A DNA stretch of 59,573 bases from Phycisphaerae bacterium (GCA_018335035.1 JAGXKT010000013.1:1-59573), one strand, 5' to 3'; shown: positions 1 to 59,573, numbered from the stretch's first letter. Notes: generated by a model not told the origin, from the sequence alone. Translations and numbers: made by a program.

Positions 1-582
1 TCGTGGCGGAACCCGAGTTTTGATCAGAAGGGGGATCATCCGGTGGTGCAGATGAGTTGGAACGACGCCAAGGCGTTCTGCGATTGGTTGTCGAAGAAGA
101 GCGGCAAGACGGTGGTGCTGCCCACCGAAGCGCAGTGGGAGTACGCCTGCCGGGCGGGGACCAAGACGGCGTATCCGTGGGGCGACAATCCCGATGACGG
201 CACGGGCTGGGCCAATGCCTCCGATCAGAGCCTGAAGAAGAAGCTTCCCAACGAGAAGGGCTGGGTGTTCTTCCGTTGGGACGACGGCTTCGCGTTCAGC
301 TCGCCGGTGGGGAGTTTCAAGGCCAATGCCTTTGGGCTGTACGACATGATCGGCAACGTCTGGGAGTGGTGCGAGGACCGTTACGGCGATTACGAGAAAG
401 AGGCGGTCACGGATCCCACCGGAGCGGCCACGGGCCGCCTCCGCGTGCTGCGTGGCGGGTCTTGGTACGACGGCACCCCGGGGCTCTGCCGCTCGGCCTG
501 CCGCAACAGGCTCAATCCTGAGTTCCGGATCGACCTCAACGGGTTCCGGGTGGCGGTGTCGGCGGGCGTGGACTTGCCGTAG
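1..582 (+). CDS. Formylglycine-generating-enzyme (SUMF1/FGE-sulfatase) domain protein, 3' part
   Basis: The reading frame is open from base 1 with no start in view, so the 5' end lies outside the window. About 193 residues are visible. They match the C-terminal half of the FGE-sulfatase fold: NPSF, PVVQMSWNDA, LPTEAQWEYACRAG, YPWGD, GLYDMIGNVWEWCEDRY, LRGGSW and a final GFRVA. Family members either oxidise a sulfatase Cys to formylglycine or act as substrate- or ligand-binding domains on larger proteins. The visible part cannot tell these apart. Planctomycetes carry many such paralogues. It ends TAG at 580-582 and is followed by a GC-rich hairpin at 641-659. Confidence 0.9.
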   Translation, partial: SWRNPSFDQKGDHPVVQMSWNDAKAFCDWLSKKSGKTVVLPTEAQWEYACRAGTKTAYPWGDNPDDGTGWANASDQSLKKKLPNEKGWVFFRWDDGFAFSSPVGSFKANAFGLYDMIGNVWEWCEDRYGDYEKEAVTDPTGAATGRLRVLRGGSWYDGTPGLCRSACRNRLNPEFRIDLNGFRVAVSAGVDLP

Positions 583-640
583 TTACCCTTTTCCCTTTGT
601 TCTTTTACCCTTTGCCCCGAGCGCAGCGAGGGCGGGGGTC

Positions 641-659
641 TGGGGGCGGAGCCCCCAGT
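641..659 (+). terminator. Perfect GC-rich hairpin downstream of the FGE-like gene
   Basis: An 8-bp perfect stem (CTGGGGGC / GCCCCCAG) encloses a GGA loop, 59 bases after the stop codon. No T-tract follows, so it may be a non-canonical terminator or simply a repeat. The call rests on position and stem quality only. Confidence 0.4.
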
Positions 660-689
660 CGGCCGCATAGCGGGATCAAGGTTGTGCGC

Positions 690-827
690 TCAGCGGGATG
701 GGGTCGACGCGGCTTCGGCGTCGGCCAAGCCCAGCTCGCGGGCCAGGGTGACTTCGCGGGCGCGTTGGTGGAGTTCGGTCTGCCAGTCCTTGCCGCACTT
801 GGCGTATTCCTCGGCCGCGCTACGCCC
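690..827 (-). pseudogene. Possible relict C-terminal gene fragment
   Basis: Between two in-frame stops the minus strand encodes about 45 residues with protein-like composition, including EEYAKCGKDWQTELHQ and VTLARELGLADAEAA, ending TGA at 692-690. There is no start codon, and the frame is cut off upstream just where a structured repeat (844-945) begins. It may be the tail of a gene whose body was lost. I cannot name the family, and a chance open frame in GC-rich DNA is possible. Confidence 0.3.
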
Positions 828-843
828 TCAACGTATCCAGACG

Positions 844-945
844 GTAGGGCGTGCACGCGTTTTCTGCGTGCACGCGCAAGGGTCGCCATATTTGCTACGC
901 CCCCCATGTTTTCCGCGTGCAGCCCGGCGGGGCTGCACGCCCTAC
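844..945. repeat. Inverted pair of GTAG-headed palindromes (REP doublet-like)
   Basis: GTAGGGCGTGCA at 844-855 has its exact reverse complement at 934-945. Inside each end is a palindrome. The left one pairs CGTGCACGC (850-858) with GCGTGCACG (866-874). The right one pairs GTGCAGCCC (917-925) with GGGCTGCAC (930-938) around a GGCG loop. Two GTAG-headed hairpins in opposite orientation match the layout of REP doublets (REPINs). The element lies directly upstream of the trpS promoter. No transposase gene is in the window. Confidence 0.7.
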
Positions 946-983
946 GGCGTTCGTTCGGGGTTGGCCGGCGTGTTCGACGTCGC

Positions 984-1012
984 TTGACAGGCCCTCGCGG
1001 CGGGCCTACAGT
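984..1012 (+). promoter_or_regulatory. trpS promoter, probably giving a leaderless mRNA
   Basis: TTGACA at 984-989 and TACAGT at 1007-1012 are separated by 17 bp. The expected transcription start, near 1019, is only a few bases before the trpS ATG at 1022. No Shine-Dalgarno sequence is visible, which fits leaderless translation. Confidence 0.65.
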
Positions 1013-1021
1013 CGCCGCACC

Positions 1022-2002
1022 ATGCGCGTGCTTTCCGGAACACAACCGTCGGGCCGGCTGCACATCGGCAACTATTTCGGCGCGATTCGCCAGTACATCC
1101 GGCTCCAGGATGACGGCAACGAGTGTTTCTACTTCATCCCGAACTACCACGCGCTGACGTCCATGACCGACAGCGCCGAGCTGGAGCGGATCACGCGGCA
1201 CGTGGCGACGGCGTACCTCGCACTCGGCGCCGATCCGGACCGCAGCGTCCTGTTCTGCCAATCCGACGTGCCGGAAGTGACCGAGCTGTGCTGGATACTC
1301 AACTGCGTCTGCCCCGTCAGCTTGATGGACAAGGCCACGAGCTACAAGGACAAGGTCGCCCGCGGCCTGCCCGCCAGCGTCGGCCTGTTCGACTACCCCG
1401 TTCTCCAGGCGGCCGACATCCTGATCTACGATTCCAACCTCGTGCCCGTCGGCGCCGACCAGAAACAGCACATCGAGATCGCCCGCGACCTGGCCGGCAA
1501 ATTCAACCGCCGCGCCGGCGACGACGTGCTCGTGCTGCCCGAGCCGTACATCGTCCCGGAAGTCGCCGTCGTGCCGGGCATCGACGGGCAGAAGATGTCC
1601 AAGAGCTACGACAACACGCTCGAAATCTTCGCCACGGACAAGCAGACGACCAAGACGTGCGCGCGAATCGTCACGGACTCGACCCCGCTGGACGAGCCCA
1701 AGGACCCCGAGGCGTGCAACGTCTTCGCGCTGCTCAAGCTCTTCGCCGACGATGACGAGATCGACGCGATCGCCGCGCAGTACCGCGCCGGCGGGTTCGG
1801 CTACGGCCAGGCGAAGAAGCGCCTGGCCGAACTGATGAACGCCTTCTTCGCCGACGCGCGCGCCAAGTACGCCGAACTGGACAAGCACCCCGACACGGTC
1901 CGGGACATCCTCGCCGACGGCGGACGCAAGGCGCGCCGCGTCGCGCAGGACACCATGCACCGCGTCCGCGCCGCCTGCGGCATTCTCCGCCACGAACCCT
2001 AG
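1022..2002 (+). CDS. trpS: Tryptophan-tRNA ligase (TrpRS)
   Basis: This 326-residue class I aminoacyl-tRNA synthetase charges tRNA-Trp in the cytoplasm. The N-terminus reads SGTQPSGRLHIGNYFGA, which holds the HIGH-type motif HIGN. The KMSKS loop appears as GQKMSKSYDN near residue 195. The length fits the bacterial family (about 330). The ATG at 1022 was chosen because the family starts right at this strand and because the upstream in-frame extension runs through the repeat and promoter. The gene is monocistronic and converges on the minus-strand DUF547 gene, 65 bp away. Confidence 0.97.
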   Translation: MRVLSGTQPSGRLHIGNYFGAIRQYIRLQDDGNECFYFIPNYHALTSMTDSAELERITRHVATAYLALGADPDRSVLFCQSDVPEVTELCWILNCVCPVSLMDKATSYKDKVARGLPASVGLFDYPVLQAADILIYDSNLVPVGADQKQHIEIARDLAGKFNRRAGDDVLVLPEPYIVPEVAVVPGIDGQKMSKSYDNTLEIFATDKQTTKTCARIVTDSTPLDEPKDPEACNVFALLKLFADDDEIDAIAAQYRAGGFGYGQAKKRLAELMNAFFADARAKYAELDKHPDTVRDILADGGRKARRVAQDTMHRVRAACGILRHEP

Positions 2003-2067
2003 CCGTGAGCGCGCCAACCCGCCATGTGATCGTCGGGACCAATCCCCGGCGGGGGGCGTCGCGGACA

Positions 2068-3003
2068 TCACGGCCAATGCGCGACGGCGAGCGTGCGGCT
2101 CGGCTCGGCCGCTGTGGGCGTGTAGCCGAGCATGTCCTGCAGCCGGTAGTGTCCGCGGCGGCGGGTGTGGCGCAGCAGGGCGGTGATGAAGGTTGTGCGC
2201 GGCGCGCCGCCGCTGCCGCCCGGGGCGTCGCCGTCATCGGTGCCGTCGGCCTGGCGGCAGGCGCTCAGCAGGTCCTCGCGGCAGGCCCACAGCACGGGCG
2301 GGAAGCTCAGCCGCCGCGCGACCGGGTCGGCGACGATGCGCCGCTCGTCGGCGATGAACACGTCCAGCCGCTCGGCGAGGCGCCGGCGGACATCGTCCGG
2401 CGTGAAGGGCGCCTCCGGCAGGCGGGCGCGCTGGAGCCGCACGCCCGGCGCGGCCGCCACCGCCAACCAGCCGAACGCCGCGAGTTCCGCGTCGATCGCC
2501 TCCAGCGTCATCATGCGTCCGTCGAGGCGAAAGCCGCGCCGCTCCAGCGCCGCCGGCGGCAATGCGTCCGGCATATCGGCCGCGAGGGCGAGCTTCAGCG
2601 CCCAGCCCGCGCGGGCATTGGCCCAATACGCCAGCCGCGACGGCTCGTCGGGATACAATGACGGTGTCGCCCGCGGACCGGTCACGGCGAACCGCGCGAG
2701 CTGACGGTCCAGCGGCTCGCGGGCCCGAATCCGCGCGGCGTACGGGTCGATCAGTCCGTGGGCGCGGTCGCGGTTGCGGTCGGACAGGGCGGCCGACAGG
2801 GCGGCGCTCAGGTCGCGCGTGTCGCGCGACGGCGTCACGCCGGCGGTAGCGGGCTCGATCGGCGCCGGCGGCCATGCGGCCCGTGTGGGCTCGCACGGCG
2901 GCGGCCGGCAACCGGCGAGCGCCGCCAGCAGTGCCGTCGCCGCCAGCCGGAGCGACCCCGCGCCGAAACCGGCGCCACGGAGCTTGCCTGAACCGGTGAC
3001 CAT
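2068..3003 (-). CDS. DUF547-type lipoprotein
   Basis: This 311-residue protein starts MVTGSGKLRG and has a lipobox (LLAALAGC) near residue 30, so it should be lipid-anchored and extracytoplasmic. The body has features I associate with DUF547: SRLAYWANARAGWALKLAL, a long middle stretch, then IVADPVARRLSFPPVLWACREDLL. The domain's function is not established. The ATG at 3003 sits inside CCATGG. TACAAT lies just upstream on this strand, so the mRNA may be leaderless. A 12-residue N-terminal extension is possible but would spoil the signal peptide. It is divergent from the AsmA-like gene; the two start codons are about 50 bp apart. Confidence 0.75.
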   Translation of the reverse strand: MVTGSGKLRGAGFGAGSLRLAATALLAALAGCRPPPCEPTRAAWPPAPIEPATAGVTPSRDTRDLSAALSAALSDRNRDRAHGLIDPYAARIRAREPLDRQLARFAVTGPRATPSLYPDEPSRLAYWANARAGWALKLALAADMPDALPPAALERRGFRLDGRMMTLEAIDAELAAFGWLAVAAAPGVRLQRARLPEAPFTPDDVRRRLAERLDVFIADERRIVADPVARRLSFPPVLWACREDLLSACRQADGTDDGDAPGGSGGAPRTTFITALLRHTRRRGHYRLQDMLGYTPTAAEPSRTLAVAHWP

Positions 3004-3052
3004 GGCGAAAATTGTAGCCCGCTCGCCGCAGCGAGCCAACGGGAATCAACAC

Positions 3053-4660
3053 ATGAGCGACACGTCATCTTCGCAAGCCGGCCGACCGCGCCTTCGCCGG
3101 TCGCTGCGCCGCATCATCGTCGTCCTGCTGCTCGCGCTGATCGGCGGGGCGGTGGCCGGCAAATACTGGATCATCCCCGCGGTGATTCGCAGCCAACTGG
3201 CCGGGTCGCTGGGCGAGGTTTGGCGCGGCCGGGTCGACGTCGGAAAGGTCTCGTTCAGCTACTTCGGGCCCATCCGGCTGGGGCACCTGCGCCTGATCGA
3301 CGAGCAGGACCGCCCGTGGGTCTCGCTGGGCGCGTTGGAGCTGGGCCTCGACGATTGGCCGTCGCTGAGCCCGAAGCTGTCCGTCGTGCGTCTGGCGTCG
3401 CTCGACGTGCGCGCGCACGTCGCCGACGGGCAGTGCGACTGGCCCTTCATCACGCCCCCGCCGAGCGACGAGCCCGTCGACTGGCAGCAGTACGTGGACC
3501 TGACCGCCGCGTCGATCGACGCGCTCTCGCTCGGCGCCGTCGAAGCCGACGGGCGCGGCGTGCTCTGGCAGGGCTACCGGCTGACGATGAAGCGCGACGG
3601 CGGCGGCTATCGCTGCACGCTCGCCCGCCCGGACGCGCCGGACAGCCCCGAGCTGCACATCGACGGGCAGCTCGACGCCGACGACATGCTGGATGTGCAC
3701 GTCCGCGTCGACCGCCACCTCAGCCGGGCGGAGCTGGCGGCGATTCTCGCCGCCGCCGGGGCGGGCGAACCGACACGCGCGTCCGGACGGCTCACCGCCG
3801 ACGTGCGCGTGCGCGGCCCGGCGCGACGGCCGGAGGGGATCACCGCCGTCGGCCCGATCGAGCTGAACGGCTGGGACGTCCGCCGCGACGGCGCGCCGGC
3901 GCTGCGGAACCTCCGCACGACGATCGCGCTGAACGGCCGGTCGGCCGAGCTGCGCGACACGTCCGCCGAACTGGCTGGCGGCACGATCCGCGCCGGGGCG
4001 TCAGCGCACCTCACGGACGACAATGAGCTTATGCTTTCGAACGTCACGGCCGAACTCGCCGGCATCTCCATGCCGCGGCTCGCCGAGAGCATCTCCGCCT
4101 CGCCCGTGCTGGACCGCGGCACGCTCGATGCGACCATCGGCCCGCTGACCGGACGCATCGCGCCCGGCGCCGACGAGCCGATCGAGGAACTCTACGGCCG
4201 CGGGCGCATCCACATCGCCGGCGCCAACCTCTACGCCACCTCGCTGATCGGCGCGATCATCCGGGAAGTCGCGCTTCCACTGGAGACCGACCTGGCCGCC
4301 GACGCCGACGCGACGTTCGGCATCGACCGGACCACAATCACGCTGACCGGCGCCAAACAGCGCGCCACGCTCAAAAGCCGCCTCCACACCACGGTCATCA
4401 ACGACGGCACGATCGACTTGGCCGGCAAACGCCTGGACATCCACGTCACGCCGATCTCGGCCCAGCAACTCCGACGCCTGCTGCCCGAGACGCCCGGCTC
4501 GCCGCTGCTGTGGAGCTTGGCCGATCACCTCACGCAGTTCCGCGTGCAAGGGCGGTGGGATCGCCCCGACGAATTGAAGGTCCGCCCCGCACTGCTCCGC
4601 GGCGCCCAGAAGGGCATCCTCGGCGGCATCCGCGGCATCATCCGGCCGTTCGAGCCGTGA
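3053..4660 (+). CDS. AsmA/TamB-like membrane-anchored protein
   Basis: The protein is 535 residues. A basic cytoplasmic N-terminus (RRSLRR) is followed by one membrane helix (IIVVLLLALIGGAVAG) near residues 20-36. The remainder is long, beta-rich and outside the membrane. The pattern VDVGKVSFSYFGPIRLGHLRLID, alternating strands and the late VRPALLRGAQKGILGGIRG-type ending resemble AsmA-like repeats used for lipid transport or envelope assembly. I see no catalytic motif. An in-frame ATG at 3002 would add 17 residues; 3053 is preferred because the family starts shortly before the basic stretch. The neighbour is the divergent DUF547 lipoprotein, so both products act in the envelope. Confidence 0.6.
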   Translation: MSDTSSSQAGRPRLRRSLRRIIVVLLLALIGGAVAGKYWIIPAVIRSQLAGSLGEVWRGRVDVGKVSFSYFGPIRLGHLRLIDEQDRPWVSLGALELGLDDWPSLSPKLSVVRLASLDVRAHVADGQCDWPFITPPPSDEPVDWQQYVDLTAASIDALSLGAVEADGRGVLWQGYRLTMKRDGGGYRCTLARPDAPDSPELHIDGQLDADDMLDVHVRVDRHLSRAELAAILAAAGAGEPTRASGRLTADVRVRGPARRPEGITAVGPIELNGWDVRRDGAPALRNLRTTIALNGRSAELRDTSAELAGGTIRAGASAHLTDDNELMLSNVTAELAGISMPRLAESISASPVLDRGTLDATIGPLTGRIAPGADEPIEELYGRGRIHIAGANLYATSLIGAIIREVALPLETDLAADADATFGIDRTTITLTGAKQRATLKSRLHTTVINDGTIDLAGKRLDIHVTPISAQQLRRLLPETPGSPLLWSLADHLTQFRVQGRWDRPDELKVRPALLRGAQKGILGGIRGIIRPFEP

Positions 4661-5106
4661 ACCGCCCGCGCCGCCGCACGTGCCGTGACCTCATCGCCGC
4701 AGCAAGGACCAGCAGCATGCTGAGCCATCGGCCAAGTCCCGTTCGTCTGGGATTCCCGGCCGGGTCGCGGTGTTCGGGCGGGTCGAAGGCGCTGTGTGCA
4801 CGCGATCCCTTGCACCCGGTGCACGTTCTCCGCCTGGCCGTACTTCCGAGCCCGGGCGGGTGACGGGGGGTCACGAGGGCCGATCGCGCCAGTTGGGGTG
4901 CCGTGGTTTGTCAGTCCCGGCGCAGTCCGGGGCACCCTGGGACCTAAGACCTAGGACCTGCTGTTCCCCTCGGCCCTCGGTTATCCTCAGACGCATGGCG
5001 AGCAAGCATGTCCGCCCTACATCTTCTGCGGTTCCCCGCAATCGTCAGCCCTCAGTCCTGCCGTTACGCCTCCGCTGTCCGACCTGCCGTTACGCCCTGC
5101 CGCTGA
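4661..5106. other. Gene-free gap with repeat elements
   Basis: I see no convincing gene in these 446 bases. GGGTGCC at 4896-4902 faces its inverse GGCACCC at 4931-4937. A minus-strand GTAGGG-headed imperfect palindrome occupies 4997-5020. CTGCCGTTACGCC occurs twice just before the small gene at 5107. Two convergent genes end here (4660 plus, 5107 minus), so no promoter is expected. Confidence 0.6.
4997..5020 (-). repeat. GTAG-headed imperfect palindrome (REP-like)
   Basis: Read on the minus strand, GTAGG is followed by GGCGGACATG and CTTGCTCGCC. These pair imperfectly: a GGCG/CGCC outer stem, one wobble and one mismatch, then an inner CA/TG pairing. Head and imperfect stem match the other GTAG elements in the window, for example 22455-22478. 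Confidence 0.6.
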
Positions 5107-5400
5107 TCACGGCACGGTCGGCCAGTCGTCGTCTTCGTCTTCGTCGAGTTTCCATTTCTCCGACTCGTTCATGTCGTCGATCTCGCGTTCCATGAATTTC
5201 ATCATCTTTTCCTGCATGGGCGCGAGTTTCTGGTAGTACTTGAGCATCGCCTGGTAGCCGGCCACGAGCTGATTGGTCTTCAGCAGTTGCCATTTCTGCA
5301 GGCATTCGGGCTCGACGATCGTGCTGAACGGGTCGCAGGTGAAGGAGACGCGGCCGTCCTCGTCGCGGTGGAAATACTGGCAGTTTTCGCACTGAATCAT
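5107..5400 (-). CDS. Small Cys-rich protein of unknown function
   Basis: This 97-residue protein starts MIQCENCQYF and has cysteines at about 4, 7, 22 and 33, consistent with a small zinc-binding knuckle. A helical middle follows (YYQKLAPMQEKMMKFMEREI) and then a very acidic tail (DEDEDDDW). I do not recognise a named family. It has a good promoter (TTGGCA, 18 bp, TATAAT at 5463-5434) and lies divergently from the YmdB-like gene. Its base composition matches its neighbours. Confidence 0.75.
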   Translation of the reverse strand: MIQCENCQYFHRDEDGRVSFTCDPFSTIVEPECLQKWQLLKTNQLVAGYQAMLKYYQKLAPMQEKMMKFMEREIDDMNESEKWKLDEDEDDDWPTVP

Positions 5401-5433
5401 GGGCAAAGCTCCCGGGGGTGAGGCGACGGTACC

Positions 5434-5463
5434 ATTATAGGCGATTGGCGGCCGGTCTGCCAA
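5434..5463 (-). promoter_or_regulatory. Sigma-70-type promoter for the small Cys-rich gene
   Basis: On the minus strand, TTGGCA (5463-5458), an 18-bp spacer, then a perfect TATAAT (5439-5434). The ATG is at 5400. A second perfect TATAAT at 5500-5505 on the plus strand probably serves the divergent YmdB-like gene, although no good -35 is visible for it. Confidence 0.65.
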
Positions 5464-5541
5464 GGGCGATCCGTCGCTGGCGGGCGGCGGCGGGTGTGCT
5501 ATAATGCTCGCACGCGGGGGCTGGAAAGCGACGCGGGCGTT

Positions 5542-6345
5542 ATGGCAGTGAATATCCTGTGCGTTGGGGACGTTGTCGGCCCGGCCGGTCGCGGGGTGCT
5601 CGCGGACCGTCTGGAGGGTCTGATCACCGAGCGTGGGATCGATCTGGTCGTCTGCAACGCGGAGAACGCCGCCGGCGGCAGCGGGCTGACGCCGCAGATG
5701 TTCGAGAAGCTCCTGCACTATGGCGTCGACGTGGTGACCATGGGCGATCACGTCTATCGCAAGCAGGAGCTCATCCCCGTGCTGCGCGACTCGAAGCGCA
5801 TCGTCCGTCCGGCGAATCTGCTGCCCGGCGCCGTCGGGCGACGCTGGACGGTGGCGGAGACGAAGTCCGGGGGGAACCGTGTGGCTGTGACGTGCCTGCT
5901 GGGGCAGATGTTCATGAAGCAGAACGATTCGCCCTTCACGGCCGTCGATGCGATCCTCGGCGAGATGCCCTCCGACGTGGTCATGCGGGTGATTGATTTT
6001 CACGCCGAGGCCAGCAGCGAGAAGATCGCCATGGGCTGGCACGTCGACGGGCGGGCGAGCGTGGTGTTCGGGACGCACACGCACATTCCCACGGCCGACG
6101 CCCGCGTGCTGCCGCGCGGGACGGCGTACATCTCCGACGTGGGCATGACCGGTCCCTACGACGGCGTGCTGGGCCGGCGCAAGGACCGCGTGCTGCAATA
6201 CATGACCACGTCCATGCCGGCGCGGTTCGATGTCGCCAAGGGCGACCCGCGCCTCTGCGGCGTGCTGGCGACGGTGAGTGCCGAGACCGGCCGGGCTCGT
6301 GCCATCGAGCGGATCGAGATCCGAGGACGCACGGACGAGGGGTGA
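5542..6345 (+). CDS. YmdB-like metallophosphoesterase (TIGR00282 type)
   Basis: The 267-residue protein has the full calcineurin-like metal-binding set of the YmdB family: ILCVGDVVGPAGR, CNAENAAGGSGL, TMGDHVYRK, IDFHAEASSEK and FGTHTHIPTADARVLP, then ISDVGMTG. Characterised relatives hydrolyse 2',3'-cyclic nucleotides and affect biofilm and RNA turnover. The length is that of the family. MAVNIL at 5542 was chosen over an in-frame codon 48 bases upstream because the family begins at this strand. TATAAT lies at 5500-5505. In many bacteria this gene sits near rny; no such gene is here. Confidence 0.88.
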   Translation: MAVNILCVGDVVGPAGRGVLADRLEGLITERGIDLVVCNAENAAGGSGLTPQMFEKLLHYGVDVVTMGDHVYRKQELIPVLRDSKRIVRPANLLPGAVGRRWTVAETKSGGNRVAVTCLLGQMFMKQNDSPFTAVDAILGEMPSDVVMRVIDFHAEASSEKIAMGWHVDGRASVVFGTHTHIPTADARVLPRGTAYISDVGMTGPYDGVLGRRKDRVLQYMTTSMPARFDVAKGDPRLCGVLATVSAETGRARAIERIEIRGRTDEG

Positions 6346-6374
6346 CCGCCCGGCGGGGCGCACAAGAGCGCGGC

Positions 6375-8381
6375 TCAGAACGGATGCACGCGCAGGACGT
6401 CGTAGTGAAGCCCCGTGGCGGCATAGCGGATGAATCCCCCGGCCGCCCAGAACAGCCCGGCCGCGAACTCCCCGGCGATCAGCCCGATGAACAGGGGTTT
6501 GGCGCGGCGGTAGCCCCTGTCGCCGCCGAAGCCGGTCACGCAGACGCGGATCGCCCAGCCGACGAAGAAGCTCGCGCACAGCGGCGTGACGGTGTCCACG
6601 CCGAGCACCAGCAGTAGCACCGGATGAATCGGCCACCACGGCAGCCGCAACCGCAGGAAGCTCAGCAGCAGCACGCCGCCGAGGCCGATGCCCGCCGCCC
6701 AGCAGAACGCCGCGCTGGGCTCGACGTGCGCGAAGCTGAAGGCGTGCCAGTCGGCCGCGGGGCGCGTGTAGCGCGGCAGCTCGCGGACGAGCAGCTCGAA
6801 GGGCATGTGCCCGACGGTCTCGCCCCAGAAGAAATGCCCCGTGCGTCCGAAGGCGTACTGGACGCAGAGCGTGGCGGGGATGCCCACGGCCAGGGCGATC
6901 AGCGACGCCGGCACGAGGGCTCCGGTCAGGCGTCGGGGGCGGACGCGCTGCGTCTCAGAGAAACGGAGGGCGTTGGAGACCAGCGGCATCAGGCAGCAGC
7001 GCGGGTCGATCGCCACGACGGTCGACAGCACCGCGAGGATGATGAACATGTTCGGGCCCAGCGCGGCGAACCCGCACATCCCCATCATCACGCCGACGAC
7101 GTGCCACCGCGGCTGGATGATGATCAGCCCCGTCTCGGCGTTGATACGCGTCAGGACGATGAACATCATGCCCGTCAGCACGACGAACGCCGTCGCCAGC
7201 AGCGGGTGGAGCCGGACGGTCACCACCAGCCAGACGACCATCGCCCCGCCGCACAGCAGCGCCACCCGCGCCGCCCACGCCACCGACGACGGCACCCGCT
7301 CGGCGTGAGCGCGCAGCCCCACGACCCGCCGCAGCACGTCCCCGTAGTACCGCCGCCCCACGTACAGCAGCATCAGCGTCATCCCCACATACGAGCCGAA
7401 AATCTGCCAGTTCCAGATGCCCCCGCCGAGGAAGTGCCCGTGCAGGTCCACGCCCACCTCCATCGAGATCAACCACAGCACGACGAACACCGGGTAGCTG
7501 AACCACACCGAGAAGCTCACTTCCGAGCTGAGAAAGAAGGCGAATCCCACGGCCACGAAAAACAGATCGGGCCGAAGGAAATTCCCGCTGAAGTGCACCC
7601 GGCCCAGGGCGGGCCACTTCTGCTCGGCCGGCGTCAGGTCCACGCGCAGCGGAATCTCGATGAACTTCGGGAACCACTCGTGCAGCCCGTTGATAAGCAA
7701 CACGCCGAACGAGACGGCAAAGCCGACCCAGAACATCCGGTTGCGGTAGATCCGCGGCCAGGCGCTGTCGCCGGCGCCGGCGACCAGCTCGGAGGTAAAC
7801 TCCGCAATCGGGTAGCGCAGGCGCTCGCGGTGGGCCCACTGGCCGTGCAGAACGTAGGCGGTGCAGACCGTCGCCACGGCGCCGAGCGCCAGCAGCGGCA
7901 TGTAGAAGCCCAGCGGTCCCGAGAAGGCCCCCCAGGGCACGTCCGAAAGCTGCGGCGGACGCGAGCCGGTGCCGGTGATGAAGTTGTCGACGACGGCCTC
8001 GCGCCGCCCGGCCGGGTCGGCCAGCATCCGCGGGGGGATGTACGACAGCACGTCGTGCTTCTTCCACGAGACCTGTTCGGCGTGCTGGTGCGGCCAGACG
8101 AGCATGTCGCCGAACTGCCAGCCCAGCGCCGGGCCCGGAACGACCGCGCCGACCAGCGCGAAGGCCAGAATGACGACCCACTCGCCCGGACGCATCGCCT
8201 GGCCGAACCATCGCAGAAGCGGATTGACGACCAGCAGGCCCACCACCAGCAGCCCGAAGATCGCCGCCGGCACGAGCGTCGAGGCGAGATACGGCAGCTT
8301 CAGGCACCAGTCGTTGAAGTACCCGAATGCGGCCAGGAACGCCGCGGCCGCCAAACCCACGATGACGGAGCGAACAGTCAC
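6375..8381 (-). CDS. Large polytopic membrane protein, DUF6785/DUF6784-like
   Basis: This 668-residue protein has about a dozen hydrophobic helices across its whole length, with large loops such as WPHQHAEQVSWKKHDVLSYIPPRMLADP and FSYPVFVVLWLISMEVGV. The pattern resembles a planctomycete-enriched family of unknown function, loosely similar to oligopeptide-transporter membrane cores; that assignment is from memory. The start is GTG at 8381, with no clear ribosome-binding site. It ends 30 bp from the convergent YmdB-like gene. Substrate and direction of transport, if any, are unknown. Confidence 0.6.
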   Translation of the reverse strand: MTVRSVIVGLAAAAFLAAFGYFNDWCLKLPYLASTLVPAAIFGLLVVGLLVVNPLLRWFGQAMRPGEWVVILAFALVGAVVPGPALGWQFGDMLVWPHQHAEQVSWKKHDVLSYIPPRMLADPAGRREAVVDNFITGTGSRPPQLSDVPWGAFSGPLGFYMPLLALGAVATVCTAYVLHGQWAHRERLRYPIAEFTSELVAGAGDSAWPRIYRNRMFWVGFAVSFGVLLINGLHEWFPKFIEIPLRVDLTPAEQKWPALGRVHFSGNFLRPDLFFVAVGFAFFLSSEVSFSVWFSYPVFVVLWLISMEVGVDLHGHFLGGGIWNWQIFGSYVGMTLMLLYVGRRYYGDVLRRVVGLRAHAERVPSSVAWAARVALLCGGAMVVWLVVTVRLHPLLATAFVVLTGMMFIVLTRINAETGLIIIQPRWHVVGVMMGMCGFAALGPNMFIILAVLSTVVAIDPRCCLMPLVSNALRFSETQRVRPRRLTGALVPASLIALAVGIPATLCVQYAFGRTGHFFWGETVGHMPFELLVRELPRYTRPAADWHAFSFAHVEPSAAFCWAAGIGLGGVLLLSFLRLRLPWWPIHPVLLLVLGVDTVTPLCASFFVGWAIRVCVTGFGGDRGYRRAKPLFIGLIAGEFAAGLFWAAGGFIRYAATGLHYDVLRVHPF

Positions 8382-8708
8382 GCCGTGCAGTGCCTCGCAG
8401 ATCGCCTCGCGCGCCCGCCCGCCGGGACCGCGCGGCCACTACCGTACGACACAAGGCCGCAGAGCACCAGAGAGCGGCGTTCGCAGATCGGAGGCCGAAG
8501 ACCCGCAGTACGCGAAGGTCGAAGCCCAACGCAAATCGGCATGCACCGCGGGGCGACAGGGGCACGCTGCCCGATCTCGTTGAATTGACCGCGCGACAAG
8601 CCGCCACGGTCGCGGCGGGATGCCAAGAGCACCAACGGCGGCACCATCCCAAGCCGCGGCGTCACCCCCCGGCATCGCTCCGCGCTGTCCGCGTTGAGAG
8701 CAAGCCGC
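8382..8708. other. Gene-free gap
   Basis: I see no coding frame, RNA gene or strong hairpin in this 327-base stretch. The upstream signals of the membrane-protein gene should lie at its left end. Confidence 0.5.
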
Positions 8709-10736
8709 TCAATCCGCCAGGTCGCGTGCGGCGACGGCGTGGGCCGCAACGTCCGCCAGGGGGCGGTCCAGGCGGATCAGGTACATCCGTCCCCAGTCGT
8801 TCTCCTCGATCGGCCGGTCGGTTCGGACGACGACCTCGCCCAGCCGCTCCGGGCGGGTGCGGTAGCGGACCGTCGCGTCGCCGGAACCCAGCGCGTAGGG
8901 GGCCTGCTCGTCGCGCTCGGCCGCCCCGTGCGCGACGAGCCCCAGGTCGCACGTGATCAGCCAGCGCACGTCGGAGCGGTTCAGCAGGCGTGTCGCGGCC
9001 CGGCTGCGGGTGCGGGGATTGCCGGGCTTGCCCAGCTCGGCGAGCTGCTCCGGGCCGAGGCGGCGGCGCAGCACGCGCGCGTCCGTCACGTCCAGCGCGA
9101 AGCGGCCCAGGTATAGCTCGGTCGCGAGCTTGTCGATGTGCAGGCCCGCATAGGGCGCGTCGCCGATGTCGCGACCGGCCGCGCGGGCGAAGCGCACCAT
9201 CCGGTCGCCGTCGCCGGTGACGGCCTGGCGGTCGATAAAGTGACGATCGAGGAACATCACGCCCGGCGCCAGAAGCACGACGAGCCCGGCCAGGCGCCAC
9301 ACGCGCCAGCGCAGCGACCAGCGAACGGTCAGCGCGAACGCCGCGGCGCCGAGCGGGATCAGCGCCAGGGCGATCGGCAGCGTCGCGCGGCGCATCATGT
9401 CCCACGCCGGCTCGCGCAGGGTCTTGGTGAGCCAGTCGGGCAGGCGCCCGTAGAGCGCATACAGCGGCGGCAACAGCACCAGCAGCGTCGCCATCACCAG
9501 CGCCGTCGCGGCCAGGAAGTGCCGCAGGAACGACACGCCGCCTCCGCCGGCGGGCCCGCGGCGGGCGATCTCGCCGACGGCCCACGCCCCGGCCAGCGCG
9601 GCCGCGGCGTAGCATGGCAGGAGGTAGTCCGAGCGGAACCCGTGCGTCAGTGAGAAGGGCACCACGACGGCGAGAATCCAGCACAGCGGCAGCGCCGTGG
9701 GCGACCCGGCCGCCAGCCAGCGCCGCGGGCGGACCAATCCCACGGCCGCGATGAGAAACGGCGTGACGGGCAGCAGGTAGTACAGGAAGTGCGCCGCGGC
9801 CGGGGCGCTGGCGCTGTGCGGCGGGTTGGTGCCGGTTCCGGTGACGCGCTGGACGAACTCGAAATAGACGATGTCGCGGAACTCCGCGCCGCCTTGGGCG
9901 AACATGCCGATCCAGACGGGTGCGATCGCCGCGATCATCGCCAGCATGCCCCAGCCGAAGCGCGTCGCGCGCATGGCACGTCGCCAGCGGCGCCCGACGA
10001 GCCGGACGGTCAGCATGGTTTTTCGCCCGAGCCCGTCGACGCGCCGCAGCGCGCCGAAGCCGGGCAGAATGGCCGTCGCCGGCGCCAGCATCGCCCCCAC
10101 GAGGACCAGGTTGACTGCGCCCCAGCCCTTGGTCATGCCGCCGAGGATCATGGTGGCCCACAGGGCGACGACCCATCGCCCGCGGCGCCCGCGCGGCGCG
10201 CGGTGGAACAGCAGCCGGTCGGCACAGAAGATCGCCGCCGCGACCGACAGCGCCAGCAGCATGTCCGTCGTGGCGATGTAGGCCATCTTGTTCATGTGGT
10301 GCGGCGCGATCCACAGACACGCGGCCAGCAGGCCCGTCCGCCGCCCGTACCAGCGCCGCCCCAGCAGGTAGACGAACACACCCGTCGCCAGCGTCGCCAG
10401 CACGGTCGGGATGCGGAAGGTCAGATCGGTGTAGGCGCCGGTGGCGGCCAGCACGGCCGCGTCGACCCAGGCGTAGAGCTGCGGCTTGCGCGCCCAGCCG
10501 CCGAACTGGTCCCGCGGTAGAAGCCAGGTGCCGTAGCGGTGCGGATCGTCGCCGGCGAACGCATGCACCGTGGCGACCGAGGCGCCGACCTGTTCGAGCT
10601 GGGCGTAGGTGTAGGTGGTGCTGGGCCCGTGGGCGCTGACGGCGACGACGACGGCGATCAGCGCCAGGACCAACGCGATGTCGCGGAGCGTTCGGCCGGT
10701 ATCGCCGCCCTGTGATGTCGCGAGCGTTTCTGTCAT
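8709..10736 (-). CDS. GT-C glycosyltransferase (ArnT/PMT-like)
   Basis: The protein is about 675 residues. One N-terminal helix (IALVLALIAVVVAVSAH) is followed by an external loop with DQFGGWARKPQLYAWVDAAVLAATG, then about ten helices and a soluble C-terminal domain. The first-loop arrangement and helix pattern fit polyprenyl-phosphate-dependent sugar transferases that modify lipids or proteins outside the membrane. MTETLAT at 10736 was chosen; an ATG at 10766 would add ten unlikely residues, and neither has a clear ribosome-binding site. The gene follows the HtpX-like protease by 61 bp on the same strand. Confidence 0.75.
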   Translation of the reverse strand: MTETLATSQGGDTGRTLRDIALVLALIAVVVAVSAHGPSTTYTYAQLEQVGASVATVHAFAGDDPHRYGTWLLPRDQFGGWARKPQLYAWVDAAVLAATGAYTDLTFRIPTVLATLATGVFVYLLGRRWYGRRTGLLAACLWIAPHHMNKMAYIATTDMLLALSVAAAIFCADRLLFHRAPRGRRGRWVVALWATMILGGMTKGWGAVNLVLVGAMLAPATAILPGFGALRRVDGLGRKTMLTVRLVGRRWRRAMRATRFGWGMLAMIAAIAPVWIGMFAQGGAEFRDIVYFEFVQRVTGTGTNPPHSASAPAAAHFLYYLLPVTPFLIAAVGLVRPRRWLAAGSPTALPLCWILAVVVPFSLTHGFRSDYLLPCYAAAALAGAWAVGEIARRGPAGGGGVSFLRHFLAATALVMATLLVLLPPLYALYGRLPDWLTKTLREPAWDMMRRATLPIALALIPLGAAAFALTVRWSLRWRVWRLAGLVVLLAPGVMFLDRHFIDRQAVTGDGDRMVRFARAAGRDIGDAPYAGLHIDKLATELYLGRFALDVTDARVLRRRLGPEQLAELGKPGNPRTRSRAATRLLNRSDVRWLITCDLGLVAHGAAERDEQAPYALGSGDATVRYRTRPERLGEVVVRTDRPIEENDWGRMYLIRLDRPLADVAAHAVAARDLAD

Positions 10737-10797
10737 GACGTGCCGCCGCGCCTGAGGATACGTCATCGTCGTTGCCGCAGAAAGCCCCGGCCGGCGG

Positions 10798-11730
10798 TTA
10801 CGTCAGCGACATCAGCCGTTTGATGCGGTCGCCGACCGGGGGGTGGGTCTGCGTGAAGCGCCCCGCGCGGGCCTCGAACTTCTTGATCGGGTGGACGATG
10901 TACAGCGGCGCCGTGGCGCGGTTGGCGACCTCGAGTACCTCTTTGTCGCCGCTGAGCTTGGACAGTGCCCCGGCCAGGCCCTGCGGGTTGCGCGTCAGCT
11001 CCACGCTGCCGGCGTCGGCGAGGTACTCCCGCTGGCGTGACAGCGCCAGGTGAATCAGCCGGGCCAGAATCGGCGCGACGATCGCCAGGACCACCGCGAT
11101 GATGAGAATGGCGATCTGCCCGCCGCCCTTGTCCCGGCTGCTGCTGCGCCGGCGGCGCGTGCCGGCGCCGAACCATAAGCTGCGCAGGAACACGTCGCAG
11201 AGGACCACCAGCACGCCGACCATCACGGCCATCAGCATCGCGTAGCGAATGTCGTAGTGACGGACGTGGCTCATCTCGTGGGCCATCACGCCTTGCAGCT
11301 CGTCGCGCGTGAGTTTGGCGCGCAGCCCCTTGGTGATCGCCACGCAGGCGTGTTTGGGGTCGCGTCCGGTGGCGAAGGCGTTCATGGCCGTGTCGTCGAT
11401 CAGGTAGACCTTCGGCATCGGCAGCCCGCCGGCGATGCAGACTTCCTCGACCACGTGGAACAGCTCGGGGTCATCGGCCTCGTGAATCTGCCTGGCGCGG
11501 GAGAAGCCCAGCAGCACGTTGGACCCGCCGAAGAAGCTCCCGATCGCCAGGACCAGCGCGACACCGCCGGCGATGCCGGCGATGACCAGCCCGAACCGCA
11601 CGTTCCCGCCGGTCCACGCCATGCCGATGACCGTACCGACCAGCGCGAAAAACAGCAGGAAGCCGAGAATCAGCAGCCAGCTGTTGCGCTTGTTCCGCGC
11701 GATCAGTGTGTGAAAGGTCTCGCTGGGCAT
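10798..11730 (-). CDS. HtpX-like M48 family membrane zinc metalloprotease
   Basis: This 310-residue protein has two N-terminal membrane helices (about 18-38 and 46-66). The zinc motif HEMSH lies at 151-155, preceded by LQGVMA. Two further helices follow, and the third zinc ligand falls in REYLADAGSVELTRNP. The end, FTQTHPPVGDRIKRL, is typical of M48B enzymes. These proteases degrade damaged membrane proteins. The gene is 105 bp downstream of a LemA gene on the same strand, a pairing often seen in bacteria. The Ser/Arg-rich insert RRRRSSSRDKGGG precedes the third helix. Confidence 0.9.
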   Translation of the reverse strand: MPSETFHTLIARNKRNSWLLILGFLLFFALVGTVIGMAWTGGNVRFGLVIAGIAGGVALVLAIGSFFGGSNVLLGFSRARQIHEADDPELFHVVEEVCIAGGLPMPKVYLIDDTAMNAFATGRDPKHACVAITKGLRAKLTRDELQGVMAHEMSHVRHYDIRYAMLMAVMVGVLVVLCDVFLRSLWFGAGTRRRRSSSRDKGGGQIAILIIAVVLAIVAPILARLIHLALSRQREYLADAGSVELTRNPQGLAGALSKLSGDKEVLEVANRATAPLYIVHPIKKFEARAGRFTQTHPPVGDRIKRLMSLT

Positions 11731-11835
11731 CGGTGCTGTTCGCCATCCCGCCCGGACGGGCGCCCGGCTCGCTCTGCCGCCGGCGCCGGCCGCTCGTCCG
11801 GGCGTCCTCCGGGAGCTTAGTGGTGTACCCTGCGA

Positions 11836-12393
11836 CTAGAACTTCACTTCCGGCACGTCGCGTTCGGCGGGGTCCTCGATTTCGAAGAAATCCCGCGGCC
11901 GGAATCCCAGCATGCCGGCGACGAGGGTGTTCGGGAACTTCTGGATCGCCACGTTGTAGATCGTCACGGAGCTGTTGTAGTGCTGGCGGCTGAAGGCGAT
12001 GCGGTTCTCCGTGCCGGTCAGCTCTTCCTGGAGGCGGGCGAAGTTCTCGTTGGCCTTGAGGTTCGGGTAGCTCTCGGACAGCGCGAACAACTGCCGCAGC
12101 GCGCCGGTGAGCATGTTCTCGGCCTCGGCCTGTTGCTGGACGCCGTCGGCCTGGACGGCGGCGTTCCGCGCCTTGATGACGCCTTCCAGCGTTTCCTTCT
12201 CGTGCGCGGCGTAGCCCTTGACCGTCTCGACGAGGTTGGGGATCAGGTCGTGACGCCGCTTGAGCTGGACGTCGATCTGGCTCCACGCCTCGCGACACCG
12301 CATCCGCTTGCGAACCAGCCCGTTGTAGATGGCGATCAGCCCGATCACCACCACAACGCCGACGCCAATGACAACCCAGAGTGCAGGGGGCAT
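11836..12393 (-). CDS. lemA: LemA family protein
   Basis: This 185-residue protein has an N-terminal helix (VVIGVGVVVVIGLIAIYN) and then the LemA core: NGLVRKRMRCREAWSQIDVQ, KRRHDLIPNLVETVKGYA, and the late IAFSRQHYNSSVTIYNVAIQKFPN. The C-terminus is on the far side of the membrane or cytoplasmic, depending on the member; its function is unsettled. The ATG at 12393 is preceded by AAAGG at good spacing. It lies upstream of the HtpX-like protease and 119 bp downstream of the coiled-coil membrane protein; the three may form an operon. Confidence 0.93.
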   Translation of the reverse strand: MPPALWVVIGVGVVVVIGLIAIYNGLVRKRMRCREAWSQIDVQLKRRHDLIPNLVETVKGYAAHEKETLEGVIKARNAAVQADGVQQQAEAENMLTGALRQLFALSESYPNLKANENFARLQEELTGTENRIAFSRQHYNSSVTIYNVAIQKFPNTLVAGMLGFRPRDFFEIEDPAERDVPEVKF

Positions 12394-12512
12394 GGTCTTG
12401 CCTTTCGTTTGCGCGTCTTCCTGCGCGGAAGCGCCATCACGGCCCCCGGCCTGCCAGGACCGAGGGCCGTGGTGATGCGTCGAACAGTGGCGGGCCTTCC
12501 GCGCCGCCTCGG

Positions 12513-13139
12513 CTAGGAGAGCCCTTTGATCGTCGTGGCTGTGCTGCCCAGCCACGCCACGCCGCCGATGTAGATGCTGAAGGCGATGATCGCCAGCATC
12601 ACGAAGCAGACGATCCGCTCCGGCCAGGTGCCCGACGCGGCCGTGGTCAGCAGGCCCGCCACGAGCACGATCGAGCCGATCACGAACATCCACTCATACC
12701 AGTACGCACGCATTGCGGCGCTGGTGGCCGCGATGCGTGCCTTGCTGCGGGCCTTGTCCAGATCCTCCTGGATGTCCTTACGGGCCTCGGACTTCTCCTT
12801 CTCGACCTTCTCGAGGCGCTCGCGGGCCTTGCTGCGTTGCTCCACGTTGTCGGCGTCGCTGATGGCATCTCGCGCCTCGCGCATCTTTGGCTCCCAGTCG
12901 CCATCGAATTCGGCCTTGATGTTATCGGCCCTTGCGTTGGCGCGGAGCACGCCCCGGCTGGCGATCGAATCGCAGCCGCGACCGAGCAGCACCAGCAACA
13001 GCCCGACGCCGACGGCGATCTTGCCCGGCGTCAGTGTCGAGGGCATCGCCGGCCCGCCCAGGACGTTGCCGAAACGGCCTGGTGTGCCGCTTGACGATTG
13101 GGGCGCCTGAGACGGCGCTGTAGGCGGTACGTTCGTCAT
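12513..13139 (-). CDS. Membrane protein with central coiled coil, unknown function
   Basis: The 208-residue protein begins MTNVPPTAPSQAPQSSS, a Pro/Ser-rich cytoplasmic tail. A helix (KIAVGVGLLLVLLGRG) near 45-60 follows, then a charged coiled coil with KARERLEKVEKEKSEARKD, and two C-terminal helices (WMFVIGSIVLVAGLLTTA and IVCFVMLAIIAFSIYIGG). I recognise no family. The ATG at 13139 has AAAGGAA upstream. Being next to lemA and the M48 protease suggests a membrane-stress role, by inference only. Confidence 0.65.
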   Translation of the reverse strand: MTNVPPTAPSQAPQSSSGTPGRFGNVLGGPAMPSTLTPGKIAVGVGLLLVLLGRGCDSIASRGVLRANARADNIKAEFDGDWEPKMREARDAISDADNVEQRSKARERLEKVEKEKSEARKDIQEDLDKARSKARIAATSAAMRAYWYEWMFVIGSIVLVAGLLTTAASGTWPERIVCFVMLAIIAFSIYIGGVAWLGSTATTIKGLS

Positions 13140-13316
13140 AGGATATTCCTTTGCCGTTTGAGCGGGTTTCCCCGCACAGATGAAACAGACGCGAAACCCG
13201 GACGTCCCGGGCTTCCGGAAGGGAGTATTGGCCCGCAGCACGCGGAGATCAAGGGCAAAACCGCCCGTCGCGCGGGACAACCCGCGGGTCGCCGGCAATC
13301 ACGCCATCGCTACGCG

Positions 13317-14993
13317 CTACGAGATCAGGTCGACCAGCGGTTTCGGGCGATCGACGCCGGGGACCAGCGCAGGCCGCTCGGACCAGGGCGTCACCGACTG
13401 CACGCCGGCCAGGTCCATCCAGTGCTGGAGCCGCGCGGGCTTCAGCTTCCACGTCATGTGGAAGTGATTCGCCGGGGCGTACTGCTTGTACTCGGCCATG
13501 GTGGCGTACTTCGGCACGACCCACGTGTGCGGCCAGGTGGGCGTGGAGGTGTTGGCGACGGCTTGGGCGAGCTTGTCGGGCATTTCGGCGGTTTGCGCCT
13601 CGTCCCAGATCATGCTGAACGCGTCGGCGTCGTAGCTGTACGTCAGCCGTGCGGCGATGCCCTCGATGCCGCCGGGGGTGGTGAACGTGACGCTGTTGCC
13701 GCCGCCGGGGAAGTAGAACTCGTCGGCCAGCGGCATGGACACGCCCTTCATGCAGGCCGTCATGGAATCGCCGGGTTTGCCCGCCCAGTTGAAGCTCGCC
13801 GAGCCGGAGTTGTCGCCGTCGACGAACCCGCGGGACGCCCACAGGTCGTTCTTGGTGTGTTTGATCTTGAGTTTCCTGGCGAGGGCCTGGATCTCCCACG
13901 GCTCCCAGACCTTGCGGAAGTCCATGAACAGTGGCGGCGCGCCGCCGGACAGCCACGTCATGAACAGCTGCGTCAACTGCCCCTGGATGTCGGCCTCGGT
14001 GGCGTACGGCAGCGGCGCCTTGGCGCCGGTGTGGTCGAAGGTCGAGTTGAACAGCGATTCCATCGCATCGGCGACCGGCAGGGGCAGCCCGCGGCGGTCG
14101 GAGCCCCACTCGAGCTGGCTCATGAACCCGCCGCCGACGGCGTTCAGGTCGCTCATCAGGTCGCGGATGATCAGGTACATCGCCAGCGACTGGTTGAACC
14201 GCTCGCTGTCGGCCTCGTCGCGCAGCTCCAGCCGCTTGCCGACGTGGCGGTCCACCCAGCCGCGGAGCTTGGCGAGTTCCTTGGCGTCGTAGGCGCCCTT
14301 GGTGAGCATGTCGGCCAGGAGCTTCATGTCCAGCCGCGTGATCTCCACGCCGAAGGTCCGGCGGGTGGGCAGGACGTGCGCCAGGGCGGTCTCCATGCCC
14401 ATCGAGTCGTGCCCGAACACGACGATGCGCCGCCCTTTGAGCCCGGCGAAGGTCAGCGCCGCGTAGCACCAGTCGACCAGGGCGTCGGCGGTGGCGTCGG
14501 TCATCTTGGGCTTTTGTCCCGTGTCCGGCCAGGTGCCCACGTTCAGCGCCGCCAGCTTGCCCATCTGCGCCAGCGCGCCGTTCAGCGCGTGGGCGTAGAC
14601 CACGCCCGGCTTGGGCCCGCTGTTGCCGCAGGTGATGTTGACCGGCAGATCGTCGGGAAAGTGGCTCAGCAGCGAGAGGATCGTCAGTTGCGGGAAGGCC
14701 CAGGTATCCGGCGCGACGATGACGGCGTCGACGCCGGCGTCGGCGAACTGGCGCGCGACGATGTCGGCCTGCGGCTCGCCGTCGATCAGTACGGGCGTCC
14801 AGACGACCCGGACCGGCTCGCCGGACGGCATCGTGACGCGGTCGGCGACGGTCTCGGCGACCATCTCGACGATGTTGACGCACCGCTGGCGCGAGGCGTC
14901 GTCCACGCGCGGATCACTGGCCGCACAGACGCCGAAGGTGACGGGTTTGGGATCGCTCTTACGACTGGCGGCAAGACGCTTGGCTTTGGCCAT
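13317..14993 (-). CDS. L-fucose/D-arabinose isomerase-like protein
   Basis: This 558-residue protein matches the aldose-ketose isomerase fold of FucI. It has an N-terminal Rossmann-like part (VIVAPDTWAFPQ), GRRIVVFGHDSMGMETA, the metal-site region PYATEADIQGQLTQLFM with acidic ligands, and a C-terminal HFHMTWK that could supply the metal-binding His. FucI converts fucose to fuculose with Mn2+. The exact sugar here is uncertain because no kinase or aldolase is adjacent. The start has AGGAG upstream. It is flanked by unrelated envelope genes. Confidence 0.85.
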   Translation of the reverse strand: MAKAKRLAASRKSDPKPVTFGVCAASDPRVDDASRQRCVNIVEMVAETVADRVTMPSGEPVRVVWTPVLIDGEPQADIVARQFADAGVDAVIVAPDTWAFPQLTILSLLSHFPDDLPVNITCGNSGPKPGVVYAHALNGALAQMGKLAALNVGTWPDTGQKPKMTDATADALVDWCYAALTFAGLKGRRIVVFGHDSMGMETALAHVLPTRRTFGVEITRLDMKLLADMLTKGAYDAKELAKLRGWVDRHVGKRLELRDEADSERFNQSLAMYLIIRDLMSDLNAVGGGFMSQLEWGSDRRGLPLPVADAMESLFNSTFDHTGAKAPLPYATEADIQGQLTQLFMTWLSGGAPPLFMDFRKVWEPWEIQALARKLKIKHTKNDLWASRGFVDGDNSGSASFNWAGKPGDSMTACMKGVSMPLADEFYFPGGGNSVTFTTPGGIEGIAARLTYSYDADAFSMIWDEAQTAEMPDKLAQAVANTSTPTWPHTWVVPKYATMAEYKQYAPANHFHMTWKLKPARLQHWMDLAGVQSVTPWSERPALVPGVDRPKPLVDLIS

Positions 14994-15086
14994 GATCGGA
15001 CTCCTGTACTGGTTTGGCGGCCGCCGCTTGGGCAGCGCGGTTATCTTACAAGCGTCCGCGCCGCGGCGGCAAGGCCATCGCGACGA

Positions 15087-17357
15087 TTACGACCCGGCCA
15101 ATTCGTAGATCGTGATCCACGGCGGGCCCGTCGGTCGGGTTGTTGCGCGCGTCGCCGGGCGCGTCACCGGGCGCGTCGCCGGGCGCGTCGCCGGGCGCGT
15201 CGCCGGGCGCGAGGTCACGCGCAGGCGGCCGGTCTCATCTCGCGTCAGGCGCAGGTCCATCGCCTTGCGCAGCAGCCCGCGGGCGCACAGCGTCTCGAGG
15301 ACGGCGATGCGGCGGTCGGGCCCCGCCTGCTGCTGTCGGAGGATGCTGCGCCCCGCCAGCTCGCCCGGGTAGCCGTACGTCCGCGCCAGGCGGGCGATCT
15401 CCGCCCAGTCCACCCAGATGTGCGTGATGCCGCGGGCGCCCAATGCGGCGGCGATCTGCTCGGGCGTCTTGCCGGCGCGGACCAGTTCCGCCAGCGGATG
15501 GTTGTCGAACGGCGTGGCGTAAACCGTCTCCGGCGGGAAGTAGAACGGCGTCGCCGAGCCGACCAGCAGAAGCCGCGTGTCGTCGCCCAACGCGTCCGCG
15601 TAGCGGTAGGGCATGCGTTCGGCGGCAACATCCGCGCCGGAAAACGGCGCGTCCGTCCGGTGCGGGACACTGGCGAGAAACACGCCGCGCGCGATGATGA
15701 GGTTGACGCCCACGGCGCAAAGGAACATCACGCCCGCCGGCGCCAGCCCCCACGGTCCGCCGGCCGGTCGCGTCGCGCCGCGGCGCAGCGGGTTGACCGG
15801 GGTCCGCGCCAGCCGTGCCAGCGCCCCGGCCGCCAGAAGACACACGGGCACCGCCACCGGGGTGATGAAGCGCCATGGCATGCCGTGCGTCGCGGCCGCC
15901 CAGACGCCGAGCTGGACCGCGCCGACGCCGACCAGCGCCGCGTCCCACGCGCCAGGCGGCTTGCCGTCGGCGATCATGGCCGCCAGCGCCACGCCCGCGA
16001 CGATCAGCACGATCGGCCCGAACAGCTGCGAGCCGAGAAAGTGACTCCAGAACAGTTCCACGCGGCCGGGATAGCCGCCGGCCGGTGGCTGCCACCCGGA
16101 CGGGGTCGGCACCGGCGGCTTGTAGGCCACCCCGTGCCCGTCGATCCAGCGCTGCTCGGACTGCTCGTTCCAGTGGGCCTGCCCGAACGTCCGTGTCATC
16201 AGGGGGAACACCGGGTTGTGCGTGTAGGCCGCGTTGCGGATCAGCCACGGCGCGAAGGCCGCGCCCGCCAGAAGCAGCGCCACCCCCGCGCCGAGAAGCC
16301 GCCGCGGCCGGCGTACGGCGGCGAGGAGCATCACGCCTGCCACCGGCGCTACCACGAACCCGACGGCAAGGTACTTGGTGCAGCAGGCGGCGCCGAGCAT
16401 CAGGCCGATGCACGCGGCCGGGCGCCAGTGCGTGCGCCGCGCGGCGCCGTCCGACGCGGCGCGCGGCGCCAGCCAGTGCCGCAGCCACAGCAGCGCCAGG
16501 GTGAGGTAGCACACGGCCGCCAGCTCGACCATCGCCAGCCAACTGAGGTACAGCAGCGCCGGCGTGGTGACCAGGAAGGCCACGGCGAACCGCGCGCGGG
16601 TTTCGTCGTCGCGTTTCAACCCGTACCACACGCCCGCGCCCGCCAGCAGACCGAAGACGCCGTGCAGCGTCTTGGCCAGGTACATGCCCTCGTACGCGCC
16701 GCCGCGCAGCACCATCGCCAGCGTGAAGAGCATCTCCACGCCGAGCGGGTAGTAGCCGTAGGCGTTGTGGGGCGTTTCGTGGATGTGCCCGTCCTGCGTG
16801 TACTCGCGCGGCAGTTGCAGGTGGTACTCGAGCACGTCGTAGGCGTCGACGCCGCCGATCCAGCCCGGGGGGCGGACGGTGCCGGCCAGCCAGACCCCGA
16901 TCGCCGCGGCGACCATGACCCACACCAGCGCCCGGCCGTCGTGGCGCCGGGCGGGCTGCCAGCGGCGCAGGGCGCCCCGCCCGTGCCACACCGCCAGCAT
17001 GACGCCGGCGACCAGGACTGCCCACCACAACCACACGTTGAACACCCCCGCCGATCCGAGGACCAGGACACCCGTCGACAGCAGCCACAGCCCCAGCGCG
17101 CAGGCGGTGACGACGCACAGCCCGCGCGGCGCGTCCGCCGGGGCGAGCCGCCGCACGATCGCCCAGGCGAACCCCCCGGCCGCGGCGACGATCATGCCGA
17201 CCAGCCCGGCGTGCGTCAGCAGTGTGTTGGCCGCGCCAAGCCACGCCGGCGGGAACCAGCCGATCAGGTGGCAGAGCATCACCCCGGCGGCGGCGACGAT
17301 CAGCACCGCCAGCCAGCGAGACGAGAACGTCCTGTGGTGTTCGTCCGTCGCGGTCAT
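15087..17357 (-). CDS. Second GT-C glycosyltransferase with TRPA-repeat tail
   Basis: The protein is about 756 residues with roughly a dozen helices. The first external loop reads GGVDAYDVLEYHLQLPREYTQ and YGYYPLGVEMLFTL, typical of GT39/GT83-like enzymes that move sugars from polyprenyl phosphate. A soluble C-terminal domain ends in a low-complexity ATRP/TRPA segment encoded by a 12-bp tandem repeat (15147-15206). MTATDE at 17357 was chosen; an ATG 42 bases upstream adds a basic segment of doubtful reality. It precedes the isomerase gene on the same strand by about 90 bp. Confidence 0.72.
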   Translation of the reverse strand: MTATDEHHRTFSSRWLAVLIVAAAGVMLCHLIGWFPPAWLGAANTLLTHAGLVGMIVAAAGGFAWAIVRRLAPADAPRGLCVVTACALGLWLLSTGVLVLGSAGVFNVWLWWAVLVAGVMLAVWHGRGALRRWQPARRHDGRALVWVMVAAAIGVWLAGTVRPPGWIGGVDAYDVLEYHLQLPREYTQDGHIHETPHNAYGYYPLGVEMLFTLAMVLRGGAYEGMYLAKTLHGVFGLLAGAGVWYGLKRDDETRARFAVAFLVTTPALLYLSWLAMVELAAVCYLTLALLWLRHWLAPRAASDGAARRTHWRPAACIGLMLGAACCTKYLAVGFVVAPVAGVMLLAAVRRPRRLLGAGVALLLAGAAFAPWLIRNAAYTHNPVFPLMTRTFGQAHWNEQSEQRWIDGHGVAYKPPVPTPSGWQPPAGGYPGRVELFWSHFLGSQLFGPIVLIVAGVALAAMIADGKPPGAWDAALVGVGAVQLGVWAAATHGMPWRFITPVAVPVCLLAAGALARLARTPVNPLRRGATRPAGGPWGLAPAGVMFLCAVGVNLIIARGVFLASVPHRTDAPFSGADVAAERMPYRYADALGDDTRLLLVGSATPFYFPPETVYATPFDNHPLAELVRAGKTPEQIAAALGARGITHIWVDWAEIARLARTYGYPGELAGRSILRQQQAGPDRRIAVLETLCARGLLRKAMDLRLTRDETGRLRVTSRPATRPATRPATRPVTRPATRATTRPTGPPWITIYELAGS
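15147..15206 (-). repeat. Five 12-bp tandem units coding ATRP
   Basis: The plus-strand unit GCGCGTCGCCGG occurs five times in a row, one copy with a single change (GTCACC). It lies inside the glycosyltransferase gene and encodes Ala-Thr-Arg-Pro repeats near the C-terminus. Being a multiple of three, copy-number changes keep the frame. Confidence 0.9.
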
Positions 17358-17510
17358 CACCAACCCGATGCGTCGGCCTCTGAGGACGGAGGTCGACAAG
17401 GCCGAAGCGTCGGCTTCCTCTCGAACGCGGGCTGCGGCCTTTGGCCCTCAGTGCTCGGCCTCTACGGTTCTCCGCGTTCTCTGGGCTCTCTGCGTTGAAC
17501 GCCGTTGCCG

Positions 17511-19637
17511 TTACCCGCCGGCGAACTGCGTGCGGTACAACTGCTCGTAGACGCCGCAGCGGTCCAGAAGCTCGGCGTGCGTGCCCGTGTCGATCACCCG
17601 CCCGGCGTCCATCACGGCGATCCGGTCGGCCGAGAGCACCGTCGCGAAGCGATGGGCGATCAGCAGCGTCGTCCGGTCGCGGATGAAGTGCTCCATCGCC
17701 TCGTGGATCTTGCGTTCGCTCTCGGCGTCGATCTGGCTCATCGCCTCGTCGAAAATCAGAATCCGCGGGTCGCGCAGGATCGCCCGCGCGATGGTGATCC
17801 GCTGCTTCTGCCCGCCGCTCAGCGTCGCGCCGTGGGCGCCGACGATGGTCTCGTAGCCGTCGGGCAGATCGCGAACGAACTCGTCGACGAAGGCCTGCCG
17901 TGCGGCCGAGATGACGGCCTCGTCCGACGCCCGCCGCAGCCCGTAGGCGATGTTCTCGGCGATCGTCGCGTGGAACAGCACGGCGTCCTGCGTGACCATG
18001 CCGATCTGCCGCCGCAGCGATCGCAGCGAGACCTGCGTGATGTCCTGTCCGTCGATGCGGACGATCCCGCCGGTCGGCTCCAGCAGGCGCGGCAGCAGGG
18101 AGACGAGCGTCGTCTTGCCCGAGCCGTTGGGCCCGACGATCGCCAGCGTCTGCCCGGCGGGGATGTCCAGCGTCACGTCGCTCAGCGCGTCGCTCGCCGC
18201 GTTGGGATAGCGCAAAGAGACGTTCTCGAAATCGACCCGCTCGCGGTGCGGCGGCAGCATCGGCGCGTTGGGCACGCGGCGTTCCTGGGGCTGGTCCTGC
18301 AGCTCGAAGATGCGCCGCGCGGCCGCGTCGGCCTGCTGGAAGCGGTTGTGCACCCGCGCCAGCTTGCGAACCGGGTCGAACATCGCCGCCAGGCACGCCA
18401 TCCACGTCATGAAGATCGTCGGGTCCATCTCGCGGTGGAGCACGAAGTACCCCGCCGCGCCGACGGCGCAGACGGCCGCGCAGATGCCCACGGCCTCGAT
18501 GCTCGGGCTGGTGGCCGCGTCGACCAAGCTGATGCGGTCCTGCTCTTTCAGCAGGCGGCGGTTGACGCGGAGGAAGCGCTTGCGCTCGGCGCCTTCCATC
18601 GTGTAGGCCTTGACCACGCGGATGCCGATGAGCGTTTCCTCCAGCACGGCGAGCATGTCCGACCAGCTTTCCAGCGCGCGGCGCCCGGCGCGTTTCATCG
18701 CCTTGCCGAACTTGCGGAGCAGAATGTACGCCGGCGGCCCGGCGACCATCACCACCAGCGTCAGCTTCCACGATAGATACAGCGCCACGGCGATCGATCC
18801 GACGGCCTTGGCCGGCTCGACGAGCGTCTTGCCGAACAGCGTCGCCTGCCCGCGACGGACCTCACCCGTGTCGCGCAGGAACCGGCTCATCGTGTCGCTG
18901 GTCCCGTGGGAGGCGTAGAACGTCACCGGCAGGCGCAGGGCGACGTTGTAGTTCGCGCAGCGGATGTCCATCACCGCGCGCCACGCGGCCGTCTGGACGA
19001 AGTAATCCTGGCAGAAGCGAACGACGTCCCGCACGACCGTCAGCACCAGCGCCACGGCGAGCACGCCCAGCAGAATGGGAAACCGCCCGGCGTAGCTGTC
19101 CGGCTCGTCGATCCGCGAGGCGATCGCCACCAGCATTCGGGCCGAAAAGCCGGGCCTGTCCGTCTGGACGGTCACGTCGCGGCTGAGTTCCTGGTTGGCC
19201 GGGTCCCAGGTCGTCAGCACCACGGGCGCCTCGGGCGCCGTGTGGGCCAGTTGCCGCAGTACGTCGTCGCCGCGCTGGGGCAGCTCGGCGTCGCCCAGGC
19301 CGACCAACCACTGTCCGCGGCGCAGTCCCGCCTGAGCGCCAGGACCGTCGTCTTCAACGTCAATGACGTCAACGACGACGGCGACGTTGCTTCCGGCAAC
19401 CTGCGTCCGCGCCGGCACGACGCGCTGCACGAGCGTCGCGTCGAGACGCTCCTCCGCCCCGCGCCGCCACGCCCAGCCGTGCAGCCCTTCCGGATCGACC
19501 AGCACCTTCAGCCCCGGCGCGAGCATGCCCAGCCCGCCGCCCCAAAGCACGGCAATCACCAGCACGCAGACGATCGAGATCGCCAGGCGCTTGCGGTACG
19601 GACGGAGGTATCGGATTGTGCGGAGAAAATCGCGCAT
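17511..19637 (-). CDS. ABC exporter (MsbA-like, fused membrane and ATPase domains) with PDZ-like insert
   Basis: This 708-residue half-transporter starts MRDFLRTIRYLRPYRKRL and has its first helix at about 19-40. Instead of a short loop, about 120 extracytoplasmic residues follow; residues 84-160 read like a PDZ domain (VVVDVIDVEDDGPGAQAGL, RRGQWLVGLGDAEL). The remaining helices then resume. The ATPase has Walker A GPNGSGKTT, Q-loop VTQDAVLF, signature LSGGQKQR, Walker B ILIFDEAMS and switch IAHRF. Relatives flip lipids or export peptides. ATP-site residues are intact. Substrate unknown. Confidence 0.88.
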   Translation of the reverse strand: MRDFLRTIRYLRPYRKRLAISIVCVLVIAVLWGGGLGMLAPGLKVLVDPEGLHGWAWRRGAEERLDATLVQRVVPARTQVAGSNVAVVVDVIDVEDDGPGAQAGLRRGQWLVGLGDAELPQRGDDVLRQLAHTAPEAPVVLTTWDPANQELSRDVTVQTDRPGFSARMLVAIASRIDEPDSYAGRFPILLGVLAVALVLTVVRDVVRFCQDYFVQTAAWRAVMDIRCANYNVALRLPVTFYASHGTSDTMSRFLRDTGEVRRGQATLFGKTLVEPAKAVGSIAVALYLSWKLTLVVMVAGPPAYILLRKFGKAMKRAGRRALESWSDMLAVLEETLIGIRVVKAYTMEGAERKRFLRVNRRLLKEQDRISLVDAATSPSIEAVGICAAVCAVGAAGYFVLHREMDPTIFMTWMACLAAMFDPVRKLARVHNRFQQADAAARRIFELQDQPQERRVPNAPMLPPHRERVDFENVSLRYPNAASDALSDVTLDIPAGQTLAIVGPNGSGKTTLVSLLPRLLEPTGGIVRIDGQDITQVSLRSLRRQIGMVTQDAVLFHATIAENIAYGLRRASDEAVISAARQAFVDEFVRDLPDGYETIVGAHGATLSGGQKQRITIARAILRDPRILIFDEAMSQIDAESERKIHEAMEHFIRDRTTLLIAHRFATVLSADRIAVMDAGRVIDTGTHAELLDRCGVYEQLYRTQFAGG

Positions 19638-19898
19638 GGAGGGTCGGACCGCAGGTTATACGCTCGCTGCGGCGGCGGGTCAACGTGAGGGATGCGGTTT
19701 GCCGGCCGGGGAGTCGTTGACCCGTCGTCTCGGACGCTCGCGGACCCGCCGGGGGCAATCGGTCACTCAGTCAATGGGGTCCCGCATGTCGGGCGCTCCG
19801 GCTCGTGGCGCCGATCGGCGTGCCGCGTCGTGGCCCACGCGCCAACGAGTCAACGGATCAGCGCGTTCACGAATTCACGAGTCAACGAGGACCGTCCC

Positions 19899-20609
19899 TC
19901 ACCGGTCCCACAGTTCCTCGCCGGTCGTCAGGGCTTTGGGGGGGGCGAGGATCTCGTGGTAGAGGATGGCCCGCCGGGCCTCGTCGGCGGTGCCGAGGTC
20001 GACGACGATGCGCGGCGCGTCGCCGGCGCGCCGGGTGCCTTCGCTGGAACTGCCCAGTTCACTTTCGGCGATGCTTCGCTCGGCCGCGGCCTTGCGGCGC
20101 GCCCGTCGACGGGCGGCCCGAAGCTGCGCGCGGCGCTGGGCGGCGCTGGGCGGCTTGGGCGGCGTCGTCTCGATGCGAACCTGCTCCGGCTGCGGAAACG
20201 GCGACGGCGGCGGCTCGGACGGCGGGCCGTCCGCGCCGACCTGGAAGACCCGCTCGGCCTGCCGCTTGAGGCGCGGGTCCGCCCCGTACGCCGGACGCCG
20301 GCGGGCGCCCGGCCGGGCCTGCGCCCGCGTGCCGGTCTGCGATTGTGCGGATCGCGTCTGCGGAATCGGCTTGTAGCGCGAGCGCTGCTCGTCGGCGTCG
20401 CGGCGCGACCCGCTGGCGCGGCGCTCGTCGGCCTGCTTGTGACCGTGGATGTTGCGCTGCTTGCGCTCCTCCGCTTGCTGCTGCTCGCGCCGCTGGAGCC
20501 ACTTCTGCAGCAGCCCGGCGATGGCACTGACCGCCACGACCACCAGGAAGATGATCAGCTCCAGCGCGTCGCCGAAGTCGGCCCGGACGATGTCCGCCGC
20601 TGTGATCAT
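19899..20609 (-). CDS. Basic, low-complexity membrane-anchored protein coupled to floA
   Basis: The 236-residue protein has one helix ([19 protein letters not shown]) near the N-terminus, then a charged, Arg/Gln-rich disordered stretch, and a short conserved-looking end ([22 protein letters not shown]). I know no function. Its ATG overlaps the floA stop in ATGA (20606-20609), so the two are translationally coupled. This suggests a structural partner of the FloA microdomain, by context alone. Confidence 0.65.
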
Positions 20610-21652
20610 TCGCTCTTGCCTTCGGGCGGGCCGCCTTGCCGGTCCTGCCCGCCGCCGGCGATGTTGTGCCGCATGCCCGTATCGGCCTGGATGTTCTTCA
20701 TGCGGTAGTAGTCCATGATGCCCAGGTTCCCGCCGCGGAACGCCTCGGCGATCGCGCGGGGCACCTCGGCCTCGGCGGCGACGACCTTCGCGCGGTTCTC
20801 CTGGGTCAGCGCCTTCATCTCCTGCTCGCGCGCCATCGCCATCGCGCGGCGCTTCTCGGCCTCGGCCTGGAAGCGGCGCTTGTCCGCCTCGGCCTGGTCG
20901 GCCTGAAGCTTGGCGCCGACGTTCTCGCCCACGTCCACATCGGCGATGTCGATCGACAGAATTTCAAAGGCGGTCCCCGCGTCCAGACCCTTCTCCAACA
21001 CGCGCTTGGAGATGTTGTCCGGGTTTTCGAGCACGGCCTTATACGACTCGGCCGAGCCGATCGTCGTCACGATGCCCTCACCGACGCGGGCGATGATGGT
21101 CTCTTCGGTCGCCCCGCCGACCAGGCGGTCGATGTTCGCCCGCACCGTCACGCGCGCCCGGGCCTTGACCTGAATGCCGTCCCGCGCCACCGCGTCCACC
21201 GTCGTCTTGCCGCTGGCGGGGTTGGGGCAGTCGATGACCTTCGGGTTCACGGAGGTCTGGACCGCGTCGAGAATGTCCCGACCGGCCAGGTCGATCGCCG
21301 TGGCCGTCTTCCACGTCAGCGCGATGTTCGCGCGGTTCGAGGCGATCAGTGCGACAACGACGTTGCGCACGCGCCCGCCGGCGAGGTAGTGGCTCTCAAG
21401 ATCCGACGTATTGAGGAAATCGAGATTCGCCTGGACGGCCTGAATCTTGCTCAGCACGATCACGCGCGGATCGACCTTGCGGAAGCGCATGCCGATCAAC
21501 TCGCGCAGGGAGATCCTCGCCTGGGCGAACAGCGCCTGGAACCACAGGCCGAATACCTGGGCGACCAGCGCCAGCACCAGAAGCGCCGCCAGCACGAGAA
21601 TGCCGACAATCAACCACCAGAAACCCGAAACGGCCAGTATGCCTGCGAACAT
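20606..21652 (-). CDS. floA: Flotillin-like protein FloA
   Basis: This 348-residue protein matches the bacterial FloA (YqfA) family. It has an N-terminal hairpin/helix ([20 protein letters not shown]), the SPFH-like core ([75 protein letters not shown]) and a C-terminal EA-rich coiled coil ([23 protein letters not shown]). FloA scaffolds functional membrane microdomains. The start has AAAGGGACG upstream. NfeD genes precede it on the same strand, the standard partner arrangement. Confidence 0.95.
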
Positions 21653-21752
21653 GTCGCGTCCCTTTCTGCGAGAATTCGTTACCGGTCCGTCTTATACCAC
21701 CTCCGCCCGTGTGCTGCAAAACACAACATCTCGCGACACAGAGACGCATAGG

Positions 21753-21769
21753 CCATACGGCCCGTATGG
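21753..21769. repeat. Short perfect hairpin in the nfeD-floA gap
   Basis: CCATACG (21753-21759), loop GCC, CGTATGG (21763-21769). A degenerate version (CCATACG GCC CGCACGG on the minus strand) sits near 50294-50310 in the T2SS operon. It may be another small dispersed element. Confidence 0.45.
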
Positions 21770-21827
21770 GAACGGAGAAAGGAGCTCGTTGTCGCTGCCG
21801 GTCTCTGCCGCTGCGCAGCGCATGTCG

Positions 21828-22352
21828 CTACGTGCCGGAGGCGTCTTGTTCGTCGGCCGGGCGGACCACCACGTTGGAGCCGCTGAGGCGGATGACTTCG
21901 ACCGTCGCGCCGCGCTCGATCATGCCGCTTTCGGCGATGCCGATCAGCCGCCGCCCGTCGATGCGGACCGCGCCGGACGGTCGCAGCGTGCTCGCGGCCC
22001 GGCCTGTCCTACCGACGAGCGCCTGATTCTCGGCGATTTCCGTGTTCGCCGCCCCGGCCGAGTCCGCCGAGCGATGCAGGAACAGCTTCCGACCGGCTGT
22101 CGTCCGCGGCAGGAGGCGCACCAGCACGATGAAATAGCCGGGCACCGCCAGGATGGACGCGATAATCATCACCACGCCGAAGGCCTGGTGAACGCCCCAG
22201 GCGAAGTATACCGCCCCGGCCAGGGCGCCGGCGCCGATGATCGACAGCACGCCGAATGACGGCGTGAGCATCTCGGCCAGGAACAGCAACATCGCCAGCA
22301 GCACCAGCCCGACGATGATCGCCAACGTGGATGACAAGGACAACGCAATCAT
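21828..22352 (-). CDS. NfeD family protein (short, membrane plus OB-fold)
   Basis: This 174-residue protein has three or four N-terminal helices (LAIIVGLVLLAMLLFLAEML, SIIGAGALAGAVYFAWGV, VVMIIASILAVPGYFIVLV) and a C-terminal OB-like domain with LVGRTGRAASTLRPSGAVRIDGRRL, the usual NfeD signature. It lacks a protease domain. It lies between the protease-type nfeD and floA on the same strand and probably assists FloA. Confidence 0.88.
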   Translation of the reverse strand: MIALSLSSTLAIIVGLVLLAMLLFLAEMLTPSFGVLSIIGAGALAGAVYFAWGVHQAFGVVMIIASILAVPGYFIVLVRLLPRTTAGRKLFLHRSADSAGAANTEIAENQALVGRTGRAASTLRPSGAVRIDGRRLIGIAESGMIERGATVEVIRLSGSNVVVRPADEQDASGT

Positions 22353-22454
22353 GGTTCAATCCATCGTAACGCCATGCCGCAGATTACATAGATTACGCCG
22401 AGTGCAACAGGCACAACACCCGGGGTCAACAGGCGCAGGACGCGCATGCCGGAA

Positions 22455-22478
22455 GCGTAGGGCGGGCATGCCTGCCCG
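22455..22478 (+). repeat. GTAG-headed perfect palindrome (REP-like)
   Basis: GTAG (22455-22458) is followed by GGCGGGCA (22459-22466), loop TGCC and TGCCCGCC (22471-22478). It sits in the gap between the two nfeD genes and shares its head and layout with the elements at 844, 945, 5020 and 42546. Confidence 0.75.
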
Positions 22479-22565
22479 CCGGCGCCATGGTCCTCTTGTT
22501 CAAGGGGGGCATAGTGACCATCTCGTGTGAGCCGTAGCGCTCTCTGCGGCCGCTCCCTGCGCCGC

Positions 22566-24233
22566 CTAGGTTGTCTCCTGGTCGCCGGCGGGTTCGACGA
22601 TCAGCCGGTTCGCGTCGTGGCGCAGGACGCGAACCTGCGCGTCCCGGGGAATCATCGCGCCTTCGCTGCTGGCGTCGAGCAGGTCGTCGCCGAAGCGGAC
22701 CTTGCCGACCGGTCGGCAGGGGCTGGTCACCGTGCCGACGTCGCCGACCTGCACGCGGCGCATGGGCGATTCCTCGGCCACGGGCGGGGCGGGCTGCCGG
22801 CGCTTCGGTATCAGCACGAGCGACCGCGCGCCGGGGACGCGCGGCAGGTAGCGCGCACCGGCGAACATGGCGACGATGCCCAGCACGAACCCCACCGCCA
22901 GCGCGGCCGCTCCGCGCTCGAACAGCGACCAGTCCAGCGTCGTCGACGGGATGGGCAACTCGCTGGGGGCGTTGGCGACGACGATCGCCGCCAGCCCCAC
23001 CACGCAGCAGATCAGCCCGCTGATGCCGGCGACGCCGAAGCCGGGAATCACGAACACCTCCAGCCCGATCAGAATCAGCCCGACGATGAACAGCCCGACC
23101 TCCCACCACGCGGCCAGGCCGATCAGGTACCGGCTGCCGAACAGCAGCGCGAAGCACAGGATCGCCGCGCCGCCGGCGACACCGAAGCCCGGGGCCTGCA
23201 GCTCCGCGTAGATGAAGAACATCCCCGCCATCAGCAGAATGCTGGTGACGACCGGGGAAGTCAAAATCGCCACAAGCTCCTCGGACCACGTATCGGCCAG
23301 CACCGTCGGCTCGACGGTGATGCTGTAGTGTGTCCGCAGGGCGCCCATGTCGTCCAGAACGTGCGCGACCACGCCCAGGCGAACCGCCTCGTCGGTGGTC
23401 ATGGTCACCAGCTCGCCGGCGCCGTCGATGGTGGCAAGCTTCTCGAACGGGCGATCGGGCTCGGCGTCCGTGACGACGCGCTGCCGGTAATCGTCGGCCT
23501 CGACGATCCGCAGCGCCCCCGTGGCCCGCTCGCGCACCAGCCAGACCTCCATGGTGATCGTGATCATCGCCTCGCACAGGGCGACGTTGTAGCCGCCCGC
23601 CTTGGCGAGCACGCGTATCTTCGACCGCATGGCCGATTCGATCTTGCCGCGTTCCTTCTCCGGGATCTTCTGCAGCCCGCCCTGGGGCGTGACCAGAATC
23701 GGCATGGCGTCGCCGATGACGCCGCCTTCGGCCATGACGATCTCGTCGCACGACAGCGCAATAATCGCCGCGGCGCTGAACGCCTCGCGGTGCACCCACG
23801 CGACGGTGCGGATGCCGCCCAGGTCGCGCTGGATCATCTCGACGATCCGCTCCATCGCCCCCAGCTCCCCGCCGGGACTGTCGATCTCGAGGATCACAAG
23901 CTGCGCGTCGCGCCCCTTGCAGACGGAGACCTTGCGTTCCATCGACTCGGCCAGGGTGGCCGTGATCGGCCCGCTGATGGGAATAACGAACGCCCGCTCG
24001 ATGCGCTCGGCAAGCGCGGGGCGCGCCTCCGGCGGCGCGGGGGCGAACGTGCCCGGCGGAATCAGCCGCATCCACGCCTTCTGCCCCGCCTCGCCCGGCG
24101 CCGGGCGCGTCGCGGGGCGCGTTTCCGCCGCGCGCGGCGGCGCGGGCGCGTCTTGCGCACCCGTCACCCCGGCCGCAAGCGATACGACCGCCGCAACGGC
24201 TATCCCGTGAAGCACCGTGAGCCCGTGGTTCAT
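22566..24233 (-). CDS. NfeD-type membrane protein with ClpP-class serine protease domain
   Basis: This 555-residue protein has a signal peptide (VLHGIAVAAVVSLAAGVTGAQ) and a TRPATRP linker. A ClpP-fold protease follows (VILEIDSPGGELGAMERIV, then the Ser region REAFSAAAIIALSCDEIVMAEG and a Lys-bearing KIESAMRSKIRVLAKAGG). Then come about five to six helices and a C-terminal OB domain (VGDVGTVTSPCRPVGKVRFG). It matches long NfeD (NfeD1b) proteins. The Ser-Lys dyad looks intact. MNHGL at 24233 has AAGGGA upstream, better than the in-frame ATG 36 bases earlier. First gene of the NfeD-FloA operon. Confidence 0.92.
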   Translation of the reverse strand: MNHGLTVLHGIAVAAVVSLAAGVTGAQDAPAPPRAAETRPATRPAPGEAGQKAWMRLIPPGTFAPAPPEARPALAERIERAFVIPISGPITATLAESMERKVSVCKGRDAQLVILEIDSPGGELGAMERIVEMIQRDLGGIRTVAWVHREAFSAAAIIALSCDEIVMAEGGVIGDAMPILVTPQGGLQKIPEKERGKIESAMRSKIRVLAKAGGYNVALCEAMITITMEVWLVRERATGALRIVEADDYRQRVVTDAEPDRPFEKLATIDGAGELVTMTTDEAVRLGVVAHVLDDMGALRTHYSITVEPTVLADTWSEELVAILTSPVVTSILLMAGMFFIYAELQAPGFGVAGGAAILCFALLFGSRYLIGLAAWWEVGLFIVGLILIGLEVFVIPGFGVAGISGLICCVVGLAAIVVANAPSELPIPSTTLDWSLFERGAAALAVGFVLGIVAMFAGARYLPRVPGARSLVLIPKRRQPAPPVAEESPMRRVQVGDVGTVTSPCRPVGKVRFGDDLLDASSEGAMIPRDAQVRVLRHDANRLIVEPAGDQETT

Positions 24234-24326
24234 TTGCGATCCCTTGAGACGTCGGACAACGCGGGCCATTCTATCGCCGGAGGCGCCGCCTCACAACAAC
24301 CACAGGCCGGTTGCACGGTGGCTACC

Positions 24327-25517
24327 CTACTTGACCGTCGAGACCTTCACGGGCTTCTTGTCTTTGGCGGCTTTCAGTGCCGCGGCCAGGATGCGCTGGG
24401 TCTGGTAGGCGTCGGCGAAGTCCGGCTGGGGGACGGTCGGTTTGCGCCCGGCCAGGGCCCGCAGCACGTCGTAGGCCTGGTGGGTGAAGCCGTGCTCGTA
24501 GCCGACGATGTGCCCCGGAGGCCACCACGCGCCGACGTACGGGTGATCGCTTTCGGTGGCGAGGATGGTGGACCAGCCCTGCGTCGCGGGCGGGACGGTC
24601 GCGTCGTAGTACTCCAGCTCGTTCATCCGCTCGAAGTCGAATCGCAACGCGCCTTTCGTGCCGTTGATCTCCCAGCCGTTGCTGTTCTTGTGCCCGGTGG
24701 CCTGTCGGGCGGCCTCGAAGCTGGCGACCGCCCCGCCGCTGAACCGCGCCAGGAACAGCACGGTATCGTCCACGGTGACCTTGCCGGTCTTTTTGGCGGA
24801 CGTGGCGCCGGCGGCGATGCCCCCGCCCGCGGCGCCGGTCATGCGCTTGCGCTGCTTGATGAACGTCTCGGCGATCGCGCCGCTGATCTCGGTGATCTCC
24901 TCGCCGGTCACGAAGCGCGTCATGTCCACGATGTGCGCGTTGAGGTCGCCGTGGGCGCCGGAGCCGGCGTGCTTCTTGTCGAACCGCCACATCAGCGGGA
25001 CGGACTCGTCCGCCCAGTCCTGCAGGTACCAGGCCCGCACGTGGCGGATTTCGCCGAGTTTGCCCTTTCGGACGAGTTGATGCGCCAGCGCCACGGCCGG
25101 GCAGCGCCGGTAGTTGAAGCAGACGAACGTCCGCCCGTTGGCGCGCCTGGCGGCCTGGACCATGCGCCGGGCGTCGTCGAGCGTCCCGGCGAGGGGTTTT
25201 TCGCACAGGACGTGCTTGCCGGCTTTCAACGCGGCCTCGGCCATCGGGGCGTGAACGTGATTCGGCGTCAGGATGTCGACCAGATCGATCTCATCGGAAG
25301 CCACGAGCTGCTTCCAGTCCGTCGAGACGTTCGCCCAGCCCCAGCGCTTGGCGAAGGCGCGGAGGGCCTTCTCCGACCGTCCGCAGGCCGTGTGCAGCAC
25401 CGGGCGGATCGGCGGGTCGAAAAACCGCGTGACCTGCGTCCAGGCGTTGGAGTGGGTCCGGCCCATGAAGCCCTGTCCGATCAGGGCGATATTGATCTGC
25501 TTTCGTTTGCGAGGCAT
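24327..25517 (-). CDS. Gfo/Idh/MocA family NAD(P)-dependent oxidoreductase
   Basis: This 396-residue protein has an N-terminal Rossmann motif (NIALIGQGFMGRTHSNAW), the family EKP motif (GKHVLCEKPLAGTLDDA), a mixed beta-sheet C-terminal domain and the catalytic-region GAHGDLNAHIVDMTRFVTG. Relatives oxidise or epimerise sugars and inositols. A linker at about 230-250 (MTGAAGGGIAAGATSAKKTG) is unusually Gly/Ala-rich. AAGGGAG precedes the ATG. It is followed upstream by an SGNH hydrolase gene on the same strand, consistent with polysaccharide breakdown. Confidence 0.93.
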   Translation of the reverse strand: MPRKRKQINIALIGQGFMGRTHSNAWTQVTRFFDPPIRPVLHTACGRSEKALRAFAKRWGWANVSTDWKQLVASDEIDLVDILTPNHVHAPMAEAALKAGKHVLCEKPLAGTLDDARRMVQAARRANGRTFVCFNYRRCPAVALAHQLVRKGKLGEIRHVRAWYLQDWADESVPLMWRFDKKHAGSGAHGDLNAHIVDMTRFVTGEEITEISGAIAETFIKQRKRMTGAAGGGIAAGATSAKKTGKVTVDDTVLFLARFSGGAVASFEAARQATGHKNSNGWEINGTKGALRFDFERMNELEYYDATVPPATQGWSTILATESDHPYVGAWWPPGHIVGYEHGFTHQAYDVLRALAGRKPTVPQPDFADAYQTQRILAAALKAAKDKKPVKVSTVK

Positions 25518-25611
25518 GGCATGCTCCCTTGAATCACGTTGGCGCCGGTGGCGTTCGGCGGCGCACTATAGAGGCGTGCGCCGTTGGAGACAAGGGTCTG
25601 GAGATTGCCCG

Positions 25612-26634
25612 TTAGAAGCCCAGGGCGGGCAGGAGTTTCTCGGCCGCGTTTCGGCCGATGATCTCGTACCCGTCGCCGGTGGGGTGGACGGCGTCGGGCA
25701 GGTAGTCGGCGCAGAGGTCCTCGCCGAACAGCTCGCGCCCGTCGACGTAATGCACGTTGTCGTCGCCGCAGTCGGCGAGGCGCGAGACGGCGTCGGCGAG
25801 CTGTTCGCGCATCATCGCCAGGTCCATGCCCGTCGCGCCCGGCGTGTGCTCCATTGCGACGTTGGCGATCGGCGAGATGACGGCGATGGGCGTGTGCGGA
25901 TGTCCCTGGCGAACGGTGCGCACGAACCCGATCGCCTGGGCGGCGAACGTCCGCGGCGCGTACGACCCGCCGTGCATGTTCACGCCGAGTTTCAGCGTGA
26001 TCACGTCGGCCGGCAGGTCGCGAATGGTCATCGCGACCATCGTCTCCATGTGGCAGTTGCCGCCGAAGCCCATGCAGGTGAGGTTCAGCCCGCGCAGCCG
26101 GGCCGCCAGCGCCGGCCAGGCCCGCGCCGGGCTGTGGGCGGCGCGGCATTGCGTAATCGAGCTGCCGTAGGCGATCCACCGCGGCCGCGCGTCCTCGGCC
26201 GGGGCGCAGGCGGCGCCGTCGGCGACCGACAGCCCGCACAGCGTCAGCGCGCCGAACACCGGCAGGTAGATGTCCACCGTGATCGGCCGTGCGGCGCGTA
26301 TGGGCTCGCCGGGCAGGTCGTCGAAGACGACCTCGCTTTCGCCCGGCGCCAGCGCAGCCGTGGCGCGCAGCGCGTCCCCGATGACCAGGTCGAACGTCTG
26401 GACCTCCTCGTCGGGCGTCTCGGACCGGTCCACGCGCAGGCGGACGCGCGGGGAGTCCGTCCGCAGGCGCAGCCGCACCCCGGCGGGGTGTTGGGCCCGT
26501 GCGACAACCTCGCCGTCCGGCGGGAACAGCCGCCGCCGGGCGTGCGGGAGGCGCCACGGGCGGAGGCCGCCGTCGCGTGTTTCGATGGACACGGCCCCGT
26601 GCACGTACGCCGCCGTCAGTGGGATATCGGTCAC
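25612..26634 (-). CDS. SGNH/GDSL-type hydrolase with N-terminal beta domain
   Basis: The 340-residue protein has a beta-rich N-terminal half, then SGNH blocks: WIAYGSSITQCRAA (Ser), GFGGNCHME (Gly/Asn), LKLGVNMHGG and the terminal YLPDAVHPTGDGYEIIG (Asp/His). This is the two-domain layout of carbohydrate esterases such as acetyl-xylan-type enzymes. No signal peptide is seen, so it may be cytoplasmic. The start is GTG at 26634 with a strong GAGGAG. It is upstream of the oxidoreductase, spacing about 94 bp. Confidence 0.88.
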   Translation of the reverse strand: MTDIPLTAAYVHGAVSIETRDGGLRPWRLPHARRRLFPPDGEVVARAQHPAGVRLRLRTDSPRVRLRVDRSETPDEEVQTFDLVIGDALRATAALAPGESEVVFDDLPGEPIRAARPITVDIYLPVFGALTLCGLSVADGAACAPAEDARPRWIAYGSSITQCRAAHSPARAWPALAARLRGLNLTCMGFGGNCHMETMVAMTIRDLPADVITLKLGVNMHGGSYAPRTFAAQAIGFVRTVRQGHPHTPIAVISPIANVAMEHTPGATGMDLAMMREQLADAVSRLADCGDDNVHYVDGRELFGEDLCADYLPDAVHPTGDGYEIIGRNAAEKLLPALGF

Positions 26635-26717
26635 GTTCGTCTCCTCGTCGCGGGCAGACCGGGGATTCTAAGGGCGCCCGCGGTGCGCGACAAGCGGCCG
26701 GGTCGGCCTTGCGGGCC

Positions 26718-28211
26718 TCAGTACGCCGATCGCGCCGTACGCCGCTTCGGGCGGAAGCGATTGACGAAGAAGTACCGCAACGCGTCGACGGCGTGGTCGG
26801 GCCCGTCCTTGACGGGCACGTCCGGGCGCCCCTGGCCCGCCGGCGGATAGTGGTAGCTGGCGAGCGAATCGATGAGGGCCTCGCAGGTCGGGTCGATCGC
26901 CAGCGTCGGCGCGCCGGACGCCGGCGCAAAGGCGGCACGGATCAACTCGACGCCGTCGTTGACGGTGCTGGCGCGGCAGGTGCAGGGGATGCCCGCGGCC
27001 GCGAGAATCTCCGTGGGCGAATCGCCGCTTCCGGTATCCCGTTGCCGCCCGGCGGGGTCGACGTACGTCATCTCCGGGCGGATGCCGGGCGGGTCGCGAC
27101 GGAGGATTTCGACCGCCTGCTGGGCAATGCCGAGTTGGCAGCGGACGTACTCGTTGACGACATGCAGCCGCCCGCCCGGCGTGATCTGGATCCACAGGCA
27201 CACCAGCGGGCTGGTGTAGCCGAAATCGATCGCGCGGTACATTGGCCAGTCGAGGCACGGCGGCAGCGGGCGGACGTGACGTGCCGGATCGAACTCGGCG
27301 AACACGAGGTTCTCGCGCTGGGCGCCGCGGCAGAGCATTTCGGTCTCCCAGGCGGGGCGGCTGGAGCGGGCCTGGATGGCGACGGCGTCGTCGATGCGGA
27401 AGTAGCCGCGCGCGTCCTTGGCGACGCCCCAGTCCGCGCCGGGCGGCACGCAGTCCCCGGCCAGGGGGCAGCGTTCGCAGCGCCGCGCCGGCGGGCAGCG
27501 TTCGATCACCTCCCACAGGCACCAGTGCATCAGGTGGTAGCCGGCCTCGGACGCCTGCGGCGGACGGGCGCTTTGGCGCCGCCGCGCGGAGCGCACCAGT
27601 TGCTGCATCAGCCCGCCGGGGCGGTGCAGCGTCGAGAGCACCTCGATCGAGCCGCGGACGTCGCCGCCGCCGTCGGCCGAGCGGCTGCGCGTGGCGAACT
27701 GCACCGCGCGCCAGATGTCCGGGGCGAACAGGTCCACCTCGTCGCAGCGGATCTTTTGGACATGCTGGCCACGGACGGCCTGCTGGCTCTGGGCGAGCAT
27801 GCGGATTTCCGAGCCGGTCGTCAGGCGAACACGTTCGCGCGTCATCCGCCCGTCGATCAGCGTCGGATGCCGGCGCAGCAAGGCGCGGACATACACGGCC
27901 AGGCGGTCGGACTGGTCGAAGCTGCCGCCGAGGACGAGGATTTCGGCCGGGGCATGGAACACCGCGTCCAGCAGCGTGGCGACCGCGGCGAGGTACGTCT
28001 TGCCCCCGCCGCGGCAGGCCCAGACCAGAAGGTCCTGCTGATCGAAGAAGCTGGCCGCGAGATAGTCGAGCGGGCTGTTGTGCCCGCGGCAGACGCGGCG
28101 GTCGGGTACGACGATGCCGAGCGCGTCGCGGACGAATCGCTTCAACTCGGCGCGGGTGGTCGGGGCGGTCCACATTTCGACGGCGGCAGCGGGCGGCGAA
28201 GTCCGGGGCAT
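26718..28211 (-). CDS. Orphan phage-type terminase large subunit with Cys-cluster insert
   Basis: This 497-residue protein has a terminase ATPase (Walker A CRGGGKTYLAA near 66-76; Walker B IRCDEVDLF, Asp157/Glu158) and an RNase H-like nuclease (AIDFGYTSPLVCLW near 328, YVDPAGRQRD, and KDGPDHAVDALRYFF at the end). All core motifs look intact. Between the two lies a Cys-rich insert with Cys at 231, 239, 245, 248 and 254 (RCPPARRCERCPLAGDC), suggesting a metal site. AAAGGG precedes the chosen ATG. No portal, capsid or integrase gene is nearby. The packaging motor role is known for the family; its use here is unclear. Confidence 0.85.
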   Translation of the reverse strand: MPRTSPPAAAVEMWTAPTTRAELKRFVRDALGIVVPDRRVCRGHNSPLDYLAASFFDQQDLLVWACRGGGKTYLAAVATLLDAVFHAPAEILVLGGSFDQSDRLAVYVRALLRRHPTLIDGRMTRERVRLTTGSEIRMLAQSQQAVRGQHVQKIRCDEVDLFAPDIWRAVQFATRSRSADGGGDVRGSIEVLSTLHRPGGLMQQLVRSARRRQSARPPQASEAGYHLMHWCLWEVIERCPPARRCERCPLAGDCVPPGADWGVAKDARGYFRIDDAVAIQARSSRPAWETEMLCRGAQRENLVFAEFDPARHVRPLPPCLDWPMYRAIDFGYTSPLVCLWIQITPGGRLHVVNEYVRCQLGIAQQAVEILRRDPPGIRPEMTYVDPAGRQRDTGSGDSPTEILAAAGIPCTCRASTVNDGVELIRAAFAPASGAPTLAIDPTCEALIDSLASYHYPPAGQGRPDVPVKDGPDHAVDALRYFFVNRFRPKRRTARSAY

Positions 28212-28370
28212 GTGAAGACCCTTTCTGTATCCGGGGGTTTGGGGCACGTGGCGCGCCGGCGCGGTGCGGCGCCGCGCGACACGCCGAGGTTAGAGAAGCC
28301 CTGGGGCGCGACCGCGGCGCGGCGCCGCGGCACTGGCGACGCGGCGTACGCCGATGGTATGCTCAGGGGC

Positions 28371-29093
28371 ATGCTGCCACGCACCAGACACGGTCGCTTC
28401 GGCGGGGCGCCGGCCGTCGTCGCGGTGATCCTCGCCGTGGGCGTCGCGCCCGGCTGCAAGGACGATGCCGACAACGAGCCGTCCCAGCGGGCGGCGGAGG
28501 ACGCCGAGCGACAGCGCCGCCGGCCGGCGCAGCCGCACACGCGCCCGGCCGGCGACACGACGCGACGGCGCCCGCTGTGGCGCGCCCTGCAGGCCGAAAC
28601 ACGACCTGACCCGTCGCCGTCGACGCGCCCCGCAGCGGTCACGTCCGCGCACTGGCCGAAACGGTATCGTTATCACAACGACATGGCGCTGTCGCCGGCG
28701 CGCGACGTGATTGTCGTCGACGTCCGCGGCGACGACGGCGCCATCCATCGCGAGGCGCGGCTGCCCGACGACCCGACCTGGAATAACGGCTACACGGCGC
28801 GCCTGCCCGTCAGCGGCGACGAAGCCGTCGTCGACTCGCCCGGCTCGCGCGAAATCCACGTCGAAATCGATCCCGACGTCGGCCGGACCGACTACGCCGG
28901 CTTGACCTTCACCGTGCCCTGCACGCTGGCGATCGACGAGGACGGAACCCTTCGCGCCGACAGCGAAGGGCTCATCGCCACCGACGAACAGGGGCGCACC
29001 TGGCGCAGCACGACGCTGCTGCATCGGGGGCGGGACGCCGTCGTGTTCCTGCGCCCGCAGGCGCCGCCTGCGCCGCGACCGGCGGGCGGATGA
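28371..29093 (+). CDS. Predicted lipoprotein of unknown function
   Basis: The 240-residue protein has a signal and lipobox (VVAVILAVGVAPGC) and then a long Arg/Pro/Thr-rich linker (with TRPDPSPSTRP). It ends in a compact beta-rich region (DVIVVDVRGDDGAIHREARLP, and EIHVEIDPDVGRTDYAGLTF). I recognise no family. TATGCT at 28358-28363 lies seven bases before the ATG at 28371, as at ruvC, which favours this start over the in-frame ATG at 28359. It is opposite in strand to the phage-like genes around it. Confidence 0.65.
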   Translation: MLPRTRHGRFGGAPAVVAVILAVGVAPGCKDDADNEPSQRAAEDAERQRRRPAQPHTRPAGDTTRRRPLWRALQAETRPDPSPSTRPAAVTSAHWPKRYRYHNDMALSPARDVIVVDVRGDDGAIHREARLPDDPTWNNGYTARLPVSGDEAVVDSPGSREIHVEIDPDVGRTDYAGLTFTVPCTLAIDEDGTLRADSEGLIATDEQGRTWRSTTLLHRGRDAVVFLRPQAPPAPRPAGG

Positions 29094-29149
29094 CCGCGGC
29101 GTGAAAGAGCCGCGAGAAAGGCGCGAACGGGACACTTGGGTGATGCGTA

Positions 29150-30448
29150 TCATTGCTGTAGGCCGGGGGCGTTCCCCGACCGACGCCTACCAAACAGGGC
29201 CCCCATAGTGGGGCCCACTTTATTGCGCCGGTGATCCTCTCCTACGGCGACGGTATACGGCATGCGGCGGGCGAGGTAGTAGACGTACCGCCGCCGCCCG
29301 GTGAACAGTCCGAAGCGGTACATACCGGCCTTGTCAAACAGGGGGTGGACCTGTCCCATGGCGGCCAGGGCTTCGATCAGGGGCGTCTCGGCCGTGGCGA
29401 GGGCGTGGCGCACCAACGCCACGCCCAGGCCCAGCCCGCGAAAAGCGGGGTGAACCACCACACGGGAGATGCACTCGATCTCGGCGTTGAGCCGGCGAAG
29501 CCCCTGGCGCTGCGGATGCGTATAACGCCGCGGCAGGGCGGCGTTGCGCCCCCGGCAGCGGAGCACCGGCGGCGAGACGACCAGCACGCCGGCCGGGTCG
29601 AGCCCGCACGCCCGGCTCCAGCGTCCCAGTTGCTCGCCGCGCGCCAGCCACACCCGCTTGTGCGCCGCCGGCGGCCCGGCGAGATAGTGAAAGCGCCCCA
29701 GCGAGCCGTAGTCGGATATCCGCCCCGGCTCGATGCGCCACACGGGCTCGCCCTCCTCTGGCGTCTCGGGCAACGCCGTCAACTCGGCCCGCCCGCCGAG
29801 CGGCTTGAACACGACCCGCTCCGGACGCAGCGCCCCGAGCAACTCCGCCCGCGACGTGCCCAGCAGACATCCGACATTCGCTCGCGAGGCCAGCTTGCGC
29901 AGCTGCCTTGCCAGGACCCACGCCGTGGCGTAATCCAGCGTGGCGGCGAACTCGTCGGCGATCATCAGGCGACGCCGGCTCTGCGCCGCGGCCGCAATCG
30001 CCCGAGCCAGCGCCAAGCGCTCGCGCTGCCCGCCGGACAGCCGCCCGGCCGGGGTGACCAGGGCGGTCGCTTCGGCCAGACCGCACCGGCTGAGCAGTTC
30101 CAGCCGGCGGGCCCAGGCAAGCCGCTGGTCGCCCACGAGACAGACCGCCGGGCGGCGCTCGCCGACCAGGGCGGCCGCGTCGGCGCGCACCGCCCCGCGG
30201 CACCGGCGGGCGACGCAGTCCAGCAGCACGCTCTTGCCCGCCCCGCTGGGCCCGACCACCGCAACGACCTCGCCCGGGCGCACGACGAGGCACAGCCCGT
30301 CGTAGAGCACGTCGTCTCCCGTGGGCCCGCCGCGATCGAGCCCGAACATCGCCGCGACACGACGGGCTTCCCGGCGCCGGGCCACCGGCGGCGCGAACCG
30401 GGCACGAATCACAACCGCTTCCGTGCGGGATGTCACCGCTTTGGGCAT
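29150..30448 (-). CDS. ABC ATPase fused to GNAT acetyltransferase (COG2401-like)
   Basis: This 432-residue protein has an ABC-type ATPase at about 40-230: Walker A GPSGAGKS, signature LSGGQRERLALARAI, Walker B RRLMIADEFAATLD. The switch position reads LLGTSRAEL, with no His. A GNAT domain follows (ISRVVVHPAFRGLGLGVALVRHAL, where RGLGLG is the acetyl-CoA loop). There is no membrane segment, so it is not a transporter. Such fusions are known but uncharacterised as far as I recall. GAGGG precedes the ATG. It is 24 bp downstream of the small HTH gene. Its last dozen residues come from a palindromic repeat. Confidence 0.85.
   Translation of the reverse strand: MPKAVTSRTEAVVIRARFAPPVARRREARRVAAMFGLDRGGPTGDDVLYDGLCLVVRPGEVVAVVGPSGAGKSVLLDCVARRCRGAVRADAAALVGERRPAVCLVGDQRLAWARRLELLSRCGLAEATALVTPAGRLSGGQRERLALARAIAAAAQSRRRLMIADEFAATLDYATAWVLARQLRKLASRANVGCLLGTSRAELLGALRPERVVFKPLGGRAELTALPETPEEGEPVWRIEPGRISDYGSLGRFHYLAGPPAAHKRVWLARGEQLGRWSRACGLDPAGVLVVSPPVLRCRGRNAALPRRYTHPQRQGLRRLNAEIECISRVVVHPAFRGLGLGVALVRHALATAETPLIEALAAMGQVHPLFDKAGMYRFGLFTGRRRYVYYLARRMPYTVAVGEDHRRNKVGPTMGALFGRRRSGNAPGLQQ
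29158..29191. repeat. Palindromic GTAGGC element overlapping the end of the ABC-GNAT gene
   Basis: GTAGG (29158-29162) faces CCTAC (29187-29191), with GGGG/CCCC-rich pairing between them. A second hairpin, GGGCCCC/GGGGCCC, follows to the right within about 30 bases. Together they encode the gene's C-terminal residues, so the element probably inserted into or replaced the original 3' end. Confidence 0.55.
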
Positions 30449-30472
30449 CCGTCCCTCACTGCGTGTGTCACC

Positions 30473-30904
30473 CTAGGCGCCCCGACGCCGCCCGTTGACC
30501 CCATCGACCAGCAAACGCACCTGCGCGGCGATCGCATCCAGACGCCGACGCAACGCGTGCAGCGTCATGCCTCGTTCGGCCGCCAGGGCCTCCAGCGACA
30601 GGCCGTGACAGTAACGGCGCGTCGCGATCTCCGCGTCGGCCGGAGCCAGATACCGCCGCACGCGCAGAATCTGACGGAACCGCTTCGAACGCATCCGCCC
30701 TCCCAGGCGATGCAGGCGATGGCGAACCGCCCGCGGCGTCATCCCCTTCAGGCGCGCCACGCGGTCCACCGGCTCGCCCGATAGCAACACCGCCTCGACC
30801 AGATCACGATCCTCCTCCGCCAGCAAACGCGCCCGCTCCCGCAACACATGATCCGTGCGGGGCAGCTTGCCGGCGCGGCACAAACTCTCGCGGATTGACA
30901 ACAT
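30473..30904 (-). CDS. Small double helix-turn-helix protein (sigma region 4-like)
   Basis: The 143-residue protein contains two HTH-like units: VDRVARLKGMTPRAVRHRLHRLGG near the middle and LSLEALAAERGMTLHALRRRLDAI near the end. Both resemble sigma-70 region 4 or ArpU-like phage regulators. The ATG at 30904 was chosen for its strong AAAGGAGTGG; the upstream in-frame extension would run through AT-rich control DNA. It is the first gene of a minus-strand pair with the ABC-GNAT fusion and divergent from the S24 repressor, so cross-regulation is likely. Confidence 0.75.
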   Translation of the reverse strand: MLSIRESLCRAGKLPRTDHVLRERARLLAEEDRDLVEAVLLSGEPVDRVARLKGMTPRAVRHRLHRLGGRMRSKRFRQILRVRRYLAPADAEIATRRYCHGLSLEALAAERGMTLHALRRRLDAIAAQVRLLVDGVNGRRRGA

Positions 30905-31119
30905 AATGCACCACTCCTTTGTCTGTCCGACACGCGTCGTGCCAAAAACAATCTGCATAAAAAATACGACCTTATGTATCATAGCGAGAATACTTCGAAA
31001 GTCAAGGTCTTTCGTTCAGGATATGTTATTTTTTGTGATACTCCGTAAATGTGTTGCTAGAATAGCATATAAGGGATACGCTGTAGGGTGTACGGGGGCC
31101 TCTGCACGGAGACAGCGCA
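30905..31119. promoter_or_regulatory. AT-rich divergent control region with operator-like dyad
   Basis: These 215 bases are strikingly AT-rich compared with their surroundings. TGCTA (31055-31059), a GAA spacer and TAGCA (31063-31067) form a perfect dyad that overlaps TAGAAT (31058-31063), a plausible -10. TTGTGA at 31033-31038 could be its -35, at 19 bp. A second dyad candidate, GTAT...ATAC, lies around 30976-30993. Such a layout is typical of a repressor operator between divergent early and repressor genes of phage-derived modules. Confidence 0.6.
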
Positions 31120-31899
31120 ATGGGTCTGGGCGACATTCTCAGGCAGCGGCGGCAGCGACTGGGCATGACCCAGGACCAGGTCGCTCAGCGGGCCGGCATC
31201 TCCAAACCGTACCTGTCGAACGTCGAGACCGGCCGGGCGCGCCCGCCCAGCGACGGCGTGCTCCGCGCGCTGGAAGAGGCGCTGAACTGCACCCCCGGCG
31301 ACTTGATGAAGGTCGCTCATCTGGAGCGGACGCCGGTGGACGTGCGCGAGCAGCACGAGCTGCTCAGCGCGGAGGTGGTCAAGCTGCGGCGCGTTCTGAA
31401 AGGGCTCATGGATCGGGCCGAGGGCGGAACGCTCGAGCAGGCGGGTGTGGCCGGGCTGTTCGACGGCGACGAGGCCCCCGTAGCGCCGTCGACAGCCGGC
31501 GCTGCCGTTCCCATCATCAACACGGTCTCCGCCGGCTATCCGCAGCAGTTTACGGACCTGGACTACCCCGTCGGCGCCGCCGAGGAGTACATCCGCTGCC
31601 CGGACCTGCACGACCCGCACGCCTTCGCCGTTCGCGTCGTCGGCGACCCGATGGCGCCGCGCTACCGCCAGGGCGACATCGTGGTGTTCTCGCCCGGCAC
31701 CGTCGCCGAGAACGGGCAGGATTGCTTCGTTCGCTTCGCCGGGGAGGGCGGGACCACCTTCAAGCGCGTGTATACCGACACGCCGGAGACGATCCGCCTG
31801 CAGCCGCTCAACGACGCGTATCCCCCCGACACCTGCCCGCGCGAGCGGATCACCGGTTGCTGGCCGGCCGTCTGCCGCATCGAACACCTCGACCGCTGA
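31120..31899 (+). CDS. XRE-family repressor with S24-like domain lacking the catalytic Ser
   Basis: This 259-residue protein has an N-terminal HTH (LGMTQDQVAQRAGISKPYLSNVETG, 14-38) and a C-terminal LexA/CI-like domain. The cleavage-type Ala-Gly is present (NTVSAGYPQQ, 138-139) and so is the Lys (TTFKRVY, Lys215). The serine motif reads VVGDPMAP: the expected Ser is Pro177 (codon 31648-31650). Autocleavage should therefore be impossible, although dimerisation may persist. It is transcribed away from the HTH/ABC-GNAT pair across an AT-rich operator region. Confidence 0.87.
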   Translation: MGLGDILRQRRQRLGMTQDQVAQRAGISKPYLSNVETGRARPPSDGVLRALEEALNCTPGDLMKVAHLERTPVDVREQHELLSAEVVKLRRVLKGLMDRAEGGTLEQAGVAGLFDGDEAPVAPSTAGAAVPIINTVSAGYPQQFTDLDYPVGAAEEYIRCPDLHDPHAFAVRVVGDPMAPRYRQGDIVVFSPGTVAENGQDCFVRFAGEGGTTFKRVYTDTPETIRLQPLNDAYPPDTCPRERITGCWPAVCRIEHLDR

Positions 31900-32110
31900 G
31901 CCCGGCGCGGACCGGCGCGTCGTCAACGGCCGTCATGGGTCTGGCCGTGCCGTCGGGTCGGTCAGGACATCGGCGGACGTCGGCGGCGCCGGGCGGCGGA
32001 GACCGGCTGCGTCGGGCTGCATCGGAAGTGCTGCGGCATTACGTGCTTCGCCTTCGGCGCCGGGAACGGATTCGCCGCCCGACCACGACTCCATGCTCAC
32101 GTAAGACCGC

Positions 32111-35100
32111 TTAGCGCTCGACGGGCTTGTCGCTGGTGACCTCGCCCCGGCTGTTGTAATGGCGCGTCCGGACCGGATCGCCGTTTTCGTAGCGCGTCTC
32201 GCTCATCAGGTAGTACTTGCCCTCGTCCAACTCCGAAGTGTACCAGGACCGCGACCAGCCGTGCAGCTCGCCGTTGCGATACTCGGCCTCGCCCTTCTTC
32301 CGTCCGTCGCGCAGGTAGGTCACGTGCGTGCCGTGCTTCTCGCCGTTGAAGAATTCGCCGGTCTTCCAGACGTACTCGGAGCCCGTCTTCTTGTTGCCGC
32401 TGTAGAGGGTTCGCGTGCCGCTGAGCTCGCCCTCGACGTAGCGTCCGCTGTGGCGGGTGTAGGTGTTGCCGGTGGAGTAGACCTGCTCGTACGGCCCGTG
32501 CTTGACGCCGTGGGCGTAAGTCTCCAGCAGGGCCCGCCGCCCGTCGGACCAGTACATCGCCCGCTCGCCGTGGCGCTTGCCGTCCGCGTCGAAGTGCTCG
32601 ACCTGCTGCACCTGGCCGGTGCGGTGGAACGTCTCGCTCTTGCGACAGACGTTGTTCTCGAACGTCTTGCGCTGCTTGAGCTCGCCTGCCCCCCGGCCCT
32701 GCGTGTAGTAATGCAGCCACGACCCGTCCTTGGTGTACGTCCCGCGCAGGACCTGGTACTTGCGGGCGACGACCTCCTCGCCGTCGACCGTGGTCTTGTC
32801 GATGATCCAGACGCGGTCCTTGCCCGGCTCGGCCGTCAGGGACCCCTCGTCGCCGGCGATGGGTCTGCCGTCGGCATCGAGCAGCGTGACCTCGATGTCG
32901 TACTCGCCGGCCGTGCTGAGCGTGAACGTGCAGCTCGGCGAATCCGTCACCTGCGTTTTGCCGTGGCCGGCCTTCCAGCGATAGGTGGCGCCTTTGGGGG
33001 CGTTCTGTGTCGTGGCCGAGACGCTGAACTGGCGCCCGGCCGGGACGGTGATGCTCTGGGCCTCGAGCGTGATGCTCGGCTCGTTGCCCGCGACGACCTC
33101 GACCGGCAGTCGCGCGGTGGCGATGGGCGTGGCGTCGTCCAGGAGCTCGGCCCGCAGCACGTAGTCGCCCTTGAAGCGCCACGCATAGGTGTAGCTCGAC
33201 GCGATCCCCGCCCCGACGGCGTCGGCGGGCGTGAGCTCCTCGACGCCGCGGACCGGCCGCCAGCGAACCTTCAGCCGCGACGGCAGGATGGTCTGCGGCA
33301 GGGAGTCGCTGACGGCCTTGAAGGTCATCTCCTCGTGCGGATCGAGCGGATCGACCGCCGCCGGCTCGATGCGGAAGTCCAGCCCGCCGAGCACCTGCAC
33401 GGTCGCATCGGCCGCCGCGTTGGACGTGTTCGACGCCACGACGTAGAGCATGTCCTCGGCGCCGACGGCGACGTCCACCGACGCATCGTCGCCGCGCAGC
33501 ACGCCGGCCGGCTTCAGGCCGCCGCTGATGCGCCGGTTGTTCTTGAGAACATACACGCACAGGCGCATCGGCAGGGGAACCGGCCCGTCGGCCTTGACGG
33601 TCACCTTGCGCGGCGGCTTGGGATCAGATTCCGAGGCCGTCGGATTCTGCACCGCCACGGCCCAGACCGACGCCGTGCCGTGCGGCTTGGTCCTCAGCGT
33701 CTGCTCGACCTTCTCGTCATTCAGGGCCAGCCCGCCGAGGGTGGCGTGCCCGGCCGCGAAACGCAGCAGCTCGTCCCCGTCGTTCACGAGACTCCGGCAG
33801 CGGCTGTCGAACATCGTCCAGGCGGCGAATTCGGCATAGGCGTCGCCCAGCGTCGTGCCCCGCTTGCGCAGGAAGCGGTCGACGACGCCGCACGTCGCGG
33901 CCGTGCCGTAGTCGTCGAAGGGACCGTCGATGCCGAGGGCCTTCTTGAACACGGCGAAGTTCGGCGCGCTGGCCTCTTCCATCGCCAGTATGCCGGCCGG
34001 CACGTCGAGCGTCTCGGTCGTCAGCCGGGCGAAGTCGATGCCCTTCGCCGTCACGAGGAACCGCACGAACTGCGAGCAGCCGTACTCGTGCGACTCGTCC
34101 ACCGTCGTCAGCGGCAGGTGGAAGAAGTCGGCCTTCATGCCCTTCTGCGGGGCGGTCGTGCCCCACACGGTCCGCGGGGCGAACTCGGCCAGGGCCTCGA
34201 GCCACCACGTGCGATAGTTCATCGACATGATCGCCAGGCCCAGGTACTCGGCCTGAACGGTGTGGAAAAATTCGTGCGCCGTCGCCGTGCGCATCGTCGT
34301 CGGGCGCCAGGTGCTCGTCGGGGTGATCTCGATGGTCCCCAGCAGCTTGCCGCGATGGTTGGAATCGCTCAGCGGCGAGTTGACGCCGACATAGATGTCC
34401 GTCCGCGTCCACTCGGGCACGTCCAGCCCCTGGTCCTTGTAGCGGGCCCAGGCGTATTCCAACGCCTTGGCCATGTAGACGATGTACGTCGGCACGTCGC
34501 TGCGCCCCGCGACCTCGATGGTCTGCGCGTCCACCTGCCGCGCCACGCCGACCGGCTCGCCGTGCTTCTTGAGGTCCGCAATGAGCTTCTTGGCCCAGAT
34601 TTTCTCGCCGGCCTCGGTGTCGGCCAGGATGTCCTCCTTGGAATAGAAGATCGCGAAGTGATCCGTATACACTGCGTCGTGGACGAGACTGTTCACCGGA
34701 CGCAGCGCGATCGTCATCAGCGTCAGGTGGCGCGTGCGAATCTCGGCCCGGCCGGTGTCGGTGTCGAACGCCACCGGCATGGACACCCACGCCTTGGCCT
34801 CCGGGTTGTAGTACATCGCCGCCAGCGGCCTGTCGCGACGGCGCGCCTGATCGGCAAAGCCGACCGGCAGGGGGAAGCGCAGCGTCAGCGGCTTGGCGAA
34901 GACGTGCCGCTCGCCCAGGGAGACCGCCCAGGTATCGACGGCCTGGAGGCCCTCGACGGGCAGCGCGGCCGGGCGGGTCGCGCGGGCGATCGTCAGCGGT
35001 GCGGGTCGGTCGATCGCGCCGGCGGGGATGACCACCTCGGCGTCGCCGGCGGTGATGGTCACGTCCTCATCGGACGGTTCGATCCGCTCCTCGTGAATCG

Positions 35101-35335
35101 GCGTGAGCTTCACCTTGACGGGCTCGACCGTCGCGCCGTTGCCCGGCGGGCGGCGGAACCAGCTCGGCCGACCGGCCGGGGCATCCGAGACGGTCAGCGG
35201 CGTGACGTCCGCGCGCCGCCAGGACGCCGAGCGCGACGAGCGCGCGTCAGACGGGTCCGAATCGTCCCCACAGCCGACCAGGACCGACACCCCCACACAT
35301 AGACCAACGATGCAACGACGCCAGGGGCATGTCAT
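32111..35335 (-). CDS. Large lipoprotein: ZU5-like, gluzincin-like peptidase and MORN-variant repeats
   Basis: This 1074-residue protein has a lipobox (VSVLVGC, Cys22). Order: a ZU5-like segment (about 85-210, VTITAGDAEVVIPAGAI); a peptidase-like region with HEFFH at 354-358 and WWLEALAEF at 377-385, a gluzincin arrangement; a long uncharacterised part; an Ig/PKD-like domain (ITVPAGRQFSVSATTQN); and about 170 C-terminal residues of short MORN-type repeats (HGERAMYWSDGRR, HGPYEQVY, KHGTHVTYLRDGRKKGEAEY). AGGAG precedes the ATG. It is monocistronic. The protease activity is inferred from motifs only. Confidence 0.78.
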   Translation of the reverse strand: MTCPWRRCIVGLCVGVSVLVGCGDDSDPSDARSSRSASWRRADVTPLTVSDAPAGRPSWFRRPPGNGATVEPVKVKLTPIHEERIEPSDEDVTITAGDAEVVIPAGAIDRPAPLTIARATRPAALPVEGLQAVDTWAVSLGERHVFAKPLTLRFPLPVGFADQARRRDRPLAAMYYNPEAKAWVSMPVAFDTDTGRAEIRTRHLTLMTIALRPVNSLVHDAVYTDHFAIFYSKEDILADTEAGEKIWAKKLIADLKKHGEPVGVARQVDAQTIEVAGRSDVPTYIVYMAKALEYAWARYKDQGLDVPEWTRTDIYVGVNSPLSDSNHRGKLLGTIEITPTSTWRPTTMRTATAHEFFHTVQAEYLGLAIMSMNYRTWWLEALAEFAPRTVWGTTAPQKGMKADFFHLPLTTVDESHEYGCSQFVRFLVTAKGIDFARLTTETLDVPAGILAMEEASAPNFAVFKKALGIDGPFDDYGTAATCGVVDRFLRKRGTTLGDAYAEFAAWTMFDSRCRSLVNDGDELLRFAAGHATLGGLALNDEKVEQTLRTKPHGTASVWAVAVQNPTASESDPKPPRKVTVKADGPVPLPMRLCVYVLKNNRRISGGLKPAGVLRGDDASVDVAVGAEDMLYVVASNTSNAAADATVQVLGGLDFRIEPAAVDPLDPHEEMTFKAVSDSLPQTILPSRLKVRWRPVRGVEELTPADAVGAGIASSYTYAWRFKGDYVLRAELLDDATPIATARLPVEVVAGNEPSITLEAQSITVPAGRQFSVSATTQNAPKGATYRWKAGHGKTQVTDSPSCTFTLSTAGEYDIEVTLLDADGRPIAGDEGSLTAEPGKDRVWIIDKTTVDGEEVVARKYQVLRGTYTKDGSWLHYYTQGRGAGELKQRKTFENNVCRKSETFHRTGQVQQVEHFDADGKRHGERAMYWSDGRRALLETYAHGVKHGPYEQVYSTGNTYTRHSGRYVEGELSGTRTLYSGNKKTGSEYVWKTGEFFNGEKHGTHVTYLRDGRKKGEAEYRNGELHGWSRSWYTSELDEGKYYLMSETRYENGDPVRTRHYNSRGEVTSDKPVER

Positions 35336-35576
35336 CTGCAGACTCCTGAGACCCTCGTGGGTACACCCCATTATGCACAGCCCCTCCGCCAGCGCGAAGC
35401 GTATTTGCGCCCCGACGCGCCATTTCGAATGCCGGCGACGGCGAACGTTGGCGGCTGGCGCCACGGTCATCGCGTCGCCGCCGGCGCGTCCGAGGGGGGC
35501 CCGAGCGGGCGGTGAACCTTCGAAGTGACCGACACGGGGTCGCGCAGCGGGCGACGTCCAAGTCGGTTACACAAAA

Positions 35577-35648
35577 AGCCGACCCTGGGATTCGAACCCA
35601 GAACCTCAGCTTTACGAAAGCTGTGCTCTACCGTTGAGCTAGGTCGGC
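35577..35648 (-). tRNA. tRNA-Thr, anticodon CGT
   Basis: The minus strand folds as a full cloverleaf. The acceptor is GCCGACC/GGTCGGC, the D arm GCTC...GAGC, the anticodon stem CAGCT/AGCTG with loop TTCGTAA, and the T arm CTGGG-TTCGAAT-CCCAG. The anticodon CGT reads ACG (Thr). CCA is not encoded. A promoter-like pair lies about 90 bp upstream. Confidence 0.96.
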
Positions 35649-35734
35649 ATCCGTTGGACGGCGTCGCTTGTCGCACGCGCAGACGGCCCGGCCGCACGTG
35701 CGGTCGGCGCACAACGCGGCAACCGCAACACATG

Positions 35735-35763
35735 ACTTTACCCCGATGCGCCGCGACGGTCAA
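35735..35763 (-). promoter_or_regulatory. Candidate tRNA-Thr promoter
   Basis: On the minus strand TTGACC (35763-35758), a 17-bp spacer and TAAAGT (35740-35735). It would leave a leader of about 80 bases before the tRNA. No other minus-strand gene lies between. Confidence 0.45.
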
Positions 35764-35845
35764 GCGGTTCCGGGACACGCACGCGCGCCGCGCCGGTCGG
35801 GCGCGGTATGCCGTCTGCCCAAGGCCCGGGGCGTGTTGCGCGCGA

Positions 35846-36481
35846 CTACCGCACGCTGACGGCGGCAAGCCAGGCGCGGGCCATCAGGGCATGTCCGGGG
35901 CGGGTCGGGTGGACGCCGTCGCCGGCCCAGAAGGCCGGGGGCTGTTTGCACGCCGCGGCCGCCAGGAGCCCGTCAAACGGCACCAGCAGGGCGTCGAATT
36001 CGCGCGCCAGTTCGCGGACGGCGTGGATTCGCGGGTCCAGGTCCGCCCGCCAGGCGGCGTAGTCGGCCTCGAACGCCGGCAGCACGAACGGCTCGCAGAG
36101 GATCAGCCGGGCGCCCAGCTCGTCCCGCGTGCGGGTCAGGATGTGGCGGTAGTCGCCCGCGTACTGCTCCGTCGAGGTCGGGTCCTTCTGGTCGAAGGCG
36201 CGCCAGGTGTCGTTGACGCCGATGAGGATGGAGACCCAGTCGGGCTTGAGGGCGATGCAATCGTCGCTCCAGCGGGCCTTAAGGTCCGCGACGCGATTGC
36301 CGCCGACGCCGCGATTGAGGAAGCGAACGTTGCGGTCGGGCGCGGCGGCCTGAAACGTTGCGGCCGCCATGGCGGCGTAGCCGTGGCCGAGGTCCGCCTC
36401 GTCGGCGACGCTGCGCTGGGCGTCGGTGATGCTGTCGCCCTGGAACAGGACGGTCTGGTTCGGTTGAATCGGGCAGTCCAT
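35846..36481 (-). CDS. SGNH/GDSL hydrolase family protein
   Basis: The 211-residue single-domain enzyme shows all four SGNH blocks: VLFQGDSITDAQR (Ser), NRGVGGNRVADL (Gly), ILIGVNDTWR (Asn) and GDGVHPTRPGH (Asp/His). No signal peptide is seen. Substrates are esters of unknown type; many planctomycete homologues belong to carbohydrate-degradation sets. AAGGAAGG precedes the ATG at 36481. It is divergent from ruvC across about 300 bp with a small GCCCGC/GCGGGC hairpin but no gene. Confidence 0.9.
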   Translation of the reverse strand: MDCPIQPNQTVLFQGDSITDAQRSVADEADLGHGYAAMAAATFQAAAPDRNVRFLNRGVGGNRVADLKARWSDDCIALKPDWVSILIGVNDTWRAFDQKDPTSTEQYAGDYRHILTRTRDELGARLILCEPFVLPAFEADYAAWRADLDPRIHAVRELAREFDALLVPFDGLLAAAACKQPPAFWAGDGVHPTRPGHALMARAWLAAVSVR

Positions 36482-36744
36482 GGTCGGCCTTCCTTCGGCG
36501 GCTTCGGCCGGCGCCCGTTCGCCGGTGACGTCGATTGTAGCGCCGACGGCACGCACTGCAAGTCGCCGGCAGCGTGATCCATCCCCAGTTTCCAAGCCCG
36601 CGGAAGCGGGCGACGCCATTCCAGCCAAGCATTGCCACGCCGGGCTGCAATGGCAAGCCCCCCGGGGCAGACATCGATGCGCCATGCCTTGGGCAAACCG
36701 GGGATGGGTCAGGCCGCCGGCAGCGCCTCGCGGCGGGGTGCGGC

Positions 36745-36773
36745 GTGACGCGGCCGGCGGCGGGCGGTATGCT
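36745..36773 (+). promoter_or_regulatory. ruvC promoter, leaderless type
   Basis: GTGACG (36745-36750), a 17-bp spacer and TATGCT (36768-36773). The ATG begins at 36780, about where transcription should start, and no Shine-Dalgarno sequence is present. Confidence 0.55.
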
Positions 36774-36779
36774 GGTGTC

Positions 36780-37265
36780 ATGGGCTCCGAAGGCATTCGC
36801 ATCCTCGGCATCGATCCCGGGTTGAACATTACGGGATACGCGGCCGTCGGCTTCGCGGGGCGCGACCCGGCGATCATCGAGGCCGGGGCCATCCGCACCG
36901 ACGCCAAGGCCCCGCTGGCCGAGCGAATCGCGCAGATTCACGCCGCGTTGGGCGAACTGCTGGCCGAACTGGCCCCCGACGTGGTCGCCATCGAGAAGCT
37001 CTACGCCCACTACAAACACCCGCGGACGGCGATTCTGATGGCCCACGCGCGGGGCATTGTGCTGCTGGCGGCCCAGCAGGCCGGTCGGCGCGTGCGCCAC
37101 CTGGCGGCCACGGAGGTCAAGAAGGCCCTGACCGGCAACGGGCACGCCTCGAAGCGGCAGGTCCAGCGGGCGGTGCAGTCGGTCTGCCGGTTGTCCGAGC
37201 TTCCGGAGCCGCCGGACGTGGCCGACGCGCTGGCGATCGCCCTGTGTGCCGGGCGGCGGGTGTAG
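36780..37265 (+). CDS. ruvC: Crossover junction endodeoxyribonuclease RuvC
   Basis: This 161-residue Holliday-junction resolvase cuts four-way DNA junctions with RuvAB. The four acidic catalytic residues are visible in LGIDPGLNITGYA (Asp), VVAIEKLYAHY (Glu) and PPDVADALAIAL (two Asp). The length is slightly short of the usual 165-175. No ruvA or ruvB is adjacent. The ATG at 36780 follows a TATGCT box at leaderless spacing. ispH begins 11 bases after the stop, so the two are probably co-transcribed. Confidence 0.95.
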   Translation: MGSEGIRILGIDPGLNITGYAAVGFAGRDPAIIEAGAIRTDAKAPLAERIAQIHAALGELLAELAPDVVAIEKLYAHYKHPRTAILMAHARGIVLLAAQQAGRRVRHLAATEVKKALTGNGHASKRQVQRAVQSVCRLSELPEPPDVADALAIALCAGRRV

Positions 37266-37275
37266 AGACAGGCCT

Positions 37276-38424
37276 GTGACCGACGAAGCGAACAACGCCG
37301 GCGCCGCATCGGGTCCGCTGGGAAGCGAGACGGTCAACCGCGTCCGCGCCGCGGGCAACGTATGGCACGTCGGCGGCGGGCAGTTGTGGCTGCCGTCGGC
37401 GTTCGGGCTGTGTCGCGGCGTGGAGCGGGCACTGGATATTCTCGCGCGTGCGGTGGACGACGCGACCGGGCGCGGCAAGCACCTGCTGTTGCTCGGGCAG
37501 ATCATCCACAATCCGTGGGTCAACGACTACTTTCGCCAGCGGGGCGTGCGGGTTCTGACACCGGGCGAGCGCGAGCGGCTGGAGCAATTCATCGGACCGG
37601 ACGACTGCGCGGTCATCCCGGCTTTCGGCGTGCCGTTGCCGGTCGAGCGGCGCCTGGCCGCCATCGGCTGCGAGATCGTCGATACCACCTGCGGCAATGT
37701 TCGTCGCCTGTGGGCGTGGGCGGAGCGCGCCGTCGCCGACGGGCGCGCGGTGTTGATCTTCGGCCGGGCGAGGCACGACGAAACCGTCGTGACCAAGTCG
37801 CGGCTCGCCGCGGCCGGCGGCAACTACCTGGTCGTCGGCGACCTTGACGGCGTGGATCGCTTCTGCGACATGATTCGCGCGGGCACGCCGGCCGACCCCG
37901 CCGCTGCGTTCGGTGCGGCCGCTACCAACGCCCAGACCATGGCGCCGTTTGACCGCCTCGCCCAGGCCAGCCAGACGACGATGCTCTACGACGAGACGAT
38001 GGAGGTCCGACGGCGCGTGCAGGCGGCGTTCGCCGAGCGGTTCGCGCCCGTCGAGGCGGACCGGCGGCTGCTGTTCGAGCCGACGGTCTGTCGCGCGACG
38101 CAGAATCGCCAGTCGGCCGCCGTCGAGCTGTGCCGCCGCGGGCCCGATCTGGCCGTCGTCGTCGGCGGGTTCGGTTCCTCCAATACGCGCCACCTGCACG
38201 AGTTGGCGCGCCAGTACGCCCCGGCTTATTTCATCGAAACCGTCGAGGCGATTCGCTCACACGGCGCCATCGAGAGCTTTGACCCGTCTCGGGAGACCGC
38301 GCGCGTGGTGCGCGACTGGCTGCCCCAACACCGCCCGCTGCGCGTGGCCGTGCTCAGCGGCGCCTCGACGCCCGAGGTGCTCGTCGGCGACGTGCTCGAA
38401 CGACTCGCCGATCTTCTGGGATGA
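37276..38424 (+). CDS. ispH: 4-hydroxy-3-methylbut-2-enyl diphosphate reductase (IspH/LytB)
   Basis: This 382-residue protein of the MEP isoprenoid pathway carries the three cluster cysteines: FGLCRGVERA, VDTTCGNVRR and FEPTVCRATQNRQ. Substrate residues also look present: HNPWVND (His41 equivalent), ARHDETVV (His124/Glu126), ASQTT (Thr167), GSSNTRH and SGASTPE. The His74 position reads PAFGV, so His is Phe. The GTG at 37276 was chosen, just past the ruvC stop; an earlier GTG would overlap ruvC. The N-terminus is about 30 residues longer than usual. Confidence 0.92.
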   Translation: MTDEANNAGAASGPLGSETVNRVRAAGNVWHVGGGQLWLPSAFGLCRGVERALDILARAVDDATGRGKHLLLLGQIIHNPWVNDYFRQRGVRVLTPGERERLEQFIGPDDCAVIPAFGVPLPVERRLAAIGCEIVDTTCGNVRRLWAWAERAVADGRAVLIFGRARHDETVVTKSRLAAAGGNYLVVGDLDGVDRFCDMIRAGTPADPAAAFGAAATNAQTMAPFDRLAQASQTTMLYDETMEVRRRVQAAFAERFAPVEADRRLLFEPTVCRATQNRQSAAVELCRRGPDLAVVVGGFGSSNTRHLHELARQYAPAYFIETVEAIRSHGAIESFDPSRETARVVRDWLPQHRPLRVAVLSGASTPEVLVGDVLERLADLLG

Positions 38425-38521
38425 CGATGCGTGCCGCGCGACGCCCGGCGGCTTGGCCATTGGGCATGCGCGGTGCCGTGACGTACAATCCTGATAGGAT
38501 GTTGCGACGAAAGGGCACGCC

Positions 38522-39385
38522 ATGAGAACCTACCTCCTTGTGGGCACGCTGGGGGGCCTGCTGGTTGCCGCGACCGTCGGCATGGGCGGCTCGTTGTCCC
38601 TCGACGAGACCCGCCGCGACAAGCCGGCCGGGCCCCGGCCGACGTTCACCAGCCACCGTTACACCCTGGAACTGGCGGAGTTGTCCGCCAGAAGCGAGAT
38701 CGACCTCGCCGAAGGCGGCCAGCGCGAGTACACCGTCGAGCTGACCGGCTCTGTGACGATTCCCGAAGGCCAGGAGGACAACGTCATCGCCGTGACCGGT
38801 GCCCTGGCGGCCGCCGCGGTGACCGATACGCGCCGCGACAGCATTCTGGCGCCGGTCCGGACCCGGCGTGGCCGCGGCCGGCGATACGAAGACGGCACGT
38901 TCGCATATCTCGACGAGACGTCGATGCAGGTCGAGCTGGACGAAACCGCGTTGACGCGGAACGCGTATCGCATCGACCGGATGACACTGGAGGCCCGCGC
39001 GCTGGTCGCCCGGCGATGGGATCACGTCCGGCTGGACGCGACGGTCATGACCCGCCCGAAGCGCATCGCCGGCGGGTTGGAGGTGCGCCTCAAGGAGCTC
39101 GCCCTCGGTCGCGGCGAGACGTTAAGCGTCGAGATCGAGTCCAAACGGGCCCGGGGCGGGCCCAACGGCCCGTTCGTCGGGACCGTCCACGTGCTCGACG
39201 ACCGCGGGCACGCCGTGGCGGGCGGAAAACTGCAGACGGGCGACCCGCTGGCGGAGGCGTCCAAGCTGACGGCCGAGTTCGCCCTGCCGAAAGACGCGGC
39301 CCCGGCTTCCGTCCGCCTCGGCGTCGTCACAGACTACGACGTCAAAACGCTACGCTTCGACGTCAAAGACCTCATCCCGCGGTAA
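38522..39385 (+). CDS. Secreted beta-rich protein, unknown function
   Basis: This 287-residue protein has a hydrophobic N-terminus (TYLLVGTLGGLLVAATVGMGG) like a signal peptide. The rest is charged and alternating, including YTVELTGSVTIPEGQEDN and LSVEIESKRARGG, and it ends DVKTLRFDVKDLIPR. No cysteine or known motif appears. AAAGGG precedes the ATG, and TACAAT at 38484-38489 is a possible -10. It stands alone between ispH and a convergent gene. Confidence 0.7.
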   Translation: MRTYLLVGTLGGLLVAATVGMGGSLSLDETRRDKPAGPRPTFTSHRYTLELAELSARSEIDLAEGGQREYTVELTGSVTIPEGQEDNVIAVTGALAAAAVTDTRRDSILAPVRTRRGRGRRYEDGTFAYLDETSMQVELDETALTRNAYRIDRMTLEARALVARRWDHVRLDATVMTRPKRIAGGLEVRLKELALGRGETLSVEIESKRARGGPNGPFVGTVHVLDDRGHAVAGGKLQTGDPLAEASKLTAEFALPKDAAPASVRLGVVTDYDVKTLRFDVKDLIPR

Positions 39386-39508
39386 GCAAAGCCGTGCAGG
39401 CCGTCGTCGGTCGCCCGTCGTCGGGCGCGCGCCTGCGTCGGATCGCCACGGCGATGGCGTAGCAGCCTCGGACCTTCGCCCCCAAGAGGTTTCCGCTGCG
39501 CTTCGGCG

Positions 39509-40558
39509 TCAGTCGAGCCCCAGCATCTTGCGGTTGGCGGCCGAGTCGGCGTCGCCGCCGGCGAAGTCGTCGAAGGCCACCTCGGCCGCCTCGATCAGGT
39601 GCCGCTCGATGAACGGCGCCCCCTCGGCCGCGCCCTGCTCGGGGCTCTTGACGCAACATTCCCACTCCAGCACGGCCCAGGAGCGGTAGCCGATCTCCGT
39701 CATCGCCGTGAAGACCTGTGAGAAGTCCACCTGCCCGTCGCCGAGGGAGCGGAACCGTCCGGCGCGGTCGGCCCAGCCCTGGTAGCCGCCGTAGACGCCC
39801 ACACGCCCGTCGGGGCGCAGCTCGGCGTCCTTGACGTGGAAGGCCGTGATGCGCTCGCCGTAGATCTTGATGAACGCCACGTAGTCCAGCGCTTGAAGGA
39901 CGAAGTGGCTGGGGTCGTAGTTGATCGCGGCCGCGGGGTTGTTGTCGACCTTCTCCAGGAACATCTCGAACGTCGCGCCGTCGTGGAGGTCCTCGCCGGG
40001 GTGAAGCTCGTAGGCCAGCGCGATGCCTTTATCGGCCGCGTGGTCCAGCAGCGGCTTCCAGCGCTTCGCCAGTTCGCTGAAGCCCTCCTCGACGATGCCC
40101 GCCGGGCGCTGCGGCCAGGGGTACACGAACGGCCAGAGCAGCGCCCCGGGAAACAGCACCACCGTCGAGAGCCCCAGATTCGCCGAGGCGTCGATGGTCT
40201 TGATGATCTGGTCCGTGGCCCAGGCGCAGGCCTGGTCGCGGTTCATGCCCTCGGGGTAGAACCCGGCGAAGGCCTGCTCGTAGGCGGGATGCATCGCGAC
40301 GCACTGGCCCTGGAGGTGGGCGGCCAGTTCGGTGACCGCCACGCCGGCGTCGGCGAGCGTGCCCTTGAGCTCGTCGCAGTAGGTTGTGCTCTCGGCCGCC
40401 TTGTCCAGGTCGATGCAGCGCGGATCCCACGTCGGGATCTGCACGCCGCGATAGCCCAGCGAGGCGACCCACTTGGTGATGTTCTCGAGCGAGTCACAGG
40501 GCGGCTCGTCGCGGAGGAACTGTGCCAGGAAGATGGCCGGTCCGTTGATCTTCGACAT
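39509..40558 (-). CDS. Sugar phosphate isomerase/epimerase (AP-endonuclease family 2 fold)
   Basis: The 349-residue TIM-barrel protein shows family metal-site strands: LAYELHPGEDLHDG (Glu/His), AAINYDPSHFVLQ (Asp/His), ITAFHVKDAEL (His) and AVLEWECCV (Glu). These enzymes interconvert sugars or inositol derivatives. AAAGGAG precedes the ATG. It lies 74 bp downstream of a LysR gene on the same strand, which probably controls it. Confidence 0.92.
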   Translation of the reverse strand: MSKINGPAIFLAQFLRDEPPCDSLENITKWVASLGYRGVQIPTWDPRCIDLDKAAESTTYCDELKGTLADAGVAVTELAAHLQGQCVAMHPAYEQAFAGFYPEGMNRDQACAWATDQIIKTIDASANLGLSTVVLFPGALLWPFVYPWPQRPAGIVEEGFSELAKRWKPLLDHAADKGIALAYELHPGEDLHDGATFEMFLEKVDNNPAAAINYDPSHFVLQALDYVAFIKIYGERITAFHVKDAELRPDGRVGVYGGYQGWADRAGRFRSLGDGQVDFSQVFTAMTEIGYRSWAVLEWECCVKSPEQGAAEGAPFIERHLIEAAEVAFDDFAGGDADSAANRKMLGLD

Positions 40559-40632
40559 CGCGTGGCTCCTTTGGTTGGTCCGTGGTGCCGGGGTGTCCGG
40601 CCCGCCGCGTCTCTGCGGCGATGCGGTTGGTG

Positions 40633-41523
40633 TCAGGTTCCTTCGTGCGAGCCGAGCAGGGAGAGGAACTTCTGCTCGGCGGGGCTGGGCATTCGGCCTC
40701 GGGCGCGGACGATGCTGAGTCGGCGGACCCAGGGCTCGCCGTCGCGGAAGCGGGCGTATCGCAGCAGGCCCAGGTGCTCCTCGCGCAGGACGTTGTCCTC
40801 GGGCAGGATGCTCAGGCCCGCGTTGATTTCGACGGCGCGCTTGAGCGTCTCGACGTTGTCGAACTCCAGGGCGATGTTGACGCTGACGCCGTGCTCGGCC
40901 AGCAGCGCGTCGATCCGGCGGCGCGTGGGAATACCCGGCTCAAAGCCGATGAACGTCTCGCCGGCGAGTTCCTCCGGCCGGAGGTGCTTGCGGCGCGCGA
41001 AGCGATGGTCCGGCGAGCAGACCACCACCAACTGCTCGTCGGCCAGCGGCAGAAGCTGAATCGAACGGTGCGCTTCGGGCTCGGCGACGACGCCGAGGTT
41101 CATCTCGCCGCTGCGCACGGCCGCGTAAATCCGGTTCCACTGCGTGTACTCCACGTGCAACTCGACCTCCGGGTAGTCCTGAAGGAACCGGCGGACGTAC
41201 GGCTCGAGCAGGTAGAACCCGACCGAGTAGATGGTGCCGACGCGCAGCACGCCGTGGATGGCGTCGGCGACGGAGCGGACCTCACCGGCGAGCTGCTCGT
41301 AGCGGCGGATGATCTCCAGCGCCCCGCGATACAGCGCCTGCCCGGCATCGGTCGCCGTGACCAGGCCCCCGCCGCGATTCATCAATTGCGCGCCGAAGTC
41401 CCGCTCGAGCTTGGCCAGTTGCTGCGAGACGGCCGACTGGGAAATGTAATTCGCCTCGGCGGCCTTGGAGAAGCTACCCGTCTCGACGAGGTCGCAGAAT
41501 GTCTTCATCACCTCGATGTTCAT
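40633..41523 (-). CDS. LysR family transcriptional regulator
   Basis: This 296-residue protein has an N-terminal winged HTH (KTFCDLVETGSFSKAAEANYISQSAVSQQLAKLE) and a C-terminal effector domain with two lobes, resembling the CysL/CbbR subgroup. The length is typical. The start may be Met1 at 41523 or Met6 at 41508; neither has a strong ribosome-binding site. Upstream partner of the sugar isomerase gene. It is divergent from dapB, with starts about 190 bp apart. Confidence 0.92.
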   Translation of the reverse strand: MNIEVMKTFCDLVETGSFSKAAEANYISQSAVSQQLAKLERDFGAQLMNRGGGLVTATDAGQALYRGALEIIRRYEQLAGEVRSVADAIHGVLRVGTIYSVGFYLLEPYVRRFLQDYPEVELHVEYTQWNRIYAAVRSGEMNLGVVAEPEAHRSIQLLPLADEQLVVVCSPDHRFARRKHLRPEELAGETFIGFEPGIPTRRRIDALLAEHGVSVNIALEFDNVETLKRAVEINAGLSILPEDNVLREEHLGLLRYARFRDGEPWVRRLSIVRARGRMPSPAEQKFLSLLGSHEGT

Positions 41524-41714
41524 GCCCGCACCCGCGCCGGCACTGCCCGACCCGGCACGCCGATATCATGCCGCGCGCCACGACGCTTGTCGAGAGCGCC
41601 CACGCCGATCCGCCGCCGCGGCATTGATTCGCCGCCCGCGTTGCGGTAGTCGTACAGGGCGCCTCGCGGCGCTCGTCGCGGCCTCGAGTGAGTCTCCTGG
41701 CGAGGAAGCCGACC

Positions 41715-42503
41715 ATGACCAAAATCGCTATCACCGGAGCGGCCGGACGAATGGGCCGTCGCATCGCCGCGCGGGCCATCGAATCCGAGCAGTTCGACCT
41801 CGTCGCCGCGACCGAATCGCCCGGGCACGAGGCGCTCGGCGCCGACGTCGGCGTCCTGGCCGGAGCGGGCACCTTCGGCGTGAAGGTCGCCGAGACGCTC
41901 GACGAAGCGCCCGATGTGCTGATCGACTTCACCACGCCGGACAGCACGCTCGGCTGGCTCGACCTCTGCGGCGACCGCGGCATCGCCCTGGTCATCGGCA
42001 CCACGGGACTGACCGAGTCGCAGACGGCGACGGTCGCCGACGCGGCCGCGAAAGTGCCCATCGTCCACGCCGGCAACATGTCCGTCGGCGTGAACCTGCT
42101 GATCAAGCTCGTCGCACTGGTGGCCGAGACGCTCGGCGCGGAGTTCGACATCGAGATCGCCGAGACACACCACCGCTTCAAGAAGGACGCGCCGTCCGGC
42201 ACGGCGATCGCCCTGGCGCGGAGCATCTGTGCCGCGACGGGACGGGAATACGGCGAGGCCGTCGCGCTGGGCCGGGGCGGACACCAACCCCGAACGCCCG
42301 GCGAGATCGGCATGCACGCCCTGCGCGTCGGCGACACCGTCGGCGAGCACCAGGTGCATTTCGGCTCGCTCGGAGAGACGATCACCTTGAGCCACTCGGC
42401 CCACACGCGCGACATCTTCGCCGACGGCGCCCTGCGGGCCGCCCAGTGGCTCGCCGGCAAGCCCGCCGGGCTCTACGACATGTGCGACGTGCTCGGGCTG
42501 TGA
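41715..42503 (+). CDS. dapB: 4-hydroxy-tetrahydrodipicolinate reductase
   Basis: This 262-residue enzyme of lysine and diaminopimelate synthesis has the nucleotide motif GAAGRMGRRI, VIGTTGLTE, HAGNMSVGVNLL and the substrate motif ETHHRFKKDAPSGTA. It ends GLYDMCDVLGL, as expected. The length fits. The ATG at 41715 has GAGGAAG upstream. It shows that this planctomycete makes diaminopimelate or lysine. A REP-like palindrome lies just after the stop. Confidence 0.97.
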   Translation: MTKIAITGAAGRMGRRIAARAIESEQFDLVAATESPGHEALGADVGVLAGAGTFGVKVAETLDEAPDVLIDFTTPDSTLGWLDLCGDRGIALVIGTTGLTESQTATVADAAAKVPIVHAGNMSVGVNLLIKLVALVAETLGAEFDIEIAETHHRFKKDAPSGTAIALARSICAATGREYGEAVALGRGGHQPRTPGEIGMHALRVGDTVGEHQVHFGSLGETITLSHSAHTRDIFADGALRAAQWLAGKPAGLYDMCDVLGL

Positions 42504-42520
42504 CGCGCAACGGTATCGCC

Positions 42521-42546
42521 GCCGGCAGAGAATCTGCCGGCCCTAC
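42521..42546 (-). repeat. GTAG-headed perfect palindrome (REP-like)
   Basis: On the minus strand GTAG (42546-42543) leads into GCCGGCAGA, loop TTC and TCTGCCGGC. It fills the short dapB-endonuclease V gap and would be translated if endonuclease V began at the GTG at 42500, so it argues for the later start at 42584. Confidence 0.75.
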
Positions 42547-42583
42547 GATCGCGACGTACTCGGGCTCTGACGGCGCCGAACGC

Positions 42584-43306
42584 ATGCCCGACCACGACTG
42601 GGACATCTCGCCGCAAGAGGCGATGGCGCTTCAGGCGCGCCTTGCCGAGCGAGTCCGCATCGAACCGCTGCGCGGGCCGGTGCGCACCGTCGCCGGGGTC
42701 GATTGCGCGTATCTGGGCGCGGGCCCGCCGTGGGCGCAACCGACCGACCGCCGCGTGGTGGCCGTAGCCGTGCTGCTGGACGCCGACTCGATGGCGACGC
42801 TGGCGACGGCGTGCGTGGTGCGCCCCAGCGCGTTTCCCTACGTTCCCGGGCTGCTGAGCTTTCGCGAGGCCCCGGCCGTCATCGAGGCGGTCGGCAAGCT
42901 GCCCGAACGCCCCGACCTGCTGATGTGCGACGGTCAGGGCATCGCCCATCCGCGCCGGCTCGGCCTGGCCGCTCACGTGGGGCTCTGGTGCGACCTGTCG
43001 ACAATCGGCGTCGCCAAGAGCCGCCTGTGCGGGCGGCATCGCGCCCCCGGGCGGCGCCGCGGTTGCCGGACGCAACTACGGCTCGACGATGCCGACGCCG
43101 GCGCGCGCGGGCAGCTCGTCGGCGCCGTCGTCCGCACGCGCACGGGCGTCAAGCCGTTGGTCGTCTCACCGGGGCACCGCGCAAGTATCGACGACGCCGT
43201 CCGCTGGACGCTACGCTGCGGCCGCGGCGTCCGTCTGCCCGAGCCCACGCGACGCGCCCACCACCACGTCTCGCGCGAGAAGCGCCGGCGCGGCGGGCAG
43301 CCATGA
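42584..43306 (+). CDS. nfi: Endonuclease V
   Basis: The 240-residue enzyme nicks DNA (or RNA) one base past deaminated purines. Catalytic acids are visible in TVAGVDCAY (Asp), GLLSFREAPAV (Glu) and LMCDGQGIAHPRRLG (Asp). Further matches are IGVAKSRLCG and a final PLVVSPGHRASIDDA. MPDHDW at 42584 was chosen; a GTG at 42500 overlaps the dapB stop but would add a repeat-encoded stretch. The C-terminal tail is Arg-rich. Confidence 0.93.
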   Translation: MPDHDWDISPQEAMALQARLAERVRIEPLRGPVRTVAGVDCAYLGAGPPWAQPTDRRVVAVAVLLDADSMATLATACVVRPSAFPYVPGLLSFREAPAVIEAVGKLPERPDLLMCDGQGIAHPRRLGLAAHVGLWCDLSTIGVAKSRLCGRHRAPGRRRGCRTQLRLDDADAGARGQLVGAVVRTRTGVKPLVVSPGHRASIDDAVRWTLRCGRGVRLPEPTRRAHHHVSREKRRRGGQP

Positions 43307-43420
43307 GCGGCTGGACCGCACCATCACGCCGCGAACCTGAAACGGCGCCCGCCACACACCGATCCGTACGGACCGGCGCGTCGCTTCTTCCTGGCATCAG
43401 CGACGCCGGATAAGTGGCGA

Positions 43421-43450
43421 TTGGCCCCTTGCCCGGCCGAAAGGTAGAAT
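43421..43450 (+). promoter_or_regulatory. tRNA-Arg promoter
   Basis: TTGGCC (43421-43426), an 18-bp spacer and TAGAAT (43445-43450). The start would be near 43457, ten bases before the mature tRNA. Confidence 0.6.
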
Positions 43451-43466
43451 GGCCTCAGCGCCACCG

Positions 43467-43540
43467 ACGCCCGTAGCTCAACCGGATAGAGCAGCGGTCT
43501 TCTAAACCGCAGGTTCCAGGTTCGAGTCCTGGCGGGCGTG
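43467..43540 (+). tRNA. tRNA-Arg, anticodon TCT
   Basis: Full cloverleaf: acceptor ACGCCCG/CGGGCGT, D arm GCTC...GAGC, anticodon stem GCGGT/ACCGC with loop CTTCTAA (anticodon TCT, codon AGA), T arm CCAGG-TTCGAGT-CCTGG, discriminator G. CCA is not encoded. Confidence 0.96.
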
Positions 43541-43730
43541 ATCCCAGCGGCACCAGCGGCTCCGCCCGCAGAGCCCGACCGGACGGGGCGTCTCCTCCGG
43601 CCAGTGGGTCAGAATGCCGCGCAGGTACCCCGCCACCCCGGCGGCGCTGCGGAAGAGACACAGATCATCGCCGAGCACCTCGGCCGTCACGCCGCGTATG
43701 GTAGCACACGGCGGCGCGTCGAGCCCGCGG

Positions 43731-46700
43731 TCATCTGCCCGGCGGCGCGGCCCCGTCGCCCGGGGCGCCGTCGGCGTTGAGGCGTTTGAGCCGACTCGGC
43801 TCGGCCGGTCGCGAGGTCGGCTCGGTCTTCGCTCGCCCGGGAATGGTGTATCGCTGGGTCGTCCGCATCCAGCCGGTGTGGGGGTTGTCCCGCACGGCGT
43901 CGCGATAGTACAGCTCCGGCGGCGGCGTCCGGCGGTGGCGCGGCGCCACGGACCGGCTGCGGACCTGGTTGGTCATCGACAGCAGCTCTTCGGGCGTCTT
44001 GAGCAGGTACGGCGTGATGAAGATCAGCAGCTCGCTCTTGACGCGGGTGCGGTTCCGGCTGCTGAAGGCCGCCCCGAGCACGGGCAGGTCGCCGAGAAAC
44101 GGCACCTTCGTGTCGGTATCGTCGATGCTGTCGCCGATGAACCCGCCGAGGCAGACGGTCTGCCCGTCGCGAATCTGCACGTGCGTGATCGCCTTGCGCG
44201 TCGTCAGGATGCGCGGGGCGAGCTGCTCTGTGATCGCGAAGGTATCCGCCGACGTGTCGTCGATCGTCTGCTCGATGTCCAGCCGGATGAACCCCGCCGC
44301 GTTGACGTGCGGCGTGACCTCCAGGCGCGTGACGACCTTCTCGTACTTGACCGTCGAGTTGACCGATCCTTCGGCCGTGACTTTGGTCGTCTGAAGCAGC
44401 GGGACTTTCTTGCCGAATTCTACCTCGGCCTGCTGGTTGTCCAGCGTCAGCACCTGCGGGCGCGAGAGCACGTTGAGGCGCGTGCTGGTTTTGATCGCCC
44501 GCACGAACGCGTCGATGTTGTCGGAAATGTACGTGTACGTCAGGCCCGTCGACGAGGCCGACATGTTGAAATCCATGTTGTACTTCTGCGTCCGCGTGTT
44601 CGGATCGACGTCCTGGTAGAGGAAGTCGATGCCCGTCTCCGTCGTGTCGTCCAGTTTGACCTCGGCGACGAGGACTTTGATCATCACCTGGTCGCGGGCG
44701 GCATCGAGCTGCCGGACGACCTGCATGATCGGCTCGATGTTCCGCGGATGCGTGCGGATCAGCAGGGCGTTGTTCATCGTGTCCTCGATGATCTTCACGT
44801 CCCCGACCGCCATGCCGAGCGAGCCCGTGACGAACCGGCGTGCGACGTCGGCGGCGACGCCGGCGTCGGTCAGGGCGCCGGCGGCCTCGTCGATGCGTTT
44901 TTCGCGCTCGGCCTCGCTGAGCTGCTCGAGCGCCTCGGCGCTGAGCGCCCGCGGCGCGTGGCGGTAGAGCTGCTCGAGTATCCGCCGCACCTCCCGCGCG
45001 GTGGCGTTGTTGAGTTTGACGTGGAACGTGTCCAGCTCGAGCGATTCCGGCACGTCGAGCAGCGCGATCAGCTCGGCGAGCTCCTCGTGCTCGTGGGATT
45101 TGTCGGACTCGAAGATCACCGCGTTGATCCGATCCTCGGCGTACGGGCGGAGGCGCAGCAACTGCTGGGCGGTCCGGGCGATGTAGTCGGCCGAGACGTA
45201 GTCCAGCCGGTACACGCGGCGCCGCTGGGGGGGCGGCGGCTTGGGCACCTCGGGGCGGAACAGGTCGCGGGCGGCCTGCAAACGCGCCGCGTACAGCGCG
45301 CCGTCGGCGCCGTCGACGTTCTCGGCGCGGGCCAGGTCCACCCAGCGCTGCGCGCGGTCCCAGTCGCGGGCGTTGACCGCATGGCGAAACAGCCGCTCGA
45401 CCACGCCGGTCGCCGTGGGGTCCAGCGCCGCGGCCTGCTCCAGGTGCGCCAGGTAGGCCGCCTCGCGCCGGCTGATCGCGGCGAGCTGCGCGGTCGTCAG
45501 GGCCCGTGACAGCGGCTCGTCGATGCGCCCGGCCGCGGCAAGGCGACGCTCGTATCGCTTCTGGGCATCCGGCTCGTCAAGCAGCGCCTGCTCGAGCCGC
45601 AGCCAGTCGTTCGCGGTCGGGGCGCGCTCGGCGGCCGCGGCGTCGGGCGCCTCGGCGTCCCGCAGCGCGCGGGCCAGCAGCTTGCGCGCGTCGCTCACCC
45701 GCCCGGCCTCGATGTACATGCCCGCCAGGCGCGACGTGACCAGCGCGTCGCCCCGGCTGCGGGCGCGCAGCGTTTCCATCAGCCCCAGCGCCTGCCGCTG
45801 CTGACCGTCCAGCCACGTGCCGATCATGCGGCGCAGCAGGATGCGGACGGTCTGCTCGTTGTACTCCAGGCCGCCCGGCAGGACCGGTGCGTCGCCGCCT
45901 GTCACGGCCGTCAGGGCCAGCTCCAGGTCCTGGGCCTCCTTGTTGTCCGGGCGGTCCTTGAGCACCTGCCGGACGTGCTTCAGCGCCTGGCTGTAGCGCC
46001 CGCTGTCGGCCTCCAGTCGCGCCAGCGCCAGCAGCGCGGTGGGGTTGTCTTTCTGCCCGGGCTGGTCGAGAAACCGCTCGATGACCCCGCGGGCCTTGTG
46101 CGGCATGCCGCGCCGCAAGTAGATCTTCATCAACAGGTTGGCGAGCTTCGGGTCGAACGTATCGCCCCGCTCGTAGGCGTATTCGAGTAGCTTGAGGGCC
46201 TGGCTTTCGTCGCCGCTGCGATAGGCCGCCTCGCCGGCGATTTTGGTCGTCTCGGCGCTGGGCGGCGGGGGCTTGCGCCGCGGCTTGGGCTTCTCGACCT
46301 TCTTGTCCAGCGTCTCGACGATGAACGTGCGAATGGCGTCCATGTGCACTTCCGGCGCCCGGACGATGACCGCCCGCAGGCGCGGATACGGAATGGCCGT
46401 GACCTTCAGCGATCCGCTGAGCAGCGCTTCGCCGTGGCGGTCCATCTGCGCCAGCAGCTTGCGGACCAGCTCGGCGTTCTCGGTGGTCGTATCGCGCAGC
46501 AGGTTGGGCGTGTCGTGCAGGGTGTTGACGATCTGCGCGACTTCCTTGGGATCGCTGTGATGCAGGCGGATCATCTCCACCTTTGCCGCGGCCAACGACA
46601 TCGGCACCACGCGCACCGTACGCTTGTCGCGCCGGGCGGCGAGTCCCTGGGCGCGGAGGGCGTCGTCGACCAGTTCGACCATCCGCTCCAGCGTCGCCGG

Positions 46701-46940
46701 CCCGCGACTGTTGACGCTCAGCGGCGCCTCCAGTGTGCCTTCGGTGACGAACCGCACGCCGTAGAGCTCCTCGAGCGTCTCGAAGACCAGCTCGGCGCGG
46801 GCCCGATCGAAATGAAAGCTCGCCGTCGGTTCCGCGGGCTTGGCGTCGTCGGCGGCGCCGAGCGGCACCGCGCAGCAGGCCAGCAGCAGCCCCCCGGCGA
46901 TCAGGCGATTACGGACGTGGGTAGCGTTCGCGCGTCCCAT
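43731..46940 (-). CDS. gspD: T2SS secretin GspD with internal TPR region
   Basis: This 1069-residue outer-membrane secretin has a signal peptide (LIAGGLLLACCAVPLGAA). N0- and N1-like domains follow (ELVFETLEELYGVRFVTEG, VEMIRLHHSDPKEVAQIVNTLHD). Then about 350 residues of TPR-like helices (KLLEYAYERGDTFDPKLANLLMKIYLRRGM), a further N-domain pair (YRLDYVSADYIARTAQQLL, FHVKLNNATAREVRRILEQL) and the secretin core (VMIKVLVAEVKLDD, LNVLSRPQVLTLDNQQAEVEFG, VPFLGDLPVLGAAF). It is far longer than typical GspD (about 650). Last gene of the T2SS operon; it overlaps the preceding lipoprotein gene by 32 bp. Confidence 0.93.
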   Translation of the reverse strand: MGRANATHVRNRLIAGGLLLACCAVPLGAADDAKPAEPTASFHFDRARAELVFETLEELYGVRFVTEGTLEAPLSVNSRGPATLERMVELVDDALRAQGLAARRDKRTVRVVPMSLAAAKVEMIRLHHSDPKEVAQIVNTLHDTPNLLRDTTTENAELVRKLLAQMDRHGEALLSGSLKVTAIPYPRLRAVIVRAPEVHMDAIRTFIVETLDKKVEKPKPRRKPPPPSAETTKIAGEAAYRSGDESQALKLLEYAYERGDTFDPKLANLLMKIYLRRGMPHKARGVIERFLDQPGQKDNPTALLALARLEADSGRYSQALKHVRQVLKDRPDNKEAQDLELALTAVTGGDAPVLPGGLEYNEQTVRILLRRMIGTWLDGQQRQALGLMETLRARSRGDALVTSRLAGMYIEAGRVSDARKLLARALRDAEAPDAAAAERAPTANDWLRLEQALLDEPDAQKRYERRLAAAGRIDEPLSRALTTAQLAAISRREAAYLAHLEQAAALDPTATGVVERLFRHAVNARDWDRAQRWVDLARAENVDGADGALYAARLQAARDLFRPEVPKPPPPQRRRVYRLDYVSADYIARTAQQLLRLRPYAEDRINAVIFESDKSHEHEELAELIALLDVPESLELDTFHVKLNNATAREVRRILEQLYRHAPRALSAEALEQLSEAEREKRIDEAAGALTDAGVAADVARRFVTGSLGMAVGDVKIIEDTMNNALLIRTHPRNIEPIMQVVRQLDAARDQVMIKVLVAEVKLDDTTETGIDFLYQDVDPNTRTQKYNMDFNMSASSTGLTYTYISDNIDAFVRAIKTSTRLNVLSRPQVLTLDNQQAEVEFGKKVPLLQTTKVTAEGSVNSTVKYEKVVTRLEVTPHVNAAGFIRLDIEQTIDDTSADTFAITEQLAPRILTTRKAITHVQIRDGQTVCLGGFIGDSIDDTDTKVPFLGDLPVLGAAFSSRNRTRVKSELLIFITPYLLKTPEELLSMTNQVRSRSVAPRHRRTPPPELYYRDAVRDNPHTGWMRTTQRYTIPGRAKTEPTSRPAEPSRLKRLNADGAPGDGAAPPGR

Positions 46941-47565
46941 GGCTCATCCTGTCTTCAAAGACGACATTTCGTGTAATCCGGACGGCGCCGTTGGCGCTCG
47001 TCCAGCGAACGACGATCATCACCAGCCCCGCCGGGGCGGGCTTGTAGCCCCAGTCCAGCTCCAGCAGGTAGCCGGGCGTGATGCCCTTGCGATAGCGTTT
47101 GTCGGCCTGCTCGGCGGAGATCGTCCATGCCCGCAGCGGCAGCGGCTCGGGACCCGACGGGCGATGGACCGCGAAGACCTCGAAGCGCCCGTCGCGCCGG
47201 GTGGGCTTGCCCTCGCCGTCCAGCAGCAACGCTCGCAGAACGTATCCGTCCGGACCGCGCGGCTCGCGCCATTCGCGCGCGCCGCCGCCGAGCAGCAGGA
47301 GCATCTCGCCGATGTCCGCGCCGTCCAGCCGGTCGTGCTCGTCGACCCACTGGTAGTAGCGCCGCTCGGCCAGCTGGCGGCTGCGCTCGACCGGATCAAG
47401 CGTCGGCGACGCATCGCTCGCGGCGGGGGCGTCGCGGACGTCCGAGGCGATCGGCGGCGCCAACGGCTTGGCGACCAGGCGGTTGCCCTCGCAGCCGGTC
47501 GCAAGGGCCGCCAGCAGCGTCAGCAGTGCGCCGGCGGCGGGGGCGTGTGTGCGTGTCGGGCTCAT
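46909..47565 (-). CDS. Lipoprotein in the T2SS operon
   Basis: This 218-residue protein has a signal and lipobox (LLTLLAALATGC). A helical stretch and a C-terminal beta part follow (GYLLELDWGYKPAPAGLVMIVVRWTS). It is not recognisable as a GspS pilotin, but its place just before gspD suggests a secretin pilot or accessory. Its ATG overlaps the previous gene's stop (ATGA at 47562-47565) and its own end overlaps gspD, so all three are translationally coupled. Confidence 0.75.
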   Translation of the reverse strand: MSPTRTHAPAAGALLTLLAALATGCEGNRLVAKPLAPPIASDVRDAPAASDASPTLDPVERSRQLAERRYYQWVDEHDRLDGADIGEMLLLLGGGAREWREPRGPDGYVLRALLLDGEGKPTRRDGRFEVFAVHRPSGPEPLPLRAWTISAEQADKRYRKGITPGYLLELDWGYKPAPAGLVMIVVRWTSANGAVRITRNVVFEDRMSHGTRERYPRP

Positions 47566-48692
47566 GGCGTCGGGGCCTCCTGCGACCAGGCGCCGCCGAT
47601 GCCGACGGTGGTCGTCCGCCCGTCGAGTCGCAGCGTCAGTCCCTCGCCGTCGATGCCCACGACGGTCGCCGGGCCGATGCGGTCGTCGACGGCGATGCGG
47701 CGCGGCCCGGCGTCGGCGCCGATGCGGACCAGCGCGAAGGTCTCCGGCGCAGTCTGCACGCCGAGCAGTTCGAACGACCCGGCCAGGACCGGCTCGCCGG
47801 CCAGAAGCGCCCGCGAGCCGTGCCCCACGGCGAGGGGAATCTCGGACCCATCGCGGCGGAACACGGCCGCCTGGGACGTGATGCGGACCACCTGCATGCC
47901 GGCGATCCACTCGCCCGGCGCCAGCCACGCCGTCCGCGGCGGGTCGTCGCCGACGGCGTCGTCGTAGACGATCAGCGCGCCGCGCTTGGCTTTGGAGACG
48001 ATGGTGCCGGCCAGGCGGAATGCCTCATGCGGCGCGCCCGGCGACGGGACACCCGCCGTGCCGGGATGGAAGATGTCCGCCATGCGCGGCGCCCGCGCGT
48101 CGGCGGTCGCGACGATCGGATCGATCGCCGACGGCTCGACCGGCTCGCCGTCGGTCAGGCCCGGCGCGCCGGGCGACCGCGCGAGCGTCGAGACGGTCAG
48201 CGTCATCTCCAGCTCCGGCGATTCCGGCGCCAGGCGGGCGAGGTCCAGGTGGTCCACGCGGAGCAGCTCCTCGCTGGTATCGAGCCGCCACAGCACGGCC
48301 GTCAGGGCCTCCAGCGGGCCGGTCACGACCACCTCGTACGTCAGCTTGCGGAGCGCCTCGCTGCGCCCGAACGCGCCGCTCGAAACCCGGCGGCTGCTGC
48401 GCAGCGTCGCGTCCGGACCGACAGCCGACTCCAGATGCCGCCGGAAGCCGACCTGCTGGGCGTCGACGGGGCGGAGGCGCCGCGCGGCGGCGCGGAGCTT
48501 GGCGCGGACCGCATCGGCGCGCCGGGACGTGTGCTCGGCGCGGCGGATCGCGTTGCGGAGGTCGGCCGCGCGCGGCTCGGCCGTGGTCAGCACGCCGATC
48601 CACCGCCGGACCACGAGCTGGTCCAGCGCCACCAGCGCGACTAGCGCCAGGACGATGCCCAGAAGGATTTTTTCGCGTCTGCGTTCGAAGAT
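47562..48692 (-). CDS. GspM-like inner-membrane protein fused to GspC/PilP-like modules
   Basis: About 376 residues. A short basic start (FERRREKI) leads into one helix (LLGIVLALVALVALDQLVV), then a coiled coil and ferredoxin-like part of GspM/PilO type (LTYEVVVTGPLEALTAVLWRL). Two similar beta modules follow at about 224-292 (FRLAGTIVSKAKRGALIV) and 305-366 (FELLGVQTAPETFALVRI), resembling the GspC HR/PilP fold. No gspC exists separately. The N-terminus has no ATG/GTG/TTG: the expected first codon is ATC at 48692, just after the gspL stop; the first canonical in-frame start is GTG at 48632, inside the helix. Confidence 0.6.
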   Translation of the reverse strand: MFERRREKILLGIVLALVALVALDQLVVRRWIGVLTTAEPRAADLRNAIRRAEHTSRRADAVRAKLRAAARRLRPVDAQQVGFRRHLESAVGPDATLRSSRRVSSGAFGRSEALRKLTYEVVVTGPLEALTAVLWRLDTSEELLRVDHLDLARLAPESPELEMTLTVSTLARSPGAPGLTDGEPVEPSAIDPIVATADARAPRMADIFHPGTAGVPSPGAPHEAFRLAGTIVSKAKRGALIVYDDAVGDDPPRTAWLAPGEWIAGMQVVRITSQAAVFRRDGSEIPLAVGHGSRALLAGEPVLAGSFELLGVQTAPETFALVRIGADAGPRRIAVDDRIGPATVVGIDGEGLTLRLDGRTTTVGIGGAWSQEAPTP

Positions 48693-48694
48693 CG

Positions 48695-50122
48695 CTACGG
48701 CTCCCTGGTCTCGGCCGTGACGGAAAACGTTCGCGTATAGCCGCGCGGGTCGGACACTTCCGAGATCGCGCCGGGGGCGGCGTTCTGGAAGCCCGCCGCC
48801 GCGTTGAGACGCTCGGCGAAGCGATAGACGGGGTCCTCGCCCGCGGTGGGACGCGCCCGGCCGTCCACGCGCAGCGACAGGCCCGCCTCGCGGCGCGTCA
48901 GCCGTAGCGACGGGGCATAGGCCCGCCCGTTGGGGAACGCCTCGCCGACGGTCGCCAGCCGCTCGGCCAGCGGGACGCGCGCCCCGTCGGCGGCGCCGGG
49001 GCGCCATCGGCGCAGATGCCGCCAGCGGGCCAGCATCTGCCGATCGCCGGCGAGGCGCTCGTCCAGCGCCGCGCGGCGGTCGCGCAGGGCCGCCAGGCGA
49101 GCGGAGGTCACGCCGGCCCACGTGCCCAAAGCCACCAGCGCCGCGATGACGACGCCCGCGACCGCCAGCGCCACGCGCCGCCGCGTCATCAGGCGTCGCT
49201 GCGGCCGGGCCCCCTGTTTACGGAGAAGGTTGACGCGCCAGGCGGCCCTCCCCGCAGCGGTGGGTCCGATCTCGCCGGCGGCGGGGCCCAGCGCCTGCAG
49301 CGCCAAGCCGACCGCGGCCGTGAAATCGCCCGCCTCGCGGCTCCAGGCCTCGGCGACGGGTGTCTCGGTGGCGGCGCTGAGCCCGTCGGCGCGCCCGCAG
49401 GCAAGCTGCTGCACGTCGACGCCGAGCCGCTCGGGCAGGCGTTGGGCGGCCGGGCGGTCGTCCGCGTTGACGACCACGCGGACCGCGGTGCCGCGCGCCT
49501 CGGGGTGGACCGTCGTCGCCAGGTGCACCATCCGCGTGACGAGCCCGACGGTCTGCACGTAGCCGTCGACGCGCCCGTCGGACGCGTCGCGCCGGCGCGT
49601 GTGGGCCGCAACGAGCCGCCCGTCGTCGGTCAGCAGCAGCGTCACCGTGTCGCGCCCGACGACGACGGTCAGCTCGCCGGTCTCGCCGCCGTCGGCCGGG
49701 CGGGTCGCCCGCAGGCAGCCCAGGGCCCGCAGCGTGACGGCCTGAAGCTCCACCGGCGCCGCGGCGGCGATTTCGCGGAGCCGGTCGACGTCCGACCGCA
49801 GTGCCACGGCGCGGATCGGCTCGCCGCGCGCGTCCACGCCGTCGTCGTACACCTGATGTGCCGCGTCCGGCGCGGGCGTCGCGTCGGCCGACCGGCAGAA
49901 CCCGCGCCCGGCCGGTATGCCGAACACCGCTGCCGACGCCGTGAAACCCTCGTCGCTCAGCAGGCCGCGCACCACGTCGCCGACGGTGGCGGCATCGGCG
50001 TCCGGGGGTACCTCGCGCGCGGCGCAGCGCGTAATCACCGGCCCGGCGGACTCGCGGCGCAGTTGCACCGCCAGCAGCCGCTCGGCCGTGAAGTCAACGC
50101 CTAGAACTTCCCTAGCCGTCAT
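48695..50122 (-). CDS. gspL: GspL-like protein (PilM-like ATPase fold plus PilN-like part)
   Basis: The 475-residue protein has an actin-like cytoplasmic N-terminal domain (LGVDFTAERLLAVQLRR, AAVFGIPAGRGFCRS, ELTVVVGRDTVTLLLTDDGRLVAAH). One membrane helix near 320-341 (VALAVAGVVIAALVALGTWAG) and a short periplasmic ferredoxin-like end follow. This is the GspL layout linking the GspE ATPase to GspM. GGGAAG precedes the ATG. It is separated from gspK by 236 bp, an unusual gap in an otherwise overlapping operon, with palindromic repeats inside. Confidence 0.82.
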   Translation of the reverse strand: MTAREVLGVDFTAERLLAVQLRRESAGPVITRCAAREVPPDADAATVGDVVRGLLSDEGFTASAAVFGIPAGRGFCRSADATPAPDAAHQVYDDGVDARGEPIRAVALRSDVDRLREIAAAAPVELQAVTLRALGCLRATRPADGGETGELTVVVGRDTVTLLLTDDGRLVAAHTRRRDASDGRVDGYVQTVGLVTRMVHLATTVHPEARGTAVRVVVNADDRPAAQRLPERLGVDVQQLACGRADGLSAATETPVAEAWSREAGDFTAAVGLALQALGPAAGEIGPTAAGRAAWRVNLLRKQGARPQRRLMTRRRVALAVAGVVIAALVALGTWAGVTSARLAALRDRRAALDERLAGDRQMLARWRHLRRWRPGAADGARVPLAERLATVGEAFPNGRAYAPSLRLTRREAGLSLRVDGRARPTAGEDPVYRFAERLNAAAGFQNAAPGAISEVSDPRGYTRTFSVTAETREP

Positions 50123-50358
50123 GGCAGCTTCCCGCAGACAAACCGTCGTCTGTCGCTTGTTCCATTATCGTCCGCGACGCCCGCGCTTCGTCAGGCGAAT
50201 TCCCGCGCGCAGATGCCATGGCCCGCGGGAACCCGTATGGTCCCCCGCCGGGGCATGTCACCACCCAAGCGGCGCTTCCGTCCTCTGTATCCCGTGCGGG
50301 CCGTATGGCCTCTGGGTCTCCGTGTCGCCCGTCGTTGCTTCTCGGAACACGCCGCCGT

Positions 50359-51600
50359 CTACCACTGCGACCAGTAGACCGTCCGGACCCGGCCGGCGTC
50401 GCGCTCGATCACGGCGACGGCCTCGCGGGCCGGGCTATGCGTGGAACCCCGCGGCCGATCAAATGTGTCGCACCGAGCGTGCAGGCGGAATTGCGCCGTC
50501 CGCGTGGTCAGGCGCTCGCAGACGCCCGCGAAGGTCCCGTCGTCCAGCACCGACAACGTCCAGGCGATGTTGCCCGGCGTCTCGATATCGGCGCGGGCGT
50601 CGACCAGTGCGGCCGCGTTCGCCTCGCTCAGCGCCGGCAGCGCCGCCAGCACGGCCGTCGGGGCGGTGTTGACGTTGACGCGCCCCACGAGGATCGCCTC
50701 ATCGGTGACGGTGAGGCGGTCGGCGATTGCCGTAAACGCCGCCCGTCCGACGCGGACGATCTGCTCGCCGCCCTGCCCGTCGGGGACGGTCCGCTCGCGC
50801 AGCAGCAGCCCGCCGATGCCGGCAAACGGCGCCGCGTCCCGCCAAGCGACGATGGCATCGAGCTGGGCGTCGTCGAGCACGTCGCCGAGGCGGTCGGCCA
50901 GCTCGTCGCGACCGGCCATGTTGAGGTTCACCCGTGGCGCGCCGTCGGCCGTGACGTTCCGCTGCCGCGTGAAGACGGTCAAATAGGGCTCCACGGCGCG
51001 GGCCGCGTCGCTGACCATCTCACCCGGCGCTTCCGGCGCCCCGCCGAGCCCGCTGCGCTCGAAGGCGGCGTCCAGCACACCCAGCACCTCGTCCGGCGTC
51101 GCCAGCGGGCCGGTCGGACCGGGCACGGGAGCGGACAACGCGTCCGCGCCGCCGGCGCCGGCGTCGCGAAGGGCCACGAACGCCTCGGCGACCGCGCGGG
51201 TCATCTCCGGCAGCGCGGCGAGCGTTTCGGCGTCGGCGGTGTTGGCGTTGAGGCGGGCGGCCTCGTCGGTCAGACCCCACCTCGCCGCGGCCTCGTCAGC
51301 GACAAGCCGCACGGATCGCCCGTTGAGCTCCAGCGTGAACCGCGCAGCGTCCGTGCCGCTCCAGGCGTCGGCGAGCGTGTCGGCGTCGGGCGTGTCATCC
51401 AGGATCAGGCGTTTGGCGCGATCTCCGGCCGCCAGCAGTCCGGCGCGTTCGACGGCGGCCTCGCGCCCCCGTCGCGCGTGCGTCTGGCGATACTGCGCGG
51501 TCCCGCCAAGCGCCAGGCAGATCACGGCCAGAATCGCCACCGCCCACAGGACGATGATCAGCACGATGCCGCGGCGGCGATTGGCTTGGCGGCGGGTCAT
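50359..51600 (-). CDS. gspK: Minor pseudopilin GspK
   Basis: This 413-residue protein starts with a prepilin peptide, RRR-G|IVLIIVLWAVAILAVIC, which lacks Glu5 as is usual for GspK. A large globular domain follows with paired HhH-like repeats (ARLNANTADAETLAALPEM, PRVNLNMAGRDELADRLG, GRVNVNTAPTAVLAALP). GspK caps the pseudopilus tip with GspI and GspJ. The ATG overlaps the gspJ stop (ATGA at 51597-51600). It is longer than E. coli GspK (about 327). Confidence 0.93.
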   Translation of the reverse strand: MTRRQANRRRGIVLIIVLWAVAILAVICLALGGTAQYRQTHARRGREAAVERAGLLAAGDRAKRLILDDTPDADTLADAWSGTDAARFTLELNGRSVRLVADEAAARWGLTDEAARLNANTADAETLAALPEMTRAVAEAFVALRDAGAGGADALSAPVPGPTGPLATPDEVLGVLDAAFERSGLGGAPEAPGEMVSDAARAVEPYLTVFTRQRNVTADGAPRVNLNMAGRDELADRLGDVLDDAQLDAIVAWRDAAPFAGIGGLLLRERTVPDGQGGEQIVRVGRAAFTAIADRLTVTDEAILVGRVNVNTAPTAVLAALPALSEANAAALVDARADIETPGNIAWTLSVLDDGTFAGVCERLTTRTAQFRLHARCDTFDRPRGSTHSPAREAVAVIERDAGRVRTVYWSQW

Positions 51601-52256
51601 GGCGGGCCCCCCGTCTCGTCCAGCAGGCCCGCCTGCACCGCGACGGGCACGGTGCGGCGCAGCGTCATGTCCGCCTCGCCGTCGGGCCCGGCCATCACGA
51701 GCGTCAACTCGATCAGGCGCGGCACGCCGTCGGCGCGGGTGTCCCACGCGTCGCGCCAGGTCTGCCCGTCGAAGAACCGAAAGCCGGCCGAGCGAAGCCC
51801 GTCGGCGATGATCTCGTAGCGGCCTTCGGGCGCGTCGACGTCGCCGGCGCGGTGCAGCGGCATCGCGCGGCGAATCAGCGCGCCGGCGCCCCGCTCGCCG
51901 TCGTCGGCGACGTAGAAGTAGTCCACCAGCGTCGCGCGTTGCCCGCGGGCGGCGCGTCCGCCCAGTCGGAGGCGCAGCAGCCCCTCGCCGGCGTCCGGGC
52001 CCGCGTCGGGCAGCGCCAGAAGCGTCGTCGGCCCGTCGGGCGCCGGGCCGGCGAGCCGTGCGGCGTCGTCAGCCAGCAAATGCCCCGCCGCCGACGCCGT
52101 CGTCTGCCGCGCCGCCCGATCGCGCGCGGCGCGGTACGACCGCTGCGAGACCCACAGCGCCGTGTGCACCACCGCCAGGATCACGCCGATCAGCGCGATC
52201 GCCAGCACGGCCTCCAGAAGCGTAAAGCCCCGTTTATCAATAGGGTGTGTTGTCAT
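51597..52256 (-). CDS. gspJ: Minor pseudopilin GspJ
   Basis: This 219-residue protein has a canonical prepilin motif, DKRG|FTLLEAVLAIALIGVILA, with Glu5. A beta-rich body follows (LVDYFYVADDGERGAGALIRR, IADGLRSAGFRFFDGQTWRDAW), matching the GspJ size and fold. It forms the tip complex with GspI and GspK. ATGA overlaps at both ends with gspI and gspK. Confidence 0.9.
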   Translation of the reverse strand: MTTHPIDKRGFTLLEAVLAIALIGVILAVVHTALWVSQRSYRAARDRAARQTTASAAGHLLADDAARLAGPAPDGPTTLLALPDAGPDAGEGLLRLRLGGRAARGQRATLVDYFYVADDGERGAGALIRRAMPLHRAGDVDAPEGRYEIIADGLRSAGFRFFDGQTWRDAWDTRADGVPRLIELTLVMAGPDGEADMTLRRTVPVAVQAGLLDETGGPP

Positions 52257-52651
52257 GGCCCCACCCCTTCATCCTGAGGCGGCGCCAGGCGCTGCAGCGT
52301 GATGCGCCGCCGCCGATTGCGTTGCCGCCACGTGACGACGCACCGCAGCATCTCGCCGTCGGCGCCCGTGACGCGCTCCACGCGCCACTGGTACGTCACG
52401 CCGCCCAGGTCGCGCCGCCGGTCGGCCGGCAGGGCGCCGACGGCGCCCGCCGCGGCGCGGTTCAGGGCGTCGTCGGCGACGGTGTAGGCCCCCTCCAGCC
52501 GCGCCGCGCGCCCCTCGGCCAGAAGCGACCCCGAGATCGACCCGAGAATCACCACCAGTGCCCCGCCCAGAATGACCGCCGCGACGAGCACCTCCAGCAG
52601 CGAGAAGCCCGCGCGGGCGTGCGGCGAGAGTGTCCGGCCGGTGGGCATCAT
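52253..52651 (-). CDS. gspI: Minor pseudopilin GspI
   Basis: The 132-residue protein has a prepilin motif, ARAG|FSLLEVLVAAVILGGALV, and a small beta domain (VTYQWRVERVTGADGEMLRCVVTW). Size and position fit GspI. Two ATGs (52651 and 52648) are adjacent; the first gives MMPTG. The end overlaps gspJ and the start overlaps the gspH stop. Confidence 0.88.
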   Translation of the reverse strand: MMPTGRTLSPHARAGFSLLEVLVAAVILGGALVVILGSISGSLLAEGRAARLEGAYTVADDALNRAAAGAVGALPADRRRDLGGVTYQWRVERVTGADGEMLRCVVTWRQRNRRRRITLQRLAPPQDEGVGP

Positions 52652-53217
52652 GGTCGCGGCCTGCGGCAGTGGTCCTGCCAGTGTCGTTTGACGGCCGCGA
52701 GACGGTCGGCGTCGAGCGGGCTGTCGGTCGCGGCGTCGAACAGGTGCACCAGCCCGCTGGGGCGGCGGACTTCGATCCGCATCGCCCGCGGGCCGGTGCC
52801 GACGCGGACGACGTAATCGGCCTCTACGCCCCACGGCTGGAAGCGCACGGTCAGCGTCCCGCGCTGCGCCTGCCGCCGGTCGGGCGGGATGCGGATCAGC
52901 TCGTCCACCTCACCGAGCAGCGCGCTGCGGGCCCAGGGCGCGTCGAGCGGCTCCGGCCGGCCGGCGGCGTCGACGTCGTAGACCTCCGCGCGATACGCCG
53001 CGCCCTGCGGGATCAGCCGCACCTGACACGGCCGCGCCGTGCTCGCCGCTCGCCACCGCGCCTGGCGCAGCACCCAGACCAGCTCGTAGGCGCTCGAGCG
53101 CGCCGCCAGCGTCCGCCCGCCGCCCCACAACGCCGGCGCCGCGATCGCCGTGACGAGCCCCAGGATCGCCATGACCAGCAGCAGCTCCAGAAGCGTGAAC
53201 GAGCGGTTTCGCGTCAT
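52648..53217 (-). CDS. gspH: Pseudopilin GspH
   Basis: This 189-residue protein has the prepilin motif RNRS|FTLLELLLVMAILGLVTAI, with Ser rather than Gly before the cleavage site. A GspH-type beta domain follows (AYELVWVLRQARWRAASTARPCQVRL, GTLTVRFQPWGVEADYVV). The ATG at 53217 is chosen because the motif must lie near the start. It is separated from gspG by about 167 bp holding a degenerate copy of the GGGTGCC hairpin element. Confidence 0.85.
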   Translation of the reverse strand: MTRNRSFTLLELLLVMAILGLVTAIAAPALWGGGRTLAARSSAYELVWVLRQARWRAASTARPCQVRLIPQGAAYRAEVYDVDAAGRPEPLDAPWARSALLGEVDELIRIPPDRRQAQRGTLTVRFQPWGVEADYVVRVGTGPRAMRIEVRRPSGLVHLFDAATDSPLDADRLAAVKRHWQDHCRRPRP

Positions 53218-53384
53218 GGTGCGCAGGTCCCTTGCTCTCCGTGCCCTGGTTCGCGAAGCCATCACGTCTGCGTCCTCCCGCCGGCCGCGACGGCGTGGCG
53301 GCTCGCCCGGCGCGCCGCGAGAGCCGCACTCGGCGACCGCGATTTCGCGTCGCGTGTCTCGTGCGTCTGCGGTGAAACGCGCGG

Positions 53385-53801
53385 TCATTCGACGGGCGTG
53401 CGTCCGATGTCGTCGTCGGTGCCTTCGGTGCCGTCGGGGCCCGGGGAGAACAGCACGTAGTCCGCCCCGTCGTCCACGGTGCGGTAGATGTACGCGTGGC
53501 CCCAGGGGTCCTCGGGCACCTGCCTCTCGTCGAGGTACGGCCCGGCCCAGCGGTTTTCGTCAAGCCCGGACGGGCGGCGGACCAGCGCCTCCAAGCCCTC
53601 GGTCGTCGTCGGGAGGCGCCCGGCATTGACGTCGAATCGTCCCAGAGCCGTCTTGAGTTCCTCGACTTGCGCCCCGGTGATATCCTCGCGGCTGCGCCCG
53701 GCGATGCCGATGAGCTTGGGCAGCACCAGTGCGGCCAGCAGGCCGATAATCACGACGACCAGCAGGATTTCCATCAGCGTGAACGCATGTCTCTTTGTCA
53801 T
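53385..53801 (-). CDS. gspG: Major pseudopilin GspG
   Basis: This 138-residue protein has the prepilin motif KRHA|FTLMEILLVVVIIGLLAAL, with Ala at -1. The GspG body follows (LKTALGRFDVNAGRLPTTTEGLEALV, GPYLDERQVPEDPWGHAYIY) and the calcium loop FSPGPDGTEGTDDDIG. It polymerises into the T2SS pseudopilus. Upstream lies the 130-bp tandem duplication and then gspF. Confidence 0.95.
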   Translation of the reverse strand: MTKRHAFTLMEILLVVVIIGLLAALVLPKLIGIAGRSREDITGAQVEELKTALGRFDVNAGRLPTTTEGLEALVRRPSGLDENRWAGPYLDERQVPEDPWGHAYIYRTVDDGADYVLFSPGPDGTEGTDDDIGRTPVE

Positions 53802-53848
53802 GATGCAGTTCTCCGCGTACGTCGAACGCCGAGTGACGAATGCTCAAT

Positions 53849-54110
53849 GCCGGGGTGCCGTGGTTTGCGAAGCAACCACGTCGGCAACGATCCGCCGGTA
53901 GCGGCGCCCGTTCATTTGCCATTTCTCATTGAACATCGGCCAGTGTGTCTCATCCGCCGACCAGCGTATTCATCATCAGCCGGGGTGCCGTGGTTTGCGA
54001 AGCAACCACGTCGGCAACGATCCGCCGGTAGCGGCGCCCGTTCATTTGCCATTTCTCATTGAACATCGGCCAGTGTGTCTCATCCGCCGACCAGCGTATT
54101 CATCATCAGC
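53849..54110. repeat. 130-bp tandem duplication covering the gspF 3' end
   Basis: Bases 53849-53980 are repeated exactly at 53979-54110, with 2 bp (GC) of shared junction. Each copy contains a GGGTGCC-headed hairpin (53859-53880 and 53989-54010) and the last 31 bp of gspF including its stop. Only the second copy is joined to the gene. Confidence 0.95.
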
Positions 54111-55177
54111 ACGGGCAGCAGCAGGGCGACGACGGTCAGCCCGACGACCAGCCCGATCAACAGGATAATCACCGGCTCGACGAGCGACAGCAGCGTATCG
54201 ACACGGAGCTGGAAGTCGCGCCGCCGCTGGTGCGACAGGCGGTCCATCGCCCCGGCAAGCCGGCCCGTGGCCTCGCTGACGACGATCATCTCAATGGCGG
54301 TCGCGTCGAAGAAGCGGCTGCCTTTCATCGTGCCGCTGAGCGGCTCGCCGCTCTCGACGGCGCGGGCGAGGGCCTCGACCTCCCGCCGCAGGGCGCTGTT
54401 GGCCAGAACACCGGCCGCCATCCGCAAGCTGCTCAGCACGGCCGCCCCGCCGGTCAGCAGCAGCGCCATCGTCCCGGCGAAGCGGCTCATCTCCCAGTCG
54501 CGCAGCACGCGCCCGACGACGGGCGCCCGCAGCACCGCCGCGTCCCAGCGACTTCGAAACGCCGGCCAGCGGAACATCGCGCGGACCGCCAGCGCCAACG
54601 CCACCACGGCCACCAACAACCAGACCCAGTAGCCCGCGATGAACCCGCTGACGGCCAGCAGCAGTTGCGTCGGACCGGGCAGGTTCTGCTCGGCGGTGCG
54701 ATAGATTTCCGTAAACCGCGGCACCACAAAGGTCAACAAAAACACGACCGAGGCGACGGCCGTGATCGCCAGCACGCCGGGGTAGGCCAGCTTGCCGCGA
54801 ATTTGCCGCGCCGCGGCGACCTGCTGTGACGCGTGCTGGGCGAGGTTGCTCAGCGTCTGCTGGAGGAAGCCGCCCGTCTCGGCCGCACGAACCATCGCGA
54901 TCTGCACCTCGGAGAAGTGCGCCCGCAGCGAGCCCATCGCCTCGGCGAGGGAGCGCCCGGCCACGATCTCGCCGTGCAAGCGGCCGGCCAAGGCGCCGAG
55001 CGGGCTGTCGCCAGCTTGTCGCGCCACGGCCTCGAGCGCGCGCGCCAGCGAGCAGCCGGCGTCGAGCAGGTCCGACAGCTGCACCATCAGCGCGGCCACG
55101 TCGCGCGTCGTCAGGCGCCCGATGCGCCCCGATCGCGTCGCGTCCTGCGCCGGCTTGTCCGGGGTCGTCACGTCCAT
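54080..55177 (-). CDS. gspF: T2SS inner-membrane platform protein GspF
   Basis: This 365-residue protein has two T2SSF domains, each with LxxLLxAGxxL-type starts: LMVQLSDLLDAGCSLARALEAVA and FAGTMALLLTGGAAVLSSLRMA. Three membrane helices follow the usual order, the last being PVIILLIGLVVGLTVVALLLPV. It connects the GspE ATPase to pseudopilus assembly. The ATG at 55177 was chosen; an upstream extension would run through repeat DNA. The N-terminal cytoplasmic region is slightly short. Confidence 0.95.
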   Translation of the reverse strand: MDVTTPDKPAQDATRSGRIGRLTTRDVAALMVQLSDLLDAGCSLARALEAVARQAGDSPLGALAGRLHGEIVAGRSLAEAMGSLRAHFSEVQIAMVRAAETGGFLQQTLSNLAQHASQQVAAARQIRGKLAYPGVLAITAVASVVFLLTFVVPRFTEIYRTAEQNLPGPTQLLLAVSGFIAGYWVWLLVAVVALALAVRAMFRWPAFRSRWDAAVLRAPVVGRVLRDWEMSRFAGTMALLLTGGAAVLSSLRMAAGVLANSALRREVEALARAVESGEPLSGTMKGSRFFDATAIEMIVVSEATGRLAGAMDRLSHQRRRDFQLRVDTLLSLVEPVIILLIGLVVGLTVVALLLPVLMMNTLVGG

Positions 55178-55233
55178 TGCCGCAGCGTGGTTGCTCTCCC
55201 GGCACGCCGGAATCGCAGCCCACGGCACCCATT

Positions 55234-55299
55234 TACCCGTATCTCAAAGCACACATACCCGTATCTCAAAGCACACATACCCGTATCTCGAAGCACGCA
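55234..55299. repeat. Three 22-bp tandem repeats between gspE and gspF
   Basis: TACCCGTATCTC followed by AAAGCACACA occurs at 55234-55255 and 55256-55277. The third copy, at 55278-55299, differs at two bases. There are no spacers, so it is not CRISPR. The 312-base gap (55178-55489) also has a GGGTGCC hairpin at 55315-55342 and no gene. Confidence 0.9.
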
Positions 55300-55314
55300 G
55301 CCGCATCGCAAGGC

Positions 55315-55342
55315 GGGTGCCGTGGTTTGCGAAGCAACCACG
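55315..55342 (+). repeat. GGGTGCC-headed hairpin element
   Basis: GGGTGCC (55315-55321) leads into CGTGGTTTGC, loop GAA and GCAACCACG (stem 55321-55342, one bulged T). It is identical in this core to the copies at 53859-53880 and 53989-54010, with a degenerate one near 53245-53266. Confidence 0.8.
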
Positions 55343-55489
55343 TCGTCGACTTCCCGCCGGTAAGCGGCGCCGCGCTGGCTTTCTCCGCGTGCCGCAAGAG
55401 CAGCCCACGGCGCCCGCCGGTGTTCTGGCTTCGCGAACTTCGTGCAATTCGTGGTTTATGGTGTCGCAGACATCTGTGTCATCCGCGGG

Positions 55490-57241
55490 TTACGCGGTTT
55501 GTTCCGTGCCGGGGTTTTCGGTCACGTCGCGCGTGACGCGGTAGAGTTCCTCGCAGCTCGTGACGCCGGCGATGACGCGTTCGACGCCGGCGGTGCGGAG
55601 CGGCACGAGCCCCCCGGCCGCAGCCGAGTGGCGGATGGTCGCTTCCGGCGCGCCGTCGGCGATCTGCTCGGCAATGGTCGCCCCGACGAGGAAGCTCTCG
55701 AAGATGCCCGTCCGCCCGCGGTAGCCGCTCTGGCGGCAGGCCTCGCAGCCGGTGCCGCGATAGACGGCGTGCCCGCTCAGCGCGGGAAACTCCCGCAGGG
55801 CCTCGTCGGACAGCGTGTCGGGCTGCTTGCAGTGCTCGCAGACGACGCGCACCAGCCGCTGGGCGAGCACGACCTTGACGGCCGAGGCGATCATGTACCG
55901 CGGCACGCCCATGCCCGCCAGCCGCCCGATTGCCGTCGGCGCGTCGTTGGTGTGCAGCGTCGCCACCACGAGATGTCCGGTAATCGCGGCGTTCATGGCG
56001 ATGTTGGCGGTGGCGGCGTCGCGGATTTCGCCGATCATGATCACGTCCGGGTCGTGGCGGACGATGTTGCGCAACAGGTTGGAAAAGCCCAGCCCGATCG
56101 ACTCGCGCACCTGGATCTGCGTGATGCCCTCCAGGCGGTACTCGACGGGGTCCTCGATGGTGATGATCTTCCGCTCGGGCCCGCGGACGTGATTCAGCGA
56201 GGCGTACAGCGTGGTGGTCTTGCCGCTGCCGGTCGGGCCGGTCACCAGCACCAGCCCCTGCGCCAGCGACAGCACGCGGCGGAAGTCCGCCAGCATCTCG
56301 CCCGGCATGCCCAGCTCGCCGAGGTCGCGGTACTGCGCCTGGCGGTCGAGAATCCGCAGCACGACCGACTCGCCGTAGATGCTGGGCACGACCGAAACGC
56401 GGACGTCGACGGTCCGCCCGAGGACGTTGAGGCGGATTTGCCCGTCCTGCGTGAGGCGCTTTTCCGCGATGTCCATGTCGGCGAGGACCTTGATCCGCGA
56501 GATGATGGCCTGTTCGAGTTGTTTGACGGCCGGGGGAACGGGCACGTCCTGGAGCACGCCGTCGATGCGGAAGCGGACGTGCAGCTCGCGCTCGAACGGC
56601 TCGACGTGGATGTCGCTGGCCTGGGCCTGAACGGCCTCGAACAGCACGCGGTTGACGAAGCGCGTGACCGAGGCCTCCTGGACGCTGTCGAGTTGATCGG
56701 TGATCGAGACGCTGGGGCTGGCGACGAGCTCGACGCGCGGCTCGGCCTGGCGGCTTTCGGTGACGACGTCGCTGACGGTCTCGGCCCCGAGCCCGTAGCA
56801 CCGCTCCAGGTAGCGTCGCAGGCGCGACGGCGCCGTCAGCGCCACGCGGACCGGCGCACCGATGCGCGTGGCGAGTTCGTCGCTGCGCAGGAGCGTCTCG
56901 GGACGGGACGTGACCAGCACGACCTGGTCGCCGTCGCGGGCAAGCGGGGCGACATCGCCGGCGAGGGCGTCGCGGCTGGGCAGGCGGGCGACCAGCGCCG
57001 CGTCCGGCTGGCGCTCGTCCAGCGGCTCGTACGCCGCGCCCAAAAAATCCGCCAGCAGGCGGTAGACCGCTTCCTCGTGGGTGGGGGAACGCTCGGCGAG
57101 CAGGTCGGCGACGTCCCGGTCGGTACGCTGGGCCTCGGCGGCCGCCCAGTCGATCAGCGGCGCCGGGACCTCGCCGTCGGCGCGCAGCGCCGCGGCGAAC
57201 GCGCCGCTGGTCCGCGCCGATTGTGTACGGGACTCACTCAT
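55490..57241 (-). CDS. gspE: T2SS assembly ATPase GspE
   Basis: This 583-residue hexameric ATPase powers pseudopilus assembly. An N1E-like domain precedes the core. Motifs: SDIHVEPFERELHVRFRIDG, Walker A GPTGSGKTTT, Asp box IEDPVEYRLEGITQIQV, Walker B DPDVIMIGEIRD, His box GHLVVATLHTNDA, and a zinc site of two CxxC pairs (CEHC, CEAC). All catalytic residues are intact. It is the first T2SS gene; its promoter should lie at 57242-57353, where a weak TATCGT is the best box I see. Confidence 0.97.
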   Translation of the reverse strand: MSESRTQSARTSGAFAAALRADGEVPAPLIDWAAAEAQRTDRDVADLLAERSPTHEEAVYRLLADFLGAAYEPLDERQPDAALVARLPSRDALAGDVAPLARDGDQVVLVTSRPETLLRSDELATRIGAPVRVALTAPSRLRRYLERCYGLGAETVSDVVTESRQAEPRVELVASPSVSITDQLDSVQEASVTRFVNRVLFEAVQAQASDIHVEPFERELHVRFRIDGVLQDVPVPPAVKQLEQAIISRIKVLADMDIAEKRLTQDGQIRLNVLGRTVDVRVSVVPSIYGESVVLRILDRQAQYRDLGELGMPGEMLADFRRVLSLAQGLVLVTGPTGSGKTTTLYASLNHVRGPERKIITIEDPVEYRLEGITQIQVRESIGLGFSNLLRNIVRHDPDVIMIGEIRDAATANIAMNAAITGHLVVATLHTNDAPTAIGRLAGMGVPRYMIASAVKVVLAQRLVRVVCEHCKQPDTLSDEALREFPALSGHAVYRGTGCEACRQSGYRGRTGIFESFLVGATIAEQIADGAPEATIRHSAAAGGLVPLRTAGVERVIAGVTSCEELYRVTRDVTENPGTEQTA

Positions 57242-57353
57242 GAGCGCTCATGCGGGCGAAGGACGATACCCCTACAACCCGGCCGGTCGCCCGTGCGACT
57301 GCTGAAAATCGCATCGGCACAATCGCATCGGCGACGCCATGGTCCCCGCGGCG

Positions 57354-57905
57354 CTACGCGATCTTCTCGGTCGTGAAGCGGAATACCTGCGTGTCCGGCT
57401 CGCGCCACGCGCCGGGCGGCAGGCCCGCCTTGGACGCGCAGCAGTGGTCGAGGAATTGCTCGACGTCCCAGCCCATCTCGATGGCGACTTCGGGCAGGAA
57501 GCACCCGCTCTGCCAGCCGCGTTTGACGTAGATGCCGTGCGTGCCCGCCACCACGTCCTTAAGGGGTTCGCCCGTCGGCTCCAGCGGCGAGAGCACCGAC
57601 AGCTCCACGCTTACGTCGTCCAGCTCGTCCGGCATGATGCGATTGCCCACAAACCGCGGGTCCTGCGTCGCGGCCGCCACGGCCATCTTCACGATCGTCT
57701 CGCCCAGCGGCTCGCTCGGCGTGAATGTGCCGATGCACCCGCGAAGGGTCGCCCCGCTGTGCAGCGTCACGAAGCATCCGCGCGTCTCGGCGAGCACGCC
57801 GGCGGTCTGATCGGGCCTCGGCGGCGCCTGACCCGTGACGGCCGCGGCGACGGCCTGCCTGGCCAGCGTCAGCAGCGTCTCGCGCTCCTCCGGCGGTATC
57901 GGCAT
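57354..57905 (-). CDS. AMMECR1 domain protein
   Basis: The 183-residue protein has the invariant LRGCIGTFTPSEPLGETI, then DPRFVGNRIMPDELDDVSVELSVLSPLEP and GIYVKRGWQSGCFLPEVAIEMGWDVEQFLDHCC. The function is unproven; bacterial members are often near MEMO and a radical SAM enzyme, neither of which is here. MPIPPEER at 57905 was chosen because GGGAG lies upstream; an ATG 21 bases earlier lacks one. Confidence 0.93.
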   Translation of the reverse strand: MPIPPEERETLLTLARQAVAAAVTGQAPPRPDQTAGVLAETRGCFVTLHSGATLRGCIGTFTPSEPLGETIVKMAVAAATQDPRFVGNRIMPDELDDVSVELSVLSPLEPTGEPLKDVVAGTHGIYVKRGWQSGCFLPEVAIEMGWDVEQFLDHCCASKAGLPPGAWREPDTQVFRFTTEKIA

Positions 57906-57993
57906 CGTTACAACTCCCTGTTGCATCTATCCGGCGTACGTCCACCTGAAGACATTCTACCGGTCGGCGGTGCGTTGCGTCGACATCGGGTGC

Positions 57994-58016
57994 CACGGGC
58001 GTCGCCGACGCCCGTG
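57994..58016 (+). repeat. GGGTGCC-headed perfect hairpin
   Basis: CACGGGCGTC (57994-58003), loop GCC, GACGCCCGTG (58007-58016), preceded by GGGTG at 57988-57992. It has the same head as the gspE-F-G repeats but a quite different stem. Confidence 0.75.
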
Positions 58017-58082
58017 CACACCGCACGGAAGTCGGAGACGTTCGTGGAACCCACGCGCATGGAGGCCAGCGGCACCGCCACA

Positions 58083-58898
58083 TCACGTCCACCACGTCCG
58101 AAGCACGTCGGTCGCCGGCAGGTCGGCCAGCAGCAGCCAGGCGATGTTGACCGCGACGACCAGGTCGTACGACACCGTCATTCGCGGCGCCCGCCAGAGG
58201 CGCAGCATGTCGAGCCAGCCGGGCAGCGGGCGCACCGGCCGGCCCGCGCGGGCGCGCAGCGTCAACTGCGTGTGGCGCACCCGGCGCCAGACCGTCAGCG
58301 CCGGCAGCAGCGCCTGCTGGATCATCAGCGCCGGCACGTGCCCGGCGAACGTGCCGATCAGCACGGCCGTCGAACGCTCCCCGCGCTGCCAGAAGCCCAC
58401 CGAGCACGTGTCGATGAAGTCTTCCGCGCGGGCCTTGGTGTAGGAGATCATGTAGGCGTTGGCGACCGCGACCATCGCCAGCAGGCAGAAGGTCAGGTTT
58501 GCCGGCTCCCGCCGGGCGAAGCCGATGGCGATGCCGGCGTAGACGGCGAAATCGCTGAGCCGGTCGAGCGTGCTGTCGAGGAAGCCGCCGAAGGCGGTCT
58601 TGGACGTGCCGATTCGCGCCACGGCGCCGTCGAGCATGTCGCACGCCGAGGCCAGCACCAGCAGCAGCCCGGCCGGCAGGAGGAAGCCCGCCCCGCCGGC
58701 CGCATCGACCGACCAGGCGCCGGCGCGGAGAAGCGTCCCGTCCGCCCCGGCGCCGAGGGCGTAGCAGACGCCCGCCCCGCACGTCAGCGCCGCGCCGATC
58801 AGCGACAGCGTGTTCGGCGTGACGTGCAGGCGCACCAGCCCGCGGGCGATCGCGTCCCGCGCCGTCGCAAAACCGAAACCCACCGACCGTCCGATCAT
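58083..58898 (-). CDS. CDP-alcohol phosphatidyltransferase family protein
   Basis: This 271-residue membrane enzyme has the defining motif CDMLDGAVARIG...GGFLDSTLDRLSD (two Asp pairs) and about six helices. It transfers a phosphatidyl group from CDP-diacylglycerol to an alcohol such as glycerol-3-phosphate or inositol; the acceptor is not evident. MIGRSV at 58898 was chosen, with AGGA upstream. It is 36 bp downstream of the TlyA-like gene on the same strand, so probably one operon. Confidence 0.9.
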   Translation of the reverse strand: MIGRSVGFGFATARDAIARGLVRLHVTPNTLSLIGAALTCGAGVCYALGAGADGTLLRAGAWSVDAAGGAGFLLPAGLLLVLASACDMLDGAVARIGTSKTAFGGFLDSTLDRLSDFAVYAGIAIGFARREPANLTFCLLAMVAVANAYMISYTKARAEDFIDTCSVGFWQRGERSTAVLIGTFAGHVPALMIQQALLPALTVWRRVRHTQLTLRARAGRPVRPLPGWLDMLRLWRAPRMTVSYDLVVAVNIAWLLLADLPATDVLRTWWT

Positions 58899-58934
58899 GA
58901 TGCCGACTGTCCTACCGAAAGGCCCCCGCAATCG

Positions 58935-59516
58935 CTACGACAAAACGCCGCCCGGGGTGATCAGCAGCAGGAATTCCGCCCCGCCGCCCTTGCCGCGCAG
59001 GGGCGAGCGCATCGCGGCGCGGACCGGCGCGCCGGCGTCTCCGAGCCGCTCGCAGACGGTCCGGCAGATCGCCTCGGCCTCGGCGTCGGTCAGCGGCGGT
59101 CCGCCCCGTCGGCCGGACAGCTTGGCGCGCTCGTAGTGGCACTTGAGCAGCGAGACGATCCGTCCGCCGGGGCCCAGCCACCGCACAGCGGCCGGGATGA
59201 TCCGCGCCTGCGGTGTCCAGGCGACGTCGACGGCCAGCAGGTCGACCGGCTCGGGCGCCTCGCAGTGCAGGGCGTTGGTCCGCTCCATGACGACGACGCG
59301 CGGGTCCTTGCGGAGCGTCCAGGCCAGCGCGCCGTAGCCGGTGTCGACGGCGTAGACGCGCGCCGTCCCCCGCCTCAGGAGGCAATCGGTGAAGCCGCCG
59401 ACGTTCGCACCGAAATCGGCGCAGACGCGCCCCGCCGGGTCGATTCTGAAGGCGTCCAGCGCGGCGGCGAGCTTTTCGCCGCCCCGGCCGACGTACGGGC
59501 TGTCGCGACGGCTCAT
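58935..59516 (-). CDS. TlyA/FtsJ-like rRNA 2'-O-methyltransferase lacking the S4 domain
   Basis: This 193-residue protein matches the catalytic domain of TlyA: YVGRGGEKLAAALDAF, VCADFGANVGGFTDCLLRRG and ARVYAVDTGYGALAW. The K-D-K-E set is present (GGEKL, AVDVAW, LLKCHYE, GGAEFLLL). TlyA usually has an N-terminal S4 RNA-binding domain of about 60 residues; here the protein starts directly at the methyltransferase, with a strong GGAGGTG before the ATG. RNA recognition must therefore differ or need a partner. Confidence 0.85.
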   Translation of the reverse strand: MSRRDSPYVGRGGEKLAAALDAFRIDPAGRVCADFGANVGGFTDCLLRRGTARVYAVDTGYGALAWTLRKDPRVVVMERTNALHCEAPEPVDLLAVDVAWTPQARIIPAAVRWLGPGGRIVSLLKCHYERAKLSGRRGGPPLTDAEAEAICRTVCERLGDAGAPVRAAMRSPLRGKGGGAEFLLLITPGGVLS

Positions 59517-59539
59517 GGCACCTCCAAGGTAAATAGGGA

Positions 59540-59573
59540 CAGTCACCATTTTCGCATGCGAAAATGGTGACTG
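59540..59573. repeat. 34-bp perfect palindrome at the window end
   Basis: The last 34 bases are self-complementary around CGCATGCG. The left arm begins CAGTCACCATTTT and the right arm ends AAAATGGTGACTG. It continues an AAATAGGGA stretch on the left. The sequence stops exactly at the arm's end, so the full dyad may be longer. Confidence 0.9.

What the first reader, a model, noticed from the sequence alone, without database searches (positions are those of the whole stretch)
26718..31899. Phage-derived regulatory/packaging cassette without a phage
An intact terminase large subunit, an ABC ATPase-GNAT fusion, a small double-HTH regulator and a divergent XRE/S24 repressor share 5 kb. An AT-rich operator region lies between the last two. 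No integrase, portal, capsid or tail gene lies near. Established: terminases package DNA, and S24 repressors keep prophage modules silent. Inference: this could be a domesticated module, a gene-transfer-agent control locus, a satellite remnant or a defence cassette. It is the best candidate here for an undescribed system.
Basis: partly seen in the sequence, partly recalled or inferred. Interest (0 to 1): 0.62.

Follow-up and report, generated by a model that had tools for sequence, protein, structure and literature searches.

The report
Half of a predicted gene-transfer particle
This locus is not a phage remnant but the conserved DNA-packaging and control half of a virus-like particle whose shell genes sit elsewhere in the same genome, and both halves have been inherited together across a whole class of bacteria (Phycisphaerae), as expected of a gene transfer agent.

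Summary
The window holds an intact terminase large subunit (TerL), an ABC-GNAT fusion, a double-HTH protein and a divergent XRE/S24 repressor across an AT-rich promoter region.

TerL occurs in 149 of 297 class genomes at high score, about once each. Its catalytic residues are conserved, dN/dS is about 0.1, and its tree follows RpoB. "Without a phage" is wrong, however. An SPP1-type portal, scaffold, SU10-type capsid and connector genes lie at a second, usually unlinked locus; in the window's genome this is contig C46. TerL and that capsid co-occur in 125 genomes, with 24 having only TerL, 3 only capsid and 145 neither. The head-gene tree also matches RpoB. In genome G046 both halves form one cluster.

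Best reading: a split, vertically inherited, phage-derived packaging particle, i.e. a predicted gene transfer agent (GTA) that I could not find described. Particle formation, DNA content and delivery are inferred. Tail genes are weakly identified, and the window's S24 has lost its catalytic Ser.

The parts
31120..31899 (+). XRE/S24 (CI/LexA-type) repressor gene; Ala-Gly cleavage site kept, catalytic Ser replaced by Pro (aa 177)
   Evidence: Pfam HTH_3 2e-15 and Peptidase_S24 3e-18; alignment of 22 orthologues
30905..31119 (.). AT-rich divergent control region (44% GC) with operator-like dyads (suggestive only)
30978..31005 (-). sigma70-type promoter TTGACT-N16-TATGAT reading into the HTH/ABC-GNAT genes
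   Evidence: 2 sites found, 0.4 expected; near-identical promoters in most f1 loci
30473..30904 (-). double-HTH, sigma70-region-4-like regulator (annotated ORF extends to 30982); predicted late activator
   Evidence: Pfam Sigma70_r4_2; SD and start; orthologues
29150..30448 (-). ABC ATPase fused to a GNAT acyltransferase
   Evidence: separate adjacent genes in other families
28371..29093 (+). lipoprotein-like ORF interrupting the set; probably not part of the system
   Evidence: lipobox-like N-terminus; no Pfam/PHROG hit; not among families conserved around the locus
26718..28211 (-). terminase large subunit TerL (ATPase + nuclease), all catalytic motifs kept; annotated ORF extends to 28247
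   Evidence: PHROG, alignment of 25, model and fold search, start site

Best explanation
The locus is the packaging and control half of a predicted, class-wide gene transfer agent (GTA) of Phycisphaerae. The head half (SPP1-type portal, scaffold, SU10-type capsid, connectors and a probable tail block) lies at a second chromosomal locus; in this genome it is contig C46. SHOWN: gene identities, synteny, co-occurrence of the two loci, vertical inheritance of both, purifying selection, conserved catalytic residues. INFERRED: the S24 repressor holds a sigma70 promoter silent; when it is relieved (self-cleavage in most species; in the window species the catalytic Ser is missing, so relief must differ) the HTH-ABC-GNAT-(ParB-TerS)-TerL genes are expressed; the HTH protein helps turn on the head operon, upstream of which no sigma70 promoter was found; the ABC-GNAT pair acts on DNA, probably acylating a base; TerL docks on the portal and pumps host DNA into the capsid with little site specificity (ParB and TerS were not detected in this operon in family f1); the particles carry that DNA to kin.
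For: Synteny S24/HTH2/ABC(-)GNAT/TerL in f1, with ParB and TerS in other families. TerL in 177/297 class genomes, 149 at high score; outside the class only weak, phage-type hits. Chromosomal TerL clade separate from viral TerLs, 98/99 support. TerL vs RpoB: 16 of 25 splits shared, Mantel r 0.79, 0/2000 permutations. PF05133 portal in 32 of 37 TerL genomes. Head locus portal-scaffold-capsid (SU10_MCP E 1.5e-83 in this genome) in 19-20 of 20 fetched genomes. TerL x capsid co-occurrence 125/24/3/145 although the genes lie up to 982 kb apart. Head genes vs RpoB r 0.79, vs TerL r 0.81, 0/2000 each. Linked, ancestral-looking order in G046. dN/dS 0.07-0.14 for TerL, 0.09-0.16 for capsid and portal. 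purB-like gene beside the portal in 5 of 6 f1 loci.
Against: No particle, packaged DNA or transfer has been shown. Tail genes are only weakly recognised (Sipho_tail RIFT E 0.005, Rz-like spanin E 0.009) and their ORFs were found in about 10-12 of 20 loci. No lysis enzyme identified. 24 genomes have a strong TerL without this capsid: three are shown to be phage-type by portal and capsid, two more look so by score, two (family f7) belong to a lineage near the viral clade, the rest are unexplained (assembly gaps likely). No shared operator between the S24 gap and the head locus. The window S24 lacks its catalytic Ser.
Confidence: 0.7

Rival explanations
1. A particle-forming domesticated element that packages DNA but serves another end: killing or decoying competitors or phages, or DNA release, with little or no productive gene transfer.
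For: Packaging and head genes are conserved, but tail genes are weakly identified and patchy, so delivery is unproven.
Against: Portal, capsid and a catalytically intact TerL are all kept under purifying selection, which points to DNA filling, and the class-wide vertical pattern is typical of GTAs.
Confidence: 0.15
2. A DNA-modification or defence module: ABC-GNAT marks self DNA and TerL acts as a nuclease or translocase without any particle.
For: The ABC-GNAT pair is predicted to acylate a DNA base (PMC7824862); GNAT persists without TerL in 62 of 297 genomes.
Against: TerL tracks the capsid gene (125/24/3/145); PADLOC gives no specific match; defence systems are usually patchy and mobile, this one is vertical.
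Confidence: 0.08
3. Recurrent prophage or satellite remnants acquired independently in each lineage.
For: Related TerLs occur in true prophages of the same family and in viral contigs.
Against: Chromosomal TerLs form their own clade, follow RpoB, occur about once per genome and have dN/dS near 0.1.
Confidence: 0.04

Closest known systems
RcGTA-type gene transfer agents of Alphaproteobacteria (PMC7947584 for TerL evolution)
   Same: Vertically inherited, class-wide, phage-derived head and packaging genes under purifying selection.
   Different: Independent origin: SU10-type capsid, SPP1-type portal, an ABC-GNAT(-ParB-TerS) packaging operon under an S24 repressor, and TerL usually unlinked from the head cluster. 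Particle and DNA content unproven.
ABC-GNAT modules of phages (predicted DNA-base acylation; statement in PMC7824862, primary paper not held)
   Same: ABC ATPase and GNAT acyltransferase beside ParB, TerS and TerL, as in Klebsiella phage ST13-OXA48phi12.3 (SSU5-like) and Pseudomonas phage nickie; in Gordonia phage BiggityBass ParB, an ABC-GNAT-type protein and TerL.
   Different: In phages the module runs straight into portal and capsid. Here it is chromosomal, vertically inherited and usually separated from the head genes.
Temperate phages with the same TerL superclade (IMG/VR L071-L079; prophages in G026, G029, G005)
   Same: TerL 32-38% identical to the window's; in G026 also S24, ParB and ABC-GNAT in similar order.
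   Different: They carry phrog_145-type portals and, where identified, a Gp13-like capsid next to TerL, and fall in a separate TerL clade.

Membership tests
Gene transfer agent | Phage-derived packaging and head genes (TerL, portal, capsid) in one genome | tested here: met
   TerL in the window; portal, scaffold and SU10-type capsid at G000:C46.
Gene transfer agent | Vertical inheritance in a bacterial lineage | tested here: met
   TerL and head-gene trees congruent with RpoB.
Gene transfer agent | Purifying selection and intact catalytic residues | tested here: met
   dN/dS 0.07-0.16; TerL motifs invariant.
Gene transfer agent | Structural and packaging loci co-retained | tested here: met
   125/24/3/145 contingency, odds ratio 252, not corrected for phylogeny.
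Gene transfer agent | Functional tail and delivery genes | tested here: inconclusive
   Conserved ORFs after the capsid gene in about half of the loci, only weak tail and spanin hits.
Gene transfer agent | Particles package host DNA and transfer it | not testable with these tools
   Needs culture work.
Intact prophage | Contiguous genome with integrase and structural genes at one site | tested here: not met
   Packaging and head loci lie on different contigs or kilobases to nearly a megabase apart; no integrase recognised among the genes annotated near TerL. Integrase was not searched genome-wide.
Anti-phage defence system | Match to a known defence model | tested here: not met
   PADLOC: only generic ABC and HTH similarity.
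LexA/CI-type self-cleaving S24 repressor | Ala-Gly cleavage site with Ser-Lys dyad | tested here: inconclusive
   Kept in most relatives; in the window the Ser is Pro, so self-cleavage is not expected there.

The most novel reading that the evidence does not exclude
An ancient, independently derived gene transfer agent is present in a large part of the planctomycete class Phycisphaerae. It is split into an S24-controlled packaging locus that carries an ABC-GNAT DNA-modifying pair and a separate SU10-type head locus, so GTA DNA may be chemically marked during packaging.
Probability: 0.6. Interest if true: 0.85.

Novelty: new variant of a known kind. Interest (0 to 1): 0.76.

Why it matters
I found no gene transfer agent described for Planctomycetota in the literature I could search. 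A vertically inherited one spanning many families of Phycisphaerae would add an independent, deep origin of GTAs and a candidate route of gene exchange in a large, mostly uncultured group. It would also show that a GTA can survive with its packaging and head genes far apart, and would link GTA packaging to a predicted DNA-acylating module whose chemistry is unknown and directly testable.

Tried and rejected
1. Capsid-less domestication: searches with PF04860 (1 of 30 over cut-off), PF05065 (3 of 30), the phage-cognate portal profile (3 of 40) and PF20036 (3 of 40) suggested there was no capsid. Overturned by PF05133, which hit 32 of 37 genomes. 2. Encapsulin as partner shell: 4 of 30 genomes, rejected. 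3. Defence system: PADLOC gave only generic ABC and HTH similarity. 4. Shared operator between the S24 gap and the head-locus upstream region: none found. The palindrome search in the S24 gap is suggestive only, because the rows are related and the null was mononucleotide shuffling; a first version timed out. 5. ABC-GNAT fold search returned only ABC transporters among the listed hits and did not resolve the GNAT substrate; GNAT profile against PDB gave weak hits. 6. The first RpoB tree used wrong-frame ORFs for three genomes; redone. 7. Viral-contig search with ABC-GNAT gave only distant ABC hits. 8. The primary paper on phage ABC-GNAT modules is not held; only a citing statement was read.

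Full report
OBSERVATION. The window is a whole contig (G000:C66) at about 70% GC. The four genes are real: TerL, ABC-GNAT, double-HTH and divergent XRE/S24. Probable starts are TerL ATG 28211 and HTH ATG 30904, each with a Shine-Dalgarno sequence. A lipoprotein-like ORF on the + strand (28371-29093) lies between ABC-GNAT and TerL and is not conserved. The AT-rich gap carries TTGACT-N16-TATGAT reading into the HTH gene; near-identical promoters recur in most family-f1 loci.

A CONSERVED UNIT. In 60 relatives and the fetched loci of up to 20 kb, S24 / HTH2 / ABC-GNAT / TerL recur in order across family f1. In other families ABC and GNAT are separate genes, and ParB (Pfam PF02195) and a TerS (phrog_2538) often lie between GNAT and TerL. 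Around the loci of the first sample no further gene family is as widely conserved, and in Sedimentisphaerales unrelated genes such as a sulfatase-like gene sit between TerS and TerL. TerL residues of the ATPase, the coupling motif and the nuclease, plus four cysteines, are invariant in 25 orthologues. The TerL model (pLDDT 86) matches phage large terminases.

DISTRIBUTION AND INHERITANCE. TerL is found in 177 of 297 class genomes, 149 at high score, almost always once. Elsewhere in the phylum there are only weak, phage-type matches. Named records are Phycisphaerae, including Phycisphaerales and Sedimentisphaerales. In a tree with viral TerLs, 29 of 30 chromosomal proteins form one clade (98/99 support); G042 (family f7) falls beside the viral clade. 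Against RpoB, 16 of 25 splits are shared, Mantel r 0.79, 0 of 2000 permutations as high. dN/dS of TerL is 0.07-0.14. In families f17, f21 and f23 GNAT and TerL can lie 15-46 kb apart or on different contigs, yet both persist. These are marks of a resident gene, not of recurrent prophages.

WHERE IT CAME FROM. In isolate phages the same module is contiguous with the head genes: ParB-ABC-GNAT-TerS-TerL-portal-capsid in Klebsiella phage ST13-OXA48phi12.3 and Pseudomonas phage nickie (with small extra genes), and ParB - ABC-type protein - TerL - portal in Gordonia phage BiggityBass. The ABC-GNAT pair has been predicted to acylate a DNA base (statement in PMC7824862).

THE MISSING HALF. I first believed the system lacked a capsid. 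The phage-cognate portal and capsid occur in only 3 of 40 TerL genomes, exactly the three included for their phage-type TerL. But the SPP1-type portal family PF05133 hits 32 of 37 genomes, once each. Around it (loci L403-L422) lie a scaffold (PF06810, below cut-off), an SU10-type major capsid (PF17236, E 1.5e-83 in the window's own genome) and a connector-like gene, conserved in 19-20 of 20 loci. The capsid has 71% mean column identity across families. In f1 an adenylosuccinate-lyase-like gene sits beside the portal in 5 of 6 loci (identified by eye). In G046 both halves form one same-strand cluster: HTH2-ABC-GNAT-TerL-(three small genes)-portal-scaffold-capsid.

CO-INHERITANCE OF THE TWO LOCI. 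Over the same 297 genomes, TerL and this capsid occur together in 125, TerL alone in 24, capsid alone in 3, neither in 145 (Fisher odds ratio 252, p 3e-54; not corrected for shared ancestry). Of the 24, three are phage-type by portal and capsid, G035 and G037 look so by score only, and two belong to family f7. On one contig the two genes lie 2.5 to 982 kb apart. The head-gene tree agrees with RpoB (r 0.79) and with TerL (r 0.81), 0 of 2000 permutations each. dN/dS is 0.09-0.16 for capsid and about 0.10 for portal.

MECHANISM. Shown: a repressor gene faces a promoter that drives regulator, ABC, GNAT and, in many species, ParB, TerS and TerL; a separate locus encodes the shell. Inferred: S24 keeps the system off; induction gives the HTH regulator, which may activate the head operon (no sigma70-like promoter was found upstream of the portal); ABC-GNAT modifies or marks DNA; TerL on the portal packages DNA; particles deliver it. 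In f1 neither TerS nor ParB is generally found in the operon (ParB was seen in L040 only), which fits non-specific packaging. In the window species the S24 catalytic Ser is Pro, so self-cleavage is doubtful there, or the base is an assembly error.

WEAK POINTS. Tail genes are hardly recognised and their ORFs are conserved in about half of the head loci. No lysis enzyme, particle or DNA transfer is shown. Absence calls in draft genomes may be assembly gaps. Most evidence is from metagenome-assembled genomes.

VERDICT. A conserved phage-derived unit: near certain. Two co-inherited loci forming one particle-making element: very likely (about 0.9). A gene transfer agent in function: probable (about 0.7). 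I found no description of a planctomycete GTA in the papers searched.

Noticed in passing
window 31120-31899 (aa 177): The S24 repressor has Pro in place of the catalytic Ser (GDPM) while relatives keep GDSM-type sequence; either a loss of self-cleavage or a single-base error.
   Followed up: partly
L431:7023-8183 and L432:5970-7124 (IMG/VR contigs): Phage-like viral contigs carry a lone capsid gene 63-78% identical to the GTA-like capsid without a recognised adjacent portal; possible capture of the host particle's capsid by phages.
   Followed up: partly
L051:9380-10912, L052:9550-10602 and families f4, f15: Many genomes keep an ABC-GNAT fusion without TerL or this capsid; in L051 it sits near what look by eye like a DNA methyltransferase and a DUF262-like gene.
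   Followed up: partly
L050, L341-L344 (G026, G029, G005): Prophage-type loci in the same family with a related TerL, phrog_145-type portal and Gp13-like capsid; G026 also has ABC-GNAT, ParB and S24.
   Followed up: yes
L065 (G042, family f7): ABC-GNAT-ParB-TerS-TerL locus whose TerL branches beside the viral clade, and no class-type capsid found; possibly a second domestication or a replaced TerL.
   Followed up: partly
L404, upstream of the portal at 11206: A GC-rich inverted repeat (GCGTTTGCGCGCGCAAACGC) occurs twice before the portal; candidate binding site for the HTH regulator.
   Followed up: no
G000:C75:49032-49778: The window's genome encodes an encapsulin (PF04454, E 3e-86), present in only 4 of 30 genomes searched.
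   Followed up: no
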